Under the pieces are notes generated by a model that saw only the letters and a list, made by a program, of their open reading frames with translations, ran no database searches and had not been told where the DNA came from. Made by a program: the position numbers and the translations under genes. This document shows positions 1 to 64,000 of a DNA stretch of 64,000 bases, one piece after another. The number at the start of each line of letters is the position of its first letter. The first letter of the stretch is position 1. Source of the stretch: Clostridia bacterium (GTDB lineage Bacteria; Bacillota; Clostridia; Oscillospirales; QAKW01); assembly GCA_017464525.1 (NCBI GenBank), contig JAFTZM010000033.1, forward strand, positions 186,001 to 250,000, read 5' to 3'.

Positions 1-1
1 A

Positions 2-490
2 ATCTGCCTGCCCAACGGCGCTCCGTTGTGCGAGAAATGCCCTTTAAAGGAGTTATGTACAGCAAAAAAAGAGGATCTGATCGATCAGATCCCTGTTAAA
101 AGTGAAAAAAAGAAGCGAAAAAAAGAGGAAAAAACAGTATTTATTCTGCGTTTTGGCAGCAAAATTGCCTTAAACCGCAGGCCTGAAAAGGGATTGCTTG
201 CCAATTTATGGGAGTTCCCCAATATAAACGGCCACCTGAGCCAAAAAGATGCGTTGGATCATTTTGCGGCTGCAGACCCGCTCAGTATAACCCGCCTTTC
301 GGAGTCTTTTCATATCTTTACCCACATCGAATGGCATATGCAGGCGTACGAAATCGTTGCCCGTTACCCTTCAGAGGAGTATATCTGGATGGAACTTGAT
401 GATGTTTTGCTGCAAAAAGCAATACCAAGCGCCTTTCGTTGCTATACGAACTATTTAAAAGAATCCAGATACAAGGAGATACAAGAATGA
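2..490 (+). CDS. mutY: A/G-specific adenine glycosylase MutY, C-terminal part (5' end outside window)
   Basis: Removes adenine mispaired with 8-oxoguanine or guanine in base excision repair. Only the C-terminal part is visible; the frame is open from base 2. It begins inside the [4Fe-4S] loop, with cysteines encoded at 5-7, 29-31, 38-40 and 56-58 (Cx7Cx2Cx5C; the first spacer is one longer than in E. coli MutY). A Lys/Glu-rich linker follows, then the NUDIX-like domain that reads 8-oxoG, with a recognisable RRPEKGLLANLWEFPN segment. The stop overlaps the ATG of the next gene (ATGA), so the two are probably co-transcribed. A TTG at 26 is internal, not the start. Confidence 0.9.
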   Translation: MCLPNGAPLCEKCPLKELCTAKKEDLIDQIPVKSEKKKRKKEEKTVFILRFGSKIALNRRPEKGLLANLWEFPNINGHLSQKDALDHFAAADPLSITRLSESFHIFTHIEWHMQAYEIVARYPSEEYIWMELDDVLLQKAIPSAFRCYTNYLKESRYKEIQE

Positions 491-1026
491 AACATATTTT
501 CAAACTTTCCGGTGCCCTGCTGATGGATCAGCTGATCGGTGTTATTGCCGGCTTTATGTGGGTATTATGTATTACGATTGCCAATAATATGCTTTTTAAA
601 AACGATCTGATCGGTTACGCCTTGGCACTTATCATCTGTTTTGGATTATTCGCCTATATTACATATAACTCAGCCTTTAAAAGCGGATTTCACGACAGTC
701 ACCGTGCCATAAAGGATATGGAGTATAAAGGATATTTATATAAAGGAGTTTTTGCCGGTATTATTTCAGCAGTTCCTCTTTTGATCCTTTATATGATCTA
801 TCGTACAACAGGTTCCGGGATCGTTGCAGTATATTTTCAGCTGGCAAATATGTATTGGACCTGGCCCATGATCAAAATTTTTCCCAACCACTTGCAGTTG
901 GTCATGGTGCTGGCTTTTGTTCCGATGGTTATTATTCCCTGGATCGGATATATCGCCGGGTACAAAAACTTCATGGTAACAGATATTTTACTGAAATGCT
1001 ATAAACGTTATACCGAAAAAGAATAA
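487..1026 (+). CDS. Small integral membrane protein of unknown function
   Basis: A 179-residue protein that I do not recognise. About four hydrophobic helices are visible, near residues 12-35, 42-62, 85-105 and 137-158, separated by short polar loops; a Lys/Arg/Asp-rich loop lies between helices 2 and 3, and the C-terminus is short and basic. There is no signal peptide or catalytic motif. The ATG at 487 overlaps the mutY stop and has an AAGGAG site about 8 bases upstream, which argues against the upstream TTG at 439. A strong terminator follows, making it the last gene of the mutY unit. It resembles DUF-type membrane proteins of Clostridia in general composition only. Confidence 0.7.
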   Translation: MKHIFKLSGALLMDQLIGVIAGFMWVLCITIANNMLFKNDLIGYALALIICFGLFAYITYNSAFKSGFHDSHRAIKDMEYKGYLYKGVFAGIISAVPLLILYMIYRTTGSGIVAVYFQLANMYWTWPMIKIFPNHLQLVMVLAFVPMVIIPWIGYIAGYKNFMVTDILLKCYKRYTEKE

Positions 1027-1032
1027 AATCAA

Positions 1033-1064
1033 ACGGCTATGATTCATCATCATGGCCGTCTTTT
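1033..1064 (+). terminator. Intrinsic terminator after the mutY-membrane protein unit
   Basis: An 11-bp stem (1033-1043 with 1049-1059, one G-U pair), loop of 5 and a CTTTT tail. It lies just after the stop at 1026. Confidence 0.85.
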
Positions 1065-1089
1065 CATATAATTTGAGGAGGTGATAGAT

Positions 1090-1779
1090 TTGAGCAGCAA
1101 AAGAATACATGGAATCGTATCAGTTATGATGATTTGCGTGGCTTTTACCTTGATCATATGCGGATATTCAAGAGTGATCGGCCGAAAGGTATCAGGCGAA
1201 AACATCCGTTACATTATAGATGCCGGGCACGGGATCCCAGATGGCGGAGCGGTCGGTGTTGATGGAACGACGGAGCAAGAGCTGAATCTGGCTATTGCTT
1301 TAAAGCTTTCCACCCAGCTGGATCAACGCTCTGTTGCCCACATGATGACACGGACGGACGAAAACAGCATCTATTCTGAAGGGGAGACCATTCATGCCAA
1401 AAAGGTTTCTGATGTAAAAAACAGAATATCCATAGCGAATGAAAACAGCAGCATTCCTTTGGTAAGTATTCATATGAACAGCTATCCCAACAGCTCTGTG
1501 CATGGAATACAGGTTTTTTATTCGGATGGAAATACACAGGCCAAAGATCTTGCGGATCTGCTTCAGAATTCATTTAATACCGCTGTTCAGCCCGAGAATA
1601 CCAAGGTTACAAAAGCAATTTCAAAAAATGTTTATCTATTTTCCCATGTTTCTAATCCGTCAGTTTTGATCGAGTGCGGCTTTGTTTCAAACAGTGATGA
1701 ACTAAATAAACTGAAAACAGAAGAATACCAGCAGCAATTGGCAAACCTTATTGCTGACGTTTTGGCTTCCTGCGGTTGA
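1090..1779 (+). CDS. cwlD: N-acetylmuramoyl-L-alanine amidase, CwlD-type
   Basis: Amidase_3 family zinc amidase. In Bacillus, CwlD acts with PdaA to make muramic-delta-lactam in the spore cortex, which germination enzymes later recognise. An N-terminal hydrophobic segment (about residues 7-27) would anchor or export it. Zinc and catalytic residues are visible as DAGHG, the Glu of TEQELN, the His of SIHMN and the Glu of LIECGF. Length (229 aa) matches CwlD (about 237) and there are no SPOR or cell-wall-binding repeats. I place the start at TTG 1090 because GAGGAGGTGAT lies directly over the alternative GTG at 1081. The gene sits between two terminators or promoters; the sporulation assignment is inferred from family and size. 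Confidence 0.8.
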   Translation: MSSKRIHGIVSVMMICVAFTLIICGYSRVIGRKVSGENIRYIIDAGHGIPDGGAVGVDGTTEQELNLAIALKLSTQLDQRSVAHMMTRTDENSIYSEGETIHAKKVSDVKNRISIANENSSIPLVSIHMNSYPNSSVHGIQVFYSDGNTQAKDLADLLQNSFNTAVQPENTKVTKAISKNVYLFSHVSNPSVLIECGFVSNSDELNKLKTEEYQQQLANLIADVLASCG

Positions 1780-1804
1780 CTTTGCAGCATGAATGAAGTA
1801 AAAT
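1776..1804 (+). promoter_or_regulatory. Candidate SigA promoter for radA
   Basis: TTGACT at 1776-1781, a 17-bp spacer and TAAAAT at 1799-1804. The -35 box overlaps the cwlD stop codon, so radA can be expressed independently of the sporulation gene before it. Confidence 0.55.
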
Positions 1805-1832
1805 AATAGAAAAAACAAAAGGCGGTAAAAGA

Positions 1833-3197
1833 ATGCCTAAGATCAAACAAGTGTATATATGCACACAGTGCGGTTATGAAAGCCCCAAATGGTACGGGCA
1901 ATGTCCTCAATGCAAAGAATGGAGTACCTTTGAAGAGAAAACTGTTCAGCAATCCTCTCAGGTCAGTCCCGCCGGAAGTTCTAAAGCCTTGGAGATCAAG
2001 CCTATCGGTTCTATCAAAGGCAGCAGCGAGATGCGGTTCTCAACAGGGTTAAAAGAACTGGACCGTGTTTTAGGCGGCGGGCTTGTTGTGGGCTCGCTCA
2101 CCTTGGTGGGCGGCGATCCCGGTATCGGAAAATCCACCCTTATGCTGCAGATCTGCCAATATTTGGGGCAGGATAAAACCATTCTGTATGTTTCCGGCGA
2201 AGAATCCATGAGTCAGATCAAGCTGCGTGCAGAACGGCTGCAGGTCAACACAAACAATCTATATCTGGCCTGTGAAACAAATGTGGAATCGGTTCTGGCC
2301 GCCTGTTTGCTGAATCAACCCGAGATCCTTATCGTGGATTCAGTTCAGACGATGATGTGCGAACGGGTCTCCGGAACGCCGGGGAGTGTATCCCAGATCA
2401 AGGAGGCAACTGCTGCATTTATGCACCTGGCCAAGGAGCAAGGGATCACAGTATTTGTAATCGGTCACGTTACCAAGGAAGGCGCGCTGGCCGGTCCAAA
2501 AGTGCTGGAGCATATGGTGGATACGGTGCTGTACTTCGAGGGGGATAAGAACCTGAACCATCGTATTCTCCGTACCGTAAAAAACCGTTTCGGTTCCACC
2601 AATGAGATCGGCGTTTTTGATATGCAAAACGGTGGGTTGATAGAGGTGGACAATCCTTCTAAAATGTTTTTGGAGGGGCGACCGGAGAATGTTCCGGGGA
2701 CCTGCGTTACCTGTATTTTGGAGGGGACCCGGCCGGTACTGGCTGAAATTCAGGCTTTGGTTTCCAAAACCGGTTATCCTGTTCCTCGCCGAATGGCAAG
2801 TGGCATTGATTTTAATCGCATGGCATTGTTGATTGCTGTTTTAGAGAAGCGTGCAAATTTCGTTTTGTACAATCAGGACGCTTATGTGAATGTGGTAGGC
2901 GGATTCAAGGTTTTGGAAACTGCTGCCGATCTGGCGATTGTGCTGGCTATCGCTTCCGGATTTTCGGATTTTGAAATGCCGGGGGATCTGATCGCAGTGG
3001 GGGAGATCGGGCTTTCGGGGGAAATACGTGCTGTTTCTTTCTTGGAAAAACGAATCAAGGAAGCGCAGAAGCTGGGTTTTTCCAAGATTATGGTTCCGTC
3101 CAGAAATAAACTGTCCCACCCCATTGAAGGAATCGAGATAATCAGGGTCTCTTCTGTTTCCCAAGCGATCTATAAGATCAGAAATAATCTTCAATAA
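1833..3197 (+). CDS. radA: DNA repair protein RadA (Sms)
   Basis: RecA-like ATPase and helicase that extends D-loops during recombination and repair, and in some Firmicutes during transformation. It starts with a C4 zinc finger (CxxCG near residue 10, CPQC near residue 27). A RecA-type ATPase follows with Walker A GGDPGIGKST, the RadA signature KNRFGST, and a C-terminal Lon-like domain. At 454 aa it is full length. ATG at 1833 has a weak GGCGG site. It is the last gene before a convergent terminator; pairing with an upstream cwlD gene and not disA/clpC differs from Bacillus. Confidence 0.97.
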   Translation: MPKIKQVYICTQCGYESPKWYGQCPQCKEWSTFEEKTVQQSSQVSPAGSSKALEIKPIGSIKGSSEMRFSTGLKELDRVLGGGLVVGSLTLVGGDPGIGKSTLMLQICQYLGQDKTILYVSGEESMSQIKLRAERLQVNTNNLYLACETNVESVLAACLLNQPEILIVDSVQTMMCERVSGTPGSVSQIKEATAAFMHLAKEQGITVFVIGHVTKEGALAGPKVLEHMVDTVLYFEGDKNLNHRILRTVKNRFGSTNEIGVFDMQNGGLIEVDNPSKMFLEGRPENVPGTCVTCILEGTRPVLAEIQALVSKTGYPVPRRMASGIDFNRMALLIAVLEKRANFVLYNQDAYVNVVGGFKVLETAADLAIVLAIASGFSDFEMPGDLIAVGEIGLSGEIRAVSFLEKRIKEAQKLGFSKIMVPSRNKLSHPIEGIEIIRVSSVSQAIYKIRNNLQ

Positions 3198-3199
3198 GT

Positions 3200-3228
3200 A
3201 AAGCCCTCTGTGTTGAACAGAGGGCTTT
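3200..3228. terminator. Convergent terminator hairpin between radA and the HD-domain gene
   Basis: A perfect 12-bp stem (3200-3211 with 3217-3228) and a 5-nt loop. A short T run follows on the plus strand, and it lies between two convergent stop codons. Confidence 0.8.
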
Positions 3229-3230
3229 GA

Positions 3231-3824
3231 TCATCGTTTTTCTTCTAAATAAAGGGAGGCTTCCATATCCGAAGTAGCAAGTGCAAAGGCGAGAGGGTAC
3301 ATCTCGAAGGCCTTGGAGCAGTTGCGAATGTCTTTTTCTTCGGAAAATCCCATATGATAGCGAATAGCAAAGGCTTCTTCGCGTGTGAGCTTCATAAATC
3401 CGCCGATAATATAAACGCTTTTTTCGCCGTGGCCGTAGGGGAGATTATCATCGAATTCATAATAGGGGACCTTTTCCCAAACGCCTGCATCATTTTTAAC
3501 ATTGCGCATAGAAGTCTTATATACATTTACTTTGCAAAGATCGTGAAGAAGAGAGACGATGGCGATGGATTCCTCGCTGTATTCATTCTGAAAAAGCTGC
3601 TTGGTGTACGGGCGTGCTAAATATTCACACAAACATTGATATACATTCATGCTATGTTCGCAGAGACCGCCGGGATAGTTTCCGTGAAAACGTGTACTTG
3701 CCGGGGCGACAAAAAAATCCGAACTGCTGCTGCAAAGATAATCCAACAATTCCTCTGCACCGTCACGGTGAATTTTGGATCGATAAAGGCCGCAGAATTT
3801 TTCTTTTAAATCATGAAGTTCCAT
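3231..3824 (-). CDS. HD-domain metal-dependent hydrolase
   Basis: A 197-residue single HD domain. The metal ligands are readable in order as the His of LCEHS, the HD pair of SLLHDLCK, the His of YGHGEKS and the Asp of TSDMEAS. The family hydrolyses phosphoester bonds in nucleotides or RNA. The domain most resembles the HD half of YhaM-type 3'-5' exonucleases, but the N-terminal OB domain is absent, so the substrate is unknown. The start at 3824 has AAGGAG upstream. The gene begins inside the last 14 bases of the AI-2E transporter gene, so the two are translationally coupled. Confidence 0.75.
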   Translation of the reverse strand: MELHDLKEKFCGLYRSKIHRDGAEELLDYLCSSSSDFFVAPASTRFHGNYPGGLCEHSMNVYQCLCEYLARPYTKQLFQNEYSEESIAIVSLLHDLCKVNVYKTSMRNVKNDAGVWEKVPYYEFDDNLPYGHGEKSVYIIGGFMKLTREEAFAIRYHMGFSEEKDIRNCSKAFEMYPLAFALATSDMEASLYLEEKR

Positions 3825-4920
3825 TGTTTTCTCCTTTTTCAGCGGTTTTCCAGAGATGGATCTTGCCGCTTTCGTGCAAATTCTTTAAAATAACGACTGT
3901 GATAGGAATTAAGAACATTCCGCCAAAGCCAAAAAGCTTCAATCCGACCCAAATGCAGAACAGTGTGAGGATGGGAAGCATTCCTACATGATCGCCGATC
4001 ACCTTAGGCTCCAGGATCTGGCGAACAATGGTAATAACGACATACATACAGGCCAGAAGCAGGGCTCGCCAAGGGGATCCGCTCAGCAAACAGAAGGCAG
4101 CCCAAGGGATCAAAACGGTTCCGACACCCAGCACGGGAAGAATATCCACAATGGCAATCAAAAATGCCAGAGTCAACGCAGGTTTAAAACCGAAAACCAG
4201 GAAGAAAATCAGCAATTCAACAAAGGTAATCAGCATTAGCATGGAATAGGAGCGAAGGTATTTTCCAATGGTAGAAAACAAGCTGTGCTTGATCTCAATG
4301 ATGAGTTCCTGCTGCTCCGGGCGGAATTGAGCCAAAGCAAATTTCTTTACAGTAGGGAAGGCAATGGACATAAAAATACTGGAAACCACCGATACAATAA
4401 AGAAAATAAGGATGTTGGGAATGGATGTAACAACATTTCCGGCATAGCCCAAAATGACACTTCCCAATGAACCTTTGAATAAGGAACTGTAATCGTAGTT
4501 CGAAAGATAACTGATCGCTGTACTGAGGGTCTCCTCCGGAACCATTGAAAAAATGCCTCGCCCGTTTTGAATGATATCCTTCATATATTCGATGGCCGAT
4601 CGGATGTAGTCGGGAATACTGGATAAAAGCGTTTTTGCCTCTGAGATGATGGTGGTAGACAAAAAGGTGCCCAAAAGGATCACGGCAACCAATAACAGTA
4701 CAATGCTGACCGAGCTGGCAAGTCCACGGGGAAATCTCAGCTTATTGACCAATAGGTTCACTAAAGGTTCCACTAAGGATGCTGAAATAAATGCAATAAT
4801 GAATGGGGCAATGGCACCGAAAATGTAGCGAAAAGCCAGATATACAATAAAGATAAAAACTGCAATATATGCAATCTGAATCAAATAATGCAACCGTTTA
4901 TAATCACGTTTTGAAAGCAT
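3811..4920 (-). CDS. AI-2E family transporter (YtvI/PerM type)
   Basis: A 369-residue polytopic membrane protein of the PF01594 family. Two hydrophobic helices at the N-terminus, a long soluble region rich in Ser/Ile (about residues 80-150), then several closely packed helices to about residue 340 give the usual layout of roughly eight spans. Members are linked to AI-2 export, Na+/H+ exchange or, as YtvI, to sporulation; the sequence does not distinguish these. ATG at 4920 has AAGGAGAGAG upstream. It forms a two-gene operon with the HD hydrolase. Confidence 0.88.
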   Translation of the reverse strand: MLSKRDYKRLHYLIQIAYIAVFIFIVYLAFRYIFGAIAPFIIAFISASLVEPLVNLLVNKLRFPRGLASSVSIVLLLVAVILLGTFLSTTIISEAKTLLSSIPDYIRSAIEYMKDIIQNGRGIFSMVPEETLSTAISYLSNYDYSSLFKGSLGSVILGYAGNVVTSIPNILIFFIVSVVSSIFMSIAFPTVKKFALAQFRPEQQELIIEIKHSLFSTIGKYLRSYSMLMLITFVELLIFFLVFGFKPALTLAFLIAIVDILPVLGVGTVLIPWAAFCLLSGSPWRALLLACMYVVITIVRQILEPKVIGDHVGMLPILTLFCIWVGLKLFGFGGMFLIPITVVILKNLHESGKIHLWKTAEKGENNGTS

Positions 4921-5003
4921 TTTTCTCTCTCCTTGGTTAATATTGTTATTATATCATATTTATTCTACAAAAATAAAGATGTATTTCAAATTTAATAAAA
5001 TTA

Positions 5004-5032
5004 TTGAATTCGGCAGGGAAGTGTGGTAGTAT
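5004..5032 (+). promoter_or_regulatory. Candidate SigA promoter for the ACT-domain gene
   Basis: TTGAAT at 5004-5009, 17-bp spacer, TAGTAT at 5027-5032, about 45 bases before the ATG at 5079. Confidence 0.45.
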
Positions 5033-5078
5033 TGTAGTTGATTAGATGACATATGATTTCAATGAAAGGACAGTGCGG

Positions 5079-5522
5079 ATGAATCAGGAATACTATTTGA
5101 TCGATAAAAGTGTACTCCCGGAGATCTTCTCGAAGGTCATCGAAGCTAAACGGCTGCTGCAGACGGGCAAGTGCAAAACTGTAAATGATGCCGCAAAAAC
5201 GGTGAATATTTCCAGAAGTGTTTTTTACAAATATAAAGACAGTGTTCACGTTTTTGTGGAAAAGGATAAGCAAAATATCATTACGATCATTTTGTACTTA
5301 TCCGATGAGATCGGTGCTTTATCCAGAGTGCTTACATTGATTTCGTCTGTTGGTGCAAACATTCTTACGATTAATCAAAACGTTCCCATGAACGGCATCG
5401 CACCGGTTTCAATTTCCTTTATTACATTGAACATGAATATTGAATTGGAGCAACTTTTACAGCAGATGGAAAAATTAAATGGTGTTATAAGCGTAAAGCC
5501 TGTGGCAAAAGAGCGTGGATGA
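5079..5522 (+). CDS. ACT-domain protein, UPF0735/PheB family
   Basis: A 147-residue protein, the usual length for UPF0735. The N-terminal half (to about residue 60) carries a small helix-turn-helix-like segment with the family motif ISRSVFYKYKD. The C-terminal half is an ACT domain (ITIILYLSDEIGALSRVL, then GANILTINQ), a fold that binds amino acids to control enzymes of amino acid metabolism. Start 5079 is chosen over 5046 because family members begin at this point and AAAGGA lies before it. In many Firmicutes this gene sits beside homoserine dehydrogenase; here the next gene is an aspartokinase without its own ACT domains. Confidence 0.85.
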   Translation: MNQEYYLIDKSVLPEIFSKVIEAKRLLQTGKCKTVNDAAKTVNISRSVFYKYKDSVHVFVEKDKQNIITIILYLSDEIGALSRVLTLISSVGANILTINQNVPMNGIAPVSISFITLNMNIELEQLLQQMEKLNGVISVKPVAKERG

Positions 5523-5608
5523 CCATATGATGAATTGGGTTTAAATCGAAAGATGTTATCCGTTTTTGATCCGGAAAATATAATTTTATATCTTTTTAGG
5601 AGGATTCT

Positions 5609-6340
5609 ATGGGACTGATTGTCCAAAAATTCGGCGGAACATCTGTCGCCGACCGGATCTGTATATATAATGTTGCAAATATTATTGCAAGAAGAATGAA
5701 AGAGGGGAATCAGGTCGTTACCGTCGTATCTGCGCAGGGGGATACAACGGACCATCTGCTGGCCAAGGCGCAGGAAATATCCGATCATCCCTCTTTGCGG
5801 GAATTGGATGCTTTGATCGCTACCGGAGAGCAGTCTTCTGCGGCGTTGATCGCGATAGCTTTAGATAAATTAGGGGTTCCGGCAATCTCGCTAAACGGTG
5901 CTCAGGCCGGAATTCAAACCAATGGAGTCTTCGGCAATGCCGAGATCGTTAATATTGATGAAGAGAAGATCCGGAGCTATTTAGCTCAGGGCTATACGGT
6001 AATCGTAACCGGCTTTCAGGGAATCAATGCCGCAGGAGATATAACGACATTAGGGCGAGGCGGCTCTGATACCTCGGCAGTTGCCATTGCTGCAGCGTTA
6101 AATGCCGATTCCTGCCGCATTTATAAGGATGTAGACGGAATCTATACAGCGGATCCGAGAAAAGACCCCCATGCCAAAAAGATCAATCACATCAATTATG
6201 ATGATATGCTGGCGTTATGTGATGCGGGATCGGGTGTTTTACAGCGGAGAAGCGTAGAACTTGCAAAAAAACATTCCATCGAACTGCAGATTCTTTCAAG
6301 TTTTCAACTGATGGAAGGAACGATAATCAACGAGATATAA
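5609..6340 (+). CDS. Aspartate kinase, catalytic domain only
   Basis: Phosphorylates L-aspartate, the first step toward lysine, threonine, methionine and diaminopimelate. All catalytic motifs are visible: KFGGTSV at the N-terminus, ATGEQSS, VTGFQG, the GRGGSDTSA nucleotide loop, YKDVDGIYTADPR, and RRSVELAKKH. The protein ends at residue 243, where the two regulatory ACT domains of LysC normally begin (full length is about 400), and a terminator follows at once, so this is a natural short form and not a frameshift. AGGAGG lies before the ATG. It probably forms one unit with the upstream ACT protein. Feedback control must be absent or supplied in trans. Confidence 0.88.
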   Translation: MGLIVQKFGGTSVADRICIYNVANIIARRMKEGNQVVTVVSAQGDTTDHLLAKAQEISDHPSLRELDALIATGEQSSAALIAIALDKLGVPAISLNGAQAGIQTNGVFGNAEIVNIDEEKIRSYLAQGYTVIVTGFQGINAAGDITTLGRGGSDTSAVAIAAALNADSCRIYKDVDGIYTADPRKDPHAKKINHINYDDMLALCDAGSGVLQRRSVELAKKHSIELQILSSFQLMEGTIINEI

Positions 6341-6344
6341 GGAC

Positions 6345-6372
6345 AAGTCAGCGGTAAAATTACCGCTGACTT
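6345..6372. terminator. Bidirectional terminator between the aspartokinase gene and sigK
   Basis: Perfect 13-bp stem (6345-6357 with 6360-6372) lying directly between two convergent stop codons. Confidence 0.8.
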
Positions 6373-6375
6373 AAT

Positions 6376-7053
6376 TTACGTATATAAGCTGCGCAGGCGC
6401 TCCAGCGCCTTTGTTTCGATTCTTGATACATAGCTTCGGGATATCCCGAGTTTGGCAGCAACTTGCTTTTGGGTCATGGGGGTGGTGTTGTATAAGCCGT
6501 ATCGCATGATCAGGATCTTTTTTTCCCGCTCCGGTATTTTCTCAATAAACTGATAAAGCTTTTTGCAGTTGATTTTTAAATCCAATTCTTCAGCAAAGGA
6601 TTCTTCTTCATAAACTACATCCATGAAGGTCAATGCATTTCCTTCGCCGTCCATTTCGATGGGATCGCTGATATTAACATCGTTTTGGCGCTTTTTTTGA
6701 TTGCGGAAATACATCAAAATTTCATTCTCTATGCAGCGTGCAGCGTAAGTCGCCAGCCGAGCGCCCTTTTTATGATTAAAGGTCGAAACGCCTTTGATCA
6801 GGCCGATTGTTCCAATAGAGATCAGATCGTCCTGATCTTTGCTGGTAGCATAATACTTTTTTATGATGTGGGCCACTAACCTAAGGTTTCGTTCGATCAG
6901 GATATTCCGAGCTTCCATATCTCCATTTTGGAATTGCTCCAAGTAATAACGTTCTTCGGCAAGTGAGAGGGGTTTCGGAAAGGTCGCACCGCCGGATAAA
7001 TACAACATTAAGAAGATCGTACGATCCAAAAAGCTTTGTAAAGGAATTAACAC
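6376..7053 (-). CDS. sigK: Sporulation sigma factor SigK, intact
   Basis: Late mother-cell sigma factor that drives coat and spore maturation genes. Region 2 contains EARNILIERNLRLVAHI, DLISIGTIGLIKG and YAARCIENEILMYFR; region 4 contains EREKKILIMRYGL and an HTH (MTQKQVAAKLGISRSYV). About 24 hydrophobic residues precede FPKPLS, matching the Bacillus pro-sequence region removed by SpoIVFB. The frame is uninterrupted by a skin element. GTG at 7053 has AGAGGTGAT upstream. A CATAAAGA sequence upstream on the minus strand could belong to a SigE-type promoter but is weak. It is transcribed alone. Confidence 0.95.
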   Translation of the reverse strand: MLIPLQSFLDRTIFLMLYLSGGATFPKPLSLAEERYYLEQFQNGDMEARNILIERNLRLVAHIIKKYYATSKDQDDLISIGTIGLIKGVSTFNHKKGARLATYAARCIENEILMYFRNQKKRQNDVNISDPIEMDGEGNALTFMDVVYEEESFAEELDLKINCKKLYQFIEKIPEREKKILIMRYGLYNTTPMTQKQVAAKLGISRSYVSRIETKALERLRSLYT

Positions 7054-7094
7054 TGATAAATCACCTCTTTATGAAAACTTATGCAAATATACGC

Positions 7095-7130
7095 TTGTCA
7101 CTTGCAAAAAAATGAGGTATGATTTATAAT
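7095..7130 (+). promoter_or_regulatory. Two overlapping SigA promoters offset by 7 bp
   Basis: Promoter A: TTGTCA 7095-7100, 17 bp, TATGAT 7118-7123. Promoter B: TTGCAA 7102-7107, 17 bp, TATAAT 7125-7130. Both face the gene at 7161. Confidence 0.6.
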
Positions 7131-7160
7131 AGTATAAAATAAAAAATCTGCAGGTATTTT

Positions 7161-7529
7161 ATGATTGAAATCAAAAAAGTAAGAGATATTGAATTGGCCC
7201 AAAAGATATGCGGGGATAATGGTGTGGATTGGAATCCGCAGTATCATATTATTGCGACGATTGAAAACGATACTGTTTTGCAATGCGCTGTTTTTGATTA
7301 TGAAAATGAAGACGGAGAGATCCTGGTAATTGACGGCTTTGACGGCGAAATCAGCTTATTGGACGGATTATGCAGGGCGATTCTGAATATCATGGATATC
7401 AACGGCGTGAAGCTGGTTACAATGCCTTTGAAATATAAAAAAATAGCAGATCATGTTGGTTTTAAGCTGCAAAAAGAAAACTATCAATTGGAGCTTGAAG
7501 GCTTTTTTCAATGCGGCTGCTGCAAATAA
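7161..7529 (+). CDS. Small acetyltransferase-like protein of unknown function
   Basis: A 122-residue protein. The predicted order of strands and helices (a strand ILVIDGF, helix LLDGLCRAILNIM, strand VKLVTM, helix KKIADHVGF, final strands) resembles the C-terminal half of a GNAT fold, but the acetyl-CoA pyrophosphate loop (Q/RxxGxG/A) is missing. The last residues are CGCCK, a cysteine cluster that could bind metal. Similar small proteins occur in Clostridia without assigned function. The ribosome binding site is weak (AGG). It is followed after 17 bases by the HAD phosphatase start, suggesting a bicistronic unit. Confidence 0.7.
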   Translation: MIEIKKVRDIELAQKICGDNGVDWNPQYHIIATIENDTVLQCAVFDYENEDGEILVIDGFDGEISLLDGLCRAILNIMDINGVKLVTMPLKYKKIADHVGFKLQKENYQLELEGFFQCGCCK

Positions 7530-7546
7530 AAGAAGGGGAAATTTAT

Positions 7547-8338
7547 ATGCTGAAGAACAAAAAACTTTTTTTGCTTGACATGGATGGAACGATCTATCTG
7601 GATCAGGAGCTTTTTGACGGAACGCTTGATTTTTTGGAGTATGTAAAAAAAATCGGTGGACGGGCAATGTACTTAACGAATAATAGTTCAAAAAGCGTCA
7701 CAAAATATATTGAAAAATTAGCCTCTATGGGAATTAATGCAGAAGAAAAGGATTTTACGACATCTGCGCAGGCAACTGCATTATATTTATTAAAAACTCA
7801 TAAAGATGATTTATTATATGTATTCGGTACAAAAGCACTGAAAGATGAATTCGCGCGTTACAGACTAAAAATTACAGACAAGCTTTGTGATGATATCAAG
7901 TGTTTGGTCATGGGTTTTGATACAGAACTTTGCTTCAGCAAGCTGGAAGATGCGTGTATTTTGCTGAACCGCGGTGTGGATTATATTGCAACAAACCCGG
8001 ATTGGGTATGTCCGACATGGTATGGATCTGTACCGGATTGCGGTTCGGTGGCTGAAATGCTGTATAATGCAACCAAAAGACGTCCGAAATTTATTGGTAA
8101 GCCTGAACCTACAATGATCGAATTAGCCATCGAGCAAACAGGATTTCTTAAAGAGGAAGCCATCATATTGGGTGATCGCTTGTATACAGATATCGCAAGC
8201 GGAAGCAATGCCGGAATCGATACTGCTTTGATGCTGAGTGGTGAATCTACAATGGATGATGTAGAAGCATTTGACGGAAAAAAACCCACCTATATTTTTG
8301 ATAATATCAGATGCTTCTTGAATGCCATTCAAGAGTAA
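7547..8338 (+). CDS. HAD superfamily (class IIA) sugar phosphatase
   Basis: A 263-residue NagD/AraL-like phosphatase. Motif I is DMDGTIYLD near the N-terminus, motif II is TNNSSKS, the motif III Lys lies in KPEPTM, and motif IV is LGDRLYTD; the C2a cap lies between motifs II and III. Members dephosphorylate sugar phosphates, nucleotides or 4-nitrophenyl phosphate; the substrate cannot be read from sequence. I chose ATG 7547, preceded by AAGGGGA, over the in-frame start at 7511, which lies inside the previous gene. Confidence 0.88.
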   Translation: MLKNKKLFLLDMDGTIYLDQELFDGTLDFLEYVKKIGGRAMYLTNNSSKSVTKYIEKLASMGINAEEKDFTTSAQATALYLLKTHKDDLLYVFGTKALKDEFARYRLKITDKLCDDIKCLVMGFDTELCFSKLEDACILLNRGVDYIATNPDWVCPTWYGSVPDCGSVAEMLYNATKRRPKFIGKPEPTMIELAIEQTGFLKEEAIILGDRLYTDIASGSNAGIDTALMLSGESTMDDVEAFDGKKPTYIFDNIRCFLNAIQE

Positions 8339-8392
8339 AAAACAATATCTCAGGGCCGGAATTGCTTTCTTGGTCCTGAAAATCCTCCCATT

Positions 8393-8422
8393 AACTGCAC
8401 AAAATTTCCATTTTGTGCAGTT
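8393..8422. repeat. Perfect 13-bp inverted repeat upstream of xerC
   Basis: AACTGCACAAAAT (8393-8405), loop TTCC, then its exact complement (8410-8422). Neither strand has a T run after it, so it is a poor intrinsic terminator; it could be an operator or a leader hairpin. A weaker stem (CAGGGCC at 8351 with GGTCCTG at 8372) lies just before it. Confidence 0.6.
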
Positions 8423-8473
8423 CAAACAGAACGGAAAGTACAAATCCTTCCCCCTCAAAGGAGCTGTTTATTT

Positions 8474-9448
8474 TTGATCGATTACGAGTTAATGCCTCAG
8501 ACAATTAAGGATTTTATCTTCTATCTTGAAGTTGTTTTGGGAAAATCAAAATCCACGACCTATGAATACATTTTGGATCTTGCAAACTTTTTTCGGTATA
8601 TGAAGATCCTCAAATGTGATCTCCCCAAAGGTACAAAGCTACACGACGTAACGATTCACGACATTGATGTTGCCTTTGTTGCCCAAATTACGCTGGCAGA
8701 TATCTATGAGTACTTTTATTATTGCCGTGAAAAACGCGGAAACGGTTCTAAAAGCATTGCACGAAAAATGTCATCCTTGCGAATGTATTTTAAATATATG
8801 ACGCAAAGAATGCATCTATTGAGCAGCAATCCTATGGAAAATGTTGAAACTCCTTCCCTGCCTAAAACACTTCCTAAATATTTAACCTTAGAGGAAAGCA
8901 CTGAACTTTTGCGTGCAGTTAAAAGCAGCAGGCGCGATTATGCTATTTTGACAGTTTTCTTAAATTGCGGTTTACGTCTGGCTGAGTTGGTATCCCTTGA
9001 TCTAAAGGATATCAAGAATGAATATGTCGTCGTGACCGGCAAAGGCAACAAGCAACGTACGATCCATTTAAACCCTGCCTGCCGCGATGCAATCGACGAT
9101 TATATCGCGCATGAACGTCCGACTGAGGGGTTGAAGGATCCGGAGGCGCTTTTTATCAGCCGAAATAAATGCCGCATCTCCCGCAGGGCGGTTCAAAATA
9201 TTGTGGATAAATACTTAAAATTAGCCGGGCTGGACGAGCGTAATTTATCGACACATAAGCTTCGCCATACAGCAGCCACTTTAATGCATCGTCACGGCCA
9301 TGTGGATATCCGTGTGCTTCAAGAGATTCTTGGTCATGAAAACCTCGGCACAACGCAGATTTACACCCATGTAGATAGCGAAACCATCAAGGAAGCATCT
9401 ATGAGCAATCCCCTCTCTAAGGTTCGAAGAAAAAATAGCGATGAATAA
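8474..9448 (+). CDS. xerC: Site-specific tyrosine recombinase XerC/XerD family
   Basis: Resolves chromosome dimers at the dif site together with FtsK. The N-terminal SAM-like core-binding domain covers about residues 1-110. The catalytic domain has the first Arg in NCGLRLAEL, the beta-hairpin Lys in GKGNKQR, HKLRH, the His of LGHENL and the nucleophile Tyr in QIYTHV, so it should be active. At 324 aa it is slightly longer than XerC/D (about 300). TTG at 8474 has AAAGGAG about 11 bases upstream; an alternative ATG lies at 8492. With no mobile-element signals nearby I read it as the housekeeping recombinase; XerC versus XerD is not certain. Confidence 0.88.
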   Translation: MIDYELMPQTIKDFIFYLEVVLGKSKSTTYEYILDLANFFRYMKILKCDLPKGTKLHDVTIHDIDVAFVAQITLADIYEYFYYCREKRGNGSKSIARKMSSLRMYFKYMTQRMHLLSSNPMENVETPSLPKTLPKYLTLEESTELLRAVKSSRRDYAILTVFLNCGLRLAELVSLDLKDIKNEYVVVTGKGNKQRTIHLNPACRDAIDDYIAHERPTEGLKDPEALFISRNKCRISRRAVQNIVDKYLKLAGLDERNLSTHKLRHTAATLMHRHGHVDIRVLQEILGHENLGTTQIYTHVDSETIKEASMSNPLSKVRRKNSDE

Positions 9449-9484
9449 AGAAAGAGGAGCGTGAAATCAACGCTCCTCTTTCTT
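9448..9484. terminator. Bidirectional terminator between xerC and the M24 peptidase gene
   Basis: 15-bp perfect stem (9448-9462 with 9470-9484) overlapping both convergent stop codons; A and T runs flank both sides. Confidence 0.85.
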
Positions 9485-10550
9485 ATATAATAAGTAGATC
9501 TTTGGATGAAGAGGTCAAATTTTCATAACCGTCTTCTGTAATATGTACCATATCCTCAATTCGAACACCGAATCGATCAGGAAGATAAATGCCGGGTTCA
9601 ACGGTAAGGATCATTCCTGGTTTTAAAATAGTCTTATCAATGGTATTAAAGGAAGGACCTTCGTGAATTTCAATTCCTACACTATGCCCTAAGCCATGAC
9701 CAAAGCAACCTTCAAAACCGCTTTTATAAATGTAAGATCTTGCAACCGAATCAATTTCGACGCATGGAATTCCCGGTTTAATGCAGGAAAGCGCTATGTG
9801 CTGCGCTTCAAAAACGGTGTGGTAAACGCGTCTCTGTTCCTCTCCGGCATAGCCTACCGCAACGGTTCGTGTCATATCGGAGCGATAACCTTCGATAACG
9901 GCTCCGAAATCCATCGTTACAAAATCTCCATTCTCTATTATTTTGTTGGTAGGCACACCGTGAGGTAAAGAGCTATTTTTGCCGGATACAACGATAAAAT
10001 CAAAGGATACACCCTCGCTTCCCTGCTTGCGCAGATAGAACTCCATCTCCAACATGATTTCTTTTTCGGTTTTTCCGGGGCGAATATAGTTCAATATGTA
10101 TTGAAATGTTTTATCGGTGATTTTTTGCGCTTGTTTTATTTTATCCACTTCATCAGCGGATTTCATACTGCGATTTTTAAGGATAAGATCATTGATCGTA
10201 TTCTCTGCAGAGAGATCGCAATCTTTTAAAGCAGAATCAAAGGATTTGAACTGATCGACCGTAATATAAGAGGTTTCAACAAATACTTTTTTGATCCCAT
10301 GGCGAATGATCAACTCTTGAAGCTGGCTGTAAAGCTTATTTGCAAGCAAAACATCACAATGAGAAATGGTTTTCTCTGCCTTCTCATAATAACGAAAATC
10401 AATCAAAAAAACAGCGGATTCCTTTGTTATGAATAGTGTGCCAGCAGAAGATGAAAATCCGGTTAAATACAGGCGATTCGGATCGCTGATTATGATAATG
10501 GCCTCATTCCTTTGAAGTGCCGCTTGAATAGCGCTGATTCGGGTTTGCAT
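9483..10550 (-). CDS. M24 family aminopeptidase (Xaa-Pro aminopeptidase type)
   Basis: A 355-residue two-domain peptidase resembling YqhT/PepP and PepQ. The N-terminal creatinase-like domain covers about residues 1-125. The pita-bread domain carries the dimetal ligands in TMDFGAVIEGYRSDMTRT (two Asp), GHGLGHSVG (His), LTVEPGIYLP (Glu) and VRIEDMV (Glu). It releases N-terminal residues next to proline. AAAGGAG precedes the ATG at 10550. It lies downstream of a tRNA cluster but is separated from it by a terminator. Confidence 0.9.
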   Translation of the reverse strand: MQTRISAIQAALQRNEAIIIISDPNRLYLTGFSSSAGTLFITKESAVFLIDFRYYEKAEKTISHCDVLLANKLYSQLQELIIRHGIKKVFVETSYITVDQFKSFDSALKDCDLSAENTINDLILKNRSMKSADEVDKIKQAQKITDKTFQYILNYIRPGKTEKEIMLEMEFYLRKQGSEGVSFDFIVVSGKNSSLPHGVPTNKIIENGDFVTMDFGAVIEGYRSDMTRTVAVGYAGEEQRRVYHTVFEAQHIALSCIKPGIPCVEIDSVARSYIYKSGFEGCFGHGLGHSVGIEIHEGPSFNTIDKTILKPGMILTVEPGIYLPDRFGVRIEDMVHITEDGYENLTSSSKDLLII

Positions 10551-10571
10551 TTGATGTCTCCTTTCGTTGAA

Positions 10572-10601
10572 AAAAGCCTAACGCTGATGCGTTAGGCTTT
10601 T
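10572..10601 (-). terminator. Terminator after the tRNA cluster
   Basis: 13-bp stem (10572-10584 with 10589-10601), tetraloop, with a T run on the minus strand. It ends the tRNA transcript before the M24 peptidase gene. Confidence 0.8.
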
Positions 10602-10603
10602 AT

Positions 10604-10678
10604 TGGAGGTGCCAATCGGATTTGAACCGATGAATAAAGGTTTTGCAGACCTTGGCCTTACCACTTGGCTATGGCACC
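10604..10678 (-). tRNA. tRNA-Cys (anticodon GCA)
   Basis: 75 nt including an encoded CCA. Acceptor GGTGCCA pairs with TGGCACC; the anticodon loop CTGCAAA gives GCA; the T loop GGTTCAAATCC is normal. It is the last of three tandem tRNAs. Confidence 0.95.
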
Positions 10679-10684
10679 ATATGA

Positions 10685-10713
10685 GAAAAGGAATATGAAA
10701 CATATTCCTTTTC
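10685..10713. repeat. Perfect hairpin between tRNA-Phe and tRNA-Cys
   Basis: 13-bp perfect stem (10685-10697 with 10701-10713) with a 3-nt loop, inside the tRNA operon. It lacks a clean T run on the minus strand, so a processing signal or partial terminator are both possible. Confidence 0.6.
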
Positions 10714-10719
10714 AATATG

Positions 10720-10795
10720 TGGTGCCTCCGGGCGGAATCGAACCACCGACACGGGGATTTTCAGTCCCCTGCTCTACCTACTGAGCTACAGAGGC
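10720..10795 (-). tRNA. tRNA-Phe (anticodon GAA)
   Basis: 76 nt with encoded CCA. Acceptor GCCTCTG pairs with CGGAGGC (one G-U); anticodon loop CTGAAAA gives GAA. Confidence 0.95.
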
Positions 10796-10799
10796 AAAA

Positions 10800-10876
10800 T
10801 GGCGACCTGGATGGGGCTCGAACCCACGACCTCTAGCGTGACAGGCTAGCGTTCTAACCAACTGAACTACCAGGCC
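10800..10876 (-). tRNA. tRNA-Asp (anticodon GTC)
   Basis: 77 nt with encoded CCA. Acceptor GGCCTGG pairs with CCAGGTC; anticodon loop CTGTCAC gives GTC. First tRNA of the Asp-Phe-Cys operon. Confidence 0.95.
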
Positions 10877-10920
10877 AACTGCGGCGATCTGTGCGTTACA
10901 CTCTCGCTGCAACGATAGAT

Positions 10921-10949
10921 ATTTTACAACATATACTCTCAAAAGTCAA
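10921..10949 (-). promoter_or_regulatory. SigA promoter of the tRNA Asp-Phe-Cys operon
   Basis: On the minus strand, TTGACT (10949-10944), 17-bp spacer, TAAAAT (10926-10921), about 45 bases before tRNA-Asp. Confidence 0.7.
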
Positions 10950-10972
10950 GTGTTTTTTTAGAAAAATATCAT

Positions 10973-11854
10973 TTATTTTTTTGAGCCCTGAATTAAGAGT
11001 TTTTTCATATCTTCCGGAGTGAATTGGTACTTAGCATCACAAAAATGACAGCACAGCTCAACCGGCTTTCCTTCTTCGATCAAAGAGGCTAGGTCCTTTT
11101 TGCCAAGGCTCAGAAGTACCTTTTCTGTACGCTCCCTGGAACAGTTGCAGAAATAATCCGCACCCCATTCCTCTGTAATATGAAATGGGATATTTTCCAT
11201 CAGGATGTTGGCGATCTCTTGGTTTGAGGTATGTTCAAACATAGAAGAAACATTCTGCACCTTTTGCAGATTGTTTTCCAGAGCGGTGATCACTTCATCA
11301 TCAGCACCGGGTAAAAGTTGCAAAAGAAAGCCTCCGGCAGATTTAACAGAATAATCGCGGTCTACCAGGACCCCAAGTGCGCACACTGTTGGGGTCTGCT
11401 CACTGGTGGCATAATAGTGGGTAATATCCTCTGCAATCTCACCGCTGATCAGTTCGGTCCGACTGACATAAGGCTCTCCTTCCCCATTGTCACGCAAAAC
11501 GTTAAGAGTGCCCAAGCCGATGGCGCCGGAAACATCCAATTTGCCATTGGGTTTTAAGGGGATATCCACGATAGAAACCCCCGGATAACCCTTGACCTGC
11601 CCTTTGCGGTTTGCGGTTGCAAGAATGGTTTTAACGGGACCTTCTCCTTCAATTTGAAGTGTCAGGAGATCGGAATCATTTTTCAGCATCTTTCCCATCA
11701 TGGCTGAGGCTGTTAAAAGTCGCCCCAAAGCTGCTGTGACCACAGGGGCCGTTTGATGATATTGAAAGGCCTGCTGCACGATATTTCTTGAATTTAGAAA
11801 GAATCCGCGCACCATTCCATTATCGGATAAAATGGTCAATCCGTTATTCTTCAT
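10973..11854 (-). CDS. hslO: Redox-regulated chaperone Hsp33
   Basis: Holdase chaperone activated by oxidation, acting in the cytoplasm. 293 aa, usual length. The core contains LGRLLTASAMMGKMLK and the GYPG segment; the C-terminal zinc switch has FCNCS (CxC) and CCHFC (CxxC), so all four switch cysteines are present. ATG at 11854 has a GAGGAC site. It lies 3 bases after the methyltransferase gene and closes the yerC-methyltransferase-hslO unit. Confidence 0.96.
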   Translation of the reverse strand: MKNNGLTILSDNGMVRGFFLNSRNIVQQAFQYHQTAPVVTAALGRLLTASAMMGKMLKNDSDLLTLQIEGEGPVKTILATANRKGQVKGYPGVSIVDIPLKPNGKLDVSGAIGLGTLNVLRDNGEGEPYVSRTELISGEIAEDITHYYATSEQTPTVCALGVLVDRDYSVKSAGGFLLQLLPGADDEVITALENNLQKVQNVSSMFEHTSNQEIANILMENIPFHITEEWGADYFCNCSRERTEKVLLSLGKKDLASLIEEGKPVELCCHFCDAKYQFTPEDMKKLLIQGSKK

Positions 11855-11857
11855 TTT

Positions 11858-12601
11858 TCAGTCCTCTTTCTTAGCAACAAAGGTTAATCGTTGGGATTTT
11901 TCATTGGGCGCTTTTTCGGAATAATCGTCAAAAATACCCAGAAGCTTGAAATTGTATTTCGCGAGCAGATCTAAAAGATCCTTTTGCGAATAATACCGCT
12001 GCAGTTGTTCTTCATCAGAACGTGCGTAGCAATTATTTTCTTTTGAAAAAAATGAAAGTTGATGGCTACACAGAGTGCCGTCGAACTGACTTCTCCAGGC
12101 CAGAAAAACATCGTCGTCCTCGAAAATCTCGCAATGCTGATCCAATAATTCCTGATATTTATATAATGTATTCACATCAAAAATCAATAAGCCCTCTGGA
12201 TTTAAATAATTACGAAACCAATAAAATAATTGATCCAGATCTTCTTTCGATGTGAGATAATTCAGGGTATCGAGGGTCGATACAATGACGTCTACCGTGC
12301 CATAAAGCTCAAATTCGGGCAATTGCTGGCAAAGAAAAAGCGCCCGGTCTCCGTTCGGGAGATCAGCACGTTTATCCAATGCTTCTGTCAGCATATCGAT
12401 GCTGCCATCGATCCCGATCATATCATACCCTTTTTCCAAAAGAGAAAGAGCCAATGTTCCGCTGCCACAGCCAATGTCGCAAACAAGGGAGGCCTCCGGA
12501 AATAACGCTTTGATTTTTACATCAATAAATTCAGCTATTTTAGGGTAATCTGCGCCCACAAAACGGTCGTAATATTGGGCAAGGGCAGTAAACTCATTCA
12601 T
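11858..12601 (-). CDS. Class I SAM-dependent methyltransferase
   Basis: A 247-residue Rossmann-type methyltransferase similar to the YqeM family. Motif I is VCDIGCGSGTLAL (about residues 40-52), followed by the acidic MIGIDGS and a motif IV segment VDVIVSTLDTLNYL. The substrate is not evident. Its ATG lies within the last 8 bases of the yerC-like gene and no strong ribosome binding site is visible, so translation is probably coupled. Confidence 0.85.
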   Translation of the reverse strand: MNEFTALAQYYDRFVGADYPKIAEFIDVKIKALFPEASLVCDIGCGSGTLALSLLEKGYDMIGIDGSIDMLTEALDKRADLPNGDRALFLCQQLPEFELYGTVDVIVSTLDTLNYLTSKEDLDQLFYWFRNYLNPEGLLIFDVNTLYKYQELLDQHCEIFEDDDVFLAWRSQFDGTLCSHQLSFFSKENNCYARSDEEQLQRYYSQKDLLDLLAKYNFKLLGIFDDYSEKAPNEKSQRLTFVAKKED

Positions 12602-12887
12602 CTTGCTTCATACGCTCAAAAACACAGGCATAACCATCTGAGCCGTAATTCAGACTGCGTTTCACACGACTGATGGTAGCGGTGGATGCACCGGTTCTAT
12701 TGACGATCTCCTGGTAGGACTCCCCCTGAGCTAAAAGATATGCCACCTCAAAACGTTGAGACATTGCCTTGAACTCGGAAACGGCACACAAATCTTCAAA
12801 AAAATCATAGCATTCATCAATGTTCTGGAGTTTTAAAATTGCCTCAAAGAGGTGATCACTGTTCGGATCCTTTAATTTTTGGTTCAT
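12594..12887 (-). CDS. yerC: TrpR-like DNA-binding protein, YerC/YecD family
   Basis: A 97-residue Trp repressor-like protein. The HTH is clear: EVAYLLAQGESYQEI followed by GASTATISRVKRSLN, the YerC signature (LNYGSDGY) and a short tail. YerC homologues are small transcriptional regulators whose targets are not well defined. I use ATG 12887, which has AAGGAG 7 bases upstream, and not the earlier in-frame start at 12926. First gene of an operon with the methyltransferase and hslO. Confidence 0.88.
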   Translation of the reverse strand: MNQKLKDPNSDHLFEAILKLQNIDECYDFFEDLCAVSEFKAMSQRFEVAYLLAQGESYQEIVNRTGASTATISRVKRSLNYGSDGYACVFERMKQDE

Positions 12888-12916
12888 ATCAGAACTCCTT
12901 TTTAAATATTTATCAT

Positions 12917-12945
12917 ATTTTAACATATTAAAGGATGAAAATCAA
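12917..12945 (-). promoter_or_regulatory. SigA promoter of the yerC operon
   Basis: On the minus strand, TTGATT (12945-12940), 17-bp spacer, TAAAAT (12922-12917). It follows directly on the obg terminator. Confidence 0.55.
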
Positions 12946-12948
12946 TAG

Positions 12949-12987
12949 AAAAAATAAGGAACCGGCCCTATATTTCAGCGCCGGCTC
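12949..12987 (-). terminator. Terminator after obg
   Basis: Minus-strand stem GAGCCGGC (12987-12980) with GCCGGTTC (12966-12959), one G-U pair, followed by a T-rich tract. Confidence 0.8.
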
Positions 12988-12993
12988 AAGATT

Positions 12994-14262
12994 TTATCGA
13001 ATATAATCAAACTCCAGATCGCCGATCCGAACGGGATCGCCTTCCTGAATTCCCATCTCTTCCAATTTTTCAATAATACCGTTGCTTTGCAATACTCGCT
13101 GGAAGAAATTCATGGATTCATAGTCGTCAAAACGAATGGTTTCGATGATCTTGAAGAGCCATTCTCCCTCGACAACATAGGTTTCGTTCTCTCTGCGAAC
13201 TGTAAAGGTTTTATCCTTTTCGGCCTCAACGATCGGTTTAACAAATTCGGTTTTGAATACTCGAACCTTGGGAAGGGTTTCGAGCAATTCGCCGGTCTTC
13301 CCCAGCAAAGGATCAAGCCCTATTTTGGTTGCAGCAGATATGCAGAAAACAGGATAGCCCTGTTTTTCCACGTGATCGATGAAGCGTTGTTTCATCTCTT
13401 CATCGTAGACCGCATCGCATTTATTGGCAACCACGATCTGTGGCAAAGCTGCAAGTGTAGGAGAATACTCCTTTAACTCTTTATTGATGATCTCGAAATC
13501 CTCGATCGGATCACGGCCTTCGGTTCCGGCTACATCTACAAGGTGAAGAAGCATACGGCAACGCTCTACATGGCGCAAAAAAGCCGTTCCGAGGCCTGCA
13601 CCGCCGGCAGCACCTTCAATGATACCTGGAATATCCGCGATCACAAAACCATTGCCAAAACGATCTACAACCCCTAAGTTTGGAGTCATCGTTGTAAAAT
13701 GGTAATTGGCAATTTTAGGTCTTGCTGCTGAAACAACAGACAAAAAGGTGGATTTTCCCACATTCGGAAAACCGATCAACCCTACATCGGCGATCAACTT
13801 CAATTCAAGCTGGATATGATATTCCTCCCCCGGTTGTCCGGGCTTGGAAAAACGGGGGATCTGCCGTGTGGGGGTTGCAAAATGCTGATTCCCCCAGCCG
13901 CCATTTCCGCCTTTGGCAGCAACAAAAGGCTCTTCGTCGGATAGATCTTTCATCAAAAGGCCGGTTTCAGCATCCTTGATCAAAGTACCCAACGGGACCT
14001 TAATGATCAGGGGCGGTGCACCCGCGCCGGTACATTGGTTGGTCCCGCCGTTTTTGCCATCCTGAGCTACATACTTTCTTTTATAGCGGAAGTCCATCAA
14101 GGTATTCAGATTGCGATCGGCCTGGAAGATGATATCTCCGCCTTTTCCGCCATCTCCGCCGTCTGGCCCGCCGGCATTAACATATTTTTCACGGTGAAAG
14201 GCAACTGCGCCGTCTCCACCTTTTCCGGCTTTGATCCATATTTTGGCTACATCTACAAACAT
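12994..14262 (-). CDS. obg: Obg family GTPase (ribosome assembly)
   Basis: GTPase needed for 50S subunit maturation and linked to stress and sporulation entry. The glycine-rich Obg fold covers about residues 1-158 (AGKGGDGAVAFHREK, GGPDGGDGG). The G domain has GFPNVGKST, DIPGIIEGA and NKCD. A C-terminal OCT domain (about 340-422) ends the protein. Start ATG 14262 has AAAGGAGG at ideal spacing; the upstream TTG at 14268 is less likely. It lies behind the rpmA terminator, with no clear promoter of its own. Confidence 0.97.
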   Translation of the reverse strand: MFVDVAKIWIKAGKGGDGAVAFHREKYVNAGGPDGGDGGKGGDIIFQADRNLNTLMDFRYKRKYVAQDGKNGGTNQCTGAGAPPLIIKVPLGTLIKDAETGLLMKDLSDEEPFVAAKGGNGGWGNQHFATPTRQIPRFSKPGQPGEEYHIQLELKLIADVGLIGFPNVGKSTFLSVVSAARPKIANYHFTTMTPNLGVVDRFGNGFVIADIPGIIEGAAGGAGLGTAFLRHVERCRMLLHLVDVAGTEGRDPIEDFEIINKELKEYSPTLAALPQIVVANKCDAVYDEEMKQRFIDHVEKQGYPVFCISAATKIGLDPLLGKTGELLETLPKVRVFKTEFVKPIVEAEKDKTFTVRRENETYVVEGEWLFKIIETIRFDDYESMNFFQRVLQSNGIIEKLEEMGIQEGDPVRIGDLEFDYIR

Positions 14263-14291
14263 GGTCAAACCTCCTTTGCATTTGGATTACA

Positions 14292-14320
14292 CAAAAAAAT
14301 CCCGGATAAGATCCGGGATT
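14292..14320 (-). terminator. Terminator between rpmA and obg
   Basis: Perfect 10-bp stem (14320-14311 with 14308-14299, loop CTT) followed on the minus strand by eight T residues. A strong intrinsic terminator placed before obg. Confidence 0.88.
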
Positions 14321-14330
14321 CTTAAGGTTC

Positions 14331-14609
14331 TTACTCTTCAGCGTAAACAGAAACCTGTTTTCTGTCGCGGCCAACACGCTCAAACTTTACTTTGCCGTCG
14401 ATCAGAGCAAACAAAGAGTCGTTGGATGCACGGCCCACGTTGTTACCGGGATGGATCTTAGTCCCTCTCTGGGTAACCAGAATGTTACCGGCCAGAACAA
14501 ACTGACCGTCAGCTCTCTTTACACCAAGGCGCTTGGATTCAGAGTCTCTGCCGTTCTTGGTAGAACCCATACCTTTTTTATGCGCAAAAAACTGAATATT
14601 AAACAACAT
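14331..14609 (-). CDS. rpmA: 50S ribosomal protein L27
   Basis: Ribosomal protein near the peptidyl transferase centre. The 92-residue protein begins with the Firmicute extension [13 protein letters not shown]; cleavage after the FF by Prp exposes the mature N-terminus, so the neighbouring prp gene is functionally tied to it. The conserved core [12 protein letters not shown] and [13 protein letters not shown] is present. Confidence 0.97.
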
Positions 14610-14612
14610 TTG

Positions 14613-14933
14613 TTACACCTCCATTATTTCAAGGTTAAAATACATTGCATATTCTTCTGCAATGCTCTGCCCCAGCTCCACCAGAATTTCAATATGCTTT
14701 GAAAACTGAGCATCCGGTTTTTTACTGAAGCAACGAATCAACGCAGTTTCCTGATCTACAGTTAACTGCAAAGGGATCCGGTCGATCTTTTCACCGCAAT
14801 TAACACAATACTGCACAGCAGTTGAAATAGCAGCGCAGACAATATCGCTGCCCGCTTCGCTATAGCCACTGTGCCCTTCGCATTCAAATCCGGTAAAAAG
14901 CTTTCCTTTACGATAGACCCGAAGGACTGTCAT
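14613..14933 (-). CDS. prp: Ribosomal-processing cysteine protease Prp
   Basis: Removes the N-terminal extension of L27. 106 aa. The catalytic His is in EGHSGYSEAGSD and the catalytic Cys in DIVCAAIS, 11 residues apart as in the family. It sits between rplU and rpmA, the standard Firmicute arrangement, 3 bases from rpmA and 4 bases from rplU. Confidence 0.95.
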   Translation of the reverse strand: MTVLRVYRKGKLFTGFECEGHSGYSEAGSDIVCAAISTAVQYCVNCGEKIDRIPLQLTVDQETALIRCFSKKPDAQFSKHIEILVELGQSIAEEYAMYFNLEIMEV

Positions 14934-14937
14934 ACAA

Positions 14938-15270
14938 TCATTCTTCTTCCTTAGCGGCAGTGGGATTGATTGCGGAAATCTGGATCTTGGTATAGGGCTG
15001 TCTGTGACCCTGCTTTCTGCGGTAGTTCTTCTTGGGCTTCATCTTATAAACGATGATCTTCTTTTCTTTACCGCTCTTGATCACGGTCGCTTCAACAGTA
15101 GCACCCTTAACGTAGGGCTTACCGATCTTCAGCTTCTTGCCCTCGCCAACACTTACCACCTTGTCGAAGGTAACAACACTGTCGTTTTCGGCGTCCAGCT
15201 TTTCAATGAAAAGAGTATCGCCTTCCTGCACTTTGTATTGCTTACCGCCGGTTTCAAAAATTGCGTACAT
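14938..15270 (-). CDS. rplU: 50S ribosomal protein L21
   Basis: 110-residue L21 with the conserved [14 protein letters not shown] start, [15 protein letters not shown] and KIQISAI motifs, and a short acidic C-terminal tail (about 7 residues longer than in E. coli). ATG 15270 has GAGGTG upstream; the in-frame extension to 15285 is not used. First gene of rplU-prp-rpmA. Confidence 0.97.
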
Positions 15271-15345
15271 TACAAAGCACCTCACTTTCTTATAGAAAAC
15301 TCGCTATGGCAGGTAGGTTTCCCATTGACCTGACATATGCGGCTA
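15271..15345 (-). promoter_or_regulatory. rplU leader (probable L21 leader RNA)
   Basis: About 75 nt of untranslated leader between the promoter and rplU. On the minus strand a stem forms between ATGTCAGGT (15336-15328) and ACCTGCCAT (15313-15305), with one mismatch and an intervening GGGAAACCT. Firmicute rplU genes commonly carry an autoregulatory L21 leader; position and structure fit, but I did not match it to a covariance model. Confidence 0.5.
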
Positions 15346-15351
15346 AAGGAG

Positions 15352-15380
15352 ATTATAGCATAGGAAAATACAAATGTCAA
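15352..15380 (-). promoter_or_regulatory. Fully consensus SigA promoter of rplU-prp-rpmA
   Basis: On the minus strand, TTGACA (15380-15375), 17-bp spacer, TATAAT (15357-15352). The -35 box overlaps the recN stop codon. Confidence 0.88.
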
Positions 15381-17056
15381 TCCTTATTTTTAGAATTCGT
15401 AATAATTTCTTTGGCACTCTGCAGCAAGGTTTCGGTAAGCTCCTCACCGCCCATAATACGAGCCACTTCCCGAACTCTTTCCTCTTCGTTCAGAGTGTGG
15501 ACTGAGGAAGAAACACGACCTTTTATTTCCTGCTTCACAACTTTCAGGTGATGATCTGCCCGGGCGGCAATCTGCGCAAGATGGGTTATGCAAAAAACCT
15601 GCCTGCCCTCTGCCCCGCTTTGCAATTTTTTACCGATTTTATCTGCAGTGGCACCTGAAACACCGGTATCCACTTCATCATAAACAACTGTATCAAAGCC
15701 CTGATTTAAGACACTTTTCATGGAGAGCATAATGCGGGATAATTCGCCGCCGGATGCAATTTTCGCAAGAGGCCTTAAGGTTTCACCGGCATTGGCAGAG
15801 AGAAAGAATTCCACATCATCTTTTCCGTCTGGGCGATAACGAATACCTCCCCGATCGTTTAAACGATCCTGAACGCGAACCATAAACTGTACCTTCGGCA
15901 TATCCAGGTAAACAAGCTCGTTGCGAAGGCGCCATTCCATTTCCTTGGCTGTTTTTTGACGTTTCTCTGTTAAATCAGCTGCACAACGATCCAATTCGGC
16001 TCTTGCCTCAAGAAAATCCTGTTCTAATTGATGAATACGGTCTTCACTGTGATCCAAAGCATCTAATTCATCCCGATACGCGGCCTGATGGTCTAAAACA
16101 TCCCGGTCTGTCGGACCGAAGGCTTTTTTGATCTGTTCGATCTGATCTAAGCGTTCCTCGATCTCTTGGGGATCCATTTGATCCGAAGCATAGTCATCAA
16201 AAAGCTTGCCAAGCTCGGCACCAAGATCATCCAGTTCCGCCGAAGCAAGAGATAATCTTCGGGTAAGCTCCTCTCCTTGCGGAAGTAATTTTTCAATGGA
16301 CAGCATGGCATCTAAAGCTTCACGTACCAATTGCGCAGCCGGTAATTCCCCATCATAAACAGCAGTAGCAGCAGCATGAAGTCCTTCGATGATCTCGCCG
16401 TTTGTCAGCATATTTTTGCGGCGAGAGAGCAGATCATCATGCTCCCCTTCCTGAAGGGCGCAATCGTCCAATTGCTTAAGCCAGATAAGCAGTTGCTCTC
16501 TACGCCGCTCCTTTTCCGCTTCCTTCAGTTGCATTTCGCTCAACTGCACGCGTAATTTTTTTACCTTTTCATAGCATACTCTGTACAGTTCGGTATCAAC
16601 AGCACCGAATTCATCCAAATAACTTAAGTGACGTTTACTGTCCAGCAGCAAAACCCCGTCGTGCTGGCCATGAATATTGACTAAATGCTCGCCCAACTCC
16701 CGAAGAATTGAAACAGTAACGGTAATCCCGTTGATCCTGGCATTATTTTTGCCGTCTATGCCGATTTTACGGTAGATGGTGATATTCCCTTCCTCATCCG
16801 GCGACAAACCGTTTTTTCCCAGAATTTCCAAAGCTTCCGCAGATAATGCGCAAAAACACGCACTAACGATCCCCGCCTCAGCACCGGAGCGAATTAGATC
16901 CTTGGACGCTTTATTGCCCAGAAGAAGCAAAATAGAATCAATAATAATGCTTTTACCGGCACCGGTCTCACCGGTCAAAACGGTGAATCCATTTTGAAAT
17001 TCTATATCAAGCCGATCGATGATGGCTATATTTTCAACATGAAGGGCAGTTAACAT
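15377..17056 (-). CDS. recN: DNA repair protein RecN
   Basis: SMC-like ATPase for double-strand break repair. 559 aa. Walker A GETGAGKSI near residue 30, two central coiled coils (about 150-360, rich in Glu/Lys/Leu), then the ABC signature IASGGELSRIMLS and Walker B VVYDEVDTGVSG. Last gene of the 23-gene minus-strand run; no LexA-type box or own promoter is apparent. It lies 9 bases after argR, a linkage conserved across Firmicutes. Confidence 0.97.
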   Translation of the reverse strand: MLTALHVENIAIIDRLDIEFQNGFTVLTGETGAGKSIIIDSILLLLGNKASKDLIRSGAEAGIVSACFCALSAEALEILGKNGLSPDEEGNITIYRKIGIDGKNNARINGITVTVSILRELGEHLVNIHGQHDGVLLLDSKRHLSYLDEFGAVDTELYRVCYEKVKKLRVQLSEMQLKEAEKERRREQLLIWLKQLDDCALQEGEHDDLLSRRKNMLTNGEIIEGLHAAATAVYDGELPAAQLVREALDAMLSIEKLLPQGEELTRRLSLASAELDDLGAELGKLFDDYASDQMDPQEIEERLDQIEQIKKAFGPTDRDVLDHQAAYRDELDALDHSEDRIHQLEQDFLEARAELDRCAADLTEKRQKTAKEMEWRLRNELVYLDMPKVQFMVRVQDRLNDRGGIRYRPDGKDDVEFFLSANAGETLRPLAKIASGGELSRIMLSMKSVLNQGFDTVVYDEVDTGVSGATADKIGKKLQSGAEGRQVFCITHLAQIAARADHHLKVVKQEIKGRVSSSVHTLNEEERVREVARIMGGEELTETLLQSAKEIITNSKNKD

Positions 17057-17065
17057 TGTAATGAA

Positions 17066-17518
17066 TTACTCCTTGATGGCAGAAAGCATTTCCTTTATTT
17101 CTGCTGCGATATCATTGGTTAAGGTGCAGATGAAGATGGTATCATCCCCGGCAATGGAGCCGGCCACGCCCTGAAAGTGCATATTATCAATGGTAGCGCA
17201 AACCGCACCGGCCATTCCCGCGTAGCATTTTACAATAACAAAATTCTGCGCACTGATCACATCGATAATTCCGTTGATCAGAATGGTGTTTGCATGAACC
17301 TGCGTAGGTTGAGGCGGCGCACCGACAATGGGTTTAACATAACGGGTGCCTTTTCCGTCGGTTGTTTTACGCAGACCAAGGGCTTTAATATCCCGGGAAA
17401 CGGTCGCTTGCGTGACATTCCAGCCTTGCTTCTGCAATATGGAAACCAACATCTCCTGCGTAAAAACCGCTTGCTCCTCAATGATTTTCAGTATTGCTTC
17501 CTGTCTAAGGTTTTTCAT
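17066..17518 (-). CDS. argR: Arginine repressor ArgR
   Basis: Hexameric arginine-responsive repressor. The winged HTH covers residues 1-70 (NVTQATVSRDIKALGLRK). The C-terminal oligomerisation and arginine-binding domain contains VKCYAGMAGAVCATID and the GSIAGDDTIF segment, whose Asp residues bind arginine. 150 aa, full length. The ATG overlaps the nadK stop by 4 bases. Confidence 0.96.
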   Translation of the reverse strand: MKNLRQEAILKIIEEQAVFTQEMLVSILQKQGWNVTQATVSRDIKALGLRKTTDGKGTRYVKPIVGAPPQPTQVHANTILINGIIDVISAQNFVIVKCYAGMAGAVCATIDNMHFQGVAGSIAGDDTIFICTLTNDIAAEIKEMLSAIKE

Positions 17519-18369
17519 AACATCCTCCGGCTGATCTTCTCATTCAGCACTTTATAAAAGCTTTTATTACGCAGTTTTACCAGTTTAAGTGGAGTTCCAT
17601 GGCGGCTGACACGCACAACATCGCCGGTGCGTAACTCTCCGATTTCCGTACCGTCACATTCCAGCAAGGAATGAATACGGTCTGCATTTGCAACACGAAG
17701 ATATAACGCCTGCTGCGCAGCCCCGAAAACGACCGAACGGGAACCAAGGGTGTGCGGGCAAATGGGGGTCACAACGATCCCATCGGAGCGAGGCTCCAAA
17801 ATAGGGCCGCCGGCACTCATGGAATAGGCGGTAGAACCGGTTGGGGTAGCGATAATAAACCCGTCGCAAAAATAATCCAGAAGATCGCTGTCTGCATCGG
17901 AAATAACGATATGAGCCGGTTTTCCGATCCGGCTGCGGATAACCGCATCATTCAGCGCAATAGTTTCAGAAATGCAGCATGAATTACGCAGAACGCCAAC
18001 GGTCAGCATCATGCGTTCCGTACATTCAAAGCCATTCTTCAGAATGGAACCCAGAGAATCAATATCATCCGGCTCTAATTCGGCCAGAAAGCCTAAATGT
18101 CCCAGATTGATCCCTAATAACGGAACATTATATTTATTGGCATAAGGGGCCGCTTTCAGCAAGGTTCCATCACCACCGAGGGTAAGAACCAAGCCGGCAT
18201 CTTGGAAGCACTCGTCGGGTGCGCAAAAATCCATCTTTTCCTCGGTTTTGTAATTACAGCATGAAACTTTATATGTAAAGCCAGCGGATTCAAGCTGAGG
18301 AATAACACGATTTAAGTGGATCAGCCCGGGATCCTTTTCCGGATTAATAATAATGCCGATTTTAGTCAT
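17515..18369 (-). CDS. nadK: NAD kinase
   Basis: Makes NADP from NAD and ATP or polyphosphate. 284 aa from ATG 18369, which follows GGAGG and overlaps the end of tlyA by 8 bases; the longer in-frame extension upstream lies inside tlyA. Motifs: LTLGGDGTLLKA, LGINLGHLGFL, LNDAVI and TPTGSTAYSMSAGGPI. Part of tlyA-nadK-argR-recN. Confidence 0.96.
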   Translation of the reverse strand: MTKIGIIINPEKDPGLIHLNRVIPQLESAGFTYKVSCCNYKTEEKMDFCAPDECFQDAGLVLTLGGDGTLLKAAPYANKYNVPLLGINLGHLGFLAELEPDDIDSLGSILKNGFECTERMMLTVGVLRNSCCISETIALNDAVIRSRIGKPAHIVISDADSDLLDYFCDGFIIATPTGSTAYSMSAGGPILEPRSDGIVVTPICPHTLGSRSVVFGAAQQALYLRVANADRIHSLLECDGTEIGELRTGDVVRVSRHGTPLKLVKLRNKSFYKVLNEKISRRML

Positions 18370-19153
18370 AATTTTCCTCCGTATATACCGCCGCATAAGC
18401 CGCCGACGATATTGAGATGGTGGTAGCAGAATCCTTTTCGACAAAAAGAAGGTATTCGATATTGCCGCTCTCTCCCGGCAAGCCGCTGAAGGCAATCCCT
18501 TTAGCGCCAAATCCGCATTGTTCTGCATATTGGGCAACATCTTCAATGACACGACAGCGCACCTTTTTGTCCGTCACAACACCGCTTTTGGACAAATGCT
18601 GCGGCCCTGCTTCAAATTGAGGTTTGATCAGAAGAACTGCCTGACCCGATGGGCAAAGAGTTTGATAAATTGCGGGTAAAATTGCCTTAATTGAAATAAA
18701 AGAAAGATCAGCGGTGATCACATCGATGGATTCTGCAAAGGAATCTGCAGTAATATAACGAGCGTTGGTGTGCTCCATATTAATGATTCGAGGATCATTT
18801 TTTAATGAAATATGCAATTGAGCAGTGCCGATATCAACTGCGTAAATCCGCTTCAATCCTTTTTCCAACATCACCTGGCAAAAGCCGCCTGTAGAGGCTC
18901 CGAGATCAGCGGCAACCTTTCCTTCCCAGTTGAGTTCAAACAGTTTGTAGGCACGAAGCAGCTTATGCGCCGATCTGGCTACAAAAGTCTTTTTATCCTT
19001 TAGAATTGTGACACGATCCCCTTCGGAAACATCGTAAGCAGGCTTGAAGACTTGCTTCTCGTTTACCGCAAAGGTTCCTTCCTTTACAGCAGCAGATGCT
19101 TTGTTTCGACTCTCAAAGTAGTGATGATTCACTAAATATTGATCCAGCCTCAT
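18362..19153 (-). CDS. tlyA: TlyA family rRNA methyltransferase
   Basis: 263 aa. An N-terminal S4 RNA-binding domain (residues 1-60, MRLDQYLVNHHYFESRNKA) and an RrmJ/FtsJ-like methyltransferase with the SAM motif AADLGASTGGFCQ. TlyA 2'-O-methylates rRNA cytidines in mycobacteria; Firmicute homologues (YqxC) are usually assigned the same role by similarity only. The start overlaps the dxs stop by 4 bases. Confidence 0.94.
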   Translation of the reverse strand: MRLDQYLVNHHYFESRNKASAAVKEGTFAVNEKQVFKPAYDVSEGDRVTILKDKKTFVARSAHKLLRAYKLFELNWEGKVAADLGASTGGFCQVMLEKGLKRIYAVDIGTAQLHISLKNDPRIINMEHTNARYITADSFAESIDVITADLSFISIKAILPAIYQTLCPSGQAVLLIKPQFEAGPQHLSKSGVVTDKKVRCRVIEDVAQYAEQCGFGAKGIAFSGLPGESGNIEYLLFVEKDSATTISISSAAYAAVYTEENYD

Positions 19154-21009
19154 GCTTCAAGCGCTCCGATCTTTTGAATCATCTCGGCAATACTGTCTCC
19201 GTCTAAATGACATTCTTTCAGGAGATCGTCCGGTTTGCCAGATTTTAAAAACTGGTTCTTTATCCCAAAATTACGATAAATTCCACGATAACTGCAATTC
19301 ATCAAAAGATTTCCAACATGGGCACCGATACCGTTATTCTGATAGGATTCTTCAATAAAAAGAATCCGTTTATAATACATTAGATTACGAACGGTTTCTT
19401 CAGAAATAGGATGGATCTTATTTAACTTCAAAAATGAAACCTGCATATTCGCCTTGCGGATCCCTTTTAAGCAAGAAACGACCTGACGGCCATAAGAAAC
19501 TACGCAAAGCTCTTTGGAGGTGCCGATCCATTCTACGTCATCCTCCGGCTTTGAAAAGGGCAAAACCATATCCGGCTCATATCCACGCGGATAACGGATG
19601 GCAGAAACACCGGTACCAATTGCAACACATTTTTGAAGGGCAATGCGTAGATCCGAATAAGAGGTGGGAGAATAAATGGAAACACCGGGAACCGGAAGGA
19701 GCATTGGAATATCAAAAAGCCCTTGATGCGTCTCTCCGTCTTCTCCAACGATACCGGCACGGTCAATACAAAGAGTCATATTGATGGACTGAAGTGAAAG
19801 ATCGTGAATGACCTGATCAAATCCTCGCTGCAAAAAAGAGGAGTACACAGCAAAAACAGGCTTCATCCCATTTTTTGATAGCCCGCCGGCAAAAGTCAAA
19901 GCGTGCTGTTCGGCAATGCCGACATCAAAAAATCGATCCGGAAAACTGCGCGAAAACTCTGTGAGCCCACAACCGGCAGCCATGGCGGCAGTAATGGCAC
20001 AGATCTTTGGATCTTTTTCCGCCAAAAGGCAAAGTTCGGATCCAAAAATATCGGAAAAGTCAGGCTTGATCTTCTGACCATGCTCCCCGGTTTCAACATC
20101 AAAGGAACTCAATCCGTGAAAATCTGTAGGTTGATTTTCAGCAAAGGAATAGCCTTTTCCTTTTATGGTTTTTACATGGATCAGGCAGGGTTTATTCTGG
20201 TTTTTGGCCCGAGTCATAACCCGCTCTAAGGTACGTTGATTATGACCATCAATGGGTCCGAGATAAGCAAATCCCATGTTTTCGAAAATATTTCCCTGGT
20301 AAAATACAGATTTCAAAGCCTGCTTGATCTTTTGAAAACGGCGATAGACCCATTTTCCAATCAATGGGGTTCCGTTGGTCACACGGGTCAAAAAGTCCTT
20401 GAACCGGAAATAACCCTGGCGGGAACGGATCTTGGATAGATAGGTGGCGAAGGAACCCACATTCGCGGAGATGCTCATATCGTTATCGTTTAAAATAACG
20501 ATCAGGTTTCCCTGCATACGTCCGCCGTTATTCAAGCCTTCATAGGAAAGGCCACCGGTCATGGCACCATCGCCTACTACAGCGATCACATGACGATCCT
20601 GTTCCCCATTTAACTGAAAGGCCTTCAAAAGCCCTACTGCTGAGGAAATGGCTGTGGAGCTATGGCCGGTTTTCAAGATATCGTGGGTACTTTCTGCAGG
20701 ATTGGGAAATCCGGAAAGGCCGTCTTCCTTCCGCAGCAGTTCAAAAGCGTTATATCTGCCGGTGAGAAGCTTATGCACATAGCATTGATGCCCCACATCA
20801 AATATGATCTGATCCTTCGGCGAATCAAAGACACGGTGAAGGGCCATCGTAAGCTCAACAACCCCTAAATTGCTGGCAAGATGGCCGCCGTTATGGGATA
20901 TATGATCGATCAAGCAAGTGCGAATCTCATCTCCAAGATCAGCGATCTCATCGTAGCTGAGCCCCTTGATATCCGCGGGATTTTGAATTTTTTCAAGCAA
21001 TGATGGCAC
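19150..21009 (-). CDS. dxs: 1-deoxy-D-xylulose-5-phosphate synthase
   Basis: First enzyme of the MEP isoprenoid pathway: pyruvate plus glyceraldehyde 3-phosphate to DXP, thiamine diphosphate dependent. 619 aa. TPP domain motifs FDVGHQCYVHK, KTGHSSTAIS and VGDGAMTGGLSYEGLNN; pyrimidine-binding domain with DVGIAEQHALTFAGG; C-terminal transketolase-like domain. It is next to ispA, another isoprenoid gene, and downstream of thiN, which makes its cofactor. Confidence 0.97.
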   Translation of the reverse strand: MPSLLEKIQNPADIKGLSYDEIADLGDEIRTCLIDHISHNGGHLASNLGVVELTMALHRVFDSPKDQIIFDVGHQCYVHKLLTGRYNAFELLRKEDGLSGFPNPAESTHDILKTGHSSTAISSAVGLLKAFQLNGEQDRHVIAVVGDGAMTGGLSYEGLNNGGRMQGNLIVILNDNDMSISANVGSFATYLSKIRSRQGYFRFKDFLTRVTNGTPLIGKWVYRRFQKIKQALKSVFYQGNIFENMGFAYLGPIDGHNQRTLERVMTRAKNQNKPCLIHVKTIKGKGYSFAENQPTDFHGLSSFDVETGEHGQKIKPDFSDIFGSELCLLAEKDPKICAITAAMAAGCGLTEFSRSFPDRFFDVGIAEQHALTFAGGLSKNGMKPVFAVYSSFLQRGFDQVIHDLSLQSINMTLCIDRAGIVGEDGETHQGLFDIPMLLPVPGVSIYSPTSYSDLRIALQKCVAIGTGVSAIRYPRGYEPDMVLPFSKPEDDVEWIGTSKELCVVSYGRQVVSCLKGIRKANMQVSFLKLNKIHPISEETVRNLMYYKRILFIEESYQNNGIGAHVGNLLMNCSYRGIYRNFGIKNQFLKSGKPDDLLKECHLDGDSIAEMIQKIGALEA

Positions 21010-21021
21010 CTCCTTTAAATA

Positions 21022-21879
21022 TTATTTTTCCCTGTTTTTAATGTAATGCGCAAGCCAAAGAAGAAATTCATCCTCTCCGGCAGCACGAACAGCTGCATCG
21101 ATTTCCAGATCAAGATGTTTTTTAGCTTCGTTTAATCCCAAAATCGAAACAAAGGTGGATTTATGCTCTGCGGCATCCTTTCCGGGTTCCTTGCCTAGCA
21201 TATCACCGGAGCCTTCTACATCTAAAATATCATCCTTGATCTGGAATGCAAGGCCAATATGTTTCGAATAGTTTACATAATTATCGTCGTTGATCCCTGA
21301 TAAAGCCTGCGCAATTAAAATCGGTGCCAAAAGCAACTGACCCGTTTTGGCACGATGGAGCTTCAAAAGCTCATCCAAAGAAAGGGTACGTTTTTCCCCC
21401 GACTTATCCAAAGCCTGCCCATGAAGCATTCCTTGAGCACCTGCGGCAAAATAAAGAACCTCTAACGCATCTAAAAAGCGATGCGGTTGATATAATTTTC
21501 TTTTTGAAAGAAGATACTCCATCGATAAATTCAACATTCCATCTCCAGCCAAAAGAGCTGTAGCGGCATCGAATTTTTTATGGCAGGTCAACTGACCTCT
21601 GCGGTAATCATCGTTATCCATTTCGGGCATATCATCATGAACCAACGAATAAGCATGGATCAACTCCAAAGCCTCAGCAAAAGGAATCGCTTGCTCTTCG
21701 GGTACAGAAAAACGTCTGCAAAAAGCCAGAGTAAGGGCGCCACGAATACGTTTTCCCGGTGCGGTGACGCCATAAGCCATTGCCGCAGAAAGAATGTTAT
21801 CGCCAGGTAAAAAATCCTGAACCAGAACATTTAACCGCCGGTCTAGTATTTCTTTATCTTGAAGGTACTCATTGTTCAT
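21022..21879 (-). CDS. ispA: Short-chain polyprenyl diphosphate synthase (farnesyl diphosphate synthase type)
   Basis: Condenses isopentenyl diphosphate with allylic diphosphates. 285 aa. First aspartate-rich motif is LVHDDMPEMDND (DDx4D, the bacterial FPP synthase form) and second is QIKDDILDVEG; GKRIRG lies near the N-terminus. ATG 21879 overlaps the end of xseB by 11 bases and has an AGGAG site; the longer frame to 21921 lies inside xseB. Confidence 0.95.
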   Translation of the reverse strand: MNNEYLQDKEILDRRLNVLVQDFLPGDNILSAAMAYGVTAPGKRIRGALTLAFCRRFSVPEEQAIPFAEALELIHAYSLVHDDMPEMDNDDYRRGQLTCHKKFDAATALLAGDGMLNLSMEYLLSKRKLYQPHRFLDALEVLYFAAGAQGMLHGQALDKSGEKRTLSLDELLKLHRAKTGQLLLAPILIAQALSGINDDNYVNYSKHIGLAFQIKDDILDVEGSGDMLGKEPGKDAAEHKSTFVSILGLNEAKKHLDLEIDAAVRAAGEDEFLLWLAHYIKNREK

Positions 21880-22072
21880 CCGCTGCCTGCTCCTGCAAAA
21901 AACGAACCTTCTGCTCTGCATTTTCTAAAATTTCAGTGCAGCGCTTGCTAAGCTTCATGCCCTGCTCATATAAAGCGATAGCTTCATCCAAAGGAGCCTC
22001 ACCGCTTTCAAGGGTTTTGACGATCTCACTCAGTTGCTTGATCGCTTCTTCAAACTTCATTTCTTTTTCCAT
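21869..22072 (-). CDS. xseB: Exodeoxyribonuclease VII small subunit
   Basis: 67 aa, normal length. Family core FEEAIKQLSEIVKTLESGE, then PLDEAIALYEQGMKL, and a helical tail. Several copies bind XseA to form the ssDNA exonuclease. Overlaps the end of xseA by 23 bases, which supports coupled expression. Confidence 0.96.
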   Translation of the reverse strand: MEKEMKFEEAIKQLSEIVKTLESGEAPLDEAIALYEQGMKLSKRCTEILENAEQKVRFLQEQAADEQ

Positions 22073-23282
22073 ATCGGTTTCCTTTTTTTATATCCTTCAC
22101 AGTACAGGTTGCCTCTCCGTCCGGCAACCGAAGAGCGATTTTTTCATTCAAAGTAAGCTGCTCCACGCTACGCACGACCTTTCCGTTTTCGTTTTCAACC
22201 AGGGAAAAGCCACGCTGCATTACTTTAAGAGGGCTAAGCGCATCCAGCTTTGCTATCAGCGTAGCAACTGTATTGCGTTGTTCCCTGCTTTGTTGCAAAA
22301 TATTACGATTCAGGCGCTCAGTCAAATGATCCAGCATCATAAAGGGTTTATCTGTAAAAGCATGGGGATCGGTCATGATCCTGGCTTTGGCATATCGTTC
22401 CAGCAGATCTCGGCTATGCTGCATTTTACGCAAAAGGGCGGAAAGAAGGTGTTTTTGATCTTGCCGAATACGACGAAGCAACTCGGCCTGATCGGGAACC
22501 ACCAATTCAGCTGCACCGGATGGCGTCGGAGCCCGAAGGTCTGCAACAAAATCACAGATGGTAAAATCTGTCTCATGACCCACAGCCGAAATAACAGGTG
22601 TGTTACAATTATAGATCGCCAAGGCAAGATCGGGGCTGTTAAATCCCCAAAGATCCTCAATGGAACCGCCGCCTCGGCCTATAATGATCACATCAACTTT
22701 TTCAAATTGCTCAAAATATTCAATGCCGTTGATCAAAGATCCCGGAGCCTGATCCCCCTGCACAATCGCGGGATAAACGACGATCTCAGCCAGGGGATAG
22801 CGGCGCCCGGTGATTTGAATGATATCCCGCACTGCAGCGCCGGTCGGTGAAGTGATCACACCAATCCGTTCCGGCATGGACGGAATGGATTTTTTATGGG
22901 AAGCATCAAAGATTCCTGCGGCAGCAAGCTGTTTTTTTAACTGCTCTAAGGCTGCATAAAGATCACCTTCGCCATCCTGCTTCATTTCAGTGATATAAAG
23001 CTGGTAAGCTCCTGTTTTCTCAAAAACAGAAACACTTCCTTTGGCAAGGATCTTCATCCCGTTTTCCGGGCGAAAGCGCAGCTTTGCAGCATTGGAGCGG
23101 AACATCACAGCACTTACGATCCCGTTCTCATCCTTCAGCCGAAGGTAAATATGCCCGCTTCCATGAATGGTTAAATTTGAGATCTCGCCCTGAACCCAAA
23201 TATTCCGGAGGTTCAGATCTGCCTCCAGAACAGTTTTCAGGTATTGGTTTAATTGTGTTACAGAGATCGCACTCTTCTCCAT
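22050..23282 (-). CDS. xseA: Exodeoxyribonuclease VII large subunit
   Basis: 410 aa. N-terminal OB domain (VTQLNQYLK, IWVQGEISN), then the catalytic domain with GVITSPTGAAVRDI, IIGRGGGSIEDLWGFN and SAVGHETDFTICDFVADLRAPTPS, followed by coiled coil and a C-terminal LDALSPLKVMQRGFS segment. Degrades single-stranded DNA to acid-soluble oligomers. Confidence 0.97.
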   Translation of the reverse strand: MEKSAISVTQLNQYLKTVLEADLNLRNIWVQGEISNLTIHGSGHIYLRLKDENGIVSAVMFRSNAAKLRFRPENGMKILAKGSVSVFEKTGAYQLYITEMKQDGEGDLYAALEQLKKQLAAAGIFDASHKKSIPSMPERIGVITSPTGAAVRDIIQITGRRYPLAEIVVYPAIVQGDQAPGSLINGIEYFEQFEKVDVIIIGRGGGSIEDLWGFNSPDLALAIYNCNTPVISAVGHETDFTICDFVADLRAPTPSGAAELVVPDQAELLRRIRQDQKHLLSALLRKMQHSRDLLERYAKARIMTDPHAFTDKPFMMLDHLTERLNRNILQQSREQRNTVATLIAKLDALSPLKVMQRGFSLVENENGKVVRSVEQLTLNEKIALRLPDGEATCTVKDIKKGNRYGKRNEV

Positions 23283-23291
23283 AAAAACCTC

Positions 23292-23684
23292 TTATCTTGC
23301 GATGCTGCTTAAAACACCGTGGACAAAACTTCCGGAATCCTCTTCGCCAAATTCTTTGGCCAGTTCAATGGCCTCATTCACCGCAACTCGATCCGGAATA
23401 TCCGGATTAAACTTAACTTCAAAAACAGCAACACGAAGAATAGCAAGGCAAACTGCATTCAAACGCTTTATAGACCAATTAGCCAAAGCAGGTTCGATCA
23501 TGGCATTGATCTCATCCCATCGATCGCAAATACCGAAAAAGGTGTTATCGATGTATTCAAAGGACGCTCCCGCTTCCTGCTGACGATAGAATTCTTCCAG
23601 GATCGATTCTTTGTTCTCCAGACCCTGATAGTTCACAGCATAAACTAACTGAAATACGGTTTTTCTTTGTTTTTGTCTTGTCAT
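23292..23684 (-). CDS. nusB: Transcription antitermination factor NusB
   Basis: All-helical 130-residue protein that with NusE (S10) binds boxA in rRNA transcripts. Visible: RQKQRKTVFQLVYA at the N-terminus, INRLNAVCLAILRVAVFE-like core (reads as IKRLNAVCLAILRVAVFE) and a VNEAIELAKEFG helix near the end. The ATG overlaps the thiN stop by 4 bases. Confidence 0.95.
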   Translation of the reverse strand: MTRQKQRKTVFQLVYAVNYQGLENKESILEEFYRQQEAGASFEYIDNTFFGICDRWDEINAMIEPALANWSIKRLNAVCLAILRVAVFEVKFNPDIPDRVAVNEAIELAKEFGEEDSGSFVHGVLSSIAR

Positions 23685-24325
23685 AATTCCTCCTCATGTT
23701 TTTCAACACAAATGCAAAGTAGCTTTCCCCGGTGAATCCTTACAGTAGGTGCAAAAGAGGCGGGCTCATTACTCACTGCAATCGGCGTTTCACGTACAAG
23801 AGTATAGTGATCCAAGGGATATTTAAATCCTTCCAAGGAAATCACCGCCTGTTCCTTCCAGGGAAAGAAAGAAATATACTGATAATGGGAATCCAGGGTG
23901 TGTTCCCCTTCATCCAGAAGAAAGGCTGAATTTTCACCATCATACAGTTTTAAATCAAGCTTCTGAATGTTTGCTTTTTCCAAAAGGCATAAATTTGCTA
24001 TAGTATGATCTAATCGCCCTCCAAAAGGAGCGATCATCCAGATATTCCGGTATCCGTCTTCTTTTGCAAGATCAAGGGCAAGCTCACTATCGGTCTGATC
24101 TTTTTCAGATGGGAAAACCAAAATATCCTTTCTTGGGGGTCTGGGGGCCGAGTCAAAATCGCCGAACACCTTTTGGGGAACGATCCCCAACTGATCAGCC
24201 AGCAGATATCCTCCGTCTGCAGCATAAAAATCAAATGAATTCATTTTTATGGTGGCAAGTAAATTTACTTTGCAGCGAAGTTCTCCTGCTAAAAAGATCA
24301 TTAATTGCTTGTTTTTTTGCTCCAA
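23681..24325 (-). CDS. thiN: Thiamine diphosphokinase
   Basis: Transfers pyrophosphate from ATP to thiamine to make thiamine diphosphate. 214 aa. Motifs: FYAADGGYLLADQLG, VFGDFDS, EKDQTDSELALDLA and GGRLDHTIANL. TTG 24325 is chosen because GGAGGG lies 8-9 bases upstream; the ATG at 24301, overlapping the rsgA stop, lacks such a site. In Bacillus rpe separates rsgA from thiN; here it is absent. Its product is the cofactor of Dxs and transketolase, both encoded in this window. Confidence 0.94.
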   Translation of the reverse strand: MEQKNKQLMIFLAGELRCKVNLLATIKMNSFDFYAADGGYLLADQLGIVPQKVFGDFDSAPRPPRKDILVFPSEKDQTDSELALDLAKEDGYRNIWMIAPFGGRLDHTIANLCLLEKANIQKLDLKLYDGENSAFLLDEGEHTLDSHYQYISFFPWKEQAVISLEGFKYPLDHYTLVRETPIAVSNEPASFAPTVRIHRGKLLCICVEKHEEEL

Positions 24326-25194
24326 GGAGTCTCTCCCTCCTTTAGATATTGATAGATCTGGCAGTAGCTCTCATAGCGGCCAGCGCTGATCCGTCCTTCG
24401 GAAACTGCCTTTCTTACACCGCAATCACGTTCGCTGATGTGAGAACAATCTAAAAATGTACACTCTTCAATGCAGGACTCAAATTCCGGGAAATAATCGG
24501 GAAGTTCAGTGCTTTTGATTTCATAACCTTCTAATTCCAAAGCGCCAAAGCCCGGTGTATCTCCGATCAAAGCACCGTTCACGGGATAAAGCTCAATATG
24601 CCGTGTTGTATGCCGGCCTCTTCCCAGTTTTTGGGAAACCTCGCCGGTTTCCAACTTCAAAGATGGATACAGCGTATTCAAGAGGCTGCTCTTTCCCACA
24701 CCGGTATTACCGGCAAATACAACCGTTTTATCCTTTAAAGCAACGCAAAGCTCGTCCAATCCTTCCCCTTTTGATGCAGAAACACAATATACAGAATATC
24801 TCAAGCGCCGATACATATCCGCCAGATCGGATATTTTTTCATCATCCGGAAGATCGATCTTATTAAACACCAGGATCGGTGTAATTCCCTGATTTTTTGC
24901 GATAATCAACATTTTATCAATAGTAAAGGGAAAGGGGGTTGGCTGCGCAATGGCAGAAACATAGCAAAGAATATCCACATTCGCCACATTGGGGCGGATC
25001 ATATAGTTTCTGCGGGGCAGGATTTTTTCGATTCGACCGGTGTGATCCGGCAGTGCAAGGATCTCCACTTCATCCCCGGGAACCGGCGAGATCCCCTGCT
25101 TGCGAAAGCTGCCTTTTGCTCGGCATTGGTATGCCCCTTCCGGGGTCTCAACGGTGTAGACCCCGGATAAGAGCTTAATGATTTTTCCGATCAT
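24301..25194 (-). CDS. rsgA: Small ribosomal subunit biogenesis GTPase RsgA
   Basis: Circularly permuted GTPase for late 30S maturation. 297 aa: OB domain (1-70), G domain in the order NKIDLPDD (G4), GNTGVGKSSLLN (G1), DTPGFG (G3), then a zinc domain with Cys-x-x-x-Cys, Cys-x-His and Cys within the segment IEECTFLDCSHISERDC. Start overlaps the prkC stop by 4 bases; a PrkC substrate in Bacillus, consistent with linkage. Confidence 0.96.
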   Translation of the reverse strand: MIGKIIKLLSGVYTVETPEGAYQCRAKGSFRKQGISPVPGDEVEILALPDHTGRIEKILPRRNYMIRPNVANVDILCYVSAIAQPTPFPFTIDKMLIIAKNQGITPILVFNKIDLPDDEKISDLADMYRRLRYSVYCVSASKGEGLDELCVALKDKTVVFAGNTGVGKSSLLNTLYPSLKLETGEVSQKLGRGRHTTRHIELYPVNGALIGDTPGFGALELEGYEIKSTELPDYFPEFESCIEECTFLDCSHISERDCGVRKAVSEGRISAGRYESYCQIYQYLKEGETPWSKKTSN

Positions 25195-27254
25195 GCGCTT
25201 TTTTTCAATGTAAACTCAATTACAGTACCGTCTACCTTCAAAATAAGCTCGGCATCCTTCTCGCGCTCTACTGTTTTTTGGAAGGTATAGTTTTCGGCGG
25301 TGATATTTTCATCCCAAACATAAAGCTGTTCACCTCCGGCCGTTTCCAGGGTGACCGATACGGTGGTATCCTTATATTTTTCAGCATCAACCGAAAAATC
25401 GATCACAACCGTTTCTTTTTCCGGTGCGGTATCTACAGGCGGATTATCCGATGTATCCGGCTCCTTGACTTCTTCCTTGGGTCCAAGGCTGATCACAATG
25501 TCGATCTTAGTTCCCACTTCGACTTCAACATCCTTCAGAACGCTTTGGGAAATAACCAATCCTTTGGCTACGGTATCATGGTGTTCGCTCTTGACCGTTC
25601 CGATCTCCAGCTTATTATTTTTAAGGGTTGTTTTGGCTGCAGCCTCGGTCAACCCGCTGAGAGGCGGCATACTTACGGTCTGGACCTCCACCACCGGTTC
25701 TTCTTCAGGACCGTCGCTGATATATATAATAACAGTCGTATCTGCAAAGGTTTCGACTCCAGCAGAGGGAGAAGTAGAGATCACACGGCCTTCTTCAACA
25801 TCGTCGTCATGCTTAGTTTCAATTCTGTAGGAGATACCTTGCTTTTTAAACTCTGCAATGGCCTCAGCTTTTGTATAGCCTAAAACATCAGGGACATAGT
25901 TGGTCCCTTCTTTTCCGTTGGAATCGGTACTTTCATCCTCGGAGGGACCGCTGCTCACAACAACGGTGATCTTACTCTTTTTCTTCACCTGGCTGCCTTC
26001 TTCAGGTGACTGGGAAATGATCTGGCCTTCGGGATAAGTGTCGCTGGGAGCGGTGGATTCAACCACAAATTCAAAGTTAAACTCGCTCTTTGCCTGCTCC
26101 AGATCCATCCCTACAACCTTGGGGCAGGAAACCGTTCCAGCACCAAAAAGCTCCTTTTGGAAAATGATCCCTAACGCAACAAGGATCAATACAATAAAAG
26201 CGGTACCAACGCCGGCAATAATGGGAAGCCAGGTGGTTTTAAAGGAAGGTTTTTCTTCCGATTCTTCCTCTTGCTCCTCGGACTCTTCGGCGGCGGATTC
26301 TTCAACAGGGTCCTCTTCGGACGCTTCTTCTTGATTAACCGGCAAATCTTCGGCAAAAATGGTGGGGGAATTATCCAGAACCACCTCTTCCTCCGCAGGA
26401 CCGGCAGTATAATTAAAGGTAATAGAAGGATCTGATTCAAACAAGGTGATATCAGCAAGAATAGCACCGGCAGACTGATAGCGCACGGCCGGATCCTTCA
26501 TGATCGCTTTGAGGGTGATATCCTCGAGCCCCTGGGGAATTGCCGGATTGATCTCTGTAGGCAGTTCAGGCTGAGCCTGAACCTGCTTTAATGCAACTGC
26601 AACAGCGGTATCTGCCTCAAAAGGAAGTTTACCGGTCAGCATTTCATATAAAATGATACCAACAGAATAGATATCGCTGCGTTCATCCGTGCGGTCGCCG
26701 CTGGCCTGCTCCGGGCTGATATAATGGACAGAGCCGATGGTCATATCACTGATGGTTTGGGTATCGAATTTGGTGAGGCGAGCAATACCGAAGTCGGTGA
26801 TCTTAATGGTTCCATCTTTAAGGAGAATGATATTATGAGGCTTGATATCCCGATGTACGATACCGCGCTCATGAGCATGGGATAAGCCCTTTAGGATTTG
26901 CCGCACAAAATGGATGGTTTCGGCGCTGGAAAGGGCGCCCTTCTTTTCCATATATTCCTTCAAGGTAATTCCGTCAATATATTCCATTACAATATAAAGG
27001 GAATCCCCCTCCAGAGAAACATCATATACATCCACAATATTATTGTGGGAGAGCATCGTAATAGCCTTGGACTCATTGGTGAAGCGACGGCGGAACTGGG
27101 CATCCGACATAAATTCATCCTTGAGTATCTTCACAGCCACAACACGGTTGCAGACCTTATCAAAGGCCTTATATACATAAGCCATACCGCCCACACCGAT
27201 CACCTCAGTGATCATATAGCGATCATTTAATACTTTTCCGATATATTTTTCCAT
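25191..27254 (-). CDS. prkC: Membrane Ser/Thr protein kinase with PASTA domains (PrkC/StkP type)
   Basis: 687 aa. Cytoplasmic kinase domain (about 10-270): GVGGMAYVYKA, VKILKDE, HRDIKPHNIIL, DFGIAR. An unusually acidic linker (about 287-338, rich in Glu) leads to one membrane span (about 342-365). Three extracellular PASTA repeats (about 377-437, 452-515, 525-590) bind muropeptides or lipid II, and a beta-rich C-terminal domain of about 70 residues follows, separated by a Pro/Thr linker. It controls cell-wall growth and, in Bacillus, spore germination by muropeptides. Paired with the Stp phosphatase 13 bases upstream. Confidence 0.97.
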   Translation of the reverse strand: MEKYIGKVLNDRYMITEVIGVGGMAYVYKAFDKVCNRVVAVKILKDEFMSDAQFRRRFTNESKAITMLSHNNIVDVYDVSLEGDSLYIVMEYIDGITLKEYMEKKGALSSAETIHFVRQILKGLSHAHERGIVHRDIKPHNIILLKDGTIKITDFGIARLTKFDTQTISDMTIGSVHYISPEQASGDRTDERSDIYSVGIILYEMLTGKLPFEADTAVAVALKQVQAQPELPTEINPAIPQGLEDITLKAIMKDPAVRYQSAGAILADITLFESDPSITFNYTAGPAEEEVVLDNSPTIFAEDLPVNQEEASEEDPVEESAAEESEEQEEESEEKPSFKTTWLPIIAGVGTAFIVLILVALGIIFQKELFGAGTVSCPKVVGMDLEQAKSEFNFEFVVESTAPSDTYPEGQIISQSPEEGSQVKKKSKITVVVSSGPSEDESTDSNGKEGTNYVPDVLGYTKAEAIAEFKKQGISYRIETKHDDDVEEGRVISTSPSAGVETFADTTVIIYISDGPEEEPVVEVQTVSMPPLSGLTEAAAKTTLKNNKLEIGTVKSEHHDTVAKGLVISQSVLKDVEVEVGTKIDIVISLGPKEEVKEPDTSDNPPVDTAPEKETVVIDFSVDAEKYKDTTVSVTLETAGGEQLYVWDENITAENYTFQKTVEREKDAELILKVDGTVIEFTLKKSA

Positions 27255-27267
27255 TCTTCAGTCCTCC

Positions 27268-27984
27268 TTATATTTGGATGGCTACGACAGTAATGTTATC
27301 AGTACCGCCTCTGCTATTTGCCAGATCGATCAAACGCTTGGGTAAATCTTCAAAATTGCCGCCGGAAACCTCAAAGTGGATCTCGTTTTCATCCACATGA
27401 TTGGTTAATCCATCGGAACAAAGAATTATAATATCTCCCGGCAAAGCTGTGAGGCTGAAAAAATCGTGTTCTACTTCATCCTCAACACCAATGGCACGGG
27501 TGATAATATTCTTATTGGGGTGAATTTTTGCTTGACGCTCGGTCAGGTGACCACTGTCTACTAATTCCTGCACCGCAGAGTGATCCTTAGTGATCTGCCG
27601 GATGTTACCGTTGGTAATATGGTACCCACGGCTATCCCCCACATTCGCAAAGCAGACCTGATCCTTATGCACCCAAGCGGCCACCAATGTGGTGCCCATG
27701 CCGGAAAGCTCTGCATTTTCATAAGCTTCGTTATATACATTACGATTGGCAAGCTGCACGATTTCAGAAAAAGCCTTTTTCTGATCCTCGGCAAGGGAAT
27801 GTACTTCAAAATATGCACGAACCGTCTGAATAGCCAGTGAGCTTGCCTGCAAGCCGCCACGGGCTCCGCCCATACCGTCGCACACAACGGCAAGGCCGAC
27901 ATCCGGCTCAGGCTGATAGATCAAATAAGCATCTTGATTTTGCTGCCGGACACTTCCGACATCACTGTTTCCGATAATTTTCAT
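27268..27984 (-). CDS. stp: PP2C-type Ser/Thr protein phosphatase (Stp/PrpC)
   Basis: 238 aa. Reverses PrkC phosphorylation. PPM motifs: GNSDVGSVRQQNQDAY, VVCDGMGGARGG, FANVGDSRGY, KDHSAVQELVDSG, ILCSDGLTNHV and GGTDNITVVAI; the metal-binding Asp residues are all present. ATG overlaps the rlmN stop by 4 bases. Confidence 0.96.
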   Translation of the reverse strand: MKIIGNSDVGSVRQQNQDAYLIYQPEPDVGLAVVCDGMGGARGGLQASSLAIQTVRAYFEVHSLAEDQKKAFSEIVQLANRNVYNEAYENAELSGMGTTLVAAWVHKDQVCFANVGDSRGYHITNGNIRQITKDHSAVQELVDSGHLTERQAKIHPNKNIITRAIGVEDEVEHDFFSLTALPGDIIILCSDGLTNHVDENEIHFEVSGGNFEDLPKRLIDLANSRGGTDNITVVAIQI

Positions 27985-29024
27985 AGTGCAGCACCTCCTT
28001 TTTCACTATTCTGGTGGCGCAGCTGACCGCAGGATGCGGAAATATCGCTGCCCAGCGTTCTGCGAATCGTTGCGTTCAAGCCAAGCTTGATCAAACAATT
28101 CTGAAATGCTATTACATTTTTTCGGGAAGGCGGACGATATCCGCCGGTTTCGATCGGATTGACAGGGATAAGATTGACATGGCATAAGATCCCCTTCAAT
28201 AACTCTGCCAGACGCTTGGCATCCTCATATCGGTCATTTACTCCGGAGATCACAGAATACTCAAAGGAAATTCTACGCCCGGTACGAGCCTGATAATCTT
28301 TACAAGCCCGGATCAACTGCTCCAGATGATATTTTCGGTTCACCGGCATAATCCCGGAACGGACTTCATCGCTGGTTGCGTGAAGAGAAATAGAGAGCGT
28401 TATCGGCAATTCCAATTCTGCTAATCGCATGATCCCGGGAATCAAACCGCAGGTGGAGAGGGAGATGTGGCGGTATCCGATATTGATCCCTTCCGGATCA
28501 TTTACATTCTTCAAAAAACGAATGACCTCATCCAGATTATCCAGCGGCTCACCGATCCCCATCATAACAATGTTGGTGATCCGGATTCCAAGATCCGCCT
28601 GAACTTTCAGGATCTGATCCAGGATCTCCCCCGCTGTCAAGGAACGAACCAGGCCGTTTTTTGTGGATTGGCAGAAGGTACACCCCATACGGCATCCTAC
28701 CTGGGATGAAATACACAATGAATAGCCATGGTGGTATTTCATCGCAACCGTTTCAATGATGTTTCCATCCTCTAATTCAAAGAGATATTTAACAGTATCG
28801 TCTATTTGAGAAGAAAAACATTTAAATATCCGCAGAGTCGTGATAGATGCATCTTCCCGCAGCTTTTCGATCAATGTTTTAGGCAGATCGGTCATTTCTG
28901 CGAAATCAGAAACACCCCGATGCAGCCAACGGAAGATCTGCTTGCTGCGAAAGGCCGGTTCACCTAAATTCGATATGTAGGCGGAAAGTTCCTCCCTTGT
29001 GAGAGATTTTAAATCAGTTTTCAA
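27981..29024 (-). CDS. rlmN: 23S rRNA (adenine2503-C2)/tRNA(adenine37-C2) methyltransferase RlmN
   Basis: Radical SAM enzyme, 347 aa. The cluster motif is CRMGCTFC; MMGIGEPLDNLDEV is the SAM-binding GEP motif; the catalytic Cys pair lies in the N-terminal CxxSSQ-distal loop and near the C-terminal SCGQL. It overlaps the end of rsmB by 11 bases. The assignment over Cfr is based on the standard genomic setting and length. Confidence 0.96.
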   Translation of the reverse strand: MKTDLKSLTREELSAYISNLGEPAFRSKQIFRWLHRGVSDFAEMTDLPKTLIEKLREDASITTLRIFKCFSSQIDDTVKYLFELEDGNIIETVAMKYHHGYSLCISSQVGCRMGCTFCQSTKNGLVRSLTAGEILDQILKVQADLGIRITNIVMMGIGEPLDNLDEVIRFLKNVNDPEGINIGYRHISLSTCGLIPGIMRLAELELPITLSISLHATSDEVRSGIMPVNRKYHLEQLIRACKDYQARTGRRISFEYSVISGVNDRYEDAKRLAELLKGILCHVNLIPVNPIETGGYRPPSRKNVIAFQNCLIKLGLNATIRRTLGSDISASCGQLRHQNSEKGGAAL

Positions 29025-30288
29025 TCTGGTTGCCTTTCTTTAATGCTGCAATATAAAAACCGTCGCTTGCAGAGTCTGGAAGAAATGTTTTTTGCCCGTA
29101 AAAATCAAATGAAAATTGGGGATTTTGGCTTAAAAATCCTTCAATTAACAACTCATTTTCACGCCGATCAATGGTGCAGGTGGAATAAACAAGCCGCCCG
29201 CCTGGCTTCAAATACCGGGCTCCGTTTTGCAGGATCTTATACTGAAGCTCTGTAAAATCCTTGCTATGATACTTTTTATATTTAATATCCGGCTTTTTTC
29301 CCATGATACCAAGACCGCTGCAAGGCACATCGCAAAGCACAAAATCTGCAGTTTCCGCGTGATCCTGCAAAAACTCGGAGGCGTCTGCCAAAGCAGCAGC
29401 AACATTGGAATGGCCCAATCGTTTTGCAGAGGAATGAAGATTTTCGATCTTATGAGGATGAATATCAAAAGAGAACACCGATCCCTCAGTGAGGGCTGCA
29501 AAAACAAAAGTTTTTCCACCCGGTGCGGCGCAAAGATCCATAATTTTTTGAGCACTTTCCGGCATCAGCAAAGCAGCTTCTGCAGAATGACGGCCGACAA
29601 TATGAAACCACCCTGCTTGATATGCGGGAGAATCTTCAACTGAAAAACCCGAATTGATCTTATATAAATGAGGAAGATCTGTTGGAACCGGCAGAATATA
29701 TTCCGATTTTAAAGCGGAAATAAATTCACTTTCGGAACCGCGCTTTATATTATGGAACAGATACATGGAGGTATCTGGGTTTCCGATCCCTTCCATGATC
29801 GAAACAAAGGTTTCTTTTCCGTATTGATCCAGTAAGAGTTCAACCAACTCCGGATCGATGGAATAGCGAACGGAAAAATCAGCTTTTTTCAATTGGAGCA
29901 ACGTTTCACGTTCCCGGTCACAGCGGCGCAAAACTGCATTGACATATCCAGCACTATGGGCAAAGCCACGGTGTTTGATCAGATCCACCGATGTATTACA
30001 GGCGGCGGATGCGGGGATCTGCATATAAAACAACTGATATAATCCCATACGAAGTATGGAAAGAACAGGAACGGAAAGGGAACTCAGGCGGCGCTCGGAG
30101 CACTTTGCCAAAAAGTGATCCAGCGTGATCTTACGCTCCACAACACCATAAACCAATGCAGTAATAAACCTGCGATCCCGTTCATTTGAAACAGAACGTA
30201 ACGCTTTTTTTAAAGCAAGGTTTGGAAAGGTTTTCTGGCTTTCCCATTCTTCTATCAGTTTATAGGCAACTGTTCTTGCGTTCATCAT
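29014..30288 (-). CDS. rsmB: 16S rRNA (cytosine967-C5)-methyltransferase RsmB
   Basis: 424 aa. N-terminal NusB-like RNA-binding domain (about 1-140) and a SAM-dependent m5C methyltransferase domain with MDLCAAPGGKTF, CDVPCSGLGIMGKKPDIK (motif IV Cys) and YSTCTIDRREN (motif VI Cys). Start ATGATG at 30288, overlapping the metalloprotease stop. Confidence 0.96.
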   Translation of the reverse strand: MMNARTVAYKLIEEWESQKTFPNLALKKALRSVSNERDRRFITALVYGVVERKITLDHFLAKCSERRLSSLSVPVLSILRMGLYQLFYMQIPASAACNTSVDLIKHRGFAHSAGYVNAVLRRCDRERETLLQLKKADFSVRYSIDPELVELLLDQYGKETFVSIMEGIGNPDTSMYLFHNIKRGSESEFISALKSEYILPVPTDLPHLYKINSGFSVEDSPAYQAGWFHIVGRHSAEAALLMPESAQKIMDLCAAPGGKTFVFAALTEGSVFSFDIHPHKIENLHSSAKRLGHSNVAAALADASEFLQDHAETADFVLCDVPCSGLGIMGKKPDIKYKKYHSKDFTELQYKILQNGARYLKPGGRLVYSTCTIDRRENELLIEGFLSQNPQFSFDFYGQKTFLPDSASDGFYIAALKKGNQIEN

Positions 30289-30977
30289 CTGCGCCTGCGA
30301 CTACGGCTGATCATGATCAGCAACTGGGTGAGGGCCGTTACGGCAGAAGCCACATAAGTCATGGCGGCTGCGTTAAGCACTTTCCGGACACCGCCGATAT
30401 CCTGATCTGAAAAACCGGCGGCTTTGATCTGCTGAACAGCACGTGCAGATGCATTAAATTCCACCGGCAAGGTGATCAGTTGAAAGAAAAAGATCACTGC
30501 ATAGCAAAGGATCGCAATATTAAAAATAACGGTACTGAAGGCATAACCGGATAAAACAAGGCTTGCGATCATTAAAAAATAAAGGATCTTTGAGCTGAAA
30601 TTGGTAATACCCACAACTGCAGAGCGCAGGCGAATGGGAAAATAGCCCACATCATGCTGAATAGCGTGACCGCACTCATGGGCAGCAACGCCGATGGAAG
30701 CAATGCTGGTACCGTTATAAACCTGCTCAGAAAGCCGTACCACTTTTTTGGATGGATCAAAATGATCGGAAAGCTGGCCCTGAATGCAAACAACGCCGAC
30801 ATCATAAATACCGGCTCCGCGCAAAATTGATTCTGCCATCTGCGCTCCGGTCATTCCCCGCACATTGGCAATACCGGAATATTTGGAATAGGTTGTTTTT
30901 AAATGAACATGAACGAAAAGACCCAGCAGGATCACCGGGATCATGGCATATAAACCAAAACCGTAACTGTAAAACAC
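30285..30977 (-). CDS. Membrane zinc metallopeptidase, YugP/PF04298 family
   Basis: 230 aa. One N-terminal membrane span, the zinc motif AAHECGHAIQH (about residues 125-135), two or three further hydrophobic helices (about 145-200) and a short basic C-terminal tail. A putative neutral zinc protease of unknown substrate, often found beside fmt/rsmB in Clostridia. GTG at 30977 has AAGGAG at good spacing. Confidence 0.88.
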   Translation of the reverse strand: MFYSYGFGLYAMIPVILLGLFVHVHLKTTYSKYSGIANVRGMTGAQMAESILRGAGIYDVGVVCIQGQLSDHFDPSKKVVRLSEQVYNGTSIASIGVAAHECGHAIQHDVGYFPIRLRSAVVGITNFSSKILYFLMIASLVLSGYAFSTVIFNIAILCYAVIFFFQLITLPVEFNASARAVQQIKAAGFSDQDIGGVRKVLNAAAMTYVASAVTALTQLLIMISRSRRRR

Positions 30978-30990
30978 AATTTGCTCCTTA

Positions 30991-31926
30991 TTATTTTAAA
31001 TATTCCCCTACGGCAAGTTTAGCGCCGCAGGCATAGGAATATGCATCAGTCTTATTCTTTCCCTGTTTTTGGATGGTTTTGATCAAAACAGACCGGCCGT
31101 CTCCGCAAGCAACGGAGATACCTTCCGCAGAGATAGACGAAATGGTACCTGCCGGAAGCTTTGAAGCCTCTCCCAGAACAGCTTCATGAAGCTTTAAGCG
31201 GTAATCACCGCAATTCAAAAAAGCACCTGGAGAAGGATTCATCCCCATGATCAGATTCCTGATCTCATTTGCGCTGCGAGAAAAATTAACGGCTGCCTCT
31301 GCTTTATCAAGCATAGGCGCATAGGTGGCAAGGGTGTCATCCTGAGGGGTAAAAACGGCGGTTCCGTTGATCAACTGCCCGATGGCCTCCAAAAGAGCCT
31401 CAGCACCGATCACGGCAAGGCGATCAAACAATGTGCCGGCAGTATCCTCGGTAGAGATGGGCGTTTTTTTCATCAGAATAATATCGCCGGTATCCATTCC
31501 CTTGGCCATTTTCATAATGGTCACGCCGGTTTCAGCCTCACCATTGATTACAGCGCGCTGAATCGGAGCGGCACCTCTGTATTTTGGCAGCAATGAACCG
31601 TGAACATTGATGCATCCGTACCGGGGATAATTCAATATATATTCCGGCAGAATTCTGCCATATGCAGCAACAACAATGAGATCAGGCTTGGTTTCTTCCA
31701 AAACCGGTAAGAAAGCGCCGTCCTTCAAGAGCGCAGGCTGCCAATACGGAAGGTCATGGGCAACGGCAAATTCCTTAACAGGCGGTGCAGCCATCTTGCC
31801 GCCCCGACCCTTGGGACGGTCCGGCTGGGTTACAACCCCCACTAAATTACAATGCTCATAAACTGCCTTGCAGGAAGTAAGTGCAAAATCCGGTGTTCCC
31901 ATAAAAAGGACACGAAGATCATTCAT
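30991..31926 (-). CDS. fmt: Methionyl-tRNA formyltransferase
   Basis: 311 aa. Formylates initiator Met-tRNA using 10-formyl-THF. Catalytic segments: LFMGTPDFA, GRILPEYIL, CINVHGSLLPKYRGAAPIQRAVINGE (Asn, His in NVHGSLLP) and MDTGDI. ATG 31926 lies inside the last 8 bases of def with GAAGAGG before it; the TTG at 31932 is less likely. Works with Def, encoded just upstream. Confidence 0.96.
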   Translation of the reverse strand: MNDLRVLFMGTPDFALTSCKAVYEHCNLVGVVTQPDRPKGRGGKMAAPPVKEFAVAHDLPYWQPALLKDGAFLPVLEETKPDLIVVAAYGRILPEYILNYPRYGCINVHGSLLPKYRGAAPIQRAVINGEAETGVTIMKMAKGMDTGDIILMKKTPISTEDTAGTLFDRLAVIGAEALLEAIGQLINGTAVFTPQDDTLATYAPMLDKAEAAVNFSRSANEIRNLIMGMNPSPGAFLNCGDYRLKLHEAVLGEASKLPAGTISSISAEGISVACGDGRSVLIKTIQKQGKNKTDAYSYACGAKLAVGEYLK

Positions 31927-32386
31927 TTTCAAAAACCTCTTCCCCGATCATCGGGATAGTAATCCCTTCCAGATGATCAAATTCATGCTGCAAGCACCGA
32001 GCAACAAAATCATCTGCTTCAAACGCAAAGGTCTCGCCTTTTACATTTTGAGCCCGCATGGTAATTTTATCCGCTCGAACAATATGAAAACTGCGGCCGG
32101 GGAATGAAAGGCAGCCCTCATAGTATTTATCGTTTTTTCCGGAAGAAGAAATAATCTCCGGATTGATAAATTCTTTATATTCTGTTCCATCGCAATGGAT
32201 ATCTGCAATGAAAATTCTTCTTAAAACACCAACCTGCGGAGCGGCAAGACCGGCGCCTTGAGCTTTGCGAAGGGTCTCACGCATATCTTCCACCAGTGTG
32301 GCCAGTTTATCATCAAAGTTGGTGACCGGTCTGGACTTTTTGCCCAGAAATTCCATGTCGTTTGTAACAATGTTTCTAAGAGCCAT
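31919..32386 (-). CDS. def: Peptide deformylase
   Basis: Removes N-formyl groups from new proteins. 155 aa, the compact type-1 form. The three signature motifs are GAGLAAPQVG, EGCLSFPG (zinc Cys) and QHEFDHLEG (zinc His pair and catalytic Glu). Eight bases after priA. Confidence 0.97.
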   Translation of the reverse strand: MALRNIVTNDMEFLGKKSRPVTNFDDKLATLVEDMRETLRKAQGAGLAAPQVGVLRRIFIADIHCDGTEYKEFINPEIISSSGKNDKYYEGCLSFPGRSFHIVRADKITMRAQNVKGETFAFEADDFVARCLQHEFDHLEGITIPMIGEEVFENE

Positions 32387-32394
32387 AGTTCACC

Positions 32395-34818
32395 TCAAAA
32401 ATACTGAATGGGATTCATGTTATATAATACCTGCAACCCGTTGGGAAGCTCCAGATCACGGCAATCTCGGATCAATTGACGCAAACGTGCAGAATTTCTG
32501 CACTTCACCAGCATTTGCATCCGGTAGCGCCCCCGCAGCATCCCGATTCTCGGAACCACGGGAGATAACAGCCGCAACGGAATATCTTTATAAACTTCGT
32601 TGCTTGCCTTTTGCAAAAACCGATAGATCGTTCCCATCCCGGCAGCAACCGCTTGCTCTGAAAAGCCTTCGGCTACGATCAGCAGAATATCACAAAAAGG
32701 CGGATAACCCACCAATTTGCGGAAAGCGATCTCCTGGCGATAGAATTGCAGATAATCCTGATCCTTGGATAGAGAGATCACCTGATGCTCAGGGCAATAG
32801 GTCTGAATGATCGCTCGGCCGGGTCTTCCGCTTCTGCCGGAGCGACCGCAAACCTGCGTCAGCAGATTAAAGGTCCGTTCATTGGCACGGAAATCGTCGG
32901 TATAAAGCGACATATCTGCTTGCAATATACCCACCAAGGTTACCGCAGGAAAATCCAGTCCCTTCGCGACCATCTGGGTGCCCAGCATGATATCATACTT
33001 CCCCGACCGAAAGGAGGAAAGCAAGTCTCCGTAAGAAATATAAGAGTCAACTGTATCCATATCCATCCGCAAAATACGAACAGAAGGAAACATTGCCTGC
33101 AATTCTTCTTCTACATATTGAGTGCCCAGCCCCAGCATCTTAATGTGCTCGCTGCTGCACTCCGGGCATTTGTAAAAGCGCTTAATATTATAACCGCAAT
33201 AATGGCACATCAACCGCTGATTTGGTTTATGGTAAGTGAGCGCGATCCCGCAGGATGGACATTTTGCCACAGCACCGCAGGAAGAGCACCCAACCACCGA
33301 ATGCATTCCCCTGCGATTTAGAAAAAGAATAGCCTGTTCTTGGGTTGCAAGGGTTTCTTCCAATGCTGTTTTCAGGGATTCGCTAAACATTTTAGAGCCT
33401 TCAGCGGTGATCTCCTGCCGCATATCGATCAACTGCACATCGGGCAATGAAGCATTATTGTATCGCTTGGTCAGGGTGTGAAGCCGGTAACTTCCACGCT
33501 CAGCCAGGTAATAACTTTCAATAGCCGGAGTGGCTGAAGCCAGAAGCAAGGGAATGTGCAGATGATGGGAAAGAAATCGGGCAATATCCCGGGCATGGAA
33601 ACGAGGGCTTGTTTCGGATTTATAAGTCGATTCATGCTCCTCATCCATAATAATCAAGCCAAGGTTTTTCAGCGGTGCAAAAACAGCACTGCGGGTGCCC
33701 ACAACAATTTTTGCAGCTCCGCTATGGATCTTTTTCCATTCATCCGCTTTTTCACCGATCGATAGGCCGCTATGAAGCACCGAAACACAATCGCCGTAGC
33801 GCAGGTAGAATTTGCCGAGCATTTGCGGAGTTAAGGCAATTTCCGGAACCAGCATCAAAACAGATCTTCCTGCAGCAGTCAGATCATCCATCAACCGCAT
33901 AAAAACATGAGTCTTCCCGCTCCCGGTCACGCCGTGAAGCAAATGGACACCCTCCTGATCAAAGGAAGCGGAAATGCCGCGATAAGCCAGATTCTGCTCC
34001 TCTTCCAGGTGTATGGGCTGCCGTTCTTCACTACGTTCCATGGAACGATACGGAATGCGTTCCCGAGCTTCGTGGTAGACCTCGATCAGGCCTTTCTGGG
34101 AAAGTGTTTTCACAGTAGAAGGCCCGCAGCCTGAATAATAGAGTGCATCCTTTGCCGAAAGAACCGGTTCATCCAGAAATAAAGAAAGCAGATCCCGCTG
34201 TTTTTCATAACGGTGATCCAATTCAGAAAGATAGATCTCGATTTGATCCACCGGAACCGCTAAGCGGATCTTTTTTTCTTTCAAATCGCCGATGTTTCGA
34301 ACGGAGCGGATTTCTTCGATCAAAACACCGTCCCGGAAAGCTGGGATGCATCGCTTTTTCAGTTTGGCAGGAAAATCGGAGCGGCGCACCGCCTTGCCCG
34401 TTTCTTGCATATAAGCAACAAGCTCTTGATATTCAGGGGGAAATTCTTTTCTATCGGGGTTCAGAGCAAAAATTTCATTGATCTTGAAATCAAGCCCGCG
34501 GGGGATCATACAGCGAATTGCTTGATACCGCGTGATAAAATATTGATCTGCCATCCATTCGGCCAGTCGCAGATGCTGTTCGTCCAGCATGGGTGCCTGA
34601 TCCAGAACACGTACAATGGATTTGAGATTTAAAGGGTTTTCTTCTTCGAAAACTGAAAAAACCATTGCTTTTTTCAGCACATTTCCGTTTCCAAAAGGAA
34701 CCAGAACACGCATTCCGGGCAAAACAGAGGATGCAAAAGACCCGGGCAGAAGATAATCATAGTCCCGATCGATCTTTTGCACGATCTGGTCGATTGCAAC
34801 TCGGCAGACCAGAGGCAT
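32395..34818 (-). CDS. priA: Primosomal protein N' (PriA helicase)
   Basis: 807 aa. Replication-restart helicase. N-terminal DNA-binding domain, winged helix, helicase with [12 protein letters not shown] (Walker A), MDEEHE (DEAH-like box), the eight-cysteine zinc region CSSCGAVAKCPSCG and CHYCGY/CPEC inserted between the two helicase lobes, and a QVCGRSGRSGRPG motif VI. The gene overlaps rpoZ by one base (TAATG). Confidence 0.97.
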   Translation of the reverse strand: MPLVCRVAIDQIVQKIDRDYDYLLPGSFASSVLPGMRVLVPFGNGNVLKKAMVFSVFEEENPLNLKSIVRVLDQAPMLDEQHLRLAEWMADQYFITRYQAIRCMIPRGLDFKINEIFALNPDRKEFPPEYQELVAYMQETGKAVRRSDFPAKLKKRCIPAFRDGVLIEEIRSVRNIGDLKEKKIRLAVPVDQIEIYLSELDHRYEKQRDLLSLFLDEPVLSAKDALYYSGCGPSTVKTLSQKGLIEVYHEARERIPYRSMERSEERQPIHLEEEQNLAYRGISASFDQEGVHLLHGVTGSGKTHVFMRLMDDLTAAGRSVLMLVPEIALTPQMLGKFYLRYGDCVSVLHSGLSIGEKADEWKKIHSGAAKIVVGTRSAVFAPLKNLGLIIMDEEHESTYKSETSPRFHARDIARFLSHHLHIPLLLASATPAIESYYLAERGSYRLHTLTKRYNNASLPDVQLIDMRQEITAEGSKMFSESLKTALEETLATQEQAILFLNRRGMHSVVGCSSCGAVAKCPSCGIALTYHKPNQRLMCHYCGYNIKRFYKCPECSSEHIKMLGLGTQYVEEELQAMFPSVRILRMDMDTVDSYISYGDLLSSFRSGKYDIMLGTQMVAKGLDFPAVTLVGILQADMSLYTDDFRANERTFNLLTQVCGRSGRSGRPGRAIIQTYCPEHQVISLSKDQDYLQFYRQEIAFRKLVGYPPFCDILLIVAEGFSEQAVAAGMGTIYRFLQKASNEVYKDIPLRLLSPVVPRIGMLRGRYRMQMLVKCRNSARLRQLIRDCRDLELPNGLQVLYNMNPIQYF

Positions 34819-35030
34819 TATTCGTCGTCCTCAGGGAATTCGTTCAACCGGATGGCAACCTTACCGTTGGCAATATCGTTGATGGCCATTTTTACAGGCT
34901 TATCAGTCAGTTCAATTTCGTTGGCCTCGGCCTTTTCGGAAATCTGGCGTGCACGCTTTGCGGCGAGGATCACCAAGGCATAGCGGCTGCTGGTTACCTT
35001 TTCTAATTCGGATACTGCGGGATATAACAT
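34818..35030 (-). CDS. rpoZ: RNA polymerase omega subunit
   Basis: 70 aa. Contains the conserved SRYALVILAAKRARQI helix and VKMAINDIANGKV. It stabilises the beta' subunit. Lies 18 bases after gmk, as in Bacillus, with priA directly downstream (coaBC is missing between them). Confidence 0.93.
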   Translation of the reverse strand: MLYPAVSELEKVTSSRYALVILAAKRARQISEKAEANEIELTDKPVKMAINDIANGKVAIRLNEFPEDDE

Positions 35031-35048
35031 TGTTTCGTTCTCCTTTTG

Positions 35049-35603
35049 TTATTTTCTTAAAATTTCATCTATTTCTTTGGCAGCACGAACAACATCGTCG
35101 TTCACTACCCTGAAATCATACTGGTCTGCCCGGGCAAGTTCTTCCTTTGCTTGGGCAATACGTGCGGCCACGACTTCGGAAACCTCTGTTCCACGGCCGA
35201 TCAAGCGCTTTTCCAATTCCTCGATAGTAGGCGGTAAAATAAAGATGGAAAGGGCATCTGCGCATCTGGCTTTAACCTGCCGTGCGCCGCAGGGCTCAAT
35301 CTCCAAAACGATATCGTGACCCTTCATGCGCTGATCTTCCACATAATCGGCAGGGGTACCGTAATAGTTATCACAATAAGTGGTGTACTCCAGCATCTCT
35401 CCGCGGGCGATCTTTCTTTCAAACTCTTCTTTGGAAATGAAAAAGTATTGAATGCCGTCGGTCTCACCGGGTCTTGGACCACGGGTGGTAGCAGAGACGG
35501 AATACTTCAATTGCGGATTCATTTTAAAAACCTCTGCAAGCACTGTTCCCTTCCCGGCGCCGCTGGGCCCGGATACAATAATCAATCTGCCTTTATTCGC
35601 CAT
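35049..35603 (-). CDS. gmk: Guanylate kinase
   Basis: GMP to GDP. 184 aa with [13 protein letters not shown] (P-loop), [17 protein letters not shown] and [14 protein letters not shown] choose ATG 35603: GAGGAGG lies about 9 bases upstream, whereas the in-frame ATGs at 35612 and 35624 sit on or before that site, inside remA. Confidence 0.96.
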
Positions 35604-35859
35604 CTTCTTCATCCTCCTCGTCATAACTGTCGGTCAACCGGTTGGCCACGGTTTCAGGCTGCAGAGGAGAGAGGATCACATGATCACTGTCTGTGATAAT
35701 GACCGCACGGGTTCTCCGTCCATAGGTGGCATCTACCAAAACAGAACTTTCCTTTGCTTCAAGGATGATTCGTTTGATCGGCGCACTGTCCGGGCTCACA
35801 ATAGCAATGATTCGGGATGAATTGATCATATTGCCGAATCCGATATTGATTAACTTCAT
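35593..35859 (-). CDS. remA: RemA family regulator (DUF370)
   Basis: 88 aa. RemA is a ring-forming DNA-binding protein that activates biofilm and osmoprotection genes in Bacillus. The conserved [18 protein letters not shown] and [16 protein letters not shown] segments are present, followed by an acidic C-terminal tail. It overlaps the start of gmk by 11 bases. In Clostridia its targets are unknown. Confidence 0.93.
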
Positions 35860-35868
35860 GCCGCCCTC

Positions 35869-36753
35869 CTACTCTACATTCTGGATCTGCTCACGGATCT
35901 TTTCGATACAGGATTTCACATCTACAACAATTTTGGTGATCTCGATGCTGTTACACTTAGAACCGATCGTGTTGATCTCACGGTTCATTTCCTGAACGAG
36001 AAAATCCAATTTTTTACCAATAGGTCCTCCCTGCTTCAGCCAACTTTCAAACTGAGAAAGGTGGCTGCGTAAACGAACGGTTTCTTCATCCACCGCAACC
36101 TTATCGGCAAAGATGGCAACCTCTGTGAGAAGGCGGGACTCATCCACATTCCGATCCTCCAGGATCTCACGGAGCTTTTCCTCCAAACGCTGGCGGTAGG
36201 TATCCACCGAAGCAGGAGCAAGCTCTTCCACTCTTTCCACCGACGAGGCGATAAATCTTAAATTGTCCAGAAGATCGGCTTTGAGCTTTGCACCCTCCGC
36301 CTCTCGCATTGCAAGAAAGGCATCAAGGGCCTGATCCACCCCGGCAAGCACTGCTGCGGTAACTTCTTCATCGGAAACATCCGGTTGAGTGATCATCAGT
36401 ACATCCGGAAGGGTAAGCAACCGAGAAGCTGCAAGATCATTATGGACATCGAAGTTATTTTTTAACTGCTCGGCAGCATCTAAATAAGCCCGTACCAGAT
36501 TTTGATCGATCTTAGCAGTCAGTTCAGTCTCTTCGGCGCTTTTTTCGGTGTGGAAATAAATATCCACCTTTCCTCTCGAGACTGCTTCTGCAACCCTTTT
36601 TTTAATGGGCTCTTCCAAAAAAGCATAATCCTTGTAAATCCGTGCGGAAAAATCAAAGAAACGGTGATTGACCGATTTGATATCAATGGTAAAATCCAAC
36701 CCACCGAAGGATCCGGTTCCACGGCCGAAGCCGGTCATGCTCTTAACCGTCAT
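35869..36753 (-). CDS. YicC/YloC family endoribonuclease
   Basis: 294 aa. N-terminal YicC-like domain starting MTVKSMTGFGRG and a C-terminal DUF1732 domain (GGPIGKKLDFLVQEMNREINTIGSK). The family has been described as an endoribonuclease. First gene of the 23-gene minus-strand run; a SigA promoter lies upstream. Confidence 0.93.
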   Translation of the reverse strand: MTVKSMTGFGRGTGSFGGLDFTIDIKSVNHRFFDFSARIYKDYAFLEEPIKKRVAEAVSRGKVDIYFHTEKSAEETELTAKIDQNLVRAYLDAAEQLKNNFDVHNDLAASRLLTLPDVLMITQPDVSDEEVTAAVLAGVDQALDAFLAMREAEGAKLKADLLDNLRFIASSVERVEELAPASVDTYRQRLEEKLREILEDRNVDESRLLTEVAIFADKVAVDEETVRLRSHLSQFESWLKQGGPIGKKLDFLVQEMNREINTIGSKCNSIEITKIVVDVKSCIEKIREQIQNVE

Positions 36754-36785
36754 TTATCTATACCTCACTATTATTTTATTATAAT

Positions 36786-36813
36786 ATAATACCACAAAAA
36801 CAGTTTTTGTCAA
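36786..36813 (-). promoter_or_regulatory. SigA promoter of the yicC-to-recN run
   Basis: On the minus strand, TTGACA (36813-36808), 16-bp spacer, TATTAT (36791-36786), about 30 bases before the yicC ATG. Confidence 0.65.
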
Positions 36814-36822
36814 TATATATAC

Positions 36823-36856
36823 AAATAAAACAAACCCACCGAGGGCTCGGTGGGTT
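36823..36856 (-). terminator. Terminator after the gerQ-like gene
   Basis: Minus-strand stem CCCACCGAG with CTCGGTGGG (within 36856-36833) followed by TTTGTTTT. Confidence 0.85.
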
Positions 36857-36861
36857 AAAAT

Positions 36862-37188
36862 TCAGACTCTGCGTTTGGGAACTTTGCCTGCGGGAAGCAC
36901 GCCGGATCCGGCAAATGTAACAAATTTGATGGAATAGAGATCACAAACAATATAGTTTCCGCTACGGGGCTCAAACAATACAACAAAGCTGACTCCTACA
37001 TCGTATAAGATTCCCTCTTTTTGCACTATATTCTCAGTTCCGATCAAAAAATCGATAATACAGTATTGGCCTTCGTTGTTGCGCAGGACCTGCTGCCAGG
37101 ACCCGGGATAAGCGGGAGATTGATTAAAATCGGAGTCATTGTTTTCAGATGGACGAAAAAAGTTGCCGTTATTGTTCAATTCTGCCAT
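36862..37188 (-). CDS. gerQ: GerQ-like spore coat protein
   Basis: 108 aa. The C-terminal 70 residues follow the GerQ pattern: a short helix (WQQVLRNNEGQ), beta strands, the DVGVSFVVLFEPRSGNY stretch and the typical ending DLYSIKFVTF. An Asn-rich N-terminus of about 30 residues precedes it; Bacillus GerQ has a longer one. GerQ is needed to keep the cortex lytic enzyme CwlJ in the coat and is crosslinked by Tgl. A cwlJ-type gene lies 17 bases upstream, as in Bacillus, which strengthens the call. Homology was judged by eye. Confidence 0.65.
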   Translation of the reverse strand: MAELNNNGNFFRPSENNDSDFNQSPAYPGSWQQVLRNNEGQYCIIDFLIGTENIVQKEGILYDVGVSFVVLFEPRSGNYIVCDLYSIKFVTFAGSGVLPAGKVPKRRV

Positions 37189-37205
37189 ATAAGCACCTCT
37201 CGAAA

Positions 37206-37646
37206 TTATGTAAACTCATATAAATCTGTGGGATTATAAAAGCAATGCGCCTGGTATTTCCCAATATAATACCCCACATCTGACGGAAATGTTTGACGAC
37301 AGTTTGCGTTAAATGGGTTATAAAACCAAAGAGAATCTCCTAATCCGGGTAATCGATTACCGGCAATTGCCCAATCTGCGATAGCGAAATGCTCCTCGGT
37401 CGGATTCATGTTGTAGATATTCTGCGGATTGTACCGTCCGTTTTCAACAGTACTGGCGCAAGCAAACTGGCCGGGCTGCATGATAATATCCCGGATGCTC
37501 CCCTGACCGACACGGGCATATTCCCCCACCGGATAATGAACCCGGTTCATCACCACACTGGCAACAGCTTTCATGCCAATATCCCCTTCACCACCGGCCT
37601 CACATTGGATCAAACGCGCCAGTAACTCACGCTCAGAATAAGCCAT
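37206..37646 (-). CDS. cwlJ: Cell wall hydrolase, CwlJ/SleB catalytic domain (Hydrolase_2)
   Basis: 146 aa, catalytic domain only, with no signal peptide and no peptidoglycan-binding domain, as in CwlJ. The catalytic Glu is in LIQCEAGGEGDIGMKAVASV; VVMNRV, QPGQFACAS and LWFYNP are conserved. It degrades muramic-delta-lactam cortex during germination, using the substrate mark made by CwlD. ATG 37646 has GAGGTGG just upstream; the earlier in-frame start at 37664 overlaps that site. Confidence 0.9.
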   Translation of the reverse strand: MAYSERELLARLIQCEAGGEGDIGMKAVASVVMNRVHYPVGEYARVGQGSIRDIIMQPGQFACASTVENGRYNPQNIYNMNPTEEHFAIADWAIAGNRLPGLGDSLWFYNPFNANCRQTFPSDVGYYIGKYQAHCFYNPTDLYEFT

Positions 37647-37695
37647 AAACACCACCTCACTCAATTCAATTTATGTTAATTCATCCTGAAATATG

Positions 37696-37726
37696 AAAAA
37701 AGACGCCCGAAATTCGGACGTCTTTT
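37696..37726 (-). terminator. Terminator after uvrA
   Basis: Near-perfect hairpin (AAAGACGTCCGAA / TTCGGGCGTCTTT, one G-U) followed by six T on the minus strand. Confidence 0.88.
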
Positions 37727-37738
37727 GGGAAAGCAAAA

Positions 37739-40567
37739 TTACTTTACACCTGATTTTTTCAAATAAATGCCTGTATAGCTTTTTTCGCAGGCTGCAACCT
37801 CCTCCGGTGTACCGGTCGCAACAACGGTTCCACCGTTATCACCGCCTTCAGGGCCGAGATCGATCAGGTAATCTGCCGTTTTGATCATGTCAAGATTGTG
37901 CTCGATCACCACCACCGTATTTCCAGTGTCGACCAGGCGCTGCAGCACGGTGATCAGCATTTGAACATCTGCTGTATGCAGACCGGTAGTCGGTTCATCC
38001 AGGATATAGATGGTTTGGCCGGTGGGGCGTTTAGAAAGCTCTGTGGCCAGCTTGACTCGCTGAGCCTCACCGCCAGAGAGAGTTGTAGAAGGCTGCCCGA
38101 TCTTCACATAGGAAAGCCCCACATCATACAGCGTTTGCAGCTTCCGGCGGATCTTGGCATGATTCTCAAAGAAATTCAGCCCTTCCTCTACCGTCATATC
38201 CAATACATCGGCAATAGATTTATCTTTATACTTCACCTCCAGAGTCTCACGGTTATACCGCTTTCCTTTGCAGACCTCACAAGGGATATAAACATCCGGA
38301 AGAAAGTGCATTTCGATCTTGATGATGCCATCGCCCTGGCAGGCTTCGCACCGACCGCCCCGAACGTTAAAGGAAAAGCGGCTGGAGCCATAGCCCCTTG
38401 CCTTTGCACCGTTTGTTGAAGCGAAGAGATCCCGAATATCGGTAAAAACCGAGGTATAGGTTGCCGGATTGGAGCGGGGAGTTCTGCCGATAGGAGACTG
38501 ATCGATATCGATCACCTTATCCAGGTGCATCATCCCCTTGATCTCTTTTGCCTTTCCCGGGAAAGATTTTGCGCCGTTCAACTCATGTGCCAAAGTCTTA
38601 TAAATTACAGAATTGACCAGAGAAGATTTTCCGGAACCGGAAACACCGGTCACGCAAGTGAAGGTGCCCAAGGGAATTTTGACGTCGATCTTTTTCAGAT
38701 TGTTCTCCTCTGCGCCGATGACTTCAAGGAAGCTTCCGTTTCCTTCCCGGCGTTTCTCTGGAATTTCAATGGTCTTTTTTCCACTGAGATATTGACCGGT
38801 CAAGGAGGATTCGCAATCCATGATCTCCTGCGGGGTTCCGGTGCAAACAACCTCACCGCCGTGAATTCCTGCACCGGGGCCGATATCAACAATATAATCG
38901 GCCGCGCGCATAGTATCCTCATCGTGCTCTACCACAATAAGAGTGTTCCCAAGATCACGAAGGCGCTGAAGTGTGGTGATCAGTTTATCATTATCCCGCT
39001 GATGCAATCCTATAGAGGGTTCATCTAAAATATACAGCACTCCCATCAGGGAGGACCCGATCTGCGTGGCCAAACGAATGCGCTGGCTTTCGCCGCCGGA
39101 AAGGGTTCCGGCACTGCGGGAAAGCGTCAGATATTCCAGGCCAACGCTGCGCAAAAAGGTCAGTCGTTCGATGATCTCCTTCAATACCCGCTGAGCAATC
39201 ATTTGGTCTTTTTCCGACAACTCAAGACTTTCAAAAAAATCCACCGCAGCGGTAACAGAGAGATCTGTAACCTCTGCAATGTTCTTTTCACCAACGGTGA
39301 CCCCCAAAATATCCTTTTTAAGGCGTTTTCCCCGGCAAGACAGGCATGGACAATCGCTCATGACATTTTCGATCTCGCGACGAATAAATTCGCTGTTCGT
39401 TTCCTTAAAACGACGTTCAAGATTCGGCACGACCCCTTCAAAAGAAGTGCTGTATGCCACAGATCCAAAGGAAGAGTTGCGCTGCATATCCAACTTTTCC
39501 CCATTATTGCCGAACAAAAGGATATTCTGCTGCTCTTTTGTAAGATCCTGAAAGGGGGTGTTCAATGAAAAGCCGTATTTCTCGCTTAAGGCACGAAAAT
39601 ACATTTTCGCAATGTTATCTCCGCTGGAAAGATACCAGCCGCTGGCCCGGATCGCCCCTTCGTTGATGGACAAATGCGGTTTTGGCACGACTAACGCAGG
39701 ATCCACCTTCATCAGGAAACCGAGGCCATCGCAATCCGGGCAGGCACCGTAGGGATTATTGAAAGAAAACATCCGAGGCGAAAGCTCTTCCATAGAAAAA
39801 CCGTGCTCCGGACAGGTGAAGTTCTGGGAAAAAAGGATCTCTTCCTCCCCCTCCGGTGCTACGATGACAAGGCCGTCTGCTTGATGCAGCGCGGTTTCCA
39901 GAGAATCTGTTAAACGCTGCTGAATTCCATCCTTCATAATCAGGCGGTCAACAACGATCTCAATGGAATGCTTGATATTTTTTTCCAGCTTGATCTCCTC
40001 GGTCAGCTCATATAAGCTGCCGTCTATCCGCACACGGACAAATCCGCTGCGTTTGGCATCCTCCAGCAGTTTCTGATGCTCACCCTTTCTCCCACGTACA
40101 ACCGGTGCAAGAATGGTCATTTTGGTTCTTTCAGGCAATTCACAAACGCGATCTACGATCTGATCCACCGTTTGCTGGGTAATCTCCCGCCCGCAGACCG
40201 GGCAATGAGGTTTGCCGATCCGGGCAAAAAGCAGCCGCAAATAGTCATATATTTCCGTGACAGTGCCTACTGTTGAGCGAGGGTTTTTGGAGGTGGTTTT
40301 CTGGTCGATAGAGATAGCAGGAGAAAGCCCAGAAATATTATCGACATCGGGCTTATTCATCTGCCCCAAAAACATTCTTGCATAGGAGGACAGACTTTCC
40401 ACATAGCGCCGCCGCCCCTCTGCATATATGGTATCAAAGGCCAGGGAGGTCTTCCCGGAGCCGGAAAGACCGGTAAAAACTACCAATTTATCCCTTGGGA
40501 TGGTCAGATCAATATTTTTAAGATTATTTTCCCTGGCTCCCTTGATTTTAATAAAATCTTTTTCCAT
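37739..40567 (-). CDS. uvrA: Excinuclease ABC subunit A
   Basis: Damage sensor of nucleotide excision repair. 942 aa. Two ABC ATPase modules with Walker [13 protein letters not shown] and [12 protein letters not shown] and signature motifs [13 protein letters not shown] and [13 protein letters not shown]; zinc modules CPEHG...CPDCDGLG and CEACQGDG...CEVCKG. Separated from uvrB by one base. Confidence 0.98.
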
Positions 40568-40568
40568 A

Positions 40569-42530
40569 CTATTCTTCCCCTTTCAAAGCCGCAATTTTAT
40601 CACGCAGCATTGCCGCATATTCGAATTCCAGCATTTTTGCGGCCTCCTTCATCTGTTTTTCCAAATCACGGATCATCGCCTGCTTTTCGTCCTGCGAGAA
40701 TTTCAACTTACGGCGAGAAGGCGTAGTAGGCATGGCGCCGATATCCAGGATCTCACGCACGTCCTTTTTGATGGTAGTCGGCACGATTCCATTTGCCTCA
40801 TTGCATTCTTTTTGCAGGGTACGGCGGCGCTCTGTTTCACGAATCGCCCGTTCCATGGACGCTGTAACCTGATCGGCATACATGATCACCCGGCCTTCAG
40901 CATTTCTTGCAGCCCGACCGATCGTCTGGATCAAAGAGGTCTCACTACGCAAAAAGCCTTCCTTATCCGCATCCAGGATCGCCACCAAAGAAACCTCCGG
41001 AATATCAAGGCCTTCCCGAAGCAAATTAATGCCAACCAACACATCGAATACACCCAAACGTAGATCGCGTACGATCTCCATTCGCTCCACCGTCTTTACG
41101 TCATAGTGCAAGTATTTTACCTTTACACCCATTCCTTCCAGATACTCGGTGAGATCCTCAGCCATCCGTTTGGTAAGCGTGGTAACAAGAACCCTGGATC
41201 CCTCCTCCACACACCGGTTGATCTCCGCAAGCAGGTCATCCATCTGACCTTCCACAGGGCGAACCGAAATTTCAGGATCCAATAGACCGGTGGGCCGGAT
41301 GATCTGCTCTGCCACCTGGCTGCTTCGCTCCAATTCATAGGCAGCAGGGGTAGCACTCACATATATGACCTGATCCAACCGATCGGTAAACTCCTGAAAA
41401 TTCAAAGGACGGTTATCAAAAGCAGAGGGCAATCGAAATCCGTAATTTACCAGCATCTCTTTTCTGGAACGATCCCCCCCGTACATTCCCCGTACCTGAG
41501 GTAGAGTAACATGAGACTCATCCACGATCAGCAAAAAATCATCCCCAAAAAAATCCAGCAGAGTCGCCGGGGGGCTGCCGGGAGCACGTCCACTCAAAAC
41601 ACGGGAATAATTCTCGATCCCGGTGCAAAAGCCGATCTCTCGCAGCATTTCAAGATCATAACGGGTACGCTGCTCGATCCGCTGAGCTTCCAGCAGTTTT
41701 CCGTTAGAGGTAAAATAATCGATTCTTTCCTGCAGTTCCCGTTCGATCTCTTTTAATGCAAGCTCTCTTTTTTCTTCCCCGATCACATAGTGAGATGCGG
41801 GATAGATGGCCACATGGGTAAGATCACGCTTTAATTCACCGGTCATGTTATCGATCTCGGAAATTCGGTCGATCTCATCACCGAAGAATTCGATCCGAAT
41901 GACCGTGTCGGTAGATGCAGCCGGAAAAACCTCCAGAACATCTCCCCGAACACGGAATTTATTACGGGTAAAATCAAAGTCATTCCGCTCATACTGAACA
42001 CTTACCAGATGCTCGATCACTTCGTCCCGATCCTTGATCATACCGGGCCGCAAGGATAATACCAGATTCTTATATTCATCAGGATCACCCAATCCATAAA
42101 TGCAAGATACAGAAGAGACTACAATGGTATCTTTCCGTTCCAGCAATGAGAAGGTTGCACTATGACGCAGCTTATCGATCTCGTCGTTAATGGAGCTGTC
42201 TTTTTCTATATAAGTGTCTGAGGACGGAATGTAGGCCTCCGGTTGGTAGTAGTCGTAGTAGGACACAAAATATTCAACTGCATTGTTGGGAAAAAACTCC
42301 CTGAATTCGGAGCAAAGCTGGGCCGCCAAAGTTTTATTATGAGCCAAAACTAAGGTAGGTTTATTGACATTTGCAATAATATTCGCCATTGTAAAGGTTT
42401 TACCGGATCCCGTAACGCCCAGCAAAACCTGCTCCTTCTCGCCGCTTTTGATGCCGTCTGAAAGTTTTTTTATTGCCTCGGGCTGATCACCCGTAGGCTT
42501 ATATTGAGATACTAATTCAAAATGATCCAT
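40569..42530 (-). CDS. uvrB: Excinuclease ABC subunit B
   Basis: 653 aa. Helicase-like damage verifier: [14 protein letters not shown] (Walker A), the beta-hairpin [26 protein letters not shown] (Walker B), QTIGRAARN (motif VI) and a C-terminal UVR motif. AAAGGAAA precedes the ATG. No SOS-type LexA box (GAAC-N4-GTTC) is apparent upstream. Confidence 0.98.
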
Positions 42531-42622
42531 TTATTTTCCTTTCCGAAAACAAGCCATATGAATTAGTATAACACATATTTTTCAAAAAAGAAAGACATAA
42601 GAACAGTATTTCTTTAAAGTTA

Positions 42623-42651
42623 TTGTAAAACTTACAAAAGCATAGTATAAT
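42623..42651 (+). promoter_or_regulatory. SigA promoter of the ECF-like sigma gene
   Basis: TTGTAA 42623-42628, 17-bp spacer, TATAAT 42646-42651, about 37 bases before the ATG at 42688. Confidence 0.65.
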
Positions 42652-42687
42652 ATTGACAGAATCCAACAAAAAAGAGAGGATCCTGTT

Positions 42688-43236
42688 ATGAAGGATAACC
42701 CTGAGTGGGACTATGATTATTTTCTTGCGCAACAGGTTTTGACCGGTGATCAGGATGCTTGGGGGATGCTATATGTAAAAGCTTATCAAAGAGTTCATAA
42801 TTATGTAAACTCGATTTGTATTCGGGAATACATAAGATATCTGGATCCAGGTGATATTGTTGATATAGCTTTTGAAAAATGCTATTTAAAGCTGGGAACC
42901 TTTGAGGGACGCAGTCTGTTCTCCACATGGGTTGGCGGGTTTTGCAGGCGTATTCTACGAAACGAATACCGACGCCATTTTGTGCAAAGTAAATATATGC
43001 TAGAAATACAAAACCGTTATATGGCCGAAGTTTCCGGCTATAATCCCGAGGCAATACTGATCAGAAAAGAGCAATGCTATTTGGCTTTCTGCTCTCTTGA
43101 TGCGACCCGGCAAAGCATTCTCACCAAGGAAGTGATCGAGAAAAAGAAACCCAATTTAGCCAATTCCAAGGTCACGGAGGCGTTGAATATTTTGCGAGTT
43201 CGGTTCTGCTCACTATACAGCCAATGGGATGCATAA
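42688..43236 (+). CDS. ECF-like RNA polymerase sigma factor with degenerate region 4
   Basis: 182 aa. Residues 10-90 match sigma region 2: LTGDQDAWGMLYVKAYQRV, then DIVDIAFEKCYLKL and STWVGGFCRRILRNEYRRH (regions 2.2-2.4). The C-terminal part should be region 4 and starts normally (SLDATRQSILTKEVI), but the helix-turn-helix is shortened: the usual SxxEIAxxLGxSxGTVKSR stretch is reduced to PNLANSKVTEALNILRVRF. There is no adjacent anti-sigma gene, and the gene is monocistronic with its own SigA promoter and a hairpin after the stop. It may be an active divergent sigma factor, a sigma decoy or a relic. Overall frame quality is good. Confidence 0.65.
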   Translation: MKDNPEWDYDYFLAQQVLTGDQDAWGMLYVKAYQRVHNYVNSICIREYIRYLDPGDIVDIAFEKCYLKLGTFEGRSLFSTWVGGFCRRILRNEYRRHFVQSKYMLEIQNRYMAEVSGYNPEAILIRKEQCYLAFCSLDATRQSILTKEVIEKKKPNLANSKVTEALNILRVRFCSLYSQWDA

Positions 43237-43237
43237 C

Positions 43238-43264
43238 AAAAAGAGCAGAGCCGAAGCTCTGCTC
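43238..43264 (-). terminator. Terminator of the GH27 gene with a UUCG tetraloop
   Basis: Minus-strand stem GAGCAGAGC / GCTCTGCTC closed by TTCG, then five T. It also lies just after the sigma-like gene on the plus strand, where the tail is poor. Confidence 0.85.
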
Positions 43265-43270
43265 ATGGGA

Positions 43271-44410
43271 TTATTGAACCTTTACCCGGAAAAGCTTGCA
43301 GCAATGGGGCTCCAATCTCTTTACCAGGATCGTATCATTATCCGGCTTGAATTCTTCTCCGCTCCAAAGATCCTGCACGGTAATATCCAGCCGGGTATCG
43401 GCATCCAGACCGATCATATCCAGAGTCACAAACATATGCCCGGATCTTTTATCGGAAAAATTAAAAAATCCAAGAGCAACATCCCCATTTTCCAGAACCT
43501 TTGCATAGATGGGTTTTTCCGCAGATAGGCTTTGGGAATCAACGCCGCACAGCAGGAAGGGGCGGCGGAGATCCGCATCCTGATTAATAGCGAGCACGTC
43601 TTTATTTCCCAGGATCTTCATGGTATTTTCATCCATCTCACGTATATCGCAGCCAATCATCAAGGGAGAGCCCATCAGCGCCCAGAAGGAAAAGTGTGAC
43701 ACATATTCATCAAAAGAGCATCCGTCCAATGCGCAAAAGCCCTTTCCGTTCATACCTACGATGAGCATATCAAGATCTGTAAAACAATTGATATAATTCA
43801 CCGCATCCACATCGATGGCTTGCATAGCAAGGCTTTTGATGTGGTTCCAGGAGTCCTTGATATCCCCCGTGAGCCGCCACATATTGGCACCGGTGGTATC
43901 GATCCATTTATGGGTCTCATCATGTCCCCAGGAGCAGGCAGAAAACAGAATATCTCTGCCGGAATTTTTCAAGGCTAATGCCATTTTACGGTAAAGATCC
44001 GGCCCGGTTACGGATTTGGAGCGATAGCAATAATCGTATTTCAAAAAATCCACACCCCATTCCGCAAAGGTTTTTGCATCCTGATATTCATGGCGGAAGC
44101 TGCCGGGATATCCGGCACAAGTCAGAGCGCCGGCGCAGGAATAAATGCCGAATTTTAAGCCCTTGGCGTGAACATAATCCGCCACATATTTCATGCCGTG
44201 AGGAAATTTTTCTTTATCGGGAACCAGGCAGCCATTTTCATCCCGCACCTTTTCCGACCAACAATCGTCGATCACCAGATAATCGTAGCCAACATCTCTC
44301 AACCCGCTGGAGACCAGCGTATCAGCGATCTCAATAATTAGTTGCTCATTGATCTCATCGCCAAATGTATTCCAGGTATTATAACCCAAAGGCGCCTTAT
44401 AAACCACCAT
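43271..44410 (-). CDS. Alpha-galactosidase, glycoside hydrolase family 27
   Basis: 379 aa, no signal peptide, so presumably cytoplasmic. GH27 motifs: PLGYNTWNTFG at the N-terminus, YLVIDDCWSE, HAKGLKFGIYSCAG, the nucleophile Asp in DFLKYDYC, and the acid/base Asp in FTDLDMLIVGM; a C-terminal beta domain ends near residue 375. It hydrolyses alpha-1,6-galactosides such as melibiose or raffinose breakdown products (family knowledge; real substrate not shown). GGAGGG lies before the ATG. It stands alone with no transporter or regulator beside it. Confidence 0.9.
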   Translation of the reverse strand: MVVYKAPLGYNTWNTFGDEINEQLIIEIADTLVSSGLRDVGYDYLVIDDCWSEKVRDENGCLVPDKEKFPHGMKYVADYVHAKGLKFGIYSCAGALTCAGYPGSFRHEYQDAKTFAEWGVDFLKYDYCYRSKSVTGPDLYRKMALALKNSGRDILFSACSWGHDETHKWIDTTGANMWRLTGDIKDSWNHIKSLAMQAIDVDAVNYINCFTDLDMLIVGMNGKGFCALDGCSFDEYVSHFSFWALMGSPLMIGCDIREMDENTMKILGNKDVLAINQDADLRRPFLLCGVDSQSLSAEKPIYAKVLENGDVALGFFNFSDKRSGHMFVTLDMIGLDADTRLDITVQDLWSGEEFKPDNDTILVKRLEPHCCKLFRVKVQ

Positions 44411-44438
44411 TTTCCGTCCCTCCGAAGCTTTTTTCTAT

Positions 44439-44467
44439 AGAATAACACTTTTTATGTAAAGCTGCAA
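44439..44467 (-). promoter_or_regulatory. SigA promoter of the GH27 gene
   Basis: On the minus strand, TTGCAG (44467-44462), 17-bp spacer, TATTCT (44444-44439). No catabolite (cre) site was recognised. Confidence 0.5.
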
Positions 44468-44511
44468 CAAATAATGTGCTTAAAATTATTATTTTTTTGT
44501 CATGAAAAAAC

Positions 44512-44539
44512 TTGACTTTTAAAATATTTATAGTATAAT
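44512..44539 (+). promoter_or_regulatory. SigA promoter of rpsF-ssb-rpsR
   Basis: TTGACT 44512-44517, 16-bp spacer, TATAAT 44534-44539. Confidence 0.75.
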
Positions 44540-44551
44540 TATAGGGTCCTT

Positions 44552-44570
44552 GCTCATTGGATAAATGAGC
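44552..44570 (+). promoter_or_regulatory. Hairpin in the rpsF leader
   Basis: 7-bp stem GCTCATT (44552-44558) with AATGAGC (44564-44570). rpsF leaders in many bacteria bind S6:S18; I could not confirm the specific bulged motif here. Confidence 0.35.
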
Positions 44571-44596
44571 CAAAAGTCCATAAGGAGGTGTAAATC

Positions 44597-44896
44597 ATGG
44601 CTGAAGGAAATCGCAAGTATGAAACTATTTTCATCACCCGGCCTAATTTAACAGAGGAGGATTTTACCGCTCTTGTTGAGAAGTTCAAGGAGCTGATCGC
44701 AAAGCACGGTACTGTTGAATCTGTTGATGACTGGGGCGTCAAGAAGCTTGCCTATCCCATCGACTTCGTCACTGAAGGTCATTATGTGCTGATCAACTTT
44801 GAAGCACCCGTAACCTTCCCCGCCGAGCTCGAAAGAATTTACGGCATTACTGACGGCATTCTTCGTTCCATCGTTGTGAACAAAGAAGAAAAGTAA
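44597..44896 (+). CDS. rpsF: 30S ribosomal protein S6
   Basis: 99 aa. Opens with KYETIFITRPNLTEEDF; VDDWGVKKLAYPID and FPAELERIYGITDGILRSIVV are family conserved. AAGGAGG precedes the ATG. First gene of the conserved rpsF-ssb-rpsR operon. Confidence 0.97.
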   Translation: MAEGNRKYETIFITRPNLTEEDFTALVEKFKELIAKHGTVESVDDWGVKKLAYPIDFVTEGHYVLINFEAPVTFPAELERIYGITDGILRSIVVNKEEK

Positions 44897-44911
44897 GGAA
44901 AGGATTCTGCT

Positions 44912-45334
44912 ATGTTAAACAAAGTCATTTTAACCGGCCGCCTGACTGCTACACCGGAGTTGAGAAAAACCTCTTCCGATGTATCCGTTGTTTCCTTTTC
45001 TGTTGCTGTTCAGCGTCAGTATAAAGGTCCGGACGGAAATTATCCCACCGACTTTATCAACTGCGTTGCCTGGAGAAATACCGCTGATTTTATCAGCAAG
45101 TTTTTCGAAAAGGGCCAGCTGATCGCTTTGGTCGGTTCTCTGCAGTCCCGCAATTATGAGGATAAAACCGGTGCCAAAAGAACTGCTTTTGAAGTAATTG
45201 TTGACGAAGCTCACTTTGTAGAATCCAAAAAGGACTCTTCTCGTCCTGCTGCTCCTGAATTCAAGGCTCCCCCCGTAACCGGCGGCAATACCGTTGAATT
45301 CGAAGAAGTTCAAGATGATGAATTGCCCTTCTAA
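44912..45334 (+). CDS. ssb: Single-stranded DNA-binding protein
   Basis: 140 aa. OB fold beginning LNKVILTGRLTATPELR, with FINCVAWRNTADFI and the intact acidic C-terminal tip DDELPF that recruits partner proteins. AAGGA before the ATG. Placed between the S6 and S18 genes. Confidence 0.97.
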   Translation: MLNKVILTGRLTATPELRKTSSDVSVVSFSVAVQRQYKGPDGNYPTDFINCVAWRNTADFISKFFEKGQLIALVGSLQSRNYEDKTGAKRTAFEVIVDEAHFVESKKDSSRPAAPEFKAPPVTGGNTVEFEEVQDDELPF

Positions 45335-45355
45335 TCTGACAAGGAGGATTTAGCT

Positions 45356-45598
45356 GTGGAAAGAGAAAAGAATTACAGACCCAACAGAAAGCCCAGACGT
45401 AAAGTTTGCGCATTCTGCGTGGATAAAGTAACTGAAATCGATTATAAGGATACGGGCAAGCTGAGAAAGTACATTTCTGAGCGTGCTAAGATCCTTCCCC
45501 GCCGCGTAACCGGTACCTGTGCAAAGCATCAGCGTCAGCTGACCAGCGCCATCAAGCGTGCTCGGGTTATTGCTCTGCTACCCTACGTTAGCGACTAA
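45356..45598 (+). CDS. rpsR: 30S ribosomal protein S18
   Basis: 80 aa with [33 protein letters not shown]-type core (read in two parts) and [15 protein letters not shown] at 45356 follows AAGGAGG. The CxxC pair suggests the zinc-binding (C+) form. Confidence 0.97.
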
Positions 45599-45600
45599 TA

Positions 45601-45630
45601 AAAAAGATCTCCCGAAAGGGAGATCTTTTT
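45601..45630. terminator. Bidirectional terminator after rpsR
   Basis: Perfect 13-bp stem (45601-45613 with 45618-45630), GAAA tetraloop, T run on both strands; between convergent genes. Confidence 0.92.
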
Positions 45631-46209
45631 TCATGCCAAAAGCGCTGCAACAAATTGATAAAAGCCCTTCGGATCAAACCGCCGGTTCAACTCTTTAAGA
45701 AGAGCTTTATTAGAAAGATGAGGCGGAAGATTTAAAGCTTTTAAGAGTAAAGCCTTTCTTTCCCCCGCTCCGAGCGTTCCGGTAAGCTCCAATTCAAATA
45801 AATCGTTTGCCTTTATGGCAGTTGCGATAGGTTGGGCACGAAACTCCTCAAAAAGCTTGCGCAACACGGCAGAATCAGTGCCCTCTACCCCTAAATATCC
45901 CTCCTTGGAAAAGGAGGTTTTTCTTTTTTCTTTGCCGGGAATCGCAGGGATATATAACGTATATACCTCGGCATTCTGAAGGATCGTTTGTAGATAGGAG
46001 CGCAACAGCCCGCCCGCACTGTCGGAATCCGTTAAAATGATTGCTCCGTTCTCCTTTGCCATGGAGCGAAGAGCATTTTTTTGCTCTTCATTTTTAAAGA
46101 TTCCAAAACCGTCACAGGTGATGATAGTTGCATCGATAATGTTTTCAAGAGCGATCTTATCATATTTACCTTCAACGATCACGATTTGTTTAATAGGTAT
46201 TTTATTCAT
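45631..46209 (-). CDS. Toprim/DUF4093 protein related to ribonuclease M5
   Basis: 192 aa. Toprim domain with IVIVEGKYDKIAL (catalytic Glu) and ILTDSDSAG (DxD motif), then IPGKEKRKTS and a C-terminal DUF4093 region. RNase M5 matures 5S rRNA by this fold; the DUF4093 branch is probably its clostridial counterpart, but that is inference. The ATG overlaps the end of holA by 8 bases. Confidence 0.8.
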   Translation of the reverse strand: MNKIPIKQIVIVEGKYDKIALENIIDATIITCDGFGIFKNEEQKNALRSMAKENGAIILTDSDSAGGLLRSYLQTILQNAEVYTLYIPAIPGKEKRKTSFSKEGYLGVEGTDSAVLRKLFEEFRAQPIATAIKANDLFELELTGTLGAGERKALLLKALNLPPHLSNKALLKELNRRFDPKGFYQFVAALLA

Positions 46210-47221
46210 GGTCTTTCATTTGAAATGCCAGCAGGCTGGCAGCAAAGGTATAGATCAGATCTTTTTTATTCAAGCCGGAGGTTTTGATCTTCTCATCCAG
46301 TTCAAGGCATCTTCTAAGCCCGTCCAAAGCCTCACCTTCCTGCATCCGTTCGGCTGTACGCATAATTCTAGCAGCAGCATAGGGGCTGATTCCGCAAACA
46401 GAGGCTAATTCTGCCGAAGAATGGCCCTCTCGCAATGCAATTTCTCCGCGCCACAGGTCGATGTATGCACGGTAAAACATCCCTGCAATAACAGTCTCAT
46501 CTACATTTTGCCGGTACAGTGTCTGCAAAGCTTGCATTAAGAGATCAAAATCATGCTCTGCAATGGCATTGGAAATGGCAAACCAGGAGGAGTCCTCTTC
46601 AGGGGCCACCATTTTATCGATCAAGGCCCGATCAATCTCTCCGCCTTGTACAAAGGAAAGCAATTTATGAAGCTCATTGCTCAAACGAAGCATAGAGCCG
46701 CCAGTTACTTCAATCAAATATGCCGAGGTGCGGTCATCGATCATTCCGTTCTCCTTGGCAACGATTTTACGCACCCAAGGGATAAGGGCTTCCGGCTTAG
46801 GCCGGTCGGCCCGCACAATTTCACCGCCCAATTTTTTTACAGCGGATTCAATGGCATTACTTTTAGACTTTTCCCGAGCGTGTTCCCAAATTAAAACCGT
46901 AACGCCCGGAGCAATATCGGCCAAAGCAGCGGAAAACTTCTTTTCATTAGTTCCCTTAAAGGCGCCGGTCTCCAGATCTGCGACTGTTACTAGCTTCTTC
47001 TCAGCCATCACCGGATAGGAGGTGCAGGCATCTGCCAAATAATCATAATCGATCTTCTTACCGTCGATTTCGATCAAATTAAATTCAGGCAATATATCGG
47101 AGCAACATTCTTTAAATTGCTTATAATAATGATCCAGCAAATACTGCTCGTCCCCCGCCATATAATATAAAGAAGCAAGATTTTTTTCCTGCAGCTGTTT
47201 TTTTAGGGCTTCAATTGTCAT
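46202..47221 (-). CDS. holA: DNA polymerase III delta subunit
   Basis: 339 aa. Clamp-loader subunit that opens the beta clamp. Recognised from the N-terminal LYYMAGDEQYLLDHYYKQF, VTVADLETG, WVRKIVAKENGMIDDRTSAY-type helical region, and a C-terminal helical domain. The ATG overlaps the comEC stop by 4 bases, the usual comEC-holA linkage. Confidence 0.92.
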   Translation of the reverse strand: MTIEALKKQLQEKNLASLYYMAGDEQYLLDHYYKQFKECCSDILPEFNLIEIDGKKIDYDYLADACTSYPVMAEKKLVTVADLETGAFKGTNEKKFSAALADIAPGVTVLIWEHAREKSKSNAIESAVKKLGGEIVRADRPKPEALIPWVRKIVAKENGMIDDRTSAYLIEVTGGSMLRLSNELHKLLSFVQGGEIDRALIDKMVAPEEDSSWFAISNAIAEHDFDLLMQALQTLYRQNVDETVIAGMFYRAYIDLWRGEIALREGHSSAELASVCGISPYAAARIMRTAERMQEGEALDGLRRCLELDEKIKTSGLNKKDLIYTFAASLLAFQMKDHE

Positions 47222-49509
47222 GATATGATCCTTTCCAGGGTGGTTCCGTTTGATTTAAAAATAATATTACCGTCAGAGGTTTTAAGTATCCGGGCGCTGA
47301 TAGTCTCCAACCGGTCGATCACACTTGCGCTGGGATGACCGTATGAATTTTCGCCGACAGATATCACGGCAATTTCAGGAGAAGCGGCTTTCAAGAAGGG
47401 ATACAGGGAGGAAGAATCACTTCCGTGATGAGCCACTTTAAGTATAGTGCAATTCAACTCATAATTCAATAGTTTTATTTCGGCGTCCCCTTCCAGATCA
47501 CCGGTCACCAAAACCGATGTATCACCATAGCACACATGGTAACAAATACACCGCTCATTGCGGTTTGCGAGGGTCTCATCGAAAGCGGCAGCTGTAATCA
47601 ATGAAACTGAAACATCATCCAGCACGCTAATCGTTTCATCGCCGGATATAATACGATTCTTTTCAGATTGGATCAAGGTCAGCAGCTCCGCGGTTTCAAA
47701 TTCAAATTCCGGATATAAAATTTGGTCCACATATACATTGCGAAGCAGAGTACGCAGACCGTTGGTATGATCGCTGTGCAGATGGGTAAACGCCAGAAGC
47801 TCCACAACATAAATGTTTTTCTTCTGCAGATAATCGATCAGGTTATAACGTTTCTCGGACGATCCGCCGTAATCAAAGATCACCGCACGGTTGTCTTTAG
47901 ATATCACAGTACATTCCCCCTGCCCCACATCAATAAAAGCAATTTCCACCGAATCATCCGGATGCGCCGTTTTATAAATTAAGCCAAAGGTACCGCTAAA
48001 GCACAGCAACATTAAAAATAATGCTATAAAACTACGGCGTTGATGCCGAATGAAATCATAAATCGCCACGCCGGTAATCGCAATGAACAACACCAAAATG
48101 ATAATACCTTGAAGATTAAAGCCGGTTACGCTGGAATAGGGAAATCTTCCAATAAGATCTGAAATCAAATCAATAATATCATACAAAAAATCACAGATAA
48201 AGCCGATGGCAGCGCCGATACCGGGGATCCAACCAAGCATAACCATCATCATTCCCAGCATAAAAACAGCCTGAAGAGGATAAATCAAAATCACATTTGC
48301 CAGCGGCCCGATCAAGCTGACTGTTTTAAAAACAGAAATCACGATAGGCAAGGTAGCAAGTGTTGCTGCAATGGAACAGGCAAAAATACCGGTAAACTTA
48401 CGGTATACAGAATTGATATGGTGATTCTTTCCAACTTTTTTAGGAAATAAAAAGGTTTCGATCGGCGAACGCAGAAGAATGATTCCGGCGGTGGCAAAAA
48501 CACTCAGAAGAAAACCCACGTCTCGAATGGCAAGCGGATTAAATACAACGATCAAAAAAGCGGCAACAGATAAGGAGGTGAGTCCATCCGGGAATAAATT
48601 CAACGCCATTCCTAAGGATAAAATGGAAAGCATGATGCAGGCACGGACGCAGGACAAGGGAAACCAAACGATCGCTGTAAAGAAAACCGCGACAAAAATA
48701 TTCACAATATGGCGGATCCGGTAATGAATTCCCAAAAGAGCCAGAAGAGAGCTGAACAACAGCACAGTAAAGGTCAGATGCAGACCGCTTACGGATGTAA
48801 CATGAGAAAGACCGATACGTCGCAGGGAAACATTCAACCTAGAATCCAAAGATTCGGTATCGCCGAAGCAAACCGAGCGCATTAAACCAATGGTATCTGT
48901 ATCACCAAAGCACAACCGGTTCTGTATAGCGTTACGAAATTCATAAAAAATATGATAATAATTCTCCTTTTGTGCCTCGCTGAAGAAGGTGGAAGCATTG
49001 GAACTAAAGGAGCTGATAAAGACCCGGTCTTCCCTGCCTCCGCCGAATTCGATGGCGGTATCAAAAAATTCCAAAGTACCCTGAAAGCCGGCACCGGGAG
49101 AATATTCGCTTTCCGTATCACTATATAAATAAACATAGAATTGATGATAAAAGGGCAGTTTTTTACCATTGATCGCCGTAAGCTTTATTTGATAGCGAGA
49201 CAGATTTCCGGCTGCATTTGTACCAAGATCTGTAACAATTCCGCTGATCTCGGCAGATCGGCCGACCAATTCAGTCTGCGTCTTTTGGGCAGGAAGCTGA
49301 GAGACCGTAAAGAAAATAACTGCCGCAACTAAGGCTGCCTGGCAAGGAAGAATCAATTTTTTAAGCGAAAAACGGATAAAAGCAACAGGAATCATCAAAG
49401 CCAGGACGACAACTGCTATTCCGGCGGCCAACTCAAAGGAGAGAAAGGAGCACAAAAGAATGGTAAAATAGAATGTGGCCAAAGTCCACATCAAATACCG
49501 CTTTAACAT
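47218..49509 (-). CDS. comEC: DNA internalization channel ComEC/Rec2
   Basis: 763 aa. N-terminal membrane helices, a soluble OB-like DUF4131 region (about 70-180), the Competence membrane domain (IGLSHVTSVSGLHLTF, then about eight spans to residue 500) and a C-terminal metallo-beta-lactamase domain (VGQGECTVI, FTHLHSDHTNG). All three modules are intact, so DNA uptake is possible. No comEA or comE regulatory gene is adjacent. Confidence 0.95.
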   Translation of the reverse strand: MLKRYLMWTLATFYFTILLCSFLSFELAAGIAVVVLALMIPVAFIRFSLKKLILPCQAALVAAVIFFTVSQLPAQKTQTELVGRSAEISGIVTDLGTNAAGNLSRYQIKLTAINGKKLPFYHQFYVYLYSDTESEYSPGAGFQGTLEFFDTAIEFGGGREDRVFISSFSSNASTFFSEAQKENYYHIFYEFRNAIQNRLCFGDTDTIGLMRSVCFGDTESLDSRLNVSLRRIGLSHVTSVSGLHLTFTVLLFSSLLALLGIHYRIRHIVNIFVAVFFTAIVWFPLSCVRACIMLSILSLGMALNLFPDGLTSLSVAAFLIVVFNPLAIRDVGFLLSVFATAGIILLRSPIETFLFPKKVGKNHHINSVYRKFTGIFACSIAATLATLPIVISVFKTVSLIGPLANVILIYPLQAVFMLGMMMVMLGWIPGIGAAIGFICDFLYDIIDLISDLIGRFPYSSVTGFNLQGIIILVLFIAITGVAIYDFIRHQRRSFIALFLMLLCFSGTFGLIYKTAHPDDSVEIAFIDVGQGECTVISKDNRAVIFDYGGSSEKRYNLIDYLQKKNIYVVELLAFTHLHSDHTNGLRTLLRNVYVDQILYPEFEFETAELLTLIQSEKNRIISGDETISVLDDVSVSLITAAAFDETLANRNERCICYHVCYGDTSVLVTGDLEGDAEIKLLNYELNCTILKVAHHGSDSSSLYPFLKAASPEIAVISVGENSYGHPSASVIDRLETISARILKTSDGNIIFKSNGTTLERIIS

Positions 49510-49530
49510 ACGCTCACCTCTTTGGAATCA

Positions 49531-49559
49531 ATTATACGACAAAAGCAGCTAAAAGTCAA
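49531..49559 (-). promoter_or_regulatory. SigA promoter of comEC-holA
   Basis: On the minus strand, TTGACT (49559-49554), 17-bp spacer, TATAAT (49536-49531), followed by AGAGGTGAG and the comEC ATG. Confidence 0.72.
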
Positions 49560-49560
49560 A

Positions 49561-49600
49561 AATAATACCGAAGAAATCCTAGGATTTCTTCGGTATTATT
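49561..49600. terminator. 40-bp perfect palindrome, probable terminator
   Basis: Bases 49561-49580 are the exact reverse complement of 49581-49600, with no loop. It ends the spoIVA/small-ORF transcript and touches the small-ORF stop codon; the comEC promoter begins 2 bases beyond. Confidence 0.8.
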
Positions 49601-49755
49601 CACTTATTATCGGGTTTTTCTTCGGTTTGCGCCGAAAAATTCCGGGCGATCTCTTCCAATTCATTCCGTGTATTGAAGGTAACGCCGGATTGGAGGATAT
49701 CCTCCCGCAGCCACTTAGGCAGTGTATCAAAAAATGCTTGTGCTTCACTATTCAT
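49600..49755 (-). CDS. 51-residue hypothetical protein downstream of spoIVA
   Basis: A small ORF (49755 to stop at 49602-49600) with ATG preceded by AGAGGTGAG at good spacing. The protein starts MNSEAQAFFDTLPKWL, contains a likely amphipathic helix (WLREDILQSG), a second helix (NELEEIARNF) and an acidic/polar tail. I do not recognise it. It follows spoIVA by 33 bases on the same strand and ends at the transcript terminator, so it should be expressed with spoIVA in the mother cell (inference). Good start signals and amino acid composition argue that it is real. Confidence 0.65.
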   Translation of the reverse strand: MNSEAQAFFDTLPKWLREDILQSGVTFNTRNELEEIARNFSAQTEEKPDNK

Positions 49756-49788
49756 TTAACTCACCTCTTGGGTAAGTATGCACCGCCT

Positions 49789-51267
49789 TTACAGAATTAT
49801 GCAGATCAAGCCCGCGCTTCCCTCATTGATAATCCTGGAAAGTGTTTCCTGCAGCTTAAAGCGAGAATCATCAGGCATTCTGGATAGTTTATTATGTAAA
49901 CCTTCATTCACCAGATCATGTACAGATTTCCCGAAAATATTAGACTCCCAAATTTTGGATGGATCCTCCTCAAAATCCTTGAGCAGATATTCGATCAGCT
50001 CCTCCGATTGCTTTTCGCTGCCTACAATGGGAGAGATCTCGGTGCAGATATTAGCCTGAATAATGTGATAAGAAGGCGCTTCCGCAGCCAGCTTTACCCC
50101 AAAACGGCCGCCCTGTTTAAAGATCTGCGGTTCCCCAAGGCTCATTTCTTCCAAGGTGGGAAATACGATTCCGTAGCCCTTTGATTGTGCCTCAGCAAAT
50201 GCGTCCTTGATCTTTTCATACTCCATCTTTGCAGCAGAAAGCTCTTTGATCAGGGCAACCAGATCACCGTCGTTTTCAATGGGCATTCCGGCAGATTCAC
50301 TTAAAATGCTGTAATATAATTCCGGTTTCAGCTCGATTTTCAGGCCGGCACTTCCCTCACCCAAATTCACATTCTCGATCTCACATCGGGAAAGCTGCTC
50401 TTCACCGGAAAGATCCAGTACCATTTTTTTAACGGTGCGGACCCGGTCGATCTGCTTTGCACTTTCCAGAATACTGGAATATACTTCCTTTTTCAGCCAA
50501 TGATCCTTTTCCAGACCACCGACCCAAGCGGGAAGATCGATGAAGATCTCTTTAATGGGAAACTCCAGTAAAACGGTCTGAATGATGGAAAGGATCTTCT
50601 CCCGGTCCAGCTCCAGGCAATTTACGGTCATAACGGGAACATCATATTGCTGCATCAGCCGATCCCGCAGTTCTCTGGCACTGTCGCTATCCGGAAACAT
50701 GGAATTCACCAGCACTGCAAAGGGCTTATCAATGGCTTTCAGTTCACGGATGATCCGTTCCTCGGCACGGGCGTAATCATCCCGTGAAATTTCGCCGATA
50801 CTGCCATCGGTCGTTACCACAAGGCCGATGGTCGAATGCTCACAGATCACCTTTCTGGTACCCATTTCTGCCGCTTGCTGAAACTCTAATTTATCCTCGC
50901 TCCAGGGAGTTTCCACCATGCGGGCTTCCCCGTTTTCAGTCTGCCCCATGGCACCGTCCACAACATAGCCCACGCAATCGATCAGCCGAACATTAAATCG
51001 GGTATGATCCTCCATGACGATCTCGGCCGCTTCATCGGGGATAAACTTCGGTTCTGTTGTCATAATGGTTTTTCCGGCGGCAGATTGGGGAAGTTCATCG
51101 ATCGCACGCTCCCTTTTATGCTCATTGGCAATATTGGGAATGACCAGATTCTCCATAAACTTCTTGATAAATGTTGATTTTCCGGTACGAACCGGCCCTA
51201 CAACCCCGATATAAATATCACCGCCGGTACGGGTTGCAATGTCCTGATAAATGCTTGTTTTGGTCAT
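49789..51267 (-). CDS. spoIVA: Stage IV sporulation protein A
   Basis: Coat basement-layer ATPase that polymerises around the forespore. 492 aa from ATG 51267, exactly the Bacillus length. N-terminal VGPVRTGKSTFIKKF (Walker A), a sensor-like TIGLVVTTDGSIG segment, and a C-terminal VGSEKQSEELIEYLLKDFEE region. The chosen start aligns with the family N-terminus (DIATRTGGDIYIG) and is preceded by GGAGG; an in-frame ATG at 51285 overlaps that site. Preceded by a long inverted repeat. Confidence 0.96.
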   Translation of the reverse strand: MTKTSIYQDIATRTGGDIYIGVVGPVRTGKSTFIKKFMENLVIPNIANEHKRERAIDELPQSAAGKTIMTTEPKFIPDEAAEIVMEDHTRFNVRLIDCVGYVVDGAMGQTENGEARMVETPWSEDKLEFQQAAEMGTRKVICEHSTIGLVVTTDGSIGEISRDDYARAEERIIRELKAIDKPFAVLVNSMFPDSDSARELRDRLMQQYDVPVMTVNCLELDREKILSIIQTVLLEFPIKEIFIDLPAWVGGLEKDHWLKKEVYSSILESAKQIDRVRTVKKMVLDLSGEEQLSRCEIENVNLGEGSAGLKIELKPELYYSILSESAGMPIENDGDLVALIKELSAAKMEYEKIKDAFAEAQSKGYGIVFPTLEEMSLGEPQIFKQGGRFGVKLAAEAPSYHIIQANICTEISPIVGSEKQSEELIEYLLKDFEEDPSKIWESNIFGKSVHDLVNEGLHNKLSRMPDDSRFKLQETLSRIINEGSAGLICIIL

Positions 51268-51270
51268 AAT

Positions 51271-51326
51271 GCGGGAAACCTCCATACTTCCATACTCGTT
51301 TGTATATGGATATGAAGGTTTCCTGC
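51271..51326 (-). repeat. Inverted repeat covering the spoIVA ribosome binding site
   Basis: Minus-strand GCAGGAAACCTTCATA (51326-51311) can pair with TATGGAGGTTTCCCGC (51286-51271): 15 of 16 positions pair, loop of 24. The GGAGG of spoIVA lies in the 3' arm. CATAATTT and CATATCC/CATATACA in or near the 5' arm could instead be SigE promoter elements. Confidence 0.55.
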
Positions 51327-51334
51327 AAATTATG

Positions 51335-52207
51335 TTATTTTAATTCAGAACGTTTTGGAATGGAGCAAGCAGCCCCGGGCCGTGATACGGTAATCGCTGC
51401 GGCATCGGTTGCAAGCCGCAATGCTTCGGCAGGCTCTGCCCCCTCCAATAAGGATGCAAAGAAATAACCGGTAAAGGTGTCACCTGCAGCAGTCGTATCC
51501 ACCGCAGTAACCTTTCTGGCAGCCTCAAAAACATGATCGTTGCCATTTCCAAAGCAGGCGCCCTCGCCTCCCAAGGTCAGCACCACCTCTGCTTTGGGAA
51601 AACGGCGGTACATTTCATCTAAGATCTCAATGGCATCTTTCTTTCCGGTGATTTCGAAGCCTTCGATCTCATTCATAATGAAGTAATCCACCAAAGAAAG
51701 ATCGCTTTGCAGGATCTCCGGGCCGATGGGAGAGGGATTTAAAACAATTTTCAGCCCTGCTTCGGAAGCATACTGTAACAACGCGGGCAGACCGGCAATT
51801 TCATTTTGAAACAAAACAAAATCCCCCTCTTCAAAATCTGCAAATACCTGCCTCATATAATCTTCAGTCACCGATGCATTTGCACCTCCACAGATGAGGA
51901 TGCAATTTTGCCCCTGCGAATTCACTTGAATCATGGCATGACCGGTGGGAACCTCCCCCACCTTCAGCCACTTGGTATTGACACCATCCGCTTCCAACAG
52001 TTCCTTCAGGAAAATTCCATCCTCCCCGATCTGACCGGCGTGATAGACCTCAGCACCGGCACGGGCCAATGCAATGGACTGGTTTGTTCCTTTTCCGCCG
52101 GCATTCTTTTGATAGCCGGTTGAGGCAAGAGTCTCACCGGGGGTCACAAAATGCGGAACCTGATATACGTGATCAATATTTAAAGAACCAAAATTCAGTA
52201 TTTTCAT
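51335..52207 (-). CDS. rbsK: Ribokinase-like PfkB family carbohydrate kinase
   Basis: 290 aa. PfkB signature KNAGGKGTNQSIALARAG near residue 40 and VDTTAAGDTFTGYFFASL with the catalytic Asp near residue 240. The ribokinase branch is the best fit (GSLNIDHVYQV start, NPSPIGPE, NEIEG). It overlaps the nucleoside hydrolase stop by 4 bases, so it probably phosphorylates the ribose released by that enzyme. Confidence 0.88.
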   Translation of the reverse strand: MKILNFGSLNIDHVYQVPHFVTPGETLASTGYQKNAGGKGTNQSIALARAGAEVYHAGQIGEDGIFLKELLEADGVNTKWLKVGEVPTGHAMIQVNSQGQNCILICGGANASVTEDYMRQVFADFEEGDFVLFQNEIAGLPALLQYASEAGLKIVLNPSPIGPEILQSDLSLVDYFIMNEIEGFEITGKKDAIEILDEMYRRFPKAEVVLTLGGEGACFGNGNDHVFEAARKVTAVDTTAAGDTFTGYFFASLLEGAEPAEALRLATDAAAITVSRPGAACSIPKRSELK

Positions 52208-53118
52208 GCTTCTTGCTCCACCAACCTTTTGATCAGATCTTCCATCAGCTTTGCTTTATTGATATTATTCACATATGCGCAAAGCTGGCCGGGAGCCTCC
52301 TTATCATAGCATCCTTCATAGTTCGGCAAAAGGATAGGCTTGATCTTATAGGTGAAAAATTTACCGGTCAGCCAGGAAACGGCGGTTACATCCCAGATCA
52401 CCTTTGTCCATGAAATACACTTTGGATTCTTATAGTGATCCATCACATTGCGAGCCAGATAATCAGCCAGAGGATTCTTCCCAATAAACCATTCATTCAG
52501 TTCGGGCTCAGAAACAGAAAAGTTATCCACAACACCCATGCATGGAAATTGAACCACCGGCACACCGGAGGAGAAAACAACCCGGGCAGCAGCAATATCC
52601 TGCACCATATTGAATTCCTTGGTATCGCGCCAATCGTGGGAATGCCCTCCCAACCAGACCACAACGCATTTTTCTGCCATAGACGGATTGATCAGCAATG
52701 CAGAAGCCACATTCGTGATGGCGCCGATGACAATAACATAAAGAGGATCATCGGCAGAATATTCATCAGCTAACTCAGCCAGATGACGGGCAGCGGGAGA
52801 TTCTACAGCAGTATTTTCATCGAGCAGATAGGTTTTACTGCCCTTAAAAACAAGATCCTTCATATCGTTACGGCCGCAAAGATCTAAAACCTTCAGGATC
52901 TCAGCGTAGCTTTTTTCCATACCGTCTTCCGGAGAAGAAGAGTTCTTGTTATAGAAGGGTGCGGCATAGATGGCACGGGTACGGATCCGATCGTTGCTGC
53001 GCACCATATAGGCCAGCGCAAACTGGTCGTCGATCTCATTATAGGTATCTGTATCCAATACAGCATCGTGCATCCCTTCGGGCAGTTCTAAATTATTAAG
53101 TAGTTGTTTTTCTGTCAT
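52204..53118 (-). CDS. Inosine-uridine preferring type nucleoside hydrolase
   Basis: 304 aa. Splits ribonucleosides to base and ribose. The calcium-binding Asp cluster is in LDTDTYNEIDDQFALAY; GAITNVASALL and the catalytic His region GGHSHDW are visible. Base specificity cannot be read. It follows the DUF3006 gene by 20 bases and is coupled to the ribokinase gene. Confidence 0.88.
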   Translation of the reverse strand: MTEKQLLNNLELPEGMHDAVLDTDTYNEIDDQFALAYMVRSNDRIRTRAIYAAPFYNKNSSSPEDGMEKSYAEILKVLDLCGRNDMKDLVFKGSKTYLLDENTAVESPAARHLAELADEYSADDPLYVIVIGAITNVASALLINPSMAEKCVVVWLGGHSHDWRDTKEFNMVQDIAAARVVFSSGVPVVQFPCMGVVDNFSVSEPELNEWFIGKNPLADYLARNVMDHYKNPKCISWTKVIWDVTAVSWLTGKFFTYKIKPILLPNYEGCYDKEAPGQLCAYVNNINKAKLMEDLIKRLVEQEA

Positions 53119-53138
53119 TGGCTTACTCCTTAAATATA

Positions 53139-53351
53139 TTATTGAAATAATTCATCGATCAGGCTCTTGGCCTCCATACGGCGCGAAGCAGTTTCTTCCG
53201 AATTATAGGAATAGGAAGATCCGTCAAAATTCAGAATGTCCCCTTCTTTAACGCCATCGGGCAGGTTGCTGCGCAGTACATTGACCGCATTTCCATCCCC
53301 GTCAACCAGTATCGCCCAATCCTTTTCAAATCGATCGACTCCGTAAAGCAT
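53139..53351 (-). CDS. DUF3006 domain protein
   Basis: 70 aa. Matches the DUF3006 pattern: VDRFEKDWAILVDGDG, then LPDGVKEGDIL and a YNSEETASRRMEAKSLIDELF helix. ATG overlaps the stop of the metallo-hydrolase (TAATG), and GGAGGG precedes it. DUF3006 genes are often placed beside ComEC-type metallo-hydrolases; function unknown. The start at 53369 would lie inside the neighbour. Confidence 0.8.
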   Translation of the reverse strand: MLYGVDRFEKDWAILVDGDGNAVNVLRSNLPDGVKEGDILNFDGSSYSYNSEETASRRMEAKSLIDELFQ

Positions 53352-54232
53352 TATTTTCCCTCCGTACATTGAATTGTTTTACCATCCGTTGTAACGGTGA
53401 TCGTGCCTTGGGTATCTGTTCTGTATATCTCAACTTGCTGTTTTTCCAGCCTTTTCAACGCTTCATCATGGGGATGGCCATAGGAATTATCCTCCCCGCA
53501 GGAAATAATACCGATCTCAGGAGCCACCGCCTGCAAAAAAGCCTTAGAGGAAGAACCGCTGCTGCCATGATGCCCCACCTTTAAAACAGTACTTTCTAGG
53601 GTGTCTCCATAGTATGCCACCAGATCCTTTTCCGCAGAAGATTCCTGATCACCGGTAAATAAGAAGGAGATCTCCCCGATTTGCCCACGCAAAATGACCG
53701 ATTGATCGTTCAGATCCTCATAATCTTCCACCGGACCGAGGACGTTGAAGGTAACAGCTCCGCATTCAAAGGAATCGTTTACCTCCACAGCGTGAACGGT
53801 TTTCCCCTGCTCCTTGATCTTTTTAAGCAAATTCAAATAAACGGAGGTCGTGGGCTCGGTTCCTTCTGTGGGCCTTTTCATATAAATATTTTCAACATCA
53901 AAGGATTCCAGAACCGCAATGGCTCCGCCGATATGATCCTCATGAGGATGGGTCAGCAAAAAATGATCGATCTTTTTAATGCCCCGTTCCTCCAGATGAT
54001 CCACCACCTTTTCCCCATCCTCCCGGGTGGACGCATCGATCAGGGTCGTAACCCCATTTGAAACGATCAGGGAGCTATCCCCCTGCCCACAATCGATAAA
54101 ATCAACATAGCAATCACCCTCCGGGCCTTTATTGAACAAATCCGTATTTGCTTTCAGGTAAGATACGATCCCAACAACAAAAATGATAATACCGATTATC
54201 TTAACAAGATCCTTTTTCTTTCTTCTCGCCAT
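53351..54232 (-). CDS. Stand-alone ComEC-type metallo-beta-lactamase-fold hydrolase
   Basis: 293 aa. A basic N-terminus and one hydrophobic segment (about 9-28) would anchor or export it; the rest is the MBL domain as found at the C-terminus of ComEC: FIDCGQGDSSLI, THPHEDHIGG (metal ligands), TGDQESSAEKDL, and HHGSSGSSSKAF. No channel domain is present. Likely acts outside the membrane on nucleic acid or another phosphodiester; substrate unknown. First gene of the DUF3006-nucleoside hydrolase-ribokinase run. Confidence 0.88.
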   Translation of the reverse strand: MARRKKKDLVKIIGIIIFVVGIVSYLKANTDLFNKGPEGDCYVDFIDCGQGDSSLIVSNGVTTLIDASTREDGEKVVDHLEERGIKKIDHFLLTHPHEDHIGGAIAVLESFDVENIYMKRPTEGTEPTTSVYLNLLKKIKEQGKTVHAVEVNDSFECGAVTFNVLGPVEDYEDLNDQSVILRGQIGEISFLFTGDQESSAEKDLVAYYGDTLESTVLKVGHHGSSGSSSKAFLQAVAPEIGIISCGEDNSYGHPHDEALKRLEKQQVEIYRTDTQGTITVTTDGKTIQCTEGK

Positions 54233-54297
54233 AGTACCACCTCTTCTAAAATATTATCATATTCAGAAGGAAATTTGAAGTGTTTTTGCAAAATTAA

Positions 54298-54326
54298 ATG
54301 ATCCGCAGAAAAAATCTGCGGATCAT
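54298..54326 (-). terminator. Terminator after the ClpP-like gene
   Basis: 12-bp perfect stem (54298-54309 with 54315-54326) ending 2 bases from the ClpP-like stop, with a moderately T-rich tail on the minus strand. Confidence 0.7.
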
Positions 54327-54328
54327 CA

Positions 54329-54895
54329 TTACCCGATGATCTGATCGATCAAGCCATATTCCTTCGCTTCTTCGGCATAAAGCCAATGCTTACGCTCCAG
54401 ATCGGCACGGATCTGTTCCTCAGAACGGCCGCAAAGGGAGGCGATCAGCTTATTGATCCGATTTTTAGCCTTTAAAAGATGCTCGGTTTCCAGTTCAATA
54501 TCAGAGGCCTGACCGAAGGTACGGTCACGGCCCACCTGCATCAGCATGATCTCTGCATTGGCATAAGCCTTACGCTTTCCTTTTTCACCGCCGGCAAGCA
54601 ACAGGGCAGAAAGCCCGTGGGCTTTTCCAACGCATACGGTTTCAACGGGGCAGCTGATGCTTCTCATCACATCAAAGATAGCCAGGATCTCTGTTTCACA
54701 GCCGCCGCTGGAATTGATATAAAGGGTAACGGGAGCCTCTGCATCCTCGCTTGCCAGGTACAGCAAGCTGGATACGATACTACAGGAAACCTTTTCATCA
54801 ATTTCTCCGAAGGCTAACACGGTTCTCTTCTTGAGCAGACGGGCATTCAGGGTTTCAGCACGGCCCTCTGCGGCATTAAATACAGGTTCATTCAT
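54329..54895 (-). CDS. ClpP-family protein lacking the Ser-His-Asp triad (pseudo-protease)
   Basis: 188 aa with clear ClpP core features: LYINSSGG (usually INSPGG), IFDVMRSI, GQASDIELE and AEEAKEYGLIDQI. The catalytic positions are all substituted. GQAASMGA is here GKAHGLSA, so the nucleophile Ser position is Gly94. The His of MIHQP is Met119 in IMLMQV. The Asp of TDRDxFM is Lys169 in LERKHW. It should therefore be inactive as a serine protease, like chloroplast ClpR, and may join ClpP rings as a structural or regulatory subunit, or serve some other role. ATG 54895 has AAAGGAG upstream; the longer start at 54928 is unlikely. No clpX or active clpP is adjacent. Confidence 0.85.
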   Translation of the reverse strand: MNEPVFNAAEGRAETLNARLLKKRTVLAFGEIDEKVSCSIVSSLLYLASEDAEAPVTLYINSSGGCETEILAIFDVMRSISCPVETVCVGKAHGLSALLLAGGEKGKRKAYANAEIMLMQVGRDRTFGQASDIELETEHLLKAKNRINKLIASLCGRSEEQIRADLERKHWLYAEEAKEYGLIDQIIG

Positions 54896-54944
54896 TTTAT
54901 TAATCTCCTTTAAATAGATAATCGGCAAACATTTATTTTCTTAA

Positions 54945-55550
54945 TCAGCCATTCACATCAGATTGAGATATATTCCGGGACAGGAAGAAGTTTCCGGTAA
55001 TCAACGCACGAAGCTGATCATCGCAAACTAAAATCACACGATCCTCTTTTTCCTTAAATGTAAGGGTAAATTCCTGGATCATGGTTTCATACTCCCCATT
55101 GATAGCCAAAGAAAGCATCATTTCCTGGGTGAGAATAACACCGTTTTGATCGTCTTCATCCAATTTTGCCTGCAGCTCTTCATTGGACATGACCATCTGA
55201 AACACCTCCGCAAGAACCGTTGAATAAAGCTGCTGCACATTCGGCATAGTAAATTCAGCAATGATCCGGTTCTTTTCACAGGACTTTATTTCATAGGTTA
55301 TATCCGAAAAAAGAATGCGATATAGGTTGATATACGGCTCATCGTTAAAGATATCATCCAGATAAACATATTCTGTTTTATCTGGAAACTCTGTTACCAG
55401 CAAGGTCATGGCATCCCGATCATACACCTTCAGTGCATTTGTGAAAAGTGTGAGTGTATCGTTCATTTTGGATTCATCTATACTTACGCTGCAGCCGGCA
55501 GAAGAAATCAGCATCACCGCCGCAATCAGGAGTAGAAAAAATCGTTTCAT
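54945..55550 (-). CDS. Probable lipoprotein of unknown function
   Basis: 201 aa. Signal peptide MKRFFLLLIAAVMLISSAGC with a lipobox-like SAGC (Cys20), then a soluble domain rich in Asp, Glu and Thr that I do not recognise. Position -3 of the lipobox is Ser, which is less common, so lipidation is likely but not certain. ATG 55550 has AAAGGAAG; the frame extends upstream to 55595 but without support. It lies 49 bases before the ClpP-like start on the same strand and may share its transcript. Confidence 0.75.
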   Translation of the reverse strand: MKRFFLLLIAAVMLISSAGCSVSIDESKMNDTLTLFTNALKVYDRDAMTLLVTEFPDKTEYVYLDDIFNDEPYINLYRILFSDITYEIKSCEKNRIIAEFTMPNVQQLYSTVLAEVFQMVMSNEELQAKLDEDDQNGVILTQEMMLSLAINGEYETMIQEFTLTFKEKEDRVILVCDDQLRALITGNFFLSRNISQSDVNG

Positions 55551-55618
55551 AGCAGGACTTCCTTTAATGATTATGATGCAAGTATAGCACACCATACGAA
55601 GTTTTTCAATAAATTTTC

Positions 55619-55645
55619 ACGATTTTAAATTTCGTACATAAAATA
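55619..55645 (+). promoter_or_regulatory. Candidate SigK-type promoter
   Basis: AC at 55619-55620, 16-base gap, then CATAAAATA at 55637-55645, matching AC-N16-CATANNNTA. It lies 29 bases before the ATG at 55674. Confidence 0.5.
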
Positions 55646-55673
55646 CAATAGATCAAACCATAAGGAGGCTGCT

Positions 55674-56444
55674 ATGGAAATCAACAATACCAACAATAAT
55701 GATGTCCAAAATTTCGGCGAAGAAATATGCGTAAACGTGCAAAAAATATACGATACCTGCAAGGATAAAGACTGCTTATCCGATATGCGCGTGTACTTAA
55801 GCCCCGGCGATCAGTCACTTATCGATAATGCAGTAAATATCCGAGCCAGAAAATCCGAACTGGTATGGACCTCAGTTACTCTGGAAGAGGTTCCTTTCAA
55901 CAAGGGATTTTACGGGGTAGATCTTACCTTCTATTTCAAAACCGGCTTTGAGGTTTATACCGGCAATGGACGCCCTTCTATTGTGGAAGGTCTTTCCTAC
56001 TATAATAAAAAGGTGATCCTTTACGGCAGCGAAGGAAATACCACCACATTTTCTTCCGCTTGCAGTAATAATTACAGCAACAGCAATCTGCCGGTGGCGG
56101 AGGTGGAGGTGGTAGATCCCATCGTTTTGAACACCAGGATCGTAAATCCCTCCTGCAACTGCTGCTGTTCCGAATGCGAATCCTTAAATCTGCCCAGTCG
56201 TGTTGCTGCCCTTTTCCCCGAAGAGCTGACCGATATGGCCGGCAGAAAGCTGGTGGTATCTCTCGGGTTGTTCAGCGTTGTACGGATCGTGCGGGATGTT
56301 CAGGTCAAGATCCCCTATTCCAGATTCAGCCTGCCGGAGAAGGAATGCTCCGGGCCTCGGGAGGAGGAGCCCTGCAGCTTTTTTGAAAAGCTTTGCTTCC
56401 CCACCAATGAATTCTTCCCGCCTGAAGGCGGCACTAGCTGCTGA
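55674..56444 (+). CDS. Cysteine-rich protein, probable spore-layer component
   Basis: 256 aa. No signal peptide or membrane span. The first 120 residues form a beta-rich domain containing ICVNVQKIYDTCKDKDCL and VPFNKGFYGVDLTFYFK. A cysteine cluster (CNCCCSEC, about residues 162-169) follows, then a second beta-rich region and a Cys/Pro/Glu-rich tail. Proteins of this kind occur in spore-forming Clostridia, but I know no assigned function. The AC-N16-CATANNNTA promoter, high cysteine content and convergence on no metabolic gene make a late mother-cell coat protein plausible (inference). AAGGAGG precedes the ATG. Confidence 0.7.
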   Translation: MEINNTNNNDVQNFGEEICVNVQKIYDTCKDKDCLSDMRVYLSPGDQSLIDNAVNIRARKSELVWTSVTLEEVPFNKGFYGVDLTFYFKTGFEVYTGNGRPSIVEGLSYYNKKVILYGSEGNTTTFSSACSNNYSNSNLPVAEVEVVDPIVLNTRIVNPSCNCCCSECESLNLPSRVAALFPEELTDMAGRKLVVSLGLFSVVRIVRDVQVKIPYSRFSLPEKECSGPREEEPCSFFEKLCFPTNEFFPPEGGTSC

Positions 56445-56447
56445 AGA

Positions 56448-56477
56448 AAGCCCGGAAATGCAAGCATTTCCGGGCTT
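56448..56477. terminator. Bidirectional terminator after the cysteine-rich gene
   Basis: 14-bp perfect stem (56448-56461 with 56464-56477) between two convergent genes, A/T flanks. Confidence 0.85.
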
Positions 56478-56482
56478 AAAAT

Positions 56483-56968
56483 TTAATATCCAAGGGTACC
56501 GTCCAAGGATTCATCATTTTTGATCCAATCTTCCACCAGGAAGGTATGAAATTCCTCCTTACTATCCCGCACCACAACATCTTTAATACCTGCATTGATG
56601 ATCAATTTTTTACACATGGCACAGGGCGCTGTATTTTTTACATAATCGCCGGTATCCACCTCATGACCCACCAGATAAAGGGTGGCATCGATGGTATCAC
56701 GGCGTGCGGCGGAAATGATACAGTTTGCTTCCGCATGAACAGAACGGCAAAGCTCATACCGCTCCCCTCTTTTGATTCCCAATTCCTGGCGGATACAGGT
56801 ACCGCAATCACAGCAATTCTTACGCCCCCGGGGTGCTCCGTTATAGCCTGTGGATACGATCTCATCATTCTTCACGATGATGGCCCCGAAAACACGGCGC
56901 AGGCAGGTTCCGCGCCCAGTGGCAGCATCCGCCATATCCAGATAATAATTGGTTTTATCTTTTCTCAT
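56483..56968 (-). CDS. Deoxycytidylate deaminase (ComEB-like)
   Basis: 161 aa. dCMP to dUMP. Zinc motif CRSVHAEANCI and APCAMCKKLI; a further Cys-rich NCCDCGTC segment is normal for the ComEB group, which also needs Zn there. ATG 56968 follows GAGGTG; the longer in-frame start at 57007 overlaps the upstream terminator. In many Firmicutes comEB precedes comEC; here they are 7 kb apart. Confidence 0.93.
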   Translation of the reverse strand: MRKDKTNYYLDMADAATGRGTCLRRVFGAIIVKNDEIVSTGYNGAPRGRKNCCDCGTCIRQELGIKRGERYELCRSVHAEANCIISAARRDTIDATLYLVGHEVDTGDYVKNTAPCAMCKKLIINAGIKDVVVRDSKEEFHTFLVEDWIKNDESLDGTLGY

Positions 56969-56989
56969 ACAGCACCTCATAAACTCTTT

Positions 56990-57019
56990 AAAAAAGGGAC
57001 CTCGCAAGGTCCCTTTTTT
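56990..57019. terminator. Terminator after tRNA-Gly
   Basis: 13-bp stem (56990-57002 with 57007-57019) with A and T runs on both sides; ends the tRNA-Gly transcript on the minus strand. Confidence 0.85.
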
Positions 57020-57022
57020 ATA

Positions 57023-57096
57023 TGGAGCGGGTAATGGGAGTCGAACCCACCTATCAACCTTGGGAAGGTCGCATTCTACCGATGAATTATACCCGC
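57023..57096 (-). tRNA. tRNA-Gly (anticodon CCC)
   Basis: 74 nt with encoded CCA. Acceptor GCGGGTA pairs with TACCCGC; anticodon loop TTCCCAA gives CCC. Reads GGG codons only. Confidence 0.92.
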
Positions 57097-57112
57097 ATAT
57101 TTTACTTTACAA

Positions 57113-57141
57113 AGTATACACGCTTTTTTCCCGTTCGTCAA
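57113..57141 (-). promoter_or_regulatory. SigA promoter of tRNA-Gly
   Basis: On the minus strand, TTGACG (57141-57136), 17-bp spacer, TATACT (57118-57113). Confidence 0.7.
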
Positions 57142-57151
57142 GAGAAATTTT

Positions 57152-57190
57152 TAAAAATTTTCGGTGCCGGCCATTGACCGGCACCGAAAA
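57152..57190 (-). terminator. Terminator after the transketolase genes
   Basis: 13-bp stem (57158-57170 with 57178-57190) followed by a T run on the minus strand. Confidence 0.88.
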
Positions 57191-57194
57191 AGCC

Positions 57195-58133
57195 TTATTT
57201 CTTCAAAGAAAGAGCATATTTTGCTTTTTCTGCGATGCCTGCTGCATTGAGTTTGAAAAGATCAAGCAGATCCAGCGCAGGGCCGCTCTTGCCGTAGCAA
57301 TCCTCAACACCGTGGCGGACAACGGGGCAGATCCCCTGCTCAGCAACGACCTCACATACCGCGCTGCCCAGACCACCGATGATGGAATGCTCCTCAGTGG
57401 TGACAACCGCTTTACACTTGGCAGCATACTCCAGAACAAGTTCATTATCCAAGGGCTTGATGGAAGCAATATTGATAACAGCCGCATCGATGCCATCGGC
57501 CTTCAACAGTTCAGCAGCCTCCAGTGCACGGGCAACCATCAGGCCGGTCGCAATGATGGCCACATCCTTGCCGTCCTTCAGAACAGCGCCCTTGCCGATC
57601 TCAAACTTATAGTTCTCATCAAAGATAGAATCAACAGCCATTCTTCCGAAACGCAGATAAACAGGGCCGTCGTGCTCAATAGCAGCCTTCACGCACAGGC
57701 GAGCCTCTACGGGATCGGCCGGATTGAGAACGACCATTCCGGGAATGGTACGCATCAAAGCAATATCTTCATTGCACTGATGGGTAGCACCGTCTTCACC
57801 CACGGAAATACCGGCATGGGTAGCACCGATCTTTACATTCAGATGAGGATAGCCGATGGAGTTGCGGACTTGCTCATATGCACGGCCGGCAGCGAACATG
57901 GCAAAGGTGCTGGCAAAGACAGTTTTGCCGGCTGCAGCCATACCAGCCGCAACGCCCATCATATTTCCTTCGGCAATACCGCACTCAATAAAGCGATCAG
58001 GATATGCCTTCTTAAAAATACCGGTTTTAGTGGCCGCAGCAAGGTCTGCGTCCATAACATACAGATCATATTCTTCGGCAAATTCGGTCAAAGCCTTGCC
58101 GTAGCTATCTCTTGTTGCTTCTTTTACAGACAT
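57195..58133 (-). CDS. Transketolase C-terminal subunit
   Basis: 312 aa: the pyrimidine-binding and C-terminal transketolase domains. Catalytic Glu in IECGIAEGNMMGVAAGMA; FASTFAMFAAGRAYEQVRNSI and VGATHAGISVGEDGATHQ are conserved. Split transketolases are common in Clostridia and archaea. Its ATG overlaps the end of the N-terminal subunit gene by 10 bases; both halves are needed. Confidence 0.94.
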   Translation of the reverse strand: MSVKEATRDSYGKALTEFAEEYDLYVMDADLAAATKTGIFKKAYPDRFIECGIAEGNMMGVAAGMAAAGKTVFASTFAMFAAGRAYEQVRNSIGYPHLNVKIGATHAGISVGEDGATHQCNEDIALMRTIPGMVVLNPADPVEARLCVKAAIEHDGPVYLRFGRMAVDSIFDENYKFEIGKGAVLKDGKDVAIIATGLMVARALEAAELLKADGIDAAVINIASIKPLDNELVLEYAAKCKAVVTTEEHSIIGGLGSAVCEVVAEQGICPVVRHGVEDCYGKSGPALDLLDLFKLNAAGIAEKAKYALSLKK

Positions 58134-58960
58134 TTTGCAACCTCCTTCAGTTCATTCATAGCGGTATTATAATCGTCATCGCCGGGGGCGGTACCATGCC
58201 AGCCGACCTGATTTTCCATGTAGGAAACGCCTTTACCCTTCACAGTATTGGCAACGATCAGAGAGGGCTTACCCACAACCTTTTTAGCTTCGTTGAAAGC
58301 CTTTTCAATGGAATCAAAATCGTGGCCGTCCATTTCAAAGGATGCAAGACCGAAGGCAGCAGCCTTATCCCCGATGGGGGCGCTGCTCATGACCTCGGCG
58401 GTAGGGCCGTCGATCTGCAGGCCGTTATTATCAACAATGATACAAAGGTTGTCCAGCTTATAATGAGCAGCGAACATCAGCGCTTCCCAAACCTGGCCCT
58501 CTTCGATCTCACCGTCCCCCAAAATGGTATAAACACGATAGGATGCGCCGCTCTTTTTGGCTGCCAGTGCCATACCGCAGGCAGCAGAGATGCCCTGACC
58601 CAAAGAGCCGCTGGACATATCGATGCCGGGGATATTCTTCATATCGGGATGACCCTGCAGGATGCTTCCGATATGACGGAAGGTGGGCAGGATCTCGGGG
58701 TCAAAGAATCCCCGACGTGCCAGAGCAGAATAAACTGCCGGGCAGGTGTGGCCCTTGGAAAGAACAAAGCGATCACGATCTGCCCAATCGGGATTCTTCG
58801 GATCCACATTCAATTCAACAAAATAAAGATATGCAACAATGTCTGCAATAGACAAAGAACCGCCGGGATGGCCGGATTTGGCGCTGTGCACCTGCTCAAC
58901 GATATCCATCCGAATGGTATTTGCATTCTTTTTCAACTGCAACTTGACCTCTTCAATCAT
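58124..58960 (-). CDS. Transketolase N-terminal (TPP-binding) subunit
   Basis: 278 aa. Carries the thiamine diphosphate site: LSKGHTCPAVYSAL, PGIDMSSGSLGQGIS and GDGEIEEGQVWEA with the Asn of NLCIIVDNNGLQIDG. Transfers two-carbon units in the pentose phosphate pathway; no free-standing transketolase gene is seen elsewhere in the window. ATG 58960 has AAGGAGG; the frame upstream to 59062 has no support. Confidence 0.94.
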   Translation of the reverse strand: MIEEVKLQLKKNANTIRMDIVEQVHSAKSGHPGGSLSIADIVAYLYFVELNVDPKNPDWADRDRFVLSKGHTCPAVYSALARRGFFDPEILPTFRHIGSILQGHPDMKNIPGIDMSSGSLGQGISAACGMALAAKKSGASYRVYTILGDGEIEEGQVWEALMFAAHYKLDNLCIIVDNNGLQIDGPTAEVMSSAPIGDKAAAFGLASFEMDGHDFDSIEKAFNEAKKVVGKPSLIVANTVKGKGVSYMENQVGWHGTAPGDDDYNTAMNELKEVAKCL

Positions 58961-58991
58961 TTGGAGAGCCTCCTTGTTTTTATTCATATAT

Positions 58992-59020
58992 ATTTTATAC
59001 TGACTTTGCCATAAAGTCAA
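58992..59020 (-). promoter_or_regulatory. SigA promoter of the transketolase genes
   Basis: On the minus strand, TTGACT (59020-59015), 17-bp spacer, TAAAAT (58997-58992). Confidence 0.65.
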
Positions 59021-59043
59021 TGGCGTTTTCGGCAAAAAAACTG

Positions 59044-59072
59044 TTGAATAGCTTTGACGCATTTGTTATAAT
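59044..59072 (+). promoter_or_regulatory. SigA promoter of rarA-nth
   Basis: TTGAAT 59044-59049, 17-bp spacer, TATAAT 59067-59072; divergent from the transketolase promoter. Confidence 0.68.
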
Positions 59073-59100
59073 GATAGAAAATGCCGAAAGGAGGCTTTTT

Positions 59101-60360
59101 ATGCGTCCGCTTTCTGATATTTTGCGCCCCACCTCCATCGATGAGATGGTAGGGCAGCGCCACTTGCTGGGCAAAGGGAAATTACTTCGTGCCATTGCTG
59201 AGGGCAAGGATATTCCAAACATGATCTTTTACGGTCCCAGCGGAGTGGGAAAAACCACCTTGGCCCGGATCATCTCCGAAAAATCCGACCGTAAATTATA
59301 TAAATTAAATGCTACTACCGCTTCCATCAGCGATATTAAGGATATCATTAACGATATCAATCCCTTTACTGCTCCCAACGGTATATTACTCTACCTGGAC
59401 GAAATTCAGTATTTCAATAAAAAACAGCAGCAATCCTTGCTGGAATTTATTGAAAACGGCAGTATCACATTGATCGCATCTACGACCGAAAATCCCTATT
59501 TTTACGTCTATAATGCGATCCTCAGCCGCTGCACGGTATTTGAATTCAAGCCCGTTTCCGCCCATGATATGATCCCCTTCATCAAACGCTCCATTCAATA
59601 TTTGGAGGACCAGCGGGGCTTTACCATTCAGTATACCGAAGAAGGTCTTAAAAAAATCGCTTACGGCTGCGGCGGGGATGTACGAAAGTGCTGTAACTGC
59701 ATCGAGATCATTTCCATTGCTTTGACCAAGGAACATCCGGAAATTACCGAGGAAATGATCGCCGAAGCATCCCAGCGAAGCGGAAATCACTACGATAAAG
59801 ACGGGGATTATCATTATGATATCCTTTCTGCCTTCCAAAAATCCATCCGTGGATCGGATCCTGATGCTGCATTGGTCTATCTGGCACGTCTTTTGGAGGC
59901 GGGCAATCTGATCGCCCCCTGCCGGCGACTGATGGTAATCGCCGCCGAAGATATCGGTCTGGCTTACCCGCAGGCAATTTCCATTGTAAAATCCTGCGTA
60001 GATTGCGCGCAGGCGCTGGGGCTACCGGAAGCAAGAATTCCCCTGGCAGAAGCTGTTATACTTTTGGCTACGGCTCCAAAATCCAATTCAGCCATCGAAG
60101 CCATTGATGCGGCCATGGCAGATGTGAGCAGCGGTAAAGGGCAGATCATTCCCGCCAACATTCAGGACAGCCACTATGGCGGTGCGGAAAAGCTGGGCCA
60201 CGGCCAGGGTTATATGTATCCCCATCCCTATCCAAACCATTATGTAAACCAAAACTATATGCCGGCAGATCTACAGGGAAAGCATTATTATCAATTTGGC
60301 GATAACAAGTTGGAAAGCGCCTCTGCGGCATATTGGAAAAAGATAAAGGAGGAATCATGA
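59101..60360 (+). CDS. rarA: Replication-associated recombination protein RarA (MgsA)
   Basis: 419 aa AAA+ ATPase acting at stalled replication forks. Walker A YGPSGVGKTTLARII, Walker B LLYLDEIQYF, SRCTVFEF (arginine finger region), AAEDIGLAYPQA and a C-terminal tetramerisation domain ending with YGGAEKLGHGQGYMYPHPYP, the family signature. Start ATG 59101 follows AAAGGAGG; the frame opens earlier at 59020 but without a ribosome binding site. Confidence 0.95.
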   Translation: MRPLSDILRPTSIDEMVGQRHLLGKGKLLRAIAEGKDIPNMIFYGPSGVGKTTLARIISEKSDRKLYKLNATTASISDIKDIINDINPFTAPNGILLYLDEIQYFNKKQQQSLLEFIENGSITLIASTTENPYFYVYNAILSRCTVFEFKPVSAHDMIPFIKRSIQYLEDQRGFTIQYTEEGLKKIAYGCGGDVRKCCNCIEIISIALTKEHPEITEEMIAEASQRSGNHYDKDGDYHYDILSAFQKSIRGSDPDAALVYLARLLEAGNLIAPCRRLMVIAAEDIGLAYPQAISIVKSCVDCAQALGLPEARIPLAEAVILLATAPKSNSAIEAIDAAMADVSSGKGQIIPANIQDSHYGGAEKLGHGQGYMYPHPYPNHYVNQNYMPADLQGKHYYQFGDNKLESASAAYWKKIKEES

Positions 60361-60998
60361 GAAAGGCAGAAAAAATTCAATTTATTCTGGATGAATTGGA
60401 AAAGCTATACCCTCAGGCAGAGTGTGCGCTTCATTATTCCAAGCCCTATGAATTATTGATCGCAACCCGTCTTTCAGCGCAATGCACCGATGAACGTGTA
60501 AATAAAGTTACACCGGCGCTGTTTGAAAAATACACCACGCTGGAGGCCTTTGCAGAAGCGGATTTTGATGAATTGTGCGAAATGGTTCATTCCTGCGGAT
60601 TTTTCCGTGCCAAGGCCAAAAGTATTATTGAAATGAGCCGGGACATTTTGGAGCGTTTTGACGGCCGGGTTCCGGATAACATTGAGGATCTCACCAGCCT
60701 TTCCGGCATTGGGCGAAAAACCGCAAACCTGATCTGCGGTGATATTTACGGAAAGCCTGCCATCATTGCGGACACCCATTGCATCCGCCTTTCCAACCGA
60801 TTGGGATTGGCCACCAGTACCAACCCTGAAATTGTGGAGCGGCAGCTAAAGGCCGCAATTCCCCCGGAACGGCAAACAAAATTTTGCCACAATCTTGTTC
60901 ACCACGGACGTGCGATCTGTGATGCCAGAAAACCGGATTGCGCTGCCTGCCCCCTTACCTCTGTTTGTGTTTATGTGAAGAAAAAATCACATCTTTGA
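60357..60998 (+). CDS. nth: Endonuclease III
   Basis: 213 aa. DNA glycosylase/AP lyase for oxidised pyrimidines. Helix-hairpin-helix with the catalytic Lys in LSGIGRKTANL, the catalytic Asp in IADTHC and an Fe-S cluster CDARKPDCAACPLTSVC (Cx6Cx2Cx5C). ATGA overlap with rarA; AAGGAGG upstream. A second base-excision glycosylase, MutY, is at the start of the window. Confidence 0.97.
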   Translation: MRKAEKIQFILDELEKLYPQAECALHYSKPYELLIATRLSAQCTDERVNKVTPALFEKYTTLEAFAEADFDELCEMVHSCGFFRAKAKSIIEMSRDILERFDGRVPDNIEDLTSLSGIGRKTANLICGDIYGKPAIIADTHCIRLSNRLGLATSTNPEIVERQLKAAIPPERQTKFCHNLVHHGRAICDARKPDCAACPLTSVCVYVKKKSHL

Positions 60999-61033
60999 TA
61001 TTTTGACAAAATATTTTTATATTGAAAAACAGA

Positions 61034-61062
61034 TTGACTTTTATTTATACAATATATATAAT
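61034..61062 (+). promoter_or_regulatory. SigA promoter of secDF
   Basis: TTGACT 61034-61039, 17-bp spacer, TATAAT 61057-61062. A weak A/T-rich inverted repeat (60998-61014) before it may terminate nth. Confidence 0.72.
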
Positions 61063-61083
61063 ATTCTTTAGTTTTAATTTAAA

Positions 61084-61104
61084 TTTGACGAGAAGATCGT
61101 CAAA
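61084..61104 (+). promoter_or_regulatory. Hairpin next to the secD ribosome binding site
   Basis: 8-bp stem TTTGACGA (61084-61091) with TCGTCAAA (61097-61104); the 3' arm touches AAGGAGG. Confidence 0.4.
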
Positions 61105-61115
61105 AGGAGGTTACA

Positions 61116-62453
61116 ATGAGACATAAGAAAGCCAGTATCTGGCAAAAGCTGACGTTCTTTATTGTTGTTGCCATTATCCTTGCAATTGTAGCTTATACCG
61201 CATTCGGCATCTATACCGAACGGAATAGCTATATGCGCTTCGGCATCGACATTAAGGGCGGCGTCAGCGCCACATTCCAATCGGCAGATGAAACCATCGT
61301 TCCTACGGATGATCAGTTAGAATCTGCCAAAACCGTCATCGAACAGCGGTTGGATAACAATAATATCCTGGACCGTACCGTTACGCTGGACAAGGAAAAT
61401 CACGCAATCCTGGTGGAGTTTCCCTGGCAGGCAAACGAAACCGAATTCGATCCTGTTGCAGCCATCAAGGAATTGGGCGAGACCGCTCAGCTGACCTTTG
61501 CTGTGGTATCCGAAGGGGAGCACGGCGAAGAGGGTGTTGTTGAACTGATCGTAGACGGCGAGCACGGCGGGGATTACATCATTGAGGAAACCTTTATGGA
61601 CGGCTCCAGAGTTGCCAAGGCTGAGGCAGGCTATTTGGATTCCGGCTATGTGATCCTGCTGCAGTTTGACAGCGAAGGTACCACTACCTTTGCCAACGAA
61701 ACCTCTGACCATGTGGGCGACCTGATCGGTATTCTGATGGACGATACCCTGATCAGCGTTGCAACGGTCGAGGAAGCCATCACCGGCGGTGAGGCTTACA
61801 TCAGCGGTAGTTTTACTGCCGCCGAAGCAAAATCTCTTGCTTCTAAGATCAATTCCGGTGCTCTTCCCTTCACCATGGAATCCACCAACTATTCTTCTGT
61901 TAGCGCCACCATGGGGGCTCATGCACTGAACGTTATGCTGCTGGCCGGCTTGATCGCTCTTTGCATTATCATTCTGTTCATGTGCTGCTATTACAGACTC
62001 CCCGGCTTTGTGGCATCTATTACCCTTTTACTGCAGACCGCCGGTCAGCTTCTGATCTTCCATTTGATGGGCCTCACCCTGACCTTACCCGGTATTGCAG
62101 GTATTATCCTTTCTATCGGCATGGGCGTTGACTCCAACATTATTATTGCGGAACGTATCAAGGAAGAGATCAATTCCGGCAAGACCCTCAAGGGCGCTAT
62201 TACCGCCGGCTATAGCCGTGCATTCTCGGCAGTATTCGACTGTAATGTCACGACCGCGGCTGTTGGTCTGTTGCTGATGATCCTCGGTACCGGTTCTATG
62301 CTGTCCTTTGCATACACCCTGCTGATCGGTATTTTGCTGAACTTTGGCTTATCCATCATCTCCAGCAAGCTGATGCTGCAATCTCTTTCTTATTACAAAG
62401 TTTTTTCCAATCCCAAGTTTTACGGCTATAAAAAAGTAAAGGAGGCAGAGTAA
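61116..62453 (+). CDS. secD: Protein translocase subunit SecD
   Basis: 445 aa. RND-type Sec auxiliary subunit. First membrane span (about 12-32), a periplasm-side P1 domain with FGIDIKGG and the family FQSADE region, and five C-terminal spans containing GIAGIILSIGMGVDSNIIIAERIKEE with the proton-path Asp. Shorter P1 domain than in E. coli. Immediately followed by secF. Confidence 0.96.
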   Translation: MRHKKASIWQKLTFFIVVAIILAIVAYTAFGIYTERNSYMRFGIDIKGGVSATFQSADETIVPTDDQLESAKTVIEQRLDNNNILDRTVTLDKENHAILVEFPWQANETEFDPVAAIKELGETAQLTFAVVSEGEHGEEGVVELIVDGEHGGDYIIEETFMDGSRVAKAEAGYLDSGYVILLQFDSEGTTTFANETSDHVGDLIGILMDDTLISVATVEEAITGGEAYISGSFTAAEAKSLASKINSGALPFTMESTNYSSVSATMGAHALNVMLLAGLIALCIIILFMCCYYRLPGFVASITLLLQTAGQLLIFHLMGLTLTLPGIAGIILSIGMGVDSNIIIAERIKEEINSGKTLKGAITAGYSRAFSAVFDCNVTTAAVGLLLMILGTGSMLSFAYTLLIGILLNFGLSIISSKLMLQSLSYYKVFSNPKFYGYKKVKEAE

Positions 62454-62455
62454 TC

Positions 62456-63367
62456 ATGGTTAAATTTTACGAAAACAGAAAAATCTATTATATCATCTCT
62501 GCTGTTTTACTGATTGCCGGAATCGTTGGTTTGTTTGTGAACGGCGTCAAACTGGACATCTCCTTCAGCGGTGGTGCAAAGATCACCTACAGCTATACCG
62601 GCGATGAGATCAATGCAACAGAGGTTGAAGCATTGGTGAAGGACACCTTAAAGCGGGATTCCACCGTGCAGAATGCCACCGGTTATCAGACAGATGATAA
62701 GTCCTTGGTGATCAGCCTCTCCGGAACCCAGAGTCTTTCCACCGAAGAGCAGACCGCTCTTTACGATGCTTTAAGCAAAAAATACGCCAACAATAAGATC
62801 GAGCAAGGCTCAACCACCAATGTGGAGGCATCTATCGGCCGCCGCTTCCTGAGAAACGGTTTTATTGCCATTGCGATTGCAGCCGTATTTATGATCGTAT
62901 GGGTCACCTTGCGGTTTAAGGTGGTATCCGGCTTCACTGCAGCCGCCACTGCGCTAATCGCTTTGTTCCACGATATTCTGCTGGTATTCTTTGTTTTTGT
63001 TCTTTTTAAGATTCCTATCAATGATGGCTTTATCGCCGTTGTGCTGACGATTTTAGGTTATTCCATCAACGATACCCTGGTCATCTTTGACCGGATCCGG
63101 GAAAACAAAAAGTTGGCCGGCAACAAATCGATCTCTGTTGAAACTCTTGTAAACAAGAGTATTCAGCAATCTCTCACCCGTACTGTCAACACCTCACTGA
63201 TGACCCTGGCGGCCTTGGTGCTGGTGCTGATCTTCGGTTGGATCAAGGGATTATCCTCCATCGTAAACTTTGCTCTTCCCATGATGGTGGGTATTATTTC
63301 CGGCTGCTACTCCTCTTCCTTCCTGGCGCCCTGCATCTGGGGCAGCATTAAAAAGAGATCCAAATAA
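62456..63367 (+). CDS. secF: Protein translocase subunit SecF
   Basis: 303 aa. Starts with a span and the D1 region DISFSGGAKITY; SIGRRFLRNG and GYSINDTLVIFDRIREN (conserved Asp) in the membrane part; six spans. Works with SecD to pull exported proteins and drive export with the proton or sodium gradient. Separate SecD and SecF genes (not the fused Bacillus form). Confidence 0.96.
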   Translation: MVKFYENRKIYYIISAVLLIAGIVGLFVNGVKLDISFSGGAKITYSYTGDEINATEVEALVKDTLKRDSTVQNATGYQTDDKSLVISLSGTQSLSTEEQTALYDALSKKYANNKIEQGSTTNVEASIGRRFLRNGFIAIAIAAVFMIVWVTLRFKVVSGFTAAATALIALFHDILLVFFVFVLFKIPINDGFIAVVLTILGYSINDTLVIFDRIRENKKLAGNKSISVETLVNKSIQQSLTRTVNTSLMTLAALVLVLIFGWIKGLSSIVNFALPMMVGIISGCYSSSFLAPCIWGSIKKRSK

Positions 63368-63390
63368 CCGAAAAGATCCCTATAAAACTC

Positions 63391-63424
63391 AAAAGCCCGA
63401 AGCATTTTGCTTCGGGCTTTTTTT
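63391..63424 (+). terminator. Terminator after secF
   Basis: 14-bp stem (63391-63404 with 63408-63421) followed by T residues. Confidence 0.9.
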
Positions 63425-63430
63425 GAAGAT

Positions 63431-63781
63431 TTACTCTTCAACGATCTGAACATTTACAACATTCACATTGACAGCGCTGACCTCATAGTTGGTCATATCG
63501 CGGATCGCACACAGGATGGAATCCTGAACCTTTACGGCCACATCCTGAACATTACATCTGAACTTAACGATAATGCTGGCGGTGATCACAAGACCGTTTT
63601 CAGTGACATCCACATCGATTCCCTTGCCTGCATATTTTTTAGTAATCAGATCCTTGATATTACCGCCCAGAGATGCGGATAAACCTACAACGCCCTCTAC
63701 TTCACCGGCGGCAACGCTTGCGATGGTGCACAATACTTCTTCAGAAATTTCAACAGTGCCTAATTCATTGGAAATATCCAT
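63431..63781 (-). CDS. Asp23/Gls24 family envelope stress protein (YqhY/YloU type)
   Basis: 116 aa. Core features: ISEEVLCTIASVAAGEVEGVVGL and the IDVDVTENGLVITASIIVKF strand pair; a short C-terminal VNVVNVQIVEE. The family includes envelope stress and acetyl-CoA carboxylase-linked regulators. It is downstream of a spoIIIAH-like gene on the minus strand, the usual place of yqhY in Firmicutes. AAAGGAGAG lies before the ATG. Confidence 0.92.
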   Translation of the reverse strand: MDISNELGTVEISEEVLCTIASVAAGEVEGVVGLSASLGGNIKDLITKKYAGKGIDVDVTENGLVITASIIVKFRCNVQDVAVKVQDSILCAIRDMTNYEVSAVNVNVVNVQIVEE

Positions 63782-63817
63782 GATAATCTCTCCTTTTGAA
63801 ATTACTATTTTGATTGT

Positions 63818-63847
63818 ATTATATCACATAGGGGGCTATAATTGCAA
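63818..63847 (-). promoter_or_regulatory. SigA promoter of the Asp23 gene
   Basis: On the minus strand, TTGCAA (63847-63842), 18-bp spacer, TATAAT (63823-63818). Confidence 0.6.
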
Positions 63848-63870
63848 GTCATTTTATTGTTTTCCGTAAA

Positions 63871-64000
63871 TTAGCTCTCTGCTTCGGTTTTGATCTCCAC
63901 GATTTTGATCGCCGAAGCCTCCCGACCGGACTCAGAAATCACAATTTCATTGATCTGCGCCGCCTGCTCAGCCGAAAGCCCGGATGTGGCTACCACCACA
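63871..64000 (-). CDS. spoIIIAH: Stage III sporulation protein AH-like, C-terminal fragment (5' end outside window)
   Basis: The last 42 residues are visible: VVVATSGLSAEQAAQINEIV, then SGREASAIKIVEI and a short polar end. The pattern (short strand, LSxEQxxxIxxIV helix, final strand) is that of the SpoIIIAH C-terminus, part of the YscJ-like ring domain facing SpoIIQ. The Asp23 gene downstream fits the usual spoIIIA order. Assignment from a short fragment, so moderate certainty. Confidence 0.55.
   Translation of the reverse strand, partial: VVVATSGLSAEQAAQINEIVISESGREASAIKIVEIKTEAES

Follow-up and report, generated by a model that had tools for sequence, protein, structure and literature searches.

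In addition to the ClpP protease encoded beside clpX, the genome of this Clostridia bacterium carries a second ClpP protein that is, as judged from its sequence and those of three orthologues, a catalytically dead subunit kept by selection. The gene lies within the window (the whole stretch of 64,000 nucleotides analysed here) and runs from an ATG at position 54,895, which an AAAGGAG ribosome site precedes by 9 nt (both read directly in the sequence), to a stop codon at 54,329-54,331. Residues 12-187 of the product match the Pfam family PF00574 (CLP_protease; E = 2.2e-53, 181 bits, cut-off 20.2), and in the alignment Ser98, His123 and Asp172 of Staphylococcus aureus ClpP correspond to Gly94, Met119 and Lys169. 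The Ser-His-Asp triad of active MEROPS S14 peptidases is consequently missing, and all four orthologues are dead in this sense. The protein also scores under the cut-off of every ClpP-type NCBIfam model, including the clpP equivalog TIGR00493 (169.8 bits, cut-off 308.6) and PRK12552 (140 bits, cut-off 263), which we take to be the model for cyanobacterial ClpR.

The ClpP fold, including both the core and the handle helix, is found in an AlphaFold2 monomer model of the paralogue (pLDDT 92.7, pTM 0.87), which lies within 0.8-1.7 Å rmsd of solved ClpP structures over 173-187 residues (Z about 30; Foldseek and superposition). The underlying alignment of 47 sequences is rich in active ClpPs, and the model is thus a statement of fold compatibility more than an independent discovery of the fold; prediction from the four orthologous sequences alone gave a pLDDT of 54.7, and that model was set aside. 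Superposition on the solved ClpPs indicates that the register of the alignment is right and that the triad is not displaced within it. The substitutions at the three triad sites of an otherwise recognisable ClpP scaffold, as given in a preliminary description of this DNA, are therefore borne out.

The four orthologues are all full length with intact frames, and their divergence is that of a protein under strong purifying selection. Pairwise dN is 0.24-0.33, while four-fold degenerate sites differ by 50-65% and dS is at least 1.7 where computable (dN and the four-fold differences were used to assess selection, dS not being estimable for some pairs). Across the four proteins 92 of the 188 residues are invariant. 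At the triad sites the replacements of Ser by Gly and of Asp by Lys are themselves invariant, and the former His position is occupied by Met, Met, Asn and Thr. Around the former cleft the family has acquired a set of new, invariant residues (E67, K91, H93, G94, R123, D124, R125, F127 and K169), of which R123 constitutes a one-residue insertion; E67, H93, G94 and K169 lie in or next to what was the active site, with K91 and R123-R125 in the flanking strands.

A decaying pseudogene might be suspected from the loss of the whole triad and from how fast the gene evolves, the active ClpP of these genomes being several-fold slower (dN 0.04-0.07). Set against this are the four intact frames with synonymous sites near saturation, which rule out decay or relaxed selection, together with the invariant residues, the fixed replacements and the conservation of both promoter and ribosome site. 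Decay is thus extremely improbable, and is refuted at the present sampling of four genomes; the history of the gene is, on this evidence, one of remodelling under constraint. The preliminary description had argued for a selected, non-proteolytic role over decay and had named evidence of relaxed selection across relatives as one observation that would overturn it; the comparison it proposed instead lends that role good support, through the intact orthologues, the purifying selection and the invariant replacements.

The orthologues belong to the four genomes of the genus with the highest completeness, that of the window included. Their mutual identity is 59-70%, and the three from other genomes, which include a Clostridia MAG from goat rectum (JAFSCX010000011), share 66-70% with the protein of the window. 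No further orthologue came from searching the order (394 genomes) and the class (391 genomes), where the next-best matches were active ClpPs at 41-48% identity. Two more genomes of the genus lack the paralogue, although these are only 62-64% complete and are missing the whole spoIVA region as well, so that its absence from them is no evidence of loss. A phage origin was rejected, as a pattern scan of IMG/VR found no relative, and so was a plasmid origin, the plasmid matches being below 60% identity and several of them annotated as ordinary clpP. Searches of the open literature turned up no description of a triad-less ClpP from Clostridia.

In a tree of 44 ClpPs (assembled without cyanobacterial or plastid ClpR sequences), the four dead proteins form a single clade (support 100/100), and a branch that also has 100/100 support separates all clpX-linked ClpPs from a group made up of this clade and 16 stand-alone ClpP2-type paralogues from Clostridia, all of them active. 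The tree accordingly places the paralogue in a ClpP2-type ancestry, and rules out a recent duplication of the resident clpP as its source. Its closest relatives in the tree are stand-alone ClpP2-type paralogues (L007, L055, L108 and L109), the exact nearest relative being unsure because of the long stem of the dead clade. The motifs RxILLF, GQASD and W-[LM]-[FY]-AE-[ED]-A are common to the paralogue and the ClpP2-types; the latter, however, keep the catalytic Ser and His and carry either Asp or Asn at the remaining triad site, whereas the paralogue has lost all three. Asn in place of the catalytic Asp was observed in seven active-type ClpP paralogues from other Clostridia (L040, L043, L046, L051, L055, L056 and L108), which are mostly ClpP2-type, with L056 falling outside the group.

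The window genome (2.62 Mb, 98.7% complete) contains two ClpP matches, the second being the canonical ClpP (G000:C22, L002), which is 41% identical to the paralogue over the ClpP domain. Unlike the paralogue, this protein has an intact Ser-His-Asp triad and a conserved N-terminal loop, and its gene adjoins clpX and tig. An active clpP and a clpX, for which the preliminary description had proposed a search, are thus both present, and that description was right that the paralogue gene does not precede clpX. A long distance in the genome separates the two clpP-type genes, which are not co-transcribed. Three other long frames contain a ClpB_D2-small domain and are taken, from sequence, as ClpB, a ClpC-like ATPase and Lon. 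In the ClpC-like protein (G000:C37, L111) the ClpP-docking loop appears as TGF, the usual form being [ILV]GF.

The active ClpP of the genus is itself unusual in that its QXT motif, at the tip of the handle, reads SAT instead of QAT in six of six genomes. A DNA pattern for the Ser form was found in these six and in none of the 388 other genomes of the order, and the corresponding Gln form in 120 of 394 genomes, among them 5 of the 6 genomes from the sister genera but no member of this genus; each pattern catches one motif spacing only, so the remaining genomes of the order are not all accounted for. In the paralogue the motif is QAS in all four genomes that bear it, and the two proteins therefore have complementary QXT motifs of the kind found in ClpP1P2 hetero-tetradecamer systems. 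Variation in this motif has been proposed to set the stability of the ring-ring contact, in a review which also states that the role of QXT needs validation (PMC9035409), and ClpP1 of Mycobacterium tuberculosis (SAA) is active only with ClpP2 (QFS) (PMC9035409). The reciprocal motifs of the genus pair resemble those of the M. tuberculosis pair, in which, by contrast, neither protein is triad-less and the genes form one operon, whereas here one partner is dead and the genes are unlinked; the M. tuberculosis proteins form a hetero-tetradecamer, whereas hetero-assembly in the Clostridia genus is our inference. The co-occurrence of the Gln-to-Ser change in the active ClpP with the dead paralogue is one coincidence on a single branch and not a repeated correlation, and it is regarded as a lead, since there are also families in which Lys occupies this position and no dead paralogue accompanies it. 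In the ClpPs of one family, f14 (L042, L045, L049 and L054), Lys replaces the Gln of QXT (GKV), and a search found no dead paralogue there.

Ring-ring contact in ClpP is made by the handle and ATPase contact by the N-terminal loop (PMC9035409), and the distribution of constraint over the dead family differs between these regions. The handle is the best-conserved stretch of the paralogue across the four orthologues, with 17 of the 18 columns of the handle window invariant, and over its residues 119-145 the dead proteins have a mean pairwise identity of 0.83, compared with 0.59 in clpX-linked ClpPs and 0.63 in active ClpP2-types. The N-terminus (residues 1-18) shows the reverse, with values of 0.46, 0.87 and 0.70, respectively. 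In a circular-shift test the handle ranks of the dead family and of the clpX-linked ClpPs differ with P = 0.03, and the handle of the dead family tested against the rest of the protein gives P = 0.09, which is not significant. Residues of the ring interface (Q129, D132, E167 and R168) are retained, and in the H-pocket, where the ATPase docks, Y59 and L45 are kept and positions 25, 76 and 111 are changed. Taken together, these observations are suggestive, if not overwhelming, of a shift of constraint in the dead family towards the ring-ring handle and away from the ATPase-facing N-terminus.

The arrangement of genes around the paralogue (Table 1) follows the order lipoprotein, dead ClpP, MBL, DUF3006 and then spoIVA in all four genomes. 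The shared sigma-A-type promoter and the hairpin after the dead ClpP make the lipoprotein gene and the paralogue look like one housekeeping unit. A comparable hairpin follows the paralogue gene in G002 and G003 and is absent from G004, and it is thus present in three of the four genomes. Among the neighbours named in the preliminary description, the lipoprotein, MBL and DUF3006 genes recur in each of the four genomes, but the nucleoside hydrolase occurs in that of the window only. The hairpin before the MBL gene and the lack of conservation of the hydrolase leave little neighbourhood support for the 'new complex' that had been suggested, and a single conserved operon from the lipoprotein to the nucleoside hydrolase was rejected on the same two grounds. 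Sporulation-specific expression through the nearby spoIVA was likewise not supported, the promoter being of sigma-A type in all four genomes.

Table 1. Positions in the window of the paralogue, its segments and the surrounding genes and signals.
Feature	Positions	Strand	Remarks
Triad-less ClpP paralogue, 188 aa	54329..54895	-	Pfam match, alignment, AlphaFold2 model
Handle region, residues 119-137 (MQVGRDRTFGQASDIELET)	54485..54541	-	One-residue insertion; invariant R-D-R-T-F; QXT motif is QAS
Oligomerisation-sensor segment, E167-R168-K169-H170	54386..54397	-	Sensor E and R retained; adjoining catalytic Asp replaced by invariant Lys
Terminator-like hairpin directly 3' of the paralogue	54297..54327	-	13-bp stem, -21.6 kcal/mol
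Lipoprotein gene upstream of the paralogue	54945..55550	-	49 bp gap, probably co-transcribed
Sigma-A-type promoter, TTGAAA-N17-TATACT, TG before -10	55581..55609	-	Kept in 4/4 genomes; predicted to drive lipoprotein and paralogue
MBL-fold protein (ComEC C-terminal-like)	53351..54232	-	Adjoins paralogue in 4/4 genomes
DUF3006 protein	53139..53369	-	Overlaps end of MBL gene; kept in 4/4 genomes
Nucleoside hydrolase and PfkB	51335..53118	-	Both between DUF3006 and spoIVA in this genome; PfkB without the hydrolase in G004; neither in G002 or G003
spoIVA	49789..51285	-	Downstream of block in 4/4 genomes; context, no partner claim
spoIVA and ComEC-like gene	47218..51285	-	Adjacency common to genus and sister genus
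256-aa protein (u256)	55674..56444	+	No significant Pfam or NCBIfam match

The reading that we prefer, and to which we would give an even chance, is that the paralogue is an independently evolved, ClpR-like, non-catalytic subunit that pairs with the active ClpP. The protein would fold as a ClpP protomer and probably form a heptameric ring, which would either stack through its handle on the catalytic ring of the clpX-linked ClpP or have its protomers mixed into that ring, giving a hetero-tetradecamer with fewer active sites. The QAS motif and the sensor residues E167 and R168 would support a ring interface that the active ClpP, with its SAT motif, would be expected to hold less well alone, and the Clp ATPases would bind the active ring only, as suggested by the eroded N-terminal loop of the paralogue. 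What we infer from these features is that the paralogue forms rings, that it pairs with the active ClpP and that this affects ClpP activity. Counted against hetero-pairing are the wide separation and lack of co-transcription of the two genes and the fact that strong conservation of the handle is equally expected of a homo-tetradecamer. The alternative to be weighed most carefully, although we consider it unlikely, is that the paralogue assembles with itself into a non-proteolytic ring or barrel that serves some separate function (as a scaffold, or in binding peptides or proteins) and acts without the active ClpP. Stacking of like rings would suit the conserved handle no less than stacking of unlike ones, the N-terminus on the ATPase-facing side is eroded, the gene sits with the lipoprotein, MBL and DUF3006 genes and not with clpX, and the protein descends from or beside stand-alone ClpP2-types that are unlinked to clpX. 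Such a ring would nevertheless leave unexplained why the QXT motif of the active ClpP has changed in this very genus, and the neighbouring lipoprotein and SpoIVA exist in the sister genus without the paralogue.

A role built on the old cleft itself, rebuilt as a new ligand-binding or catalytic site from E67, K91, H93, R123, D124, R125 and K169, would account for replacements that all four orthologues share despite their divergence and that active ClpPs seldom or never show. The same residues could equally form structural salt bridges that hold the handle after loss of the triad, the old His position is variable, and we know of no homologue with an activity of this sort, so that a rebuilt site appears improbable. 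To a hetero-complex in which the paralogue acts as an inhibitor or decoy, poisoning or tuning the active ClpP by sub-stoichiometric mixing without being needed for activity, the evidence for hetero-pairing applies equally, and a conserved sigma-A promoter of its own, separate from clpP-clpX, would suit it; the QXT change in the active ClpP, however, suggests adaptation to a partner and not avoidance of one, and we consider this reading slightly less probable still.

The paired, non-catalytic subunit that we favour invites comparison with ClpR, which has been described in cyanobacteria, plastids and apicoplasts (PMC7966870; PMC4673316). As in the ClpR systems, a ClpP fold without the triad coexists with an active ClpP in the same genome. 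The differences are the Clostridia lineage and likely separate origin from ClpP2-type paralogues, the absence of an adjacent second clpP and the one-residue insertion in the handle; moreover, ClpP3/R of Synechococcus is a measured mixed ring (PMC4673316), whereas the Clostridia paralogue is known from its sequence and a monomer model. The analogy with plastid ClpR drawn in the preliminary description is supported as a mode of working, in view of the shifted constraint on the handle and the Gln-to-Ser change in the partner, but not as membership of the ClpR family, the tree (without ClpR rows) indicating a ClpP2-type origin. More specifically, and only tentatively, the genus may possess an asymmetric Clp protease, independent of the cyanobacterial and plastid one, in which the catalytic ring, its handle motif weakened to SAT, needs the dead QAS ring to stack and become active. 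If this were so, a pseudo-enzyme would be a required part of the protease, with ClpX or ClpC docking on one face only. The presence in Clostridia of another dead ClpP, apparently of independent origin, offers an uncomplicated system of two genes for studying what makes cells retain a dead protease subunit. As the active ClpP of the genus carries Ser for Gln beside a Gln-bearing dead paralogue, the proposed role of QXT becomes directly testable, poor assembly of the active ClpP alone and good assembly with the paralogue being expected.

The surroundings of the locus afford some further observations. In the sister genus (g2), the lipoprotein and u256 genes occur at one locus and spoIVA-comEC at another, and no ClpP paralogue is present. 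No spoIVA was found in G001, G005, G007 and G009, which are 60-85% complete. Conservation of the u256 protein is 75-79% within the genus but 58-59% between it and the sister genus, and a sigma-K-like promoter (AC-N16/17-CATANNNT) precedes its gene in all four genomes of the genus; it is perhaps a late mother-cell spore protein.
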